A stretch of 30,328 nucleotides of DNA from a virus. The stretch is taken from positions 1-30,328 of IMG/VR virus record IMGVR_UViG_3300022929_000126; one strand, given 5' to 3'. The notes beneath the pieces are model-generated. The model was not told the origin of the DNA. It worked only from the letters and a program-made list of their open reading frames with translations, and ran no database searches. A program made the translations under genes and the position numbers. Positions 1 to 30,328 of this stretch are shown piece by piece (within the stretch, counting starts at the first letter, position 1; each line of letters starts with the position of its first letter).

Positions 1-21
1 ACAATATATTTTATTACATAA
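1..21 (+). CDS. 3' end of an upstream gene (partial)
   Basis: In frame 1 the first 21 bases read Thr-Ile-Tyr-Phe-Ile-Thr then TAA, and this stop shares one base with the ATG of the fibre gene (TAATG). That overlap is used repeatedly elsewhere in this window, so this is probably the tail end of a preceding gene in the same operon. Only six codons are visible, so nothing can be said about function. The alternative is that the fibre gene starts further upstream, because its own frame is also open to base 1. Confidence 0.35.
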   Translation, partial: TIYFIT

Positions 22-989
22 TGCCAATACACCAAAATACTTCATCACTTTCCGCTATATATAAAGGCAGTTCTCAATTATCAAAAGTATACGCTGGATC
101 AACACAGATTTGGCCAGACGCATTTACTTCTTATGATTTAGATTTCCTTGTAATAGGTGGGGGCGCTCCCGGTGGGTATTCAGAAAATAATGATGAAGCT
201 GGAGGCGGTGGAGCTGGTGGATTTGTAAGCTCAGTTGATGAAGGAGTTGAAACAATTTCAGCCGCTGGTATTACAATTACGGTTTCTGTAGGCGCGGGTG
301 GAGTGTCTGTTACCGACCGAAACGATATACAAAATAATGGGAACGAAAGTTATTTTTCTATTCCAAGTAGTTCAACAATAACTGCTACTGGTGGTGGTGG
401 TGGTGGAAATAATTCTGGATCTGGAGATGCCCGAATTGGCCAAGATGGCGCTTCTGGTGGTGGTGGAGGATCAAGAGGTGAAGATGGCGGGCTTGCTACT
501 AATTCCGGCGCAAGTATTACTCAATATGGAAATGACGGTGGAGCTGGTAATGGTGGATCCGGTGGAGGCGGTGGCGGTGGAGCTGGAACCGCTGGTAGTG
601 ATTCGCCTGGTGGTAATGTTGGAGGTGATGGTGGATCCGGACGCGCTGATTCAATTACTGGAACTTCAATTACATATTCCGGTGGAGGTGGTGGATCGGG
701 TGATAACAGTGGTGGCGGATCAGGAGGCTCTGGTGGCGGCGGAACCGGAGGTGATGGGGACGCTGGTGGCATAATGCCCACAGCTGGTACTGCTAATACA
801 GGCGGCGGTGGTGGTGGCGGCGGTGATGATAGCGTTCCTATTTACGGGGCTTCCGGTGGTTCTGGAGTTGTTATTTTAAGATTGCCAACCGCATCATATT
901 CTGGAACGACAACTGGTTCGCCAACAGTAACTACCGATGGGACAGATACTATTTTAAAATTCACAGGTTCTGGAACTTATACAACATAA
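21..989 (+). CDS. Glycine-rich tail fibre / adhesin protein
   Basis: A 322-residue protein. Its N-terminus (about residues 8-31) carries two copies of a short pattern like I/VY-x-GS-x-Q/I (AIYKGSSQL, KVYAGSTQI) that is common near the start of phage fibre proteins. Residues about 46-275 are dominated by glycine runs (GGGG, GGSGGGG) with Ser, Asp and Asn, and the opening LDFLVIGGG and TITVSVGAGG segments match the glycine-rich adhesin domain found in many marine phage tail fibres. The C-terminus (SGVVILRLP, then a Thr/Ser/Gly-rich stretch) is a typical closing beta segment. Such domains are thought to form polyglycine sheets with variable loops that touch the receptor at the cell surface. The role is inferred from composition and pattern. 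The ATG at 21 is chosen because it overlaps an upstream stop. Confidence 0.75.
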   Translation: MPIHQNTSSLSAIYKGSSQLSKVYAGSTQIWPDAFTSYDLDFLVIGGGAPGGYSENNDEAGGGGAGGFVSSVDEGVETISAAGITITVSVGAGGVSVTDRNDIQNNGNESYFSIPSSSTITATGGGGGGNNSGSGDARIGQDGASGGGGGSRGEDGGLATNSGASITQYGNDGGAGNGGSGGGGGGGAGTAGSDSPGGNVGGDGGSGRADSITGTSITYSGGGGGSGDNSGGGSGGSGGGGTGGDGDAGGIMPTAGTANTGGGGGGGGDDSVPIYGASGGSGVVILRLPTASYSGTTTGSPTVTTDGTDTILKFTGSGTYTT

Positions 990-991
990 TT

Positions 992-1357
992 ATGGCACAT
1001 TTTGCAGAATTAAATCAAGATAATATAGTACAAAGAGTTATTGTTGTTAATAATGAGGTAATAACAAATAATAATAATGAAGAAGAAGAATCATTAGGTA
1101 TTGATTTTTGTAAATCATTATTTGGCAATGAAACAAATTGGGCCCAGACTTCATATAATGGCTCATTCAGAAAAAGATTTGCAGCAAAAGGATATACATT
1201 TGATATTACTAGAAATGCTTTTGTTCCACCAAAGCCTTTTGAAAGCTGGGTATTAAATGAAAATACATGTTCCTGGGAAGCGCCTGTACCTAAACCAAAT
1301 GATGGGCAGGAATATAAATGGAATGAAAATACGCTTTCCTGGGATTTAATAATATAA
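992..1357 (+). CDS. Conserved marine-phage protein next to tail fibre
   Basis: A 121-residue protein starting MAHFAELNQDNIVQRVIVV. Its arrangement of an N-terminal beta segment, a central N-W-x-Q-TSYN motif (about residues 49-56), a basic R-K-R-F-A patch, a PP-x-P-F-x-S-W motif and a C-terminal E-x-N-T-x-x-W-x-x-P followed by E-x-T-x-S-W repeat is one I recognise from small proteins encoded beside tail-fibre genes in marine phages. The duplicated Trp-containing unit near the end is visible (NENTCSWEAP and NENTLSWDL). It starts two bases after the fibre stop, so it is co-transcribed with it. Its biochemical role is not established. A fibre-associated structural or assembly role is a guess from position. 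Confidence 0.7.
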   Translation: MAHFAELNQDNIVQRVIVVNNEVITNNNNEEEESLGIDFCKSLFGNETNWAQTSYNGSFRKRFAAKGYTFDITRNAFVPPKPFESWVLNENTCSWEAPVPKPNDGQEYKWNENTLSWDLII

Positions 1358-1370
1358 AATGTAAACCTAA

Positions 1371-1388
1371 ATAATTACGAGTAATTAT
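1371..1388. promoter_or_regulatory. Perfect inverted repeat in the gap before the chaperonin operon
   Basis: ATAATTAC at 1371-1378 and GTAATTAT at 1381-1388 are exact reverse complements separated by GA. It lies in a 67-base gap between the fibre-associated gene and the next gene, one of the few gaps long enough for a promoter. It could be an operator half-site pair or a weak hairpin. AT-rich DNA produces such dyads by chance, so the call is tentative. I could not recognise a clear Bacteroidetes-type promoter in the gap. Confidence 0.3.
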
Positions 1389-1424
1389 AAACCATAACCT
1401 TAAAACTAATTTAAACCAAAAAAA

Positions 1425-1736
1425 ATGACTTATTATTATTACAAAACCAATTCATGGTCAGACGCTAAAGTTAGTTTAAAAACTAATGCAAGCAACCAAA
1501 TCTCAGAATCAACCTTAAAACTGTGGAGGCGTTACATTAAGAAAAAAAATTGGCGAATAACACAGCTTCCTAATGGCTATTACCAAGCTGAATGGATTGA
1601 TTTTAACAAAAACTGGACTGGAATTACAAGACGTGAAACAATTGAAGGAGCTGAAAAAGCAATAGAGTCTTCAATTGAACATTACACTAAAAAATTAAAA
1701 CTTTCAGAAGGACCAGTTGTTGTAAAAACCTTTTAA
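1425..1736 (+). CDS. Hypothetical protein upstream of groEL
   Basis: A 103-residue, basic, aromatic-rich protein beginning MTYYYYKTNSWSDAK. The middle reads LWRRYIKKKNWRITQLPNG, followed by GYYQAEW and a TRRETIEGAEKAIESSIEHYTKK helix, with a VVVKTF end. The pattern suggests a small alpha/beta fold with a C-terminal helix. I recall similar small proteins in marine phages but no function. It is the first gene after the longest gap at this end and is followed 31 bases later by groEL, so it may be the first gene of the chaperonin transcript. Confidence 0.65.
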   Translation: MTYYYYKTNSWSDAKVSLKTNASNQISESTLKLWRRYIKKKNWRITQLPNGYYQAEWIDFNKNWTGITRRETIEGAEKAIESSIEHYTKKLKLSEGPVVVKTF

Positions 1737-1750
1737 ATAAAATACTTAAA

Positions 1751-1767
1751 TTAAATTTAATTAAATT
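1751..1767 (+). promoter_or_regulatory. AT-rich leader of groEL, shared with the gene at 6703
   Basis: TTAAATTTAATTAAAT at 1751-1766 lies directly before the groEL ATG. A nearly identical stretch, TTAAATTTAATCAAAT at 6689-6704 (one mismatch in 16), runs into the ATG of the coiled-coil gene at 6703. Bases 1749-1762 also form a perfect palindrome. There is no Shine-Dalgarno sequence. An A/T leader of this sort could enhance translation in Bacteroidetes, but base composition alone makes the match only mildly surprising. Confidence 0.3.
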
Positions 1768-3321
1768 ATGTCAGACGCAATCGTCAAAAACCTAAGCTTT
1801 GGAAACGAAGCTAAGGAACAATTATTTGAAGGTATAGAAAAACTCACGAAAGCCGTTAGCTCCACATTAGGGGCTAGCGGTAAACGTGTAATATTAGAAG
1901 ATGGGGCGGGAAAACCTGTTATTACAAAAGATGGGGTAACTGTAGCGGATTCAATTATATTATTAGACCCTATAGAAAATATGGGTGCTACGCTTTTAAA
2001 AGAAGCTGCTAGGAAAACTGTTAAAGAAGCTGGCGACGGAACGACAACGGCTACAGTGCTAGCACACTCAATATTAAAACAAGCTTATCCTAAATTAAAA
2101 GAACTTGGCCCTAGAAAAGTAAAACAGGGTATTGATAATGCAGTAGATAAAGTAATAAAGTATCTTGAAAATAATTCTGTTAAAGTAACAGGGGATATGA
2201 TAAATCAAGTTGCTACTATATCTACAAACAATGATAAAGAATTAGGTTCAGTTATTGCAGAAGCTTTTAAATTAGTAGATGAAACAGGTATTGTTATGAT
2301 GGAGCAAACTGAATCATCAGAAACTACCGCAGAACTAATTGATGGTATTCAATATGAACAAGGATTAATTAATTCTCATTTTATTACTAAAAAAGATAAT
2401 AGAGTCGCTGAATTAGAAAAAGCTTATGTATTACTTATAGAATCTCCAGTTGAAAATATAAGAAAAATACAATCAATATTAGAGTTTGTTATTAAAAATA
2501 ATAAACCTCTACTTATAATTGCTGATATGGATCCAACGGTTATTTCAGCATTAGCAATGAATAAAGTAAAAGGTAATATAAAAGTAAATGTTGTAAATGC
2601 TCCAGTATATGGAGTTAATAGAAAAGATACATTTTCTGATATTGCTTTATTAACTGGTGCTACAGTAATAAATGAAGATTTAGGTGATGATATGGATTTG
2701 ATTCAACCTGAGCATTTAGGCTTTTGTGAAAAAGCTGTTACTAATGATACTGAAACAATAATTAAAGTATCTAATATTCCCGAGGCTGTAGAAGAATTAA
2801 TTAAAAGTGTTAAGCAAGATCTTAAAAAAGCAACTGTACCACCTGAAATACAAAAACTTGAGAAAAGAATAGCTAGATTATCAGCTAAAATTTCTACTGT
2901 AAAAGTTGGTGCAGATTCAAGTATAGAATTAAAAGAAAAAACCGATAGGGTTGAAGATGCTATTTGTGCTACAAAAGCCGCTATTAAAGAAGGTATTGTT
3001 GCAGGCGGTGGAGTAGCTTTGTTAAATGCTTCTATGTTTATCAAACCTAAAGATGAAGCTGAAAGCATACTTTTTAATGCAATTAAAGCTCCATATTACA
3101 CTATTTTAGATAATGCTAATATCAATGAACCACATTCAGAAAAAAAAGGATGGGGCTTAGATGTGATAACAGGTAAGTCAGTTAAAATGGTTAAAGCAGG
3201 AATAATTGATCCTTTGCTTGTAACTAAAGCTGCACTTAAAAATGCTGCATCTGTTGCAACTACTATTTTATCTACCGATTGTATAATTAATAATTTAAGA
3301 GTTAATGAAGGCAATAGGTAG
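1768..3321 (+). CDS. groEL: Phage-encoded chaperonin GroEL (Hsp60)
   Basis: A 517-residue group I chaperonin that would form a folding ring driven by ATP in the cytoplasm. The ATP-site signatures are intact: ITKDG at 52-56, GDGTTTATVL at 89-98 (Asp90 corresponds to E. coli Asp87), RVEDA at 394-398 (Asp397 corresponds to catalytic Asp398) and AGGGVAL at 412-418. The equatorial, intermediate and apical regions follow in the usual order, with the apical segment about 190-370 (for example KPLLIIADMD). The protein is about 30 residues shorter than bacterial GroEL and ends at NEGNR without the Gly-Gly-Met tail. It overlaps groES by 17 bases and precedes it, the reverse of the usual bacterial groES-groEL order. 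It probably folds phage structural proteins, either alone or as a host-independent ring. The family assignment is certain; its clients are unknown. Confidence 0.97.
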   Translation: MSDAIVKNLSFGNEAKEQLFEGIEKLTKAVSSTLGASGKRVILEDGAGKPVITKDGVTVADSIILLDPIENMGATLLKEAARKTVKEAGDGTTTATVLAHSILKQAYPKLKELGPRKVKQGIDNAVDKVIKYLENNSVKVTGDMINQVATISTNNDKELGSVIAEAFKLVDETGIVMMEQTESSETTAELIDGIQYEQGLINSHFITKKDNRVAELEKAYVLLIESPVENIRKIQSILEFVIKNNKPLLIIADMDPTVISALAMNKVKGNIKVNVVNAPVYGVNRKDTFSDIALLTGATVINEDLGDDMDLIQPEHLGFCEKAVTNDTETIIKVSNIPEAVEELIKSVKQDLKKATVPPEIQKLEKRIARLSAKISTVKVGADSSIELKEKTDRVEDAICATKAAIKEGIVAGGGVALLNASMFIKPKDEAESILFNAIKAPYYTILDNANINEPHSEKKGWGLDVITGKSVKMVKAGIIDPLLVTKAALKNAASVATTILSTDCIINNLRVNEGNR

Positions 3322-3565
3322 AAACTTAATTATAGAAAAAGAAAAACAAGGATCTTCAAAAACTAAAGGGGGATTAATACTTGGTGAAAAGCAAAGAGAA
3401 GATTTAAGATATAATAAAGCAAAAGTTATATCTATTGGCTCTGAAATTAAAGGTATAAAAGAAAATGATTATATCTATTATGATAGACATGCTGGCCATA
3501 ATATTGAAATAGATAAAAAAATATACCAAGTAATAAAAGATTCTGATATAGTAATAGTTTTATGA
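3305..3565 (+). CDS. groES: Phage-encoded co-chaperonin GroES (short form)
   Basis: An 86-residue GroES-type lid for the chaperonin ring, against about 97 residues in E. coli. The N-terminal strand RNLIIEKE is followed by a mobile loop with GGLIL at 22-26, matching the E. coli GGIVL that docks into GroEL. AKVISIGSEIKGIKENDYIYY is the barrel core, and the C-terminal IYQVIKDSDIVIVL matches the closing strands. Compared with E. coli, about ten residues are missing between the VISIG strand and the ENDYIYY strand, where the roof hairpin normally sits, so this looks like a roofless co-chaperonin as known for T4 gp31. Its ATG lies inside the end of groEL, and its stop overlaps the next start as ATGA, implying translational coupling along the operon. 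Confidence 0.93.
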   Translation: MKAIGRNLIIEKEKQGSSKTKGGLILGEKQREDLRYNKAKVISIGSEIKGIKENDYIYYDRHAGHNIEIDKKIYQVIKDSDIVIVL

Positions 3566-4008
3566 AAAGGTTAGAAGCGAGGGATGTCAAAGATATGAAC
3601 TTGCTAAAACATTATAGAATAATACGTAAGTGGGCTGCGAAAAATAATAATATAACTGATGCAGACTTAGAACTTTTAATATATCTTGATTGTATTGACC
3701 TGTTTACTAAAATTGATTTTAAAATGGGCGCTTATTCTTATAGTTGGAATAATAGAAGATGGAATAGTTTATTAAAAGAAGGTTGGATTGTTGTATGGAG
3801 AAAAAGAAATATGACTACCCAAAAATACCATATATACAGAGTTTCTTTTAAAGGTAAACAGCTTATAAATAGGATGTATAAAATGATGTTAGGCATAGAA
3901 GATATTCCAACTAGTGAGCGAAGAAACGTAATAATGAAAGGTGAAACCTACACTAATAAAGTATTAAAGGTTTCTATTGATAATGTTAATAAAGATAAAT
4001 ATAGATAA
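3562..4008 (+). CDS. Winged-helix (MarR-like) DNA-binding protein, putative
   Basis: A 148-residue basic protein. Residues about 35-105 show a winged-helix layout: helix (DADLELLIYLDCIDLFT), a second helix followed by a recognition-like helix (NNRRWNSLLKEGWI), a wing rich in Arg/Lys (VVWRKRN, then KYHIYRVSFKGKQLINRMYKMML). The closing GIEDIPTSERR segment is one I recognise in marine-phage winged-helix proteins. It would be expected to bind DNA as a transcription regulator or an architectural protein. Its start overlaps the groES stop by four bases, so it belongs to the chaperonin operon and might regulate it or late genes. Family placement is by pattern only. Confidence 0.6.
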   Translation: MKRLEARDVKDMNLLKHYRIIRKWAAKNNNITDADLELLIYLDCIDLFTKIDFKMGAYSYSWNNRRWNSLLKEGWIVVWRKRNMTTQKYHIYRVSFKGKQLINRMYKMMLGIEDIPTSERRNVIMKGETYTNKVLKVSIDNVNKDKYR

Positions 4009-4010
4009 TT

Positions 4011-4214
4011 ATGAAACTAAAAGATCCAAAAATCAGTTTGATTGAAAAAGCTGGAGTTGTAGGTGCCAATGCAGTATGGGATGGTCCATTAGACACTGAT
4101 GGCTTTCCAATGGGTAAAGGCTCTAGTTCAGGTATTAATGGTATGGAAGTAAAAAAATACCCTGTATCTTATTCCGCCGGCCCTATTACTCAAAAAGCTA
4201 AAGCTTTTAAGTAG
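4011..4214 (+). CDS. Small hypothetical protein
   Basis: A 67-residue protein opening MKLKDPKISLIEKAGVVGAN. It is rich in Gly, Ser and Lys, with a GKGSSSG stretch and the end PVSYSAGPITQKAKAFK. No transmembrane segment or catalytic motif is visible. It starts two bases after the winged-helix gene stop, inside a run of small co-directional genes, which supports it being real. It may be a minor virion component. No function is recognised. Confidence 0.6.
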   Translation: MKLKDPKISLIEKAGVVGANAVWDGPLDTDGFPMGKGSSSGINGMEVKKYPVSYSAGPITQKAKAFK

Positions 4215-4219
4215 TAGCC

Positions 4220-4366
4220 ATGGGTATCTCAGATATAAGGTTATACGTAGCGAACATTATTACGTTAGGTGTAACTATGACACAAATAGAAGTATCATTG
4301 AAAATAATTTTATTGTTAGTTACAATTGGTTATACTTTATCAAGGTGGGTTAATTTAAAAAAATAA
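4220..4366 (+). CDS. 48-residue membrane protein, possible small holin
   Basis: A short gene (ATG at 4220, TAA at 4364-4366) encoding MGISDIRLYVANIITLGVTM followed by a hydrophilic turn and IILLLVTIGYTL, ending SRWVNLKK. Two short hydrophobic stretches at about residues 8-20 and 28-41 and a positively charged tail are typical of small holin-like or holin-accessory proteins acting in the inner membrane. It fills exactly the gap between two neighbours, starting five bases after one stop and ending three bases before the next start. I recall similar tiny proteins in marine Bacteroidetes phage sequences. Holin function is inference from size and topology. Confidence 0.7.
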   Translation: MGISDIRLYVANIITLGVTMTQIEVSLKIILLLVTIGYTLSRWVNLKK

Positions 4367-4369
4367 ATA

Positions 4370-4687
4370 ATGGCTTATTCTCAAAATTCTTCTCCATTCT
4401 TGAAAAAAGGAAATGCCCCATCTCGCGAAAAATCTTTAGGATATTACGCAGAAGTAAAAAAGAATGGCGGCACTGGTAGTAAAGCCGGTGGTGGTATGAC
4501 AGAAAAAGGGGTTAAAAAATATCGAAAAGATAATCCAGGTAGTAAATTAAGTACAGCTGTAACAACCCCGCCTTCAAAACTTAAAAGAGGAAGTAAAGCT
4601 TGGAAACGTAGAAAATCTTTTTGTGCTAGATCAAAAAGCTGGACAAGTGAAAGAGGTAAAGCCGCAAGAAGAAAATGGAACTGTTAA
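4370..4687 (+). CDS. Basic Lys/Arg-rich phage protein (DUF6321-like)
   Basis: A 105-residue, strongly basic protein. The second half reads TTPPSKLKRGSKAWKRRKSFCARSK and ends ARRKWNC. That PPSKLK...KRRKSFCAR...RKWNC signature, with two cysteines about 22 residues apart, is one I associate with a family of small phage proteins annotated as DUF6321. The first half has a GGTGSKAGGGMTEKGVKKY segment also seen in that family. The high positive charge suggests binding to DNA, possibly condensing or escorting packaged DNA, but that has not been shown. It sits among small genes that probably encode late or virion proteins. Confidence 0.7.
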   Translation: MAYSQNSSPFLKKGNAPSREKSLGYYAEVKKNGGTGSKAGGGMTEKGVKKYRKDNPGSKLSTAVTTPPSKLKRGSKAWKRRKSFCARSKSWTSERGKAARRKWNC

Positions 4688-4702
4688 AATAAATTATATA
4701 TC

Positions 4703-4984
4703 ATGGACACAATTACAATTATTTTATCAATTATTTCTGTACTATCAATTTTACTAAATTTTTATTTAATTAATATTTATACTGGTAAAATAAAAGATGC
4801 AGATAAAGATTTTATAGCAGATTCTGTTGAAGATATTGCAACTGAAATTAAGGAAAGAGCAAAGAGAGTAGCCCAAGAAATTGAAGATGTTAGTATTGCT
4901 GTAAAAGAAGTAGGGAATCAATTGGGTGATATACCAAATGCTGTTAGCGGTAAAAGTAGGGTTGGTAGAAAAAATAAAAAATAA
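4703..4984 (+). CDS. Membrane-anchored coiled-coil protein (spanin-like topology)
   Basis: A 93-residue protein with a hydrophobic N-terminal segment at residues 4-26 (ITIILSIISVLSILLNFYLI), followed by a helical, charged region (EDIATEIKERAKRVAQEIEDVSIAVKEVGNQ) and a basic tail SRVGRKNKK. The topology, a single N-terminal anchor and a long helix, is that of an inner-membrane spanin subunit or an anchor for a structural protein. No partner outer-membrane spanin is evident next to it. It is preceded by ATATATC then ATGG, the same start context used by two capsid-region genes. Function unproven. Confidence 0.7.
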   Translation: MDTITIILSIISVLSILLNFYLINIYTGKIKDADKDFIADSVEDIATEIKERAKRVAQEIEDVSIAVKEVGNQLGDIPNAVSGKSRVGRKNKK

Positions 4985-5004
4985 AATATATAAAATATAA
5001 AAAA

Positions 5005-5358
5005 ATGGACGAAGCGAATAAATACAACTTGAAAGAAGCTTATAATAAAAATATTACCGATAAAGCTAGATTACATTATTTAGAAAACTTTGAGCACAAT
5101 GTGCACAGTCGTAAAGGCTACGCGGGTAGCTATTCTGGATCACACCCTAGATTTTCTTCACCTGCTGGATTAATGGGCCAACCTCAGGGATTAGCACAAG
5201 AGCAAAACTTGCAACAAATGCCGCTAGATTCAAATTATAATCCTGTAGCACAAGTTCCTGTTCCAGTGTCTACTATGGCCCCAGATACTAATGTAGCCCC
5301 AACAGCCCTCGATGATCCTGCACAATTGATGGCTCCAACTTATTATAAAAAATATTAA
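5005..5358 (+). CDS. Pro/Gln/Met-rich hypothetical protein
   Basis: A 117-residue protein. Residues 1-35 look helical (MDEANKYNLKEAYNKNITDK, then ARLHYLENFEH). From about residue 40 it becomes low-complexity, with repeated Gly/Ser, Pro/Gln and Ala/Pro runs (GLMGQPQGLAQEQNLQQMPL, PVAQVPVPVST) and ends PTYYKKY. It is probably a flexible or disordered protein, for example a minor virion component or scaffold-type adaptor. It starts 20 bases after its neighbour in the same operon. No function is recognised. Confidence 0.65.
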   Translation: MDEANKYNLKEAYNKNITDKARLHYLENFEHNVHSRKGYAGSYSGSHPRFSSPAGLMGQPQGLAQEQNLQQMPLDSNYNPVAQVPVPVSTMAPDTNVAPTALDDPAQLMAPTYYKKY

Positions 5359-5368
5359 TTTTAAGATA

Positions 5369-5524
5369 ATGCAAAAGGCCAAGGGGGTAGGAGATACTAT
5401 AGAAACAATAACAAAAGTTACGGGTATAAAGTCTGTAGTTGAAACTGTTTCTAAAGGTTTGAACATACCGTGTGGTTGCAAGCATCGAAAAGAAAAGTTA
5501 AACAAAATATTTCCATATAAATAA
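5369..5524 (+). CDS. 51-residue conserved CxC protein
   Basis: A short gene (ATG at 5369, TAA at 5522-5524) encoding MQKAKGVGDTIETITKVTGI, then KSVVETVSKGLNIPCGCKHR, then KEKLNKIFPYK. The pattern is a helix, a Cys35-Gly36-Cys37 turn, then K/R-rich RKEKLNKIFPY. I recognise this tail, with CGC followed by RKEKLNKLFPY-like residues, from small phage proteins found near packaging and lysis genes. The two close cysteines might bind metal in a multimer or form a disulphide. The stop overlaps the next start as TAATG, and the gene fills an otherwise empty gap, so it is very likely real. Function unknown. Confidence 0.75.
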   Translation: MQKAKGVGDTIETITKVTGIKSVVETVSKGLNIPCGCKHRKEKLNKIFPYK

Positions 5525-5841
5525 TGGCTTTTAAAATTTTCCCACCTTACGCATTGAATAATACACCTGTTTATACAGTAGATTTAGAAGATAATGTTTT
5601 AGGCAAAGCAAACAATAATGGTAGCATTATAATAAATAAAAATTTAAATCCTTCTACAATAAAAAAAGTTGTAGATCATGAAATGGTTCATGTAGATCAA
5701 TTTAAAAGAGGGGACTTAAATTATGATGATAAAAACGTATATTGGAAAGGTAAAACTTATTCAAGGTCTAAAATGAAAGAAGGGAGTCCCACCCTACCTT
5801 GGGAAAAAGAAGCTTATAATAAAACTAAACAAACAACTTAA
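5524..5841 (+). CDS. Small HExxH zinc-metallopeptidase-like protein
   Basis: A 105-residue protein with HEMVH at residues 52-56 at the end of the helix TIKKVVDHEMVHVDQFKRGD. The two histidines and glutamate are the zinc ligands and general base of zincins. A glutamate in PWEKEAY (about Glu96) is in a suitable place for the third ligand, as in IrrE-like or other minimal gluzincins. In between lies LNYDDKNVYWKGKTYSRSKM, a stretch I recognise from similar phage proteins. At this size it is only a bare catalytic core. It could trim virion proteins or cut peptidoglycan cross-links during lysis, since it lies between membrane proteins and a holin gene. The motif is clear; the substrate is unknown. 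Confidence 0.75.
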   Translation: MAFKIFPPYALNNTPVYTVDLEDNVLGKANNNGSIIINKNLNPSTIKKVVDHEMVHVDQFKRGDLNYDDKNVYWKGKTYSRSKMKEGSPTLPWEKEAYNKTKQTT

Positions 5842-5852
5842 AAATTAAAATT

Positions 5853-6293
5853 ATGCCTAAAGGATTTGGATATGGTGGTGAGTCCGCCAATCAAGAAAAA
5901 AAGAACTTAAACAAAGATATGCCTGTTGTAAAACAAGCGTCTTGGATGTCAAAACATTCTATAGCTGCAGGCTCTCCTGTTGCTATGGGTGGATCTTATA
6001 AGGGATCTGCTATGGAAATGAAAGGTGGAAAAAAGAAGGCTAAGAAAAAAGAAGATGATTTTGATTATACCCCTTCAATACCTGACTTTTTCCCAACAGG
6101 TACTATGGTAACTGAAACAATTGGTGCCGGAACAGGTAAGCCATTTTACGAAAAACCAGCGGCCGGTGGTGGCTATGTGCCTAAAGAAGTGGGCGAACCA
6201 CTAGTGGGCGGAGGAAAAGTTCTTGAATCCAAAAGAGTTGGTTCAAGGAAAAAAGTTCTACAAAAAGTAAGAGCACTAAAATATAAATCGTAG
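5853..6293 (+). CDS. Basic, Gly/Lys-rich disordered protein
   Basis: A 146-residue protein with long low-complexity stretches: Gly/Met/Ser around residues 38-58, a basic run GGKKKAKKKEDD near 58-69, a Pro-rich middle (TPSIPDFFPTG), and a basic C-terminus (VGSRKKVLQKVRALKYKS). It has no recognised domain. The composition suggests an unfolded, possibly nucleic-acid-contacting or virion-internal protein. It starts 11 bases after the metallopeptidase stop and ends three bases before the holin start. Confidence 0.65.
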   Translation: MPKGFGYGGESANQEKKNLNKDMPVVKQASWMSKHSIAAGSPVAMGGSYKGSAMEMKGGKKKAKKKEDDFDYTPSIPDFFPTGTMVTETIGAGTGKPFYEKPAAGGGYVPKEVGEPLVGGGKVLESKRVGSRKKVLQKVRALKYKS

Positions 6294-6296
6294 TAA

Positions 6297-6677
6297 ATGT
6301 GGAAATTACTAGTTGGGTTATTAAAAGGTAACAACGGAAATAAATCTGTTGCAGGTGGCCTAGCTTGGGAAATACGGGAAGCTATTAAAGGCAAAGAGTT
6401 AGACCCTAAAGAATTAATTGAAATACAAACTAAAATAAATGAGATTGAAGCCCAGCACAGAACTATATTTGTTGCTGGGTGGCGTCCATTTATAGGGTGG
6501 ATTTGTGGAATAGCTTTAATGTATAATTTTGTAATAAGAGATTTATTTATATGGGTAGTAAAACCAGAAAGTGTACCTCCTGCATTACAAATGGAACATT
6601 TAATGACTGTTTTGTTAGGTATGCTAGGTCTAGGAGGCCTTAGGACCTTTGAAAAAATAAAAGATAAATCAAAGTAA
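6297..6677 (+). CDS. Holin of the three-transmembrane type (Holin_3TMs family)
   Basis: A 126-residue membrane protein that would form or trigger holes in the inner membrane at lysis. An N-terminal amphipathic segment (WKLLVGLLKG) is followed by a helical region, then hydrophobic segments at about 57-88 (FVAGWRPFIGWICGIALMYN and beyond) and 101-116 (LMTVLLGMLGLGGL). The motifs AGWRPFIGW and LLGMLGLGGLRTFEK are hallmarks of the Holin_3TMs family found in many phages. No recognisable endolysin is adjacent. The HExxH protein at 5524 and the membrane proteins at 4220 and 4703 are possible lysis partners. Confidence 0.88.
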   Translation: MWKLLVGLLKGNNGNKSVAGGLAWEIREAIKGKELDPKELIEIQTKINEIEAQHRTIFVAGWRPFIGWICGIALMYNFVIRDLFIWVVKPESVPPALQMEHLMTVLLGMLGLGGLRTFEKIKDKSK

Positions 6678-6702
6678 TAATAATTAATTTAAATTTAATC
6701 AA

Positions 6703-6960
6703 ATGAAAAAAGTAGAAGAAAAAAAAGTAACAGAAGAGCAATTAGCTAAAATTAAAGACCAACAGATTTCAATGAGTAATAAATTGAGGGATGTAGGATT
6801 CTTAGAACAACAAAAGCATGTGCTATTACATGAATACTCTGGGCTAGTTCAAGAAATGGAAGAGTATAAAAAAGAGTTAGAAAAAGAATACGGGGCTATA
6901 AGTGTAGATTTAGAAACTGGAATTTACACAGAAATAGATCAATCAGAAATTAAACAATAA
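6703..6960 (+). CDS. Coiled-coil hypothetical protein
   Basis: An 85-residue, highly charged helical protein: Lys/Glu-rich start (KKVEEKKVTEEQLAKIKDQQ), a break at RDVGFLEQQKH and a second heptad-like helix (HEYSGLVQEMEEYKKELEKE), ending in a short acidic beta-like tail. It resembles small phage proteins that form coiled coils. No enzymatic motif is present. It lies between the holin and the packaging genes, with the A/T leader described at 6689. Confidence 0.65.
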   Translation: MKKVEEKKVTEEQLAKIKDQQISMSNKLRDVGFLEQQKHVLLHEYSGLVQEMEEYKKELEKEYGAISVDLETGIYTEIDQSEIKQ

Positions 6961-6966
6961 AATAAA

Positions 6967-7197
6967 ATGTCAAGTATTATAAGAAAGATCAGTATCGGAG
7001 CTGATTATAAAAATGATGCTATGCATTACTCTATAGGGCAAGAAGTCTACGGTGGTCATAAAATAGCTTATATCATATTTGAAGATACTGACGGTTCTTA
7101 TAATATTCATATTAAAAAAGATGATGAGGTAGTGCCATGGAAAAAGTTCAATACTAATATGGCAATCTCTGTAGAATATGATTTAAAATATGAATAG
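6967..7197 (+). CDS. Conserved hypothetical protein before GroES-like gene
   Basis: A 76-residue alpha/beta protein. It begins MSSIIRKISIGADYKNDAMH, followed by IGQEVYGGHKIAYIIFEDTD, then KIxxKDDEV-type residues, FNTNMAISVEYDL and a short end. The pattern ISIG-x-DYKN...AMHY...G...I and the end FN-x-NM-x-ISVEY is one I recall in marine phage proteins located just upstream of packaging genes. It overlaps the next gene by eight bases. No function is known to me. Confidence 0.65.
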   Translation: MSSIIRKISIGADYKNDAMHYSIGQEVYGGHKIAYIIFEDTDGSYNIHIKKDDEVVPWKKFNTNMAISVEYDLKYE

Positions 7198-7795
7198 TCT
7201 TTATGATTTTATTGTTGAACCTATTGGCGAAAGATATAATAATACTATAGAAGTAGACAATTTAAAGCTAATTTTAAATACAAAAATTGAATCTTTTAAG
7301 TTTGTAAATAAAACGGCTAAGGTAATAAGTACTCCACTTGCTTACAAAACTGTAATAAAGCCTGGAGATCACGTAATTATACATCATAACGTATTTAGAA
7401 GGTATTACGATATTAGGGGGAAAGAAAAAAATAGTAGTAAATATTTTAAAGACAATCTTTATTTTTGCCAACCCGATCAAATATATATGTATAAAAAACA
7501 AAATAAATGGGAATCTTTTATGGACCGTTGTTTTGTAAAACCAATTTTAAATAGAGACAATTTAACTCTAGATAAAACTAAAAGCCTTGTTGGTATATTA
7601 AGATATGGTAATAGTGTCTTAAATAAGCTTAAAATAGCTCCTGGTGACCTAGTGGGGTATACGCCAAATAGTGAATGGGAATTTATTATTGATAATGAGC
7701 TTTTATATTGTATGAAATCAAATGATATTGTTATTAAATATGAACATCAAGGAAACGAAATTAAATATAATCCAAGCTGGGCAAAAAGCAGTTGA
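7190..7795 (+). CDS. Tandem GroES-like (two-barrel) protein
   Basis: A 201-residue protein that reads as two GroES-type beta barrels. The first (about 5-102) has DFIVEPI, KVISTP, then IKPGDHVIIHHN at 56-67 and DNLYFCQPDQIYMY at 88-101. The second (about 113-187) has CFVKPI, GILRYG, IAPGDLVGYT at 149-158 and NELLYCMKSNDIVIKY at 169-184. These match the GroES order of initial strand, gene-core strand, KxGD turn and closing I-M-S-E-S-D-I-type strand. A recognisable GG[IL]xL mobile-loop motif is not evident in either half. It could be a modified co-chaperonin, or a GroES-fold structural/adaptor protein. It overlaps neighbours on both sides and leads into the terminase genes, which suggests a role in head assembly. 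Fold call is by motif reading only. Confidence 0.65.
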   Translation: MNSLYDFIVEPIGERYNNTIEVDNLKLILNTKIESFKFVNKTAKVISTPLAYKTVIKPGDHVIIHHNVFRRYYDIRGKEKNSSKYFKDNLYFCQPDQIYMYKKQNKWESFMDRCFVKPILNRDNLTLDKTKSLVGILRYGNSVLNKLKIAPGDLVGYTPNSEWEFIIDNELLYCMKSNDIVIKYEHQGNEIKYNPSWAKSS

Positions 7796-8006
7796 GGAAT
7801 TAATAAAAGTGGCCAAGGAAGCTATTGTAGATAGTGATGATGATATTAGTGCTGATAGATTAAAAAATGCGGCAGCTACAAAAAAATTAGCCATATTTGA
7901 TGCATTTGAAATTCTTACAAGAATAGAATCAGAAAAAAAATTATTAGAAAATAATGACACAGCTTCAAAGCAATTTGGAGGGTTTGCTGAAAAAAGATCT
8001 AAATAA
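7740..8006 (+). CDS. Small protein before large terminase; candidate small terminase subunit
   Basis: An 88-residue helical protein (MNIKETKLNIIQAGQKAVEE..., then LKNAAATKKLAIFDAFEILTRI and a charged end). I chose the ATG at 7740 because it follows TTATTAAAT and matches the local start style; an in-frame ATG at 7722 would add six residues (MILLLN) that look like spill-over from the upstream gene. The segment SADRLKNAAATKKLAIFDAF is one I recognise from proteins directly upstream of terminase genes in marine Bacteroidetes-type phages. Position and helical nature make it a candidate DNA-recognition (small) terminase subunit, but no helix-turn-helix is clear. Its stop overlaps the terminase start (TAATG). 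Confidence 0.65.
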   Translation: MNIKETKLNIIQAGQKAVEELIKVAKEAIVDSDDDISADRLKNAAATKKLAIFDAFEILTRIESEKKLLENNDTASKQFGGFAEKRSK

Positions 8007-10225
8007 TGTATCAACAAACATTATATAAAGTATTAGATAAACATATAAAACCTAATACTTTAAAAAGATTAAATAGATTAAAAAAATTTAATTACGGCTA
8101 TAATAAAGAGTACGACTTAGTAGTTATAAGTAAAGATGGTACGATTGGTGAGATATATGAAATTCAAAATCTAAAAATTGCCTTACCATTAATAGATAAA
8201 GCTTATCAAAGAAGTAAAGTTAAAGCAGACCAATATTGGGAAAAACTTTTTTTTCCAGAACAATTAATTAAAATAAAGTCTGTATTTGATTGGAATAAAC
8301 ACCCAGATAGCTTTAAAGAAAATTGGTACGATTATATTGATAATGAATTTAAATATAGAAATGAAGGATTTGCGTTTTATAATAAAGGTATTCCAACTTA
8401 TATTACTGGTTCTCATTATATGTACTTGCAACACACCAAGATTGATGTTGGGGCAGCAGACTTTAGGGAATCAAATAGACTATTCTTTATATTTTGGGAA
8501 GCCTGTAAGGCCGATGAAAGATGTTATGGCATTATCTATCTCAAAAATAGACGGTCTGGATTTAGCTTTATGGGATCGTCGGAAGCTGTTAACCAGGCAA
8601 CAATATCAAGCGATGCTAGATTTGGAATTTTATCGAAGACGGGTGCAGATGCAAAAAAAATGTTTACCGATAAAGTTGTACCCATATCCACAAACTACCC
8701 GTTTTTTTTCAAGCCAATACAAGACGGAATGGATAGGCCGAAAACAGAGCTCGCATATAGAGTTCCAGCATCAAAATTAACTAGGAAAAAAATTGAAATA
8801 GGAGAAGAGCTGGAAGATATTGATGGCTTAGATACAACCATTGACTGGAAAAACACAGGGGATAACAGTTATGATGGTGAAAAATTAAAATTATTGATTC
8901 ATGATGAATCTGGTAAATGGGAACGCCCTGATAATATATTAAATAATTGGCGCGTAACTAAAACTACTTTAAGATTAGGAAGCAAGATAGTTGGTAAGTG
9001 TATGATGGGATCTACATCAAATGCGTTAGATAAAGGAGGTGAAAACTTTAAAAAACTTTATAATGGCTCGGATGTTACAAAAAGAAACCGCAATGGACAG
9101 ACTAGTACAGGACTATATAGTTTGTTCATACCTATGGAATGGAATTACGAAGGATTCATTGACATGTATGGATTACCTGTATTCGACACCCCTGATGAAA
9201 AAGTCAAAGGGATTGATGGCCAATGGATTGACACTGGGGTAATTGAGTACTGGCAAAATGAAGTAGAAGGATTAAAATCCGATCAAGATGCTTTAAATGA
9301 ATTTTATAGACAATTTCCAAGAACACAAGAACACGCCTTTAGGGATGAAGCGAAACAATCATTGTTTAATTTGTCAAAAATATATGAACAAATAGATTAT
9401 GTTGAAGAAGCTAAATATAGTGGTTTAGTTACTCAGGGTAATTTTCAATGGGAAAATGGTATAAAAGATACTAAAGTAATTTTTATGCCAAATAAAAATG
9501 GTAGGTTTTTTATTACGTGGACACCTCCGTATCATTTGCAAAATAAAGTTATTATAAAAAATGGTATAAAATACCCCGGCAATGAAGACTTTGGGGCTTT
9601 TGGATGTGATAGTTACGATATATCGGGTACAGTAGATGGGAGAGGATCAAAAGGGGCTTTGCATGGGTTAACAAAATTTACTATGGCTGATGTGCCGCCA
9701 AACCAATTTTTTTTAGAATATATTGCTAGACCTGATAATACTGAAATATTTTTTGAAGATGTTTTAATGGCTTTAGTTTTTTATGGTATGCCAATATTAG
9801 CAGAAAATAATAAACCTAGATTATTATATTATATTAAAAGAAGAGGTTATAGGGGTTACTCAATGAATAGACCCGACAAAGTATATAATAAATTATCTGT
9901 AACCGAAAGAGAAATAGGTGGCGTACCGAACTCTAGTGAAGACATGAAACAATCCCATGCCGCCGCAATTGAAACTTATATTAATGACCATGTGGGTTTT
10001 AATAATGATAGTTACGGAAATATGTATTTTATTAGAACTTTAAATGATTGGGCTAAATTTAATTTAAATAACAGAACAAAGCACGATGCTTCTATTAGTT
10101 CTGGATTAGCTATTATGGCTTGTAATAAAAATAGATATGCACCAATTTCTAAAAGAACGTTTGAGCCAGTAAGCTTGCAAATAAGAAAATATAATAACGA
10201 TGGAGTTACGTCAAAAATAATTTAA
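8006..10225 (+). CDS. terL: Large terminase subunit (packaging ATPase/nuclease)
   Basis: A 739-residue DNA-packaging motor. The ATPase half holds an atypical P-loop region KNRRSGFSFM at 180-189, a Walker B LKLLIHDE at 294-301 with Asp300-Glu301, and a coupling motif GSTSN at 335-339. The nuclease half has the RNase H-like signature GCDSYD with Asp535 and Asp538, and a later acidic position near Asp646 (SSEDMKQ). The missing classic GxxxxGK[ST] in Walker A is common in divergent phage terminases. The protein translocates DNA into the prohead and cuts it. It directly precedes the portal gene, as usual. Confidence 0.92.
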   Translation: MYQQTLYKVLDKHIKPNTLKRLNRLKKFNYGYNKEYDLVVISKDGTIGEIYEIQNLKIALPLIDKAYQRSKVKADQYWEKLFFPEQLIKIKSVFDWNKHPDSFKENWYDYIDNEFKYRNEGFAFYNKGIPTYITGSHYMYLQHTKIDVGAADFRESNRLFFIFWEACKADERCYGIIYLKNRRSGFSFMGSSEAVNQATISSDARFGILSKTGADAKKMFTDKVVPISTNYPFFFKPIQDGMDRPKTELAYRVPASKLTRKKIEIGEELEDIDGLDTTIDWKNTGDNSYDGEKLKLLIHDESGKWERPDNILNNWRVTKTTLRLGSKIVGKCMMGSTSNALDKGGENFKKLYNGSDVTKRNRNGQTSTGLYSLFIPMEWNYEGFIDMYGLPVFDTPDEKVKGIDGQWIDTGVIEYWQNEVEGLKSDQDALNEFYRQFPRTQEHAFRDEAKQSLFNLSKIYEQIDYVEEAKYSGLVTQGNFQWENGIKDTKVIFMPNKNGRFFITWTPPYHLQNKVIIKNGIKYPGNEDFGAFGCDSYDISGTVDGRGSKGALHGLTKFTMADVPPNQFFLEYIARPDNTEIFFEDVLMALVFYGMPILAENNKPRLLYYIKRRGYRGYSMNRPDKVYNKLSVTEREIGGVPNSSEDMKQSHAAAIETYINDHVGFNNDSYGNMYFIRTLNDWAKFNLNNRTKHDASISSGLAIMACNKNRYAPISKRTFEPVSLQIRKYNNDGVTSKII

Positions 10226-10229
10226 ATAA

Positions 10230-12644
10230 ATGGTTTATACAAATTACAATAGTTCATTTCCGGACCAAGTGGTATCTGACGAAATAAAAAATAGTTACGA
10301 CTATGGGCTACAAGTGGGGCAAGCTATTGAAAATGAATGGTTTAGGCAAGACACAGGCGGCGACCGTTATTTACAAAATTTTCAAAACTACCATAACCTT
10401 AGATTATACGCTAGGGGCGAACAATCTGTTCAGAAATATAAAGATGAATTATCTATAAATGGTGATTTGTCTTATTTAAATTTAGATTGGAAAATAGTAC
10501 CTATAATACCTAAGTTTGTTGATATTATAGTAAATGGAATGGTGGACAAAGGTTATGAAATTAAAGCTTTCGCAAACGATCCATTTGCTTTAGAAGAGAG
10601 AACGCAGTTTGCTTTTAGAGCAATGCGCGATATTCAAAATAGGGAATATATTGAAAAATTAAATCAAGCTACAGGCCAAAATTTTTATGCAAGTGCTGAT
10701 CCAAAAGCTTTACCCGCAACAAGAGAAGAATTAGATGTAATGTTGCAGTTAGATTACAAGCAAAGCATTGAAATAGCAGAGGAGGAAGTTATAAATAATG
10801 TTTTTGAATTTAATAAATATCAAGAAACAAAAAGAAAAATAGCATATGATTTAACTGTGTTAGGAATAGGTGCTTCTAAAACAAGTTTTAATTTATCTGA
10901 GGGTATAAAAGTTAATTATGTAGACCCCGCGGCTCTTGTTTATTCTTATACAGAAGATCCTAATTTTGACGATATATATTATGTTGGAGAAGTTAAAAAC
11001 CTAAGTCTTTCTGAAGTAAAAAAACAATTTCCTAATTTAACTAGTTCTGAATTAGAAGAAATTCAAAAATATAGAGGGCCAAGTAATTATAGTAATTACG
11101 TAAGAAATTATAGTGGTAATAATGATGATAATTTAGTTTCTATATTATTTTTTGAATATAAAACTTATGCTAACCAAGTATTTAAATTAAAATACACTGA
11201 TCAAGGTTTAGAAAAAGTATTAGAAAAAAATGATGAATTTAATCCGCCTGAAAGCGATAATTTTGAAAGGATTAGCAGAAGTATTGAAGTATTATATACA
11301 GGGGCTAAAGTTTTAGGAATGCCTAAAATATTAGAATGGAATTTATCAGAAAATATGACCCGCCCTTATGGCAATGTTACTAAGGTTAACATGAATTACT
11401 CTATTTGTGCGCCTAGATTATATAAGGGAAGAATTGATTCGGTTGTAAGCAAGATAACTTCTTTTGCAGATATGATTCAATTAACTCATTTAAAGCTACA
11501 ACAAGTTTTATCTAGAGTTGTACCAGATGGGGTATATTTAGACATGGACGGGCTAGCCGAAGTTGATTTAGGTAATGGAACCAATTATAATCCTGCAGAA
11601 GCGCTGAATATGTATTTCCAAACTGGTAGTATTGTTGGGCGCTCATTAACACAAGAGGGAGATTTAAATAGAGGCAAAGTACCAATTCAAGAATTACAGA
11701 CTTCAAATGGTATGTCTAAAATTTCTGCTTTAATTCAAACTTATCAATATTATTTACAAATGATAAGAGATACTACTGGATTAAATGAAGCTGTAGATGG
11801 TAGTTCTCCCGATAAAAATGCTTTAGTTGGCTTGCAAAAAATGGCTGCAGCAAATTCAAATGTAGCTGTTAGACATATATTAAAAGCTTTAATGTATATT
11901 ACTATAAGAAACGCAGAAAATATTGGTCTTAGAGTAAATGATGCTTTGCAATTTCCTTTAACCAAAGAAGCGTTATTAAGTAGTATTAATACTTTTAACG
12001 TAAAAACGCTAGAAGAAATTGCAAGTTTAGATATACATAATTTTGGTATATTTTTAGAATTAGAACCAGATGCTGAAGAGAAGGCATTACTTGAACAAAA
12101 TATTCAAGTTTCATTACAACAGAATTCTATTAATCTTGAAGATGCTATTGATATTAGAGAAATAAGAAATATTAAATTGGCTAATCAAGTATTAAAATTA
12201 AGAAGAACTAAAAGAGCAGAACAACAACAAGCTGCTCAATTAGCTAATATTCAAGCACAAGGCCAATCTAATGCACAAGCTTCTGAAGCGGCGGCATTGG
12301 CTGAAGTACAAAAACAACAAGCACTAGCTGAAACAAAAGTACAAATTGAAAAAGCAAAGTCTGAATTTGAAATAAATAAAATGGAACAAGAAGCTTTAAT
12401 TAAAAAACAATTAATGGGTGAAGAGTTCCAATATAAAATGAGGCTTGCCCAAATACAAGCAGACGCGCAAGCAGCAAAAGAAAAACAAATAGAAGACCGT
12501 AAAGATCAAAGAGTTAAAATTCAAGGAACTCAACAGTCTGAACTTATAGATCAAAGAAAAAACGATCTATTACCTAAAGATTTTGAATCATCAGGTAATG
12601 ATAATCTAGGTGGGTTTGGATTAGAGCAATTTGAACCAAGGTAA
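10230..12644 (+). CDS. Portal protein (crAss-like type)
   Basis: An 804-residue protein that would form the 12-fold ring at the capsid vertex through which DNA passes. The N-terminal half is typical of the long portals of crAss-like and related marine phages: an early YARGEQ motif followed by YLNLDWKIVPIIPKFVDIIV and NGMVDKGYE. The middle has an ATQ-like helical region (IAYDLTVLGIGASKTSFN), and residues about 650-765 are a long Gln/Ala/Lys-rich coiled coil (for example RAEQQQAAQLANIQAQG). The extended helical C-terminus likely reaches into the head or barrel. It begins four bases after the terminase stop and precedes the scaffold gene. Confidence 0.88.
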   Translation: MVYTNYNSSFPDQVVSDEIKNSYDYGLQVGQAIENEWFRQDTGGDRYLQNFQNYHNLRLYARGEQSVQKYKDELSINGDLSYLNLDWKIVPIIPKFVDIIVNGMVDKGYEIKAFANDPFALEERTQFAFRAMRDIQNREYIEKLNQATGQNFYASADPKALPATREELDVMLQLDYKQSIEIAEEEVINNVFEFNKYQETKRKIAYDLTVLGIGASKTSFNLSEGIKVNYVDPAALVYSYTEDPNFDDIYYVGEVKNLSLSEVKKQFPNLTSSELEEIQKYRGPSNYSNYVRNYSGNNDDNLVSILFFEYKTYANQVFKLKYTDQGLEKVLEKNDEFNPPESDNFERISRSIEVLYTGAKVLGMPKILEWNLSENMTRPYGNVTKVNMNYSICAPRLYKGRIDSVVSKITSFADMIQLTHLKLQQVLSRVVPDGVYLDMDGLAEVDLGNGTNYNPAEALNMYFQTGSIVGRSLTQEGDLNRGKVPIQELQTSNGMSKISALIQTYQYYLQMIRDTTGLNEAVDGSSPDKNALVGLQKMAAANSNVAVRHILKALMYITIRNAENIGLRVNDALQFPLTKEALLSSINTFNVKTLEEIASLDIHNFGIFLELEPDAEEKALLEQNIQVSLQQNSINLEDAIDIREIRNIKLANQVLKLRRTKRAEQQQAAQLANIQAQGQSNAQASEAAALAEVQKQQALAETKVQIEKAKSEFEINKMEQEALIKKQLMGEEFQYKMRLAQIQADAQAAKEKQIEDRKDQRVKIQGTQQSELIDQRKNDLLPKDFESSGNDNLGGFGLEQFEPR

Positions 12645-12650
12645 ATTTTT

Positions 12651-12682
12651 TTATTAATTAATTTTATATTATTATATCATGG
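12651..12682 (+). promoter_or_regulatory. A/T leader shared with the gene at 15442
   Basis: The bases before the scaffold gene include TATTAATTA and end ATTATATCATGGC. The bases before the gene at 15442 have the same pieces: TTTTTATTAATTA and ATTATATCATGGC. The shared 3' piece covers 13 bases including the start codon. The leader at 4703 ends similarly (ATATCATGG). These are probable translation-initiation leaders or late promoters. No Shine-Dalgarno is present. The match is seen by eye; its function is inferred. Confidence 0.35.
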
Positions 12683-13905
12683 CAGAAGTACAAGTAAGAC
12701 AAGAGGGGGAATTTAAAATGAAAAAACCCACAAAACCAAAAAATTTAGTGCAAGAGCAAAAAATTACAAAAGTTGAATTAAAAGACTCAGAACCACTAGA
12801 TAAAGTACAAGAAGAAGTTACCAAAGTGGTAATCCCTAATGAACAAAAAACAGAAGAAAATGCCGTTCAAGAGTCAAGCACAGAGAAGGTGGATGTATCT
12901 AACCAATCCGGAGATGGCAAAAAAATGGGAGAAGGAAACGCCGAAGAGCAAGTTGCTTCCAAAGAAAGTCAAAAAGAAGAAGTAGAGTCTCCTATAAAAT
13001 TAGTAGAAGCCGAAACGAGTGAAAGCAATGAAACAAAATTTGCTGAACCAGAACAAAAAGAAGTATTAGAAGAAACAAAAGCGCCTGAATTACCAGAAGG
13101 AATAGATAAACTTGTTAAGTTTATGAAAGAAACAGGTGGTACAGTCCAGGATTATGCAAGATTAAATGCGGATTATTCAAACGTTGATAATAATACTTTA
13201 TTAAAAGAATATTATAAACAAACAAAACCTCATTTAGATCAAGAAGACATCGATATTTTATTGGATGATTTTTCTTATGATGAAGAAATAGATGAGGATA
13301 AGGATATACGCAAAAAGAAAATTGCGTTTAAAGAAGAGGTTGCAAAAGCCAAAAACTTTTTGGAAGAAACAAAGAGTAAGTATTATGAGGAAATTAAATT
13401 AAGACCTGGTATTACTCAAGAACAACAAAAAGCTATGGATTTTTTCAATCGCTATAATCAAGAAGAACAAAGTAGAAAGTCTATTATAAACAGGTTTGAA
13501 AAGGTTACTGATAATTATTTTTCCAACAATTTCGAAGGTTTCGATTTTAATGTAGGAACTAAAAAATTTAAGTATTCTGTAAAAGATCCTGTTGCCGTGT
13601 CTGACAGCCAGAAAAATTTATCAAAGTTCGTTGAGACGTTCTTAAACGATCAAGGTGAATTACAAGACCCTGGAGGTTACCACAAGGCTCTCTATGCCGC
13701 TAGGAATACTGACCAAATTGTAAATCATTTCTATGAGCAGGGCCGTGCCGATGCTATTAAAGAACAGATTGCTAAAACTAAAAACATTACAACTGAGCCA
13801 AGACAAACGGCCGGCGGTGATGTATTTATTAATGGATTAAAGGTTAGGGCTATTAGTGGAGCTGATTCTAGTAAACTAAAAATAAAAACAAAAAGATTTA
13901 ACTAA
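12679..13905 (+). CDS. Capsid scaffolding/core protein, putative
   Basis: A 408-residue protein. Residues about 1-130 are Glu/Lys/Gln-rich low complexity, followed by a helical, strongly charged middle (for example IDILLDDFSYDEEIDEDKDI and KIAFKEEVAKAKNF), and a folded C-terminus with GGDVFINGLKVRAISG then SSKLKIKTKRFN. A charged helical protein between portal and major capsid genes is the expected position and composition of a scaffolding protein, which guides prohead assembly and then leaves or is cleaved. The GGDVFINGLKVRAI ending is one I recognise in the same slot in related phages. No protease motif is seen, so prohead maturation would need another enzyme. Confidence 0.75.
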   Translation: MAEVQVRQEGEFKMKKPTKPKNLVQEQKITKVELKDSEPLDKVQEEVTKVVIPNEQKTEENAVQESSTEKVDVSNQSGDGKKMGEGNAEEQVASKESQKEEVESPIKLVEAETSESNETKFAEPEQKEVLEETKAPELPEGIDKLVKFMKETGGTVQDYARLNADYSNVDNNTLLKEYYKQTKPHLDQEDIDILLDDFSYDEEIDEDKDIRKKKIAFKEEVAKAKNFLEETKSKYYEEIKLRPGITQEQQKAMDFFNRYNQEEQSRKSIINRFEKVTDNYFSNNFEGFDFNVGTKKFKYSVKDPVAVSDSQKNLSKFVETFLNDQGELQDPGGYHKALYAARNTDQIVNHFYEQGRADAIKEQIAKTKNITTEPRQTAGGDVFINGLKVRAISGADSSKLKIKTKRFN

Positions 13906-13921
13906 TTAAAAAAATTTAAAA

Positions 13922-15361
13922 ATGGCAAATGTTTTACCTGCTTTTGGTTCGATTAAACCAAGTCAAAAGCAACAAATACTTAGCGATAACTATCTAAGCT
14001 TTACAGATGGCACTAATGATTTCGCTCAACAGTATTTACCCGAAATTTACGAGCAAGAAGTAGAAAGATATGGTAACAGAACTCTATCTGGCTTCTTAAG
14101 AATGGTTGGTGCAGAAATGCCCATGACTTCTGATCAAGTTGTATGGTCTGAGCAAAATAGACTACACGTTGCTTATGATAATGTAACTGTTGCAACTGGA
14201 ACCACTTTAACATTCGTATTGGATGCTGCTGCTGGACCTAATTTTGTAGCAAACGTTATTTCTGCAAATGATACTATTGTTCTTATGGATCCTGCTACAG
14301 GAAAAGAACTAAAGTGTTTTGTAGAAACTAGTGTTGATACTTCTCCTACTTTGGCTACTTTAACTGTTAAGCCTTATACTCAGGGAGATCTAGTTGCTAC
14401 CGGTGGTGGTTCTGAAATTGATTTTACAGGATTGACAACTGGTAAGATTTTCGTTTACGGTTCTGAATTTAAGAAAGGAACTGCTGACGGTCGTGAGCGT
14501 TCTATCACTCCTTCTTTTACTCAGTATAACAATTCACCTATCATCATTAAAGATAAATATGCAATTTCTGGATCAGATGCTGCGCAAATCGGATGGGTTG
14601 AAGTTGCTACTGAAGATGGAACTTCTGGATTTCTATGGTATCTAAAAGCTGAGTCTGAAACAAGACTACGTTTTGAAGACTATCTAGAAATGGCAGTTGT
14701 TGAAGGTGAGCTAGTAAGCGGAACTTCTACGTTGACTGTAAAAGGTACTGAAGGGCTTTTTGCTTCTATTCAATCAAGAGGTAACGTTCTTAATAACTTT
14801 AGTGGTGGAGCTACCGGACTTACTGAATTTGACAGCATTTTGAAAAATTTAGATACTCAAGGGGCTATTGAAGAAAACATGCTTTTTGTTAATAGAGGAC
14901 TTGCTCTTGATATTGACGGAATGCTAGCTGGTGTTTCTGATGGTGCTCAAGGCGGTACTGCTTATGGATTGTTTGAAAACTCTGAAGAAATGGCATTGAA
15001 TCTTGGATTTAGTGGCTTCCGCAGAGGATCTTATGATTTCTATAAGACAGACTGGAAATATCTAAATGATGCTTCTACAAGAGGTGCAGTAGCAGTTTCT
15101 GGTATTGAAGGAGTTTTGATTCCTGCAGGTACTTCAACTGTTTATGACCAAATCCTAGGAACTAATATCCGTAGACCTTTCTTGCATGTAAGGTATAGAG
15201 CTTCTCAGGCTGATGATCGAAGAATGAAATCTTGGATTACTGGTTCTGTTGGAGGTGCTTATACTTCAGCGCTTGATGCTATGGAAGTACACTTCCTATC
15301 TGAAAGATGTCTTGTTACTCAAGGTGCAAACAATTTCGTATTGTTTACAGCTTCTGCATAG
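13922..15361 (+). CDS. Major capsid protein
   Basis: A 479-residue head shell protein, expected to adopt the HK97 fold. It starts NVLPAFGSIKPSQKQQILSD and shows E-loop/P-domain-like segments such as YLPEIYEQEVERYGNRTLSG, a domain with VITGS-free beta repeats around 80-170 (likely an inserted domain), and a C-terminal run RRPFLHVRYRASQADDRRMK, then SWITGSVGGAYTSALDAMEV. Location after portal and scaffold supports the call. Leucine codons here favour CTA, CTT and TTG over TTA, unlike the neighbours, and Arg CGT occurs; this suggests tuning for very high expression. A strong hairpin follows the stop. Confidence 0.88.
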   Translation: MANVLPAFGSIKPSQKQQILSDNYLSFTDGTNDFAQQYLPEIYEQEVERYGNRTLSGFLRMVGAEMPMTSDQVVWSEQNRLHVAYDNVTVATGTTLTFVLDAAAGPNFVANVISANDTIVLMDPATGKELKCFVETSVDTSPTLATLTVKPYTQGDLVATGGGSEIDFTGLTTGKIFVYGSEFKKGTADGRERSITPSFTQYNNSPIIIKDKYAISGSDAAQIGWVEVATEDGTSGFLWYLKAESETRLRFEDYLEMAVVEGELVSGTSTLTVKGTEGLFASIQSRGNVLNNFSGGATGLTEFDSILKNLDTQGAIEENMLFVNRGLALDIDGMLAGVSDGAQGGTAYGLFENSEEMALNLGFSGFRRGSYDFYKTDWKYLNDASTRGAVAVSGIEGVLIPAGTSTVYDQILGTNIRRPFLHVRYRASQADDRRMKSWITGSVGGAYTSALDAMEVHFLSERCLVTQGANNFVLFTASA

Positions 15362-15378
15362 ACTATTATTGTAAGGAT

Positions 15379-15420
15379 AAGGGGTATCGTAGTGGTGCCC
15401 CTTACTTTACATTTTTATTA
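15379..15420 (+). terminator. Hairpin after the major capsid gene
   Basis: AAGGGGTA at 15379-15386 pairs with TGCCCCTT at 15396-15403 (eight pairs, one G-U) around a nine-base loop, and is followed by ACTTTACATTTTTATT. GTAAGG at 15371 can also pair with CCTTAC at 15400, giving a longer alternative stem. A GC-rich stem with a T-rich tail is the form of a rho-independent terminator. It begins about 18 bases after the capsid stop, so it probably limits read-through into the next gene and protects the capsid mRNA 3' end. Confidence 0.7.
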
Positions 15421-15441
15421 ATTATTTAATTATATTATATC

Positions 15442-16278
15442 ATGGCTAAAAAAGCTAACCCAGCAGTAGAAAATATTGAGGTTGCGCCTCAAGTAGTAAA
15501 AGAAAAAGCTGTTGCTAAAACACCAGTAAAATCTACAAAACCCGAATGGGAAATTAAAGATAGAACTTATTTGTTAAAAGGTGCACATCAACCTATAACA
15601 TACACAATTCAATCTAAACATTCACAAAGATGGCCAATGCTTTGGTTCAATAAAGAAAATGGTGAACAACAGGAGCTTAGATATGCAACTAATCAAAATT
15701 CTCCATTTGTAAGCGAGCAAAAAGGTGAAGTAACACTAGGCCATATAATGTTTAAAAACGGTTCATTATTTGTTCCTAAAGAAAAACAAAATTTACAAAA
15801 ATTGCTTTCTTTATATCACCCTAAAAAAGATGTATTATATTATGAATATGATCAAATTGAAATTGCTGAGGATGATTTAGAAGATTTATTAAGTGAGGTT
15901 GATGCGCTAAATGCAGCAATGAACATGGAGATAGATCAAATGGAAGCAATATTAAGAGTTGAGGTCGGATCTAAGGTAGCAGATCTTACTTCTAAGGAGA
16001 TCAAAAGGGATTTATTGCTATTTGCTAAGAAAAACCCTAACTTGTTCTTAAATTTAGCTAATGACGAGAATGTGGAATTAAGAAATTTTGCAATTAAAGC
16101 TAGCGAAGCTAATATTATTTATTTATCAGCGGACCAAAGAAGCATACATTGGTCTTCAAATGATAAAAGATTAATGATTGTTCCTTTTGATGAAAATCCA
16201 TTTTCTGCGTTTGCTTCTTACCTTAAAACTGATGAAGGTGTAGAAGTTTATAAATCAATAGAGAAAAAACTATATTAA
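15442..16278 (+). CDS. Conserved head-associated protein of unknown role
   Basis: A 278-residue protein following the capsid gene. The first 35 residues are Ala/Lys/Pro/Val-rich and probably flexible. From residue 40 it has DRTYLLKGAHQPITYTIQSK and a motif-rich stretch RYATNQNSPFVSEQKGEVTL, GHIMF, then a helical middle (LSEVDALNAAMNMEIDQMEA) and KEIKRDLLLFAKKNPNLFLN. The final part reads FDENPFSAFASYLKTDEGVE, ending KSIEKKLY. I recognise this as a well conserved protein in the same slot of related marine phages, but no fold or activity is assigned. It may be a head-decoration, connector or internal protein. It is flanked by hairpins on both sides. Confidence 0.75.
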   Translation: MAKKANPAVENIEVAPQVVKEKAVAKTPVKSTKPEWEIKDRTYLLKGAHQPITYTIQSKHSQRWPMLWFNKENGEQQELRYATNQNSPFVSEQKGEVTLGHIMFKNGSLFVPKEKQNLQKLLSLYHPKKDVLYYEYDQIEIAEDDLEDLLSEVDALNAAMNMEIDQMEAILRVEVGSKVADLTSKEIKRDLLLFAKKNPNLFLNLANDENVELRNFAIKASEANIIYLSADQRSIHWSSNDKRLMIVPFDENPFSAFASYLKTDEGVEVYKSIEKKLY

Positions 16279-16286
16279 CATGTAAT

Positions 16287-16331
16287 ATTATAATAGTTAG
16301 GTCGTATTAAAAGCGGCCTAGCTGTTATAAT
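16287..16331 (+). terminator. Long hairpin between head and ring-protein genes
   Basis: TTATAATAGTTAGGTCG at 16288-16304 pairs along its full length with CGGCCTAGCTGTTATAA at 16314-16330 (17 pairs, three G-U), plus one A-T pair outside, around a nine-base loop TATTAAAAG. It begins about nine bases after the stop of the preceding gene and is followed by A/T-rich but not strictly T-rich sequence. It probably acts as a terminator, an attenuator, or an mRNA-stabilising structure between transcript sections. Confidence 0.7.
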
Positions 16332-16347
16332 TAATAATAAATAAACA

Positions 16348-17079
16348 ATGGCAATAAACGTAAACACTGTATATCAAACAGTTTTATACATATTAAACAA
16401 AGAACAAAGAGGCTATATACCTCCCGCCGAGTTTAATAGTTTAGGAACTCAGGTACAGCTTGAAATATTTGAAAAGTATTTTGAAGACTTAAATCAACAA
16501 TTAAGGGTTCCTCAAACTGATGATACATATGCAAGCCGTGTAGAAAATATTGATGAAAAAATATCTATATTTAAAACATTTGGGAATGCAGTTTACGATA
16601 ATACTTCAACCCCAGGTCAACAATATTTTACTTTACCAACAACCGATATTTACGGAACTATTGTTTCATTTTACAGACTAGGTGAAGTAATATACAAAGA
16701 TATTACGGAAGTACAAAGACTACAAAGAAATGATTTTTATAATATACAAAAATCAAAACTAACAAAAGCCACAGAAGATTTCCCTGTATATTTATATGAA
16801 AATAATAAATTATTTATTCAGCCAGCAACAATAACAAGTAATATAGTTGTTGATTATGTTAGAAAACCCAATGATGTAGTATGGGGATTTAATGTAGGTA
16901 CTTTAGGGCAATATATACATAATAATGAAACTTCGGTAAATTTTGAATTACAAGAATCTGAGCAAACAGAAGTTATTTTAAAAATATTACAATACTCTGG
17001 TATAATAATAAGAGACCCGCAGATAGTTCAAGCTGCTGGCCAACAAATTCAAAAAGAAGAAATAAATCAAAAAAGTTAA
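16348..17079 (+). CDS. Head-tail connector/ring protein (adaptor)
   Basis: A 243-residue protein beginning MAINVNTVYQTVLYILNKEQ, then RGYIPPAEFNSLGTQVQLEI. The opening of helices with a RGY[IT]-P-x-x-F motif followed by a beta-rich domain (QYFTLPTTDIYGTIVSFYRL, FIQPATI, VVDYVRKP) matches the first ring/adaptor protein family seen downstream of the capsid gene in crAss-like and related phages. The end is helical and polar (IVQAAGQQIQKEEINQKS). It would join portal and tail at the neck. It starts 17 bases after the hairpin and is followed six bases later by a second connector gene. Confidence 0.75.
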   Translation: MAINVNTVYQTVLYILNKEQRGYIPPAEFNSLGTQVQLEIFEKYFEDLNQQLRVPQTDDTYASRVENIDEKISIFKTFGNAVYDNTSTPGQQYFTLPTTDIYGTIVSFYRLGEVIYKDITEVQRLQRNDFYNIQKSKLTKATEDFPVYLYENNKLFIQPATITSNIVVDYVRKPNDVVWGFNVGTLGQYIHNNETSVNFELQESEQTEVILKILQYSGIIIRDPQIVQAAGQQIQKEEINQKS

Positions 17080-17085
17080 TAAGCT

Positions 17086-18303
17086 ATGGCAATACCCAAT
17101 GGAGGTTTAATAACCGAAACAAATAGACAATATTACGCTGGGGCACAAAGTTTTATAGCTGATGGTACTCAACTTTCATATACTACTACTTTTGATACTA
17201 AGTTAATTTTTGGAGGATATGATCCTTCATCTGCTGGTTATGCTCAAAACAATTTTAAAGTATACTCAAGTACTACAGGAGCTGGGAGCAGTTATATTGA
17301 ATACATAGCCCCATATACTGTTGTTGATAATGTTATAACATTAGAAACACAATTACCCGAAGGCGACTATTTTGTTGTACAATTAAAAAGACAAGATGGT
17401 GGTGTTTATGGAAATCAGGATGCTTATGGCAATACTGTAGAAGATAACTATGGGGGATATGCGTATATTAAAATTTCTGATTTAATAAATAACTTTATAG
17501 TTGCTTATGTTGGTGCTGGGAAACTTATACCTAGTGTTAAAAGAACTGATGTTATCTTCCACGCTAAACGTGCTTTACAGGAATTAAGCTACGATACTTT
17601 AAAAAGTATTAAATCTCAAGAATTAACAATTCCTCCAAATCTTTCAGTTCCTCTTCCACAAGATTATGTAAATTATGTAAAAACCTCTTGGATTGACCAG
17701 CAAGGTGTTAAACATATAATATATCCAACTACACTTACTTCAAATCCTTACGAAATATTACCACAAGATTATACAGGAGATCCTATACAAGATAATTTTA
17801 ATGAGAATGTTAGAGCTACTTCAATAACCGAAGAACGCTGGGACAATGCAAACGATAAATTAATTACTGGTAATTTTAATAATGCAGCCTATGATCAATC
17901 TGTTTTTTATAATTATCAATTTGCTGATGGCCTTTTAGGACAACGTTATGGGATGAATCCAGAAATATCTCAATTCAACGGATGGTTTACTATAAACGAT
18001 AGAGAGGGTAGTATGGCTTTTTCAAGTAATTTAAACGGGGCTCTAATAATATTGGAATATATATCTGACGGAGTTGCATATAATCAAGACATGAGAATAC
18101 CTAAAATGGCTGAAGAAGCTGTTTATGCTTATTTAAACCACGCAATACTATCCTCTAAAATTAATACTCCTGAATACATAGTAAATAGATATAAAAAAGA
18201 AAAATTTGCTGCTACTAGAAACGCTAAAATTAGATTGTCTAATATTAAATTAGACGAAATAGCGCAAATAATGAGAAATAAATCTAAATGGATTAAAAGT
18301 TAA
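17086..18303 (+). CDS. Tail/ring connector protein
   Basis: A 405-residue protein. An N-terminal beta-rich region (about 1-130) is followed by NNFIVAYVGAGKLIPSVKRT, a helical domain (VIFHAKRALQELSYDTLKSI), a beta section with VPLPQDYVNYVKTSWID, and a C-terminal helical segment RMKMAEEAVYAYLNHA-type (residues about 350-405) ending RLSNIKLDEIAQIMRNKSKW. The VPLPxDYVNYVK and MAEEAxYAYLNHAILS segments are ones I recall from ring or neck proteins of the crAss-like/marine Bacteroidetes phage class. It lies between the first connector and the giant tail protein, fitting a neck role. Confidence 0.75.
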   Translation: MAIPNGGLITETNRQYYAGAQSFIADGTQLSYTTTFDTKLIFGGYDPSSAGYAQNNFKVYSSTTGAGSSYIEYIAPYTVVDNVITLETQLPEGDYFVVQLKRQDGGVYGNQDAYGNTVEDNYGGYAYIKISDLINNFIVAYVGAGKLIPSVKRTDVIFHAKRALQELSYDTLKSIKSQELTIPPNLSVPLPQDYVNYVKTSWIDQQGVKHIIYPTTLTSNPYEILPQDYTGDPIQDNFNENVRATSITEERWDNANDKLITGNFNNAAYDQSVFYNYQFADGLLGQRYGMNPEISQFNGWFTINDREGSMAFSSNLNGALIILEYISDGVAYNQDMRIPKMAEEAVYAYLNHAILSSKINTPEYIVNRYKKEKFAATRNAKIRLSNIKLDEIAQIMRNKSKWIKS

Positions 18304-18307
18304 ATAA

Positions 18308-21300
18308 ATGGCAGAAGTTAAAAATGCTTTTATAGGGTCTAAAATGAATCAAGACCTTGATGATAGATTAGTACCATCAGGGGAATACAGAGAAGGCTTT
18401 AATATACAGGTTAGTAAATCACAAGGTGCTGATGTAGGCGCTTTAGAAAATGTTTTAGGTAATCAACTTATAAAAGATTTTGAAACTTTAACCGTTTCCG
18501 GTATACAGGTTATAGGGCAGTTTACAAACCCCGCTAAAAATACAATATATTTATTCCTTACTAATAATACTGATAGCGCTTATATTACAAATCCAACTTA
18601 TAATCCTTCTGCTCAAAACTTTATATATGAATACAATGTATTAAATGGAGATACCGTTAAATTAGCGGAAGGAGCTTTTTTAAATTTTTCTACTACTAAC
18701 CCTATTACAGGTGTTAATATGCTTGAAAATTTATTATTCTTTACTGATAATAGAAATCAACCACGTAGAATAAATGTTACCAGAAGAAGCGCTAGCGGGG
18801 GTGTTTATTACACTAATGAAGACTTAGTTTCTGTATCTCAATATAATCCATATCAGCCAATAGAACTTTATAAAGTAAGTTTAGATGAAGCTGCCGCAGG
18901 AGCTTACGAAACAACTATGTATGATGTAGTAAGTGAATTTTTGCCAGATGGTGTTACTGCTAATCCATATTATAATCCTTCATACGGGGGTGATCCTGAT
19001 TTTTTAGAAGATAAATTTATAAGATTTACTTATAGATTTAAATTTAATGGTGGTGAATATTCTATACTTGCGCCATTTACACAAGCTCTTTTTATACCTC
19101 AACAAGATGGGTATTTTTTAAATGGTGATGAAGAAAGTGCTTATAGAAGTACTATTGTACAATTTATGCAAAATAAAGTAAATCAGATACTTTTACAAAT
19201 ACCTATCCCCGCTAATAATGGATCTGAATTTATTTCTAATTTTAATATTAGCGAAATAGATATAATATTTAAAGAATCAGATTCCCAGGCATTATATGTA
19301 GTAGATACTATACTTAAGAGTGAAATAGCGCTTAGCACAAATAGTTATGTTGAATATGATTATCAGGCTAAAAAACCATTTAAAACATTATCTGATAGCA
19401 CCTTAATAAGAGTATATGATAAAGTGCCTGTTAAAGCTTTATCTCAAGAAATAATTGGTAATAGAGTTGTATATGGCAATTATCAAGATAAACACACCCC
19501 ACCCACTGTATTAAATTATGATGTTGGTATCTCTTCAAAATCTAATTTTAATATAGAAAATACTTTCCCCCCTGAGAATACTACTAGTATAATTGAATAT
19601 CCTAATCATACATTAAAACAAAATAGAAACTATCAGGTTGGGGTTGTACTTTCTGATAGATATGGAAGATCATCTACTACTATATTATCTTCTACTACTG
19701 TTGGATTATCTGAATCAGATGTATTATATGGAGCATCAACAGTATATAATCCATATAGAATTGGTAATTTAGGGGAAGTCCCAATTTTTTCACCCCCTGT
19801 TTCCTCATGGCCAGGAGATTCTTTAAAAGTAAGATTTGATTCTCCAATACAATCAAATAAAAGCATTGTAACTGGAGCGCCTGGATTATATAATGGTAAT
19901 CCAAATAGTTCAAATTACAATCCTTTAGGTTGGTATTCTTATAAAATAGTTGTTAAGCAACTTGAACAAGAGTATTACAATGTTTACTTAGGTGGGATAT
20001 TAAATGGTTATCCTGGAGCACCTGCATCCCCACCAGATCCTCAAAATACTACGTCATTTATAACTCTTATAAACGATAATATAAATAAAGTACCAAGAGA
20101 TCTTGCAGAGGTTGGGCCAGATCAAAAGCAATATAGAAGTAGTATACAGCTTTTTGGTAGAGTAACACCAAACAGAAGCACCACTCCTAGCTATAATCAG
20201 CAATATTATCCAGGCCAAATAGATAGTATAACACCAACTACTGCTAGCATAATATTACCATCTTCAAATACAGTTAATACAATTGGGGAAGAAAATAGTA
20301 TTATTACTACAGGTTCTTATGTTGATATTTATCAAACTAGCTCTAATCCATATTTAGCTAGAGTAACTCAAGGAAACCCAAATAATCCTATTGGATCATT
20401 ACCAGTTGCCAGTGGATCATATAACTTTTTGTTAGGTGTTTATGAAACTGAGCCTGTTATTTCTAGACTTGACATATTTTGGGAAACCTCTACAACTGGT
20501 TTAATATCAGAACTTAATGAGGCTATTACAACGGGAACTAATGAAGTAGCGGGGTTACTGGGGTTTGCATGGAATTTGACTGAAGCAGTGCCTTTAAATA
20601 CTTCTATAGCTGGGAGATTTGCTCCCATAGATGAAGCTGGGGAAAATGAAATACCACAAGAACCACTGCAAACAAGTGATTTAGGTGTATCCGTAACTGA
20701 TATAAATGGCAATACTATAAATAAATTTAGTTTACTTAAAATACCAGCCAATGGAGATCCATATAATCCATTAGATCCAGCAACTTATGATACATATGAG
20801 CTAATAACTACAGATTATTTTTATTATGGCCCTAATGCTTCTATAAACGAAGTGTATTATTTTTCTTTTTATGAAAAAACAGAAGGAAACCTTGTAATTG
20901 CTGAGCTAGTAGAAAATTTAGGTAATGTAGCACCTACAATAACGAATGGTACTGTAGTAAATTTTGACCCAACTGCTTCTAATCCTGTTTTTACATATAC
21001 AGCAACAAATGGTTCAGCAAGCCCTACTTTAAATTCTAATAATTTAACTTGGAGTATATCAGGTAACCCTTCTCAAATGTCTATTGATCCAACCACAGGT
21101 GAATTAAATATTTCAGAAGAATTATTTGGACAATACATAATAACAGTAACTGTTCAAGATGCTGGCGGATTAACTGATACTATTACAAGTAAAGTTGGAA
21201 TTGGTGAAATACCAATTAATGAAGGCTTTGGAGAGGAGGAAGATTATTTTTTATCTTATGGTTCTGGGGATTCAGGAGCTTTTTATTGGGTAAATGATAA

Positions 21301-22534
21301 CACCAATGCGGTGGATTCTACCCCATTACCTGGCTCTGCCTCCGGTACAGTAGACATAAGAGCGCCATATCCAGGTTTAGCTTTAACTACAACTAATGAT
21401 TATGTTGAATTGCCCGCTCCTAATTGTAGTGGCTGGACATTTAAAAATTCTAATGCACAATCTAGGGGATCAAATAGTGGTACCGGGGGGTTATCTCAAG
21501 GCACTGCATTTATAGCTTTAGAGTTACGATTAGACCAATTTCCCTTTGATGAAGGGAATTATGTAAATACTTTTCCTTTTGCATTATACCCAATATATTT
21601 ACAATTTAGAGACCCCAGCGGGGCTGGTTATCCTAATAATTGGGAGCAAGCTATTGATATTGAAGGTAATGAAATTAAATTTGGTGGTACGCAGGGCAAT
21701 GACTATAAAGTTACTCTGGATCCTAATTTAGATATTGATGCATCGGGGGTTATGACAGAAGACATAACAGCTGTAGATTTTAATGGTGGTAATGTTAATA
21801 CATTTCCTACTACTACAAATATTAGTAATAATGATTGTTTAGAATCAATATTGCAACCTTTACCTACAGAAGGAGCTAATTCTATAACCACAATAGCCCG
21901 AAAAGTATTTGCTATTGGGCAAAGCCAACAATCATTATATAACAACCCGCCAGCTAAATATGGCGATTATAGATTGATTGCTAGGTACCCTTGGGGACTT
22001 GACAGTAATAATGTTGGGGAAGGTCAAGATATTGTGCTAGGATCTGGGCCTCTTTGTCCTTCTAACGAAGAATATAAATACTACACGGAAGACGGCGTGA
22101 TAAGCTTAACATTAACATCTGGTGATTTTTATTATCCAGCTAATTATGGTTCTGAAAATGTTTTTCAATATTTAGTTAGTAGTTTAAATAATCAAGATGC
22201 AACAGAGGCCACTAAGTTAGCCGCTATAAAACCTGTATATGCTAGAGAATGGGCTTATAAATATGTAAGCAAATTTTATACAGATATAGAATTAACACAA
22301 CCTTGGACTCCCCCAGCTGGAGCAGGTTGGTATAGTTATAGGGCAGTTGATAATAACTCTATAAGCGCTAAATATGGTAATGACTTTTCGTTTCCAAGAG
22401 CCCTTCAAAGCACAATCCAGGGCCAACAAAATATTAATAGAAAATGGGCGGCGTATTTTAATAGTGATGGGTTAAAAAGTATGGGGGATGCTCAGCCAGC
22501 CGTCAGCCCATCTGATATTGGGAAACCACAGTAA
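18308..22534 (+). CDS. Large tail stabilization protein, N-terminal part
   Basis: A 1408-residue tail protein. The N-terminus AEVKNAFIGSKMNQDLDDRL, VPSGEYREGFNIQVSKS and DVGALENVLGNQL is the characteristic start of the large tail stabilization protein of marine and crAss-like phages. Beta-propeller-like elements such as IGNRVVYGNYQDKHTPP (about residue 385) follow. Residues about 873-963 read like a cadherin/Ig-type domain, with LTWSISGNPSQMSIDPTTGE, LNISEELFGQYIITVTVQDA. Later regions are Asn/Pro/Ser-rich beta structure. Related proteins often continue into the domain encoded by the next gene. Here a stop at 22532 ends it before a 31-base gap, so the function may be shared by two chains. It probably forms the hub or stem of the short tail. 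Confidence 0.82.
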   Translation: MAEVKNAFIGSKMNQDLDDRLVPSGEYREGFNIQVSKSQGADVGALENVLGNQLIKDFETLTVSGIQVIGQFTNPAKNTIYLFLTNNTDSAYITNPTYNPSAQNFIYEYNVLNGDTVKLAEGAFLNFSTTNPITGVNMLENLLFFTDNRNQPRRINVTRRSASGGVYYTNEDLVSVSQYNPYQPIELYKVSLDEAAAGAYETTMYDVVSEFLPDGVTANPYYNPSYGGDPDFLEDKFIRFTYRFKFNGGEYSILAPFTQALFIPQQDGYFLNGDEESAYRSTIVQFMQNKVNQILLQIPIPANNGSEFISNFNISEIDIIFKESDSQALYVVDTILKSEIALSTNSYVEYDYQAKKPFKTLSDSTLIRVYDKVPVKALSQEIIGNRVVYGNYQDKHTPPTVLNYDVGISSKSNFNIENTFPPENTTSIIEYPNHTLKQNRNYQVGVVLSDRYGRSSTTILSSTTVGLSESDVLYGASTVYNPYRIGNLGEVPIFSPPVSSWPGDSLKVRFDSPIQSNKSIVTGAPGLYNGNPNSSNYNPLGWYSYKIVVKQLEQEYYNVYLGGILNGYPGAPASPPDPQNTTSFITLINDNINKVPRDLAEVGPDQKQYRSSIQLFGRVTPNRSTTPSYNQQYYPGQIDSITPTTASIILPSSNTVNTIGEENSIITTGSYVDIYQTSSNPYLARVTQGNPNNPIGSLPVASGSYNFLLGVYETEPVISRLDIFWETSTTGLISELNEAITTGTNEVAGLLGFAWNLTEAVPLNTSIAGRFAPIDEAGENEIPQEPLQTSDLGVSVTDINGNTINKFSLLKIPANGDPYNPLDPATYDTYELITTDYFYYGPNASINEVYYFSFYEKTEGNLVIAELVENLGNVAPTITNGTVVNFDPTASNPVFTYTATNGSASPTLNSNNLTWSISGNPSQMSIDPTTGELNISEELFGQYIITVTVQDAGGLTDTITSKVGIGEIPINEGFGEEEDYFLSYGSGDSGAFYWVNDNTNAVDSTPLPGSASGTVDIRAPYPGLALTTTNDYVELPAPNCSGWTFKNSNAQSRGSNSGTGGLSQGTAFIALELRLDQFPFDEGNYVNTFPFALYPIYLQFRDPSGAGYPNNWEQAIDIEGNEIKFGGTQGNDYKVTLDPNLDIDASGVMTEDITAVDFNGGNVNTFPTTTNISNNDCLESILQPLPTEGANSITTIARKVFAIGQSQQSLYNNPPAKYGDYRLIARYPWGLDSNNVGEGQDIVLGSGPLCPSNEEYKYYTEDGVISLTLTSGDFYYPANYGSENVFQYLVSSLNNQDATEATKLAAIKPVYAREWAYKYVSKFYTDIELTQPWTPPAGAGWYSYRAVDNNSISAKYGNDFSFPRALQSTIQGQQNINRKWAAYFNSDGLKSMGDAQPAVSPSDIGKPQ

Positions 22535-22565
22535 TTTATGCAATAAATAAGTAATAATAATACGT

Positions 22566-24041
22566 ATGTCAGCAGTAATAGAAGTAAAATATTTTAATAG
22601 CTTTATATTAAGAAAGACTATAAACGTTTCGGACCAACCGGTTTGGAATGGGTCTAATGGCATTCCCCAGGCTATAGGAGGATATAATCGCGGAAATGTT
22701 TCTATTGCCGATGCTCAAACAAGTAAAAACTGGGTTATAGAAGAAGCTAGAATCAGAGGAGGTTATAATAATACCGCTGCTGGATATGGGGCTAAAGCAT
22801 ATTTAGTTGAAGATGAACCAAAAGCTTCTATAAGGTTTAATTCTTTAATATATTCAGGTATATTTAATTCAACTACAGGGGTAAATAATACTAATGAATT
22901 TTCAGTAGGTGAAGATATAACAAGAAGTTTAGACCCCGCTAACGGTTCTATACAAAAATTGTATGCAGAAGATACTAACCTTATTATATTTCAAGAAAAT
23001 AAAGTTAGTAATGCTCTTATAGATAAAGACGCTATTTATACCGCTGAAGGTGCTGGGTTAACAACTACAGGGCAAGTTGTTATAGGACCTGTCAGAGCTT
23101 ATGCTGGAAATTTTGGTATTAGTAGAAACCCAGAAAGCTTTGCGGTTTATGGTTATAGAAAATACTTTACTGATAAAGATAGAAACGCTGTATTAAGATT
23201 ATCTCAAGATGGTATAACAGAAATATCTAATTATGGAATGATTGATTTCTTTAGAGATCAATTTAGTGCTTTAGACAGTTATCAATTAGGACCAGGAAAA
23301 GCAGTTGGAATGTGGGATATTTATAATAAACAATATGTTGTTTCTTTACAGCCTACAAATACTGATAGTTATAAAACTTTAGCTTTTGACGAAAGTGTAA
23401 AAGGTTGGACTAGCTTCTTTAGCTATAAGCCAGCACTAGGTACTAGTTTGAAAAATTTATTTTATACTGTTGACAATGGCACTAAAGCCAATAAGAATGC
23501 AGGATTGTACTTGCATTATAGTCAAAATGTTAATAGAGCACAGTTTTACGGCACAACTTACGATGCATCGATTAAATTTATATTTAATCCTAATGTAAGC
23601 ATGTCAAAAGTGTTTAAAACAATCAATTACGAAGGAAGTAACGGTTGGGAAGTAGATTCATATGTTTCAGATTTTACTGGTATTAGTTCTGTAAATACAG
23701 ACGGAGAATTTAATACTTATGCTACAACCAATACTCAAGATAAAACAGCCGCTATATATAGTTATAATCAAGGTGCTTATGATAACTTTGGAAATCAATT
23801 TCCATCGCAATTAACACCACCTATAAATAGAGCTGGCTTTGATAGAAAAGAAAATAAATATTTTGCTAATTTAGTAAATAATAGTGTTGCGGCACCAGGC
23901 GAAATTATTTATGGCAATCAATTAAGCGGTATAAAAGGGTATTTCGTAACGGTAACAATGTCTACTGATTCTGTTACAAATTATGGCGGACCAAAAGAAT
24001 TATTTGCTGTATCTTCGGAATATGTTGAATCAAGTTATTAA
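22566..24041 (+). CDS. Tail stabilization protein, C-terminal part
   Basis: A 491-residue protein. It has YFNSF at the start, then WVIEEARIRGGYNN, GAKAYLVEDEP, LIYSGIFNSTTGVNNTNEFS, VGEDITRSLDPANGSIQKLY and AEDTNLIIFQENKVSNALID. These blocks, followed by the propeller-like YGYRKYFTDKDRNAVLRLSQ and DGITEISNYGM, are ones I associate with the C-terminal half of the same large tail stabilization protein family. The gene is in a different reading frame from the one before and separated by stops in several frames, so this is a separate gene and not a simple one-base frameshift. It likely forms part of the tail hub. It is followed five bases later by the cupin-like gene. Confidence 0.8.
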   Translation: MSAVIEVKYFNSFILRKTINVSDQPVWNGSNGIPQAIGGYNRGNVSIADAQTSKNWVIEEARIRGGYNNTAAGYGAKAYLVEDEPKASIRFNSLIYSGIFNSTTGVNNTNEFSVGEDITRSLDPANGSIQKLYAEDTNLIIFQENKVSNALIDKDAIYTAEGAGLTTTGQVVIGPVRAYAGNFGISRNPESFAVYGYRKYFTDKDRNAVLRLSQDGITEISNYGMIDFFRDQFSALDSYQLGPGKAVGMWDIYNKQYVVSLQPTNTDSYKTLAFDESVKGWTSFFSYKPALGTSLKNLFYTVDNGTKANKNAGLYLHYSQNVNRAQFYGTTYDASIKFIFNPNVSMSKVFKTINYEGSNGWEVDSYVSDFTGISSVNTDGEFNTYATTNTQDKTAAIYSYNQGAYDNFGNQFPSQLTPPINRAGFDRKENKYFANLVNNSVAAPGEIIYGNQLSGIKGYFVTVTMSTDSVTNYGGPKELFAVSSEYVESSY

Positions 24042-24046
24042 ATTTT

Positions 24047-24433
24047 ATGAAATTAATAAAGACTAAAAATAATAATATTATAATGCACAACAATGGTGGT
24101 ATTGTTGATTGCGGGGATTTTATACCAGTTACCCATGAATTTGCAGATCAAATATATTTAAGAAAAATGGTTATGCAAAAAAATCAAATAGTAGTTGGTG
24201 CGGAACATAAGCATGAACACGTCTGGTTTTTATTAACTGGGAAAGTATTAATTAAAGAGCATGACGAAACAATTATTCATGAGGCACCTTGTTATACAAT
24301 TTCAAAGCCAGGTGCTAAGAGAACAATTATAGCACTAGAAGAATCTATTTTTATGAATGTACATAAAAATCCAGATAACACTAAAGATATTAAAGAACTA
24401 GAAAATCAAATAGTAAAATTATGGCATTTATAG
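24047..24433 (+). CDS. Cupin-like protein in the tail module
   Basis: A 128-residue beta-barrel protein. The cupin motif 1 is GAEHKHEHVWFLLTGKVLI, with His54, His56 and His58 placed as metal ligands and Gly65 in the turn. A second motif is CYTISKPGAKRTIIALEESI followed by FMNVHKNP, with His106 a possible further ligand. I recognise the KHEHVWFL and PCYTxSxPGAKR patterns from small proteins in the tail region of marine phages. The metal and substrate are unknown; it could be a structural beta-barrel in the tail or tail tip rather than an enzyme. It overlaps the next gene by 13 bases. Confidence 0.75.
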   Translation: MKLIKTKNNNIIMHNNGGIVDCGDFIPVTHEFADQIYLRKMVMQKNQIVVGAEHKHEHVWFLLTGKVLIKEHDETIIHEAPCYTISKPGAKRTIIALEESIFMNVHKNPDNTKDIKELENQIVKLWHL

Positions 24434-25149
24434 CAGGAGCAGCAATAATTGGTGGTATCGCAACCATAGGAGGTAGTTTAATAGGCGCTAATCAAGCAAA
24501 AAAAGCTAGACAACAAGCAGAAGGAAAAGAAAGAGCTCTTCGGACCGAAATGGCTGCAGCAGAAAAACAAAGGTCTCCTGTAATAAATCCTTATGCAGGA
24601 GTTAAAGATCTTTCAGATAAAATAAAAGATTTAAGCGGAATGATTGATAATCCATATGATAATTTAGGGGTTGCAACACAAGCCTCAAAAATTCAAATGG
24701 AACAAAGTGATATTGCTCTTGCTAATACCTTAGACATATTAGCTGCCACAGGCGCTAGTGCAGGGGGCGCTACTGCACTTGCTCAAGCGGCATTAGCTAG
24801 TAAAAAAGGTGTAGCCGCTAGTATTGAAACCCAAGAAGCTTATAATGAAAAATTAAGGGCTCAAGGAGAAGCTACCTTGCAACAACAGCAAATGGCGGAA
24901 GCACTAAGAGTTCAGGATGCTGAATTTAGAGAAGCTGGAAGGTTACAAGAGGTTGATGTTGCTGGCAGAAAATATGTTTACGAAGAAGAAGATAGAAGAA
25001 CCGAACAGCAACTAAATAGATTACAGGCACAAATAACTGGTCAACAACAAGCACAAGCCGCCGCAAGAGAACAAGGTGCTAACGCAATCGCCGGCGGCAT
25101 AGCGGGGGTATCTGGTATTGCCTCATCATATATGGAGGCTAAATCGTAA
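24421..25149 (+). CDS. Internal virion / tail-ejection protein, helical
   Basis: A 242-residue protein with a Gly/Ala/Ile-rich hydrophobic N-terminus (residues 2-24, FIAGAAIIGGIATIGGSLIG), then long Ala/Gln/Glu-rich helices: KARQQAEGKERALRTEMAAA, LANTLDILAATGASAGGATA, and a coiled-coil C-terminal half with runs of Gln/Arg (RRTEQQLNRLQAQITGQQQA). It ends GIAGVSGIASSYMEAKS. This is the composition of podovirus proteins that are packed in the head or tail and ejected into the host to help DNA cross the envelope (compare the role of T7 gp14). It sits between tail genes and two large unknown genes, consistent with a cargo role. Confidence 0.7.
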   Translation: MAFIAGAAIIGGIATIGGSLIGANQAKKARQQAEGKERALRTEMAAAEKQRSPVINPYAGVKDLSDKIKDLSGMIDNPYDNLGVATQASKIQMEQSDIALANTLDILAATGASAGGATALAQAALASKKGVAASIETQEAYNEKLRAQGEATLQQQQMAEALRVQDAEFREAGRLQEVDVAGRKYVYEEEDRRTEQQLNRLQAQITGQQQAQAAAREQGANAIAGGIAGVSGIASSYMEAKS

Positions 25150-25166
25150 TAAAATAAATAAAAAAA

Positions 25167-26588
25167 ATGGGAGCATACGAAAATCCACAAACAGTTATAA
25201 CTGATACTTCTTCTGCTTGGACAAATATGTCTAAGATTATTGCTAATAATACCGTAAGTTTTTTAGAAAAGCAAAGTGCCGTAAGAAATGCTGAACTTAA
25301 AAAGAGGGAGGAAGCAGATGTCAATATGGGTACTAAACTTGTTGACTTTAGGAATACAGCAATCAGGGAATTAAATAAAGTTAGTGCAAATAAAAAAGAA
25401 AGAGAATTATATATGAGTACCTTAGATGATGCCTTTATGTATTCTGAAGCAGTTATTAACGCAAAATCTACAGAAGAAAAAAAGATTGCTCTTCAGAATT
25501 ATGATTCTACTCAAAATAAATTAAATAGTATATTAGATTTTGCAGAAAATAGGCCAAAATTTGTGGAATATTTTGAATCAAATAATAATTTAACAGCTAG
25601 AGCCCAAGAAGGCGGTTGGTCTGTAGAAGGTGGGTTTGAAAATTATAACGATTTTATTGATTACGGCACAGGTTGGACTTCTGGTTTGTCAGCTGTAGAT
25701 TATGGATTTGACGAAAATGACTATTTAACATTAATAATAGCAGATCCTTTAGGTGTAAAACCACCAAAATCATTTAATGCTGCAGAATTTTTAACTACAA
25801 GACCCCCTATAACACCTAAAATTACTGAGTATACAAAAAAGAAACTTATAGATAAAGGCATACTTAATCCTAAAGATCCTAGTAAATTATCAGATGAATA
25901 TAATAAAATGTCAAGGGATCAATTAGAAGCTTTAGTAGCTGCGGAAATTTTAAGTCCTGTGGCGCAAGGTATTTTAACCAATCCAAATGATACACAAAGT
26001 ATATGGGCTAACGTTCTAAAAGGTAAAGATAGACTAGGGTACCCCCCGCCTGGTAGTAAGAATTTTCCAATTGAAGGATCACCATTTACTAAAGAGAGTT
26101 ATGAAGCTTTTCTTGATACTTTTCAAGATTGGGGATTAAGAAATTTATTACCTAAAAATCATATAGTATCCGTAAAAACTGTAGATGAAGACACCGCCCC
26201 CCCAGAAATACAAGCGGAAAATAGGTTCAACTTATATATGCAAGATTTAGGGGTTGCTTGGGCTGAGGCTACGGGAGAGACAGCTATTTTTGACCCTAAA
26301 ACAAATATAGTTACAGTATCAGTAGAAGAGCAAGATGCGGATGGTAACATGATTATAACCCCTGAGCTGTGGGATTTAAATCAGCCAGGTATTTTTGTTA
26401 ATTATATTAAGCGATTAACAGAAAAAGATCCAAAATTTAAAGGTATATCCCAAAAAAAGCAGTATGTAGTAGATCTTTTACTTGCAAAAGCCAGGGCTAG
26501 AGCAAATGAATTCGTGCCTAAACCAACTGAAGCTGAAGATTATAAAGGTTTTGAAGATTATCTAACTGGTCAAATTAAAACAGACTAA
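25167..26588 (+). CDS. Putative internal virion protein
   Basis: A 473-residue protein. Residues about 1-130 are helical and charged (for example IIANNTVSFLEKQSAVRNAE, RELNKVSANKKERELYMSTL), like a coiled-coil region. The middle includes DYGTGWTSGLSAVDYGFDEN and PPITPKITEYTKKKLIDKG, and the end is KPTEAEDYKGFEDYLTGQ. I recognise the opening plan (MGxYENPxxVIxxT-xxAxxNMxK-like) from proteins in this slot of related marine phages. No catalytic motif is seen. By position between the ejection-type protein and the giant HEYFH protein, it is likely a virion cargo protein. Function is not known. Confidence 0.7.
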   Translation: MGAYENPQTVITDTSSAWTNMSKIIANNTVSFLEKQSAVRNAELKKREEADVNMGTKLVDFRNTAIRELNKVSANKKERELYMSTLDDAFMYSEAVINAKSTEEKKIALQNYDSTQNKLNSILDFAENRPKFVEYFESNNNLTARAQEGGWSVEGGFENYNDFIDYGTGWTSGLSAVDYGFDENDYLTLIIADPLGVKPPKSFNAAEFLTTRPPITPKITEYTKKKLIDKGILNPKDPSKLSDEYNKMSRDQLEALVAAEILSPVAQGILTNPNDTQSIWANVLKGKDRLGYPPPGSKNFPIEGSPFTKESYEAFLDTFQDWGLRNLLPKNHIVSVKTVDEDTAPPEIQAENRFNLYMQDLGVAWAEATGETAIFDPKTNIVTVSVEEQDADGNMIITPELWDLNQPGIFVNYIKRLTEKDPKFKGISQKKQYVVDLLLAKARARANEFVPKPTEAEDYKGFEDYLTGQIKTD

Positions 26589-26591
26589 AAC

Positions 26592-29500
26592 ATGTTTAAA
26601 AAATTAAATCATAACGGCAATAATTTTGAATTTCCTGATAACGAAAAAGGAAAAAAAGATTACGAAGCTTTTATTGCCAAATTTCCAGATGCTATAGAGG
26701 TAGCAATTACCCCCGACCCCGATAAGGAGGGAAAGGAAACCCCTTCACAGGAGATAAAGAGTGCGCCTGTGGAGGAAAGTGTAGCACTCGAGCCTACCGT
26801 TACGGATTCCAAGCCGGTAGTTATTTCATCGGATTTACCAAAGATTAAAACTGGTACCGTTGCAGATACAGAATATATTCCACCCATTATAACTTCAAAA
26901 GAATCGCAGAAAATTATTGATGATTTTAATAAAGTAAGTAATATTGATATTGAATTTGAAAATAAAAAAGCAACTGTAGAAAAAATAAATAGATTTAAAA
27001 AAGATCAATTTAAAACTGCTGAAAGAGAAGAATATAATTTATATAAACAAACCGGAAAAGTACAACCTATTATATTAGAAGACGCGGAAATAAAACAAAA
27101 AATTGAAAATAACAGAAGAGATTTTATGGAAGATATTGCACAAGATAAACGTGTGCAATTACTTAATCAAGAAACAAAACTTAGAGATGCTTTACTTAAT
27201 ACTACTAATGAATTAGCTTCTAAAATAAACTCCAATATAGATTCTGTTAATAATATTATTTCTCAATATGAAGAAAGCGTTAAGCAAAACGTTCCATATT
27301 CAGAAGATGAATATAATATAGCAAAACAAAAATCTCAAGAAATTATAAAATCTACTAAGCAAATGGAAAGTGATTTGCTGAGGGATCTTGCTATTTTAAA
27401 TAAAAAAAATGAGTTTATAGATTCTTTTAAAAGATCTTATAGTAATATAGATCAACTAGAAAATGTTTTAAAAACAACAGCTACCGATATAGCTTTGGGT
27501 TTAGCAGTGCCGTTAGACATGCTTAAATCCGAAGAAGGAAAAGAAAAATCTTACTCCAAAGACTTATTAAATTACCGACAAAAACTTCAGAAAGAATCTG
27601 CCGAAGGTTTACCAAAAGCTATACCAGTAGAAAGTATTTCAAGCTTTAAAGATCTTGTAAACTGGGGGTCAGATAGTTTTGTAAATTTTGTGCCAAGCGG
27701 CGTTATGGCATTCACTGGTGCCGCCGCTCCTTATTTATTTGGGGCATCTGGTTTTGGAAGCCGAATGGCTCAATTTGAGTTAGAAGCTTTAGAGGCTAAA
27801 AATCAACTTCCTAAATTATTAGAATTACAGGATAAGTCAGACGATCCTTTAGAGCAGGCTGAAATAAAAAAAGAAATAGATAAATATAATGAAGCCTTAA
27901 ATGTAAGCAACTTAAAAAAACTTGCCGTTAGTGGAATATACGGGGCAGCAGAAGTAGGAACTGAAATGCTAACTACGGTAAGATTAGTAAAAGATTTAAA
28001 ATCAGCTAATACGTTGTTTTACAAAGAAGGCTTCGGGCCAGCTTTTAAACAAGCAATAAAAGATATACCTACAGGAGGCACACTCGAGGGGGGTGGCGAG
28101 GGCTTAAATGCTATTATTGGAAATATAGCTGATATAACTATATTAGGAGAAGATAAAAATGTACTTGATGGGGTTACGGAATCCGCCGCTCAAGGGTTTT
28201 TTATTGGTAATGGCTTTAAAGTAGCTAATGCTGGGAGCTTGGCTAAAGCTTACGCTTATGATGTTATTACAGATAAGCAAAACAAACAAGAAATTGAAAA
28301 AATATTAAAAGAAATAAATAGTCTTTCAGGTGCTTTTACAGAAGATACTGATATAAACACTAAAGCTGAAGCCGCTCGTGTTATAAGATCTAAAATTAAA
28401 GAGCTATCATTAAACCAAGATTTTACAGCTTCTCAATTTTTAAAGCTTTCTGAGGCTGACCAAAAAGCTGTTTTTGAAGCTGATAGGCAATCTAAAAAAG
28501 TAAATGAAAGATGGAAAAAAATAGCTAATTCTAACTTAGACGAAACTAGTAAAGATTTAATTAGAAAAGATCTTGAATCAGAATTTAATAGCTATCAAGA
28601 TAAAAAAATATCTTTACTTAGAAAATCTAATGTAAATACAGAATTACAGCAGCCTAAAGGATTACAAGAAGGAGATTTTTATAGAGGATATAAAATACAT
28701 CAAGTTAACGATGCAGCGGTAAAAAGAAATAATTCTTTAAATAAGCTTGCAAACAAAGTTGTTAATGTTTTAAGCAGTGAAGCTGAAACAATAAATGATT
28801 TTATTAATTCAGACGAAACACTGTTAACATTAAATGACGGAAGTGTAATTACGAAAGAAGATGCGCAACAAATTAATCAAATTTGGGAAAGTGGTTCTGA
28901 TGGGGGATTTGATCGCATCAGTAAAAATCAATATACTATTATTGAAAGAGCTGCGGTAAATAATCCATCTACAGCTTTGCATGAATATTTTCATGCTATG
29001 GCCGCCGAAAAAGGCTTTACAGAAGAACAATATAATAAAATAAAAGATGATTATATAAAACTGCTAAAAGCTAAAAAAGAAAGTGGAGAGTTAACAGAAA
29101 AACAGTATAATGAAATTTTCAGCAGACTTCCTTTATATAATGGAACTACGGCACAAGCGGAAGAATTAATTAACTTAACAGCTGATGCGGTAAACTTGCA
29201 AATAATTAAAGAAACAGATTTTAATTTTTTACAAAGATTTGCTAATAATGTTAAATCTATAGTAGGTTCTATAATAGGCAAAGATGAGGCTGATAATTTT
29301 AATATTAATACAGCAGAAGACGCCTGGAATATGGTGCAAACTTTTTCTAAAGATGTATTAAGTTCTGCTCCTCAAAAGCGAATTATAGGTACTCAACCTG
29401 AAGAAGAAGATACAGCTACTAAAAAAGTCGAAACAGTAATTAAAGAATCAAGATCTGAAGAAGCATCTAATAAAGTTCAAGAAATATATGAACAAAAAGG

Positions 29501-30328
29501 TATTAATGGCGCTTTAGATATAATAGAGCAGTTTAAACCTATAACTAATAAAATAGTAGATCAGCGTAAAAACGCACCAAACTTTGATAGGCAATTACTT
29601 ACTGATGAAATTGAAACAGGCGCGGGTGGTATACTTGATTTAATACAAGCGTATGATCCTGCTTCTAATGTTCCTTTAGCTGCATATATAAATAAATATC
29701 TTCCAGTAAGAGCTATAACTGCATCACGTAGAGTATTGGGTGAAGAGTTTATAGATGATATTACTGAATCTGTCCAAGTAGCTGCAGAGACTGCCCCTGA
29801 AGTAGAAATTGAAGTTGCAGAAACAAAACCTACAGAAAAATTAATTGAAGTTAAAAAACAAGTTCTTAGTGAATCTAATCAAAAAGAACTTGAAGATATA
29901 GTAGCAGAAAAGCTACCTGAATTAACTCCAGATCAATTTACATTTAAAACATTGCCTAACTGGGCAAAACAAACACTTGCTAAAGAAATTGATATACCGG
30001 TTAAGAAATTTGAGGGATCTTCTAATTTTACACAAGCAGAATTAAATAGAGTTATTTCATTTATAGAAAATAACATTGATACAGTTAGGAAAGCTTTGCC
30101 TGATGCTGCTGTATTAGAAGGCGCTCCAGTAAGCGAAGGATTAATAGGTACTGCTACTGGTGTGCCTAATAATTTATTAAAAGATACAAATTTATATACT
30201 AGACTCGAAAGAGGTACAAAGAAAGCGGGATTAGTTCCTTTTCAAAAAAATAAAGGTATTGACAATAGGTCTGTCCTGAAAGCTATAGGTGTTATTGAAG
30301 GAACGAGAACTGCTGGCCCAAGGGATAA
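26592..30328 (+). CDS. Giant virion protein with HEYFH metalloprotease motif (runs off window)
   Basis: Open from ATG at 26592 to the window end, 1245 codons plus two bases, so the stop lies outside. In order: a Pro/Glu-rich linker (about 30-110), long charged coiled-coil helices (about 120-330), hydrophobic/Gly-rich stretches (about 365-390, FVNFVPSGVMAFTGAAAPYL; about 447-462; about 495-520), more helices, and HEYFH at 797-801 inside STALHEYFHAMAAEKG. A glutamate near 857 (AQAEELINLTADAV) could be the third zinc ligand. C-terminal regions are Glu/Lys-rich linkers. Long multi-domain proteins with a protease core are typical of ejected internal virion proteins. The start choice, three bases after the preceding stop, is supported by the A/T-rich context. 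Zincin is motif-based; the role is inferred. Confidence 0.8.
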   Translation, partial: MFKKLNHNGNNFEFPDNEKGKKDYEAFIAKFPDAIEVAITPDPDKEGKETPSQEIKSAPVEESVALEPTVTDSKPVVISSDLPKIKTGTVADTEYIPPIITSKESQKIIDDFNKVSNIDIEFENKKATVEKINRFKKDQFKTAEREEYNLYKQTGKVQPIILEDAEIKQKIENNRRDFMEDIAQDKRVQLLNQETKLRDALLNTTNELASKINSNIDSVNNIISQYEESVKQNVPYSEDEYNIAKQKSQEIIKSTKQMESDLLRDLAILNKKNEFIDSFKRSYSNIDQLENVLKTTATDIALGLAVPLDMLKSEEGKEKSYSKDLLNYRQKLQKESAEGLPKAIPVESISSFKDLVNWGSDSFVNFVPSGVMAFTGAAAPYLFGASGFGSRMAQFELEALEAKNQLPKLLELQDKSDDPLEQAEIKKEIDKYNEALNVSNLKKLAVSGIYGAAEVGTEMLTTVRLVKDLKSANTLFYKEGFGPAFKQAIKDIPTGGTLEGGGEGLNAIIGNIADITILGEDKNVLDGVTESAAQGFFIGNGFKVANAGSLAKAYAYDVITDKQNKQEIEKILKEINSLSGAFTEDTDINTKAEAARVIRSKIKELSLNQDFTASQFLKLSEADQKAVFEADRQSKKVNERWKKIANSNLDETSKDLIRKDLESEFNSYQDKKISLLRKSNVNTELQQPKGLQEGDFYRGYKIHQVNDAAVKRNNSLNKLANKVVNVLSSEAETINDFINSDETLLTLNDGSVITKEDAQQINQIWESGSDGGFDRISKNQYTIIERAAVNNPSTALHEYFHAMAAEKGFTEEQYNKIKDDYIKLLKAKKESGELTEKQYNEIFSRLPLYNGTTAQAEELINLTADAVNLQIIKETDFNFLQRFANNVKSIVGSIIGKDEADNFNINTAEDAWNMVQTFSKDVLSSAPQKRIIGTQPEEEDTATKKVETVIKESRSEEASNKVQEIYEQKGINGALDIIEQFKPITNKIVDQRKNAPNFDRQLLTDEIETGAGGILDLIQAYDPASNVPLAAYINKYLPVRAITASRRVLGEEFIDDITESVQVAAETAPEVEIEVAETKPTEKLIEVKKQVLSESNQKELEDIVAEKLPELTPDQFTFKTLPNWAKQTLAKEIDIPVKKFEGSSNFTQAELNRVISFIENNIDTVRKALPDAAVLEGAPVSEGLIGTATGVPNNLLKDTNLYTRLERGTKKAGLVPFQKNKGIDNRSVLKAIGVIEGTRTAGPRD

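Follow-up and report, generated by a model that had tools for sequence, protein, structure and literature searches.

The window analysed here is a virus record of 30,328 bases, and a longer contig (L002, IMGVR_UViG_3300022905_000018) is identical to it across 13,737 shared bases. A very large late gene (26592–30328, plus strand) starts with an ATG at 26592 and stays open to the window end (ORF 26592–30326, at least 1245 amino acids). The initial annotation had described this open gene of more than 3.7 kb and suggested obtaining the sequence downstream; L002 provides it, with a complete gene (L002:10001–17569) that encodes 2522 amino acids, the window holding the 5' part (1245 of the 2522 codons). 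The late block runs through the portal, capsid and tail genes and ends with the giant. Directly upstream, a gene for a 473-residue protein (25167–26588, plus strand) occupies the same place as that of phi40:1 gp100, which was detected by MS/MS, and from its position it is a candidate second internal virion protein. It is preceded by a gene for 242 residues with a Gly/Ala-rich start (24421–25149, plus strand), which on position and sequence may encode a small internal virion protein. Family searches gave no match for either of them.

Other genes of this virus deserve mention. Upstream of the terminase, a GroEL-type chaperonin gene (Cpn60, 1768–3321, E 6e-60) adjoins a GroES-type one (Cpn10, 3305–3565, E 5e-14). 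Positions 5524–5841 encode a separate, second HExxH protein (105 amino acids, HEMVH), for which Pfam gives a weak match to DUF6782 (putative metallopeptidases); its relatives occur as a C-terminal fusion to the giant in L023, L024 and L025 (with HEKKH) and as a stand-alone gene in L051. Shortly downstream of the giant, a small M15-type peptidase gene (L002:17993–18325, E 1.6e-11) likely encodes an endolysin.

The terminase, portal and capsid proteins match those of phages of Flavobacterium (elemo), Cellulophaga and Maribacter and of the uncultured Manatee Spring virus, and Tenacibaculum phage Gundel_1 matches the terminase and portal. Searches of named phages by tblastn gave only weak matches, Gundel_1 included. 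Relatives found in genome bins (n = 18) lie in Bacteroidota bins in seven cases, the other bins being mixed, with binning errors possible. A tail gene at 22566–24041 matches the C-terminal domain of the crassvirus muzzle protein (E 9.5e-13). Considering the terminase, portal and capsid matches, the muzzle domain and the bins, the window virus probably has a short tail and infects marine Bacteroidota. Found alongside a terminase and capsid that match those of Cellulophaga and Flavobacterium podoviruses, this muzzle domain hints at a tail architecture common with crassviruses.

The N-terminal region of the giant is a chassis common with known virion giants. Residues ~330–678 (27579–28625, plus strand) are homologous to phi40:1 gp101 and phi46:3 gp120 (hhalign of the window family against both: probability 98.2, E 3.5e-14; blastp to gp101: E 1.4e-13). 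The record of phi40:1 annotates gp101 as structural, from MS/MS of virions, and the giants of elemo and phi40:1 likewise end the late block. As gp101 (1691 amino acids) contains no zincin, the chassis, not the peptidase, is the common part. The homology to gp101 and the position of the gene make it likely that the giant is a virion protein in the window virus as well, which supports, indirectly, the virion-carried part of the ejection-type protein initially proposed; that it is ejected into the cell is suggested by analogy with N4 and the crassviruses. The hydrophobic segments that had been noted are present (e.g., residues 366–384 and 500–518) but modest, since the maximal 19-residue Kyte-Doolittle mean of 1.26 is below that of a typical transmembrane helix.

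The sole HExxH of the window ORF is HEYFH, at residues 797–801 (28980–28994, plus strand). H797 and H801 are the predicted zinc ligands and E798 the predicted general base, while E858 (29163–29165, plus strand), in a later helix, would be the third ligand. In shuffled versions of the complete protein, an HExxH arises in about 0.2% of the shuffles. The relatives were gathered with the conserved C-terminal domain as query, not with the zincin, so that the sample is unselected for HExxH; the motif is found upstream of this common domain in 68 of the 74 complete representative relatives, for 0.2 expected from shuffling. H797, E798, H801 and E858 are invariant in all 67 aligned domains, and Y849 and an Asp or Glu at position 865 are nearly so. 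In the 69-sequence alignment these four residues are the only invariant columns, the mean column identity being 18%, whereas the C-terminal domain keeps 63% identity (n = 10 giants). Of 98 complete giants, 96 are recognised by a profile of the zincin domain, which also detects the domain in the elemo, Gundel_1 and MW202828 giants, none of which had contributed to the profile. This comparison confirms that the HEYFH motif is more than a chance occurrence, and the Glu ligand that the initial annotation had thought plausible downstream of it can be assigned, on conservation, to E858.

Residues 713–947 (28728–29432, plus strand) were modelled as a zincin-like metallopeptidase domain by AlphaFold2, the confident part being ~722–920. 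The model based on 69 sequences has a mean pLDDT of 76.3 and a pTM of 0.67. It consists of strands 10–15, 32–34, 40–42 and 70–75, followed by the HExxH helix (80–95) and the helix with the putative Glu ligand (141–156; adding 712 gives the protein numbering). As modelled, this order fits that of the polyvalent metallopeptidases (MPTases) described by Iyer et al. (2017, PMC5512222). An earlier model built from 15 sequences was of low quality (pLDDT 57), and its hits in the PDB, myoglobins among others, were discarded as noise.

A Foldseek search of the model against PDB and BFVD returned nothing significant (all hits E > 0.1), its weak BFVD hits including the Gundel_1 and elemo giants, and no credible hit came from a profile search of the PDB based on the deep alignment. 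Pfam scans of the member domains gave recurrent weak matches, mostly to zincin families (M78, SprT, DUF3267, DUF6782), but no curated peptidase family was above cut-off for the window protein, the complete protein or the 69 zincin domains. When the complete protein and its part encoded in the window were searched against Pfam, PHROGs, NCBIfam and PDB sequences, DUF6934 was the only informative family. The giant very probably contains a zincin-type domain, as judged from the four conserved residues expected of a zincin, the predicted order of strands and helices and the weak family matches. The fold itself is probable but short of proof, as none of the solved structures gave a significant match.

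The domain is not present in every giant. The profile does not find it in those of phi40:1, phi46:3, Panino, L022 and L045, which shows that the zincin is not essential to the chassis. These zincin-less giants are short (1439–2232 amino acids, for a median of 2522), the difference remaining after subtraction of 250 residues (P = 0.003). In four other giants (L038, L039, L046 and L061) the first His is replaced by Glu (EELFH) and the Glu of the third ligand is kept. These EExxH domains form one clade (support 0.88) but occur at three places on the tree of the C-terminal domain. It follows that the zincin is exchanged between giants, and that the form with the changed first His has spread.

The giant contains several distinct domains, most of them unnamed: the zincin, DUF6934, the conserved C-terminal domain and the exchangeable stretch between. 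Homology between relatives often breaks off between the zincin and the C-terminal domain, which means that this stretch is exchanged. In the complete protein, a piece of this stretch searched by itself matches DUF6934 above the cut-off of that family. Several giants have in common a conserved block, DLIQAYDPASNVPLAAYINKYLPVRAI...FIDDITE (residues ~1010–1075, window ~29619–29816), whose resemblance by eye to a sigma-factor region was not supported by Pfam.

The short motif [FY]SK is frequent in the exchanged stretch. In statistics which are exploratory, since the motif was found after looking and the relatives are non-independent samples, it occurs 84 times between the zincin and the C-terminal domain, for 27 expected (threefold), and 25 times at the border of the C-terminal domain, for 1.7 expected; homology ends at [FY]S[KRL] in 16 of 67 cases, for three at random. 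The reversed motif is not enriched, and [FY]SK is only slightly more frequent than expected in the remaining long ORFs of these viruses (69 for 56). The broader hydrophobic-S-K pattern (LSK, ISK) is enriched too, whereas a stricter motif with a basic residue, [RK][LIVAM]x[FY]S, hardly is (47 for 37 expected) and was abandoned. A linker of the form [RK]-[IL]-[LK]-[FY]-S-[KL] recurs at module borders; in the L002 giant it is seen at residues ~1288, 1464, 1803 and 1848, all beyond the window. The [FY]SK sites could be cleavage sites of the zincin, flexible linkers, or recombination joints between modules. The EExxH giants still contain the motif, in excess in most of them, and the more distant giants of elemo, Gundel_1 and MW202828 carry the zincin with no such excess. 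Both observations weaken the link between motif and peptidase, and the first leaves it unproven.

Iyer et al. (PMC5512222) described 12 clades of MPTases and have already proposed that zincins process polyvalent proteins. P1 DdrB is cleaved before packaging, and the N4 virion RNA polymerase (vRNAP) has a zincin domain and is packaged uncut (PMC5512222). Like these phage polyvalent proteins, the giant is very large, made of many modules and encoded beside virion genes, and its internal HExxH domain is predicted to have the same succession of strands and helices, with a Glu located in a helix further on. It differs in that neither the complete protein nor the 69 zincin domains match a Pfam LPD or polyvalent MPTase model, and in that the modules after the zincin are mostly unrecognised, DUF6934 apart. 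In the absence of such a match, the sequence comparison suggests that the giant works like the phage polyvalent proteins (N4 vRNAP, P1 DdrB) and represents a new family among them, outside the Pfam and PHROGs models.

The vRNAP of coliphage N4 (gp50, Schitoviridae), which is packaged and ejected, is also a giant with an HExxH zincin-like domain (C1, residues 2124–2375, PMC12633501). The zincin of the window family lies in the middle of the protein instead of C-terminal to a polymerase, and Pfam, NCBIfam, PHROGs and PDB sequences gave no match to an RNA polymerase domain. In Bacteroidota phages, phi40:1 gp101 is similar in its N-terminal region and its place at the end of the late block, and was found in virions, but has no zincin, while the elemo, Gundel_1 and MW202828 giants carry one. 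The records of these four phages annotate no peptidase in the giant. The cargo proteins gp45–gp50 of the crassvirus phicrAss001 are internal to another short-tailed virus of Bacteroidota and are believed to leave through the tail in a partly unfolded state (PMC10172136). The window virus resembles the crassviruses in encoding the muzzle C-terminal domain, but the searches run found no homology between these cargo proteins and the giant, and PMC10172136 mentions no peptidase.

Taken as a whole, we lean towards the view that the giant is a phage-type polyvalent protein which is packaged, ejected and processed by its own zincin. The protein would be assembled into the virion on its N-terminal chassis and delivered into the cell. 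The zincin in its middle, with H797, H801 and E858 binding zinc and E798 acting as general base, would cut the giant itself, either during maturation or after ejection. The exchangeable modules that follow, and the strongly conserved C-terminal domain, could then be delivered or act separately. Self-processing is the favoured reading because of the retention of the zincin amid varying modules, the short length of the zincin-less giants, the [FY]SK enrichment, and the published proposal together with the P1 DdrB precedent. The structural and curated-family searches that gave no significant match, the existence of zincin-less giants and of EExxH forms, the distant giants with no excess of [FY]SK and the uncut packaging of N4 vRNAP (PMC5512222) argue against it. 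A more specific version, which we consider speculative, is that the zincin is a built-in maturation protease recognising a linker like [LIV]-K-[FY]-S-K-[ST] at module borders, the modules being swapped border to border and freed on delivery.

The initial annotation had also considered that the peptidase might act on the cell wall or on a defence protein of the host. No finding points to such targets, and self-processing fits better since the zincin is kept whatever the variable modules are. More generally, the zincin could be an injected effector which cuts a host protein (e.g., for defence or regulation) or an envelope component at entry, the giant being a mere vehicle. MPTases of polyvalent proteins acting on host proteins are indeed proposed as an alternative in PMC5512222, and the fast divergence outside the active site is what an arms-race effector would show. 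However, nearly all relatives have a single zincin per giant, in a comparable position and regardless of which modules adjoin it; no peptidoglycan-peptidase family is matched, and L002 has a separate M15-type gene just downstream. We therefore judge an effector role rather unlikely.

It is also doubtful that the domain serves chiefly a structural or regulatory purpose in the virion (e.g., in packaging or folding of the giant), with catalysis secondary or lost in some lineages. This idea would explain why EExxH versions persist and are exchanged between lineages, and the MPTase region of N4 vRNAP is needed for encapsidation of a protein that stays uncut (PMC5512222), but the invariance of H, E, H and E in 67 domains amid drift is the pattern expected from selection for catalysis. 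A chance origin of HEYFH, in a helical structural protein that has no peptidase, would agree with the empty Foldseek and curated-family searches, but is very improbable in view of the 68 occurrences in 74 relatives for 0.2 expected and of E858 in 67 of 67 domains.

The polyvalent zincin build is already known; what is new here is this family of giants, together with its mobile EExxH domains and the motif at the module borders. This unannotated and abundant family of giants of marine Bacteroidota phages (at least 596 related stretches) is tied to the zincin-bearing polyvalent proteins. If the zincin does recognise the module borders, the giant would be a delivery cassette that cuts itself, with a cleavage code that can be read. 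The predicted catalytic residues, the natural EExxH series and the candidate cleavage sites offer a concrete test of the published self-processing proposal, and the availability of isolated phages with the domain (elemo, Gundel_1) makes this proposal testable.
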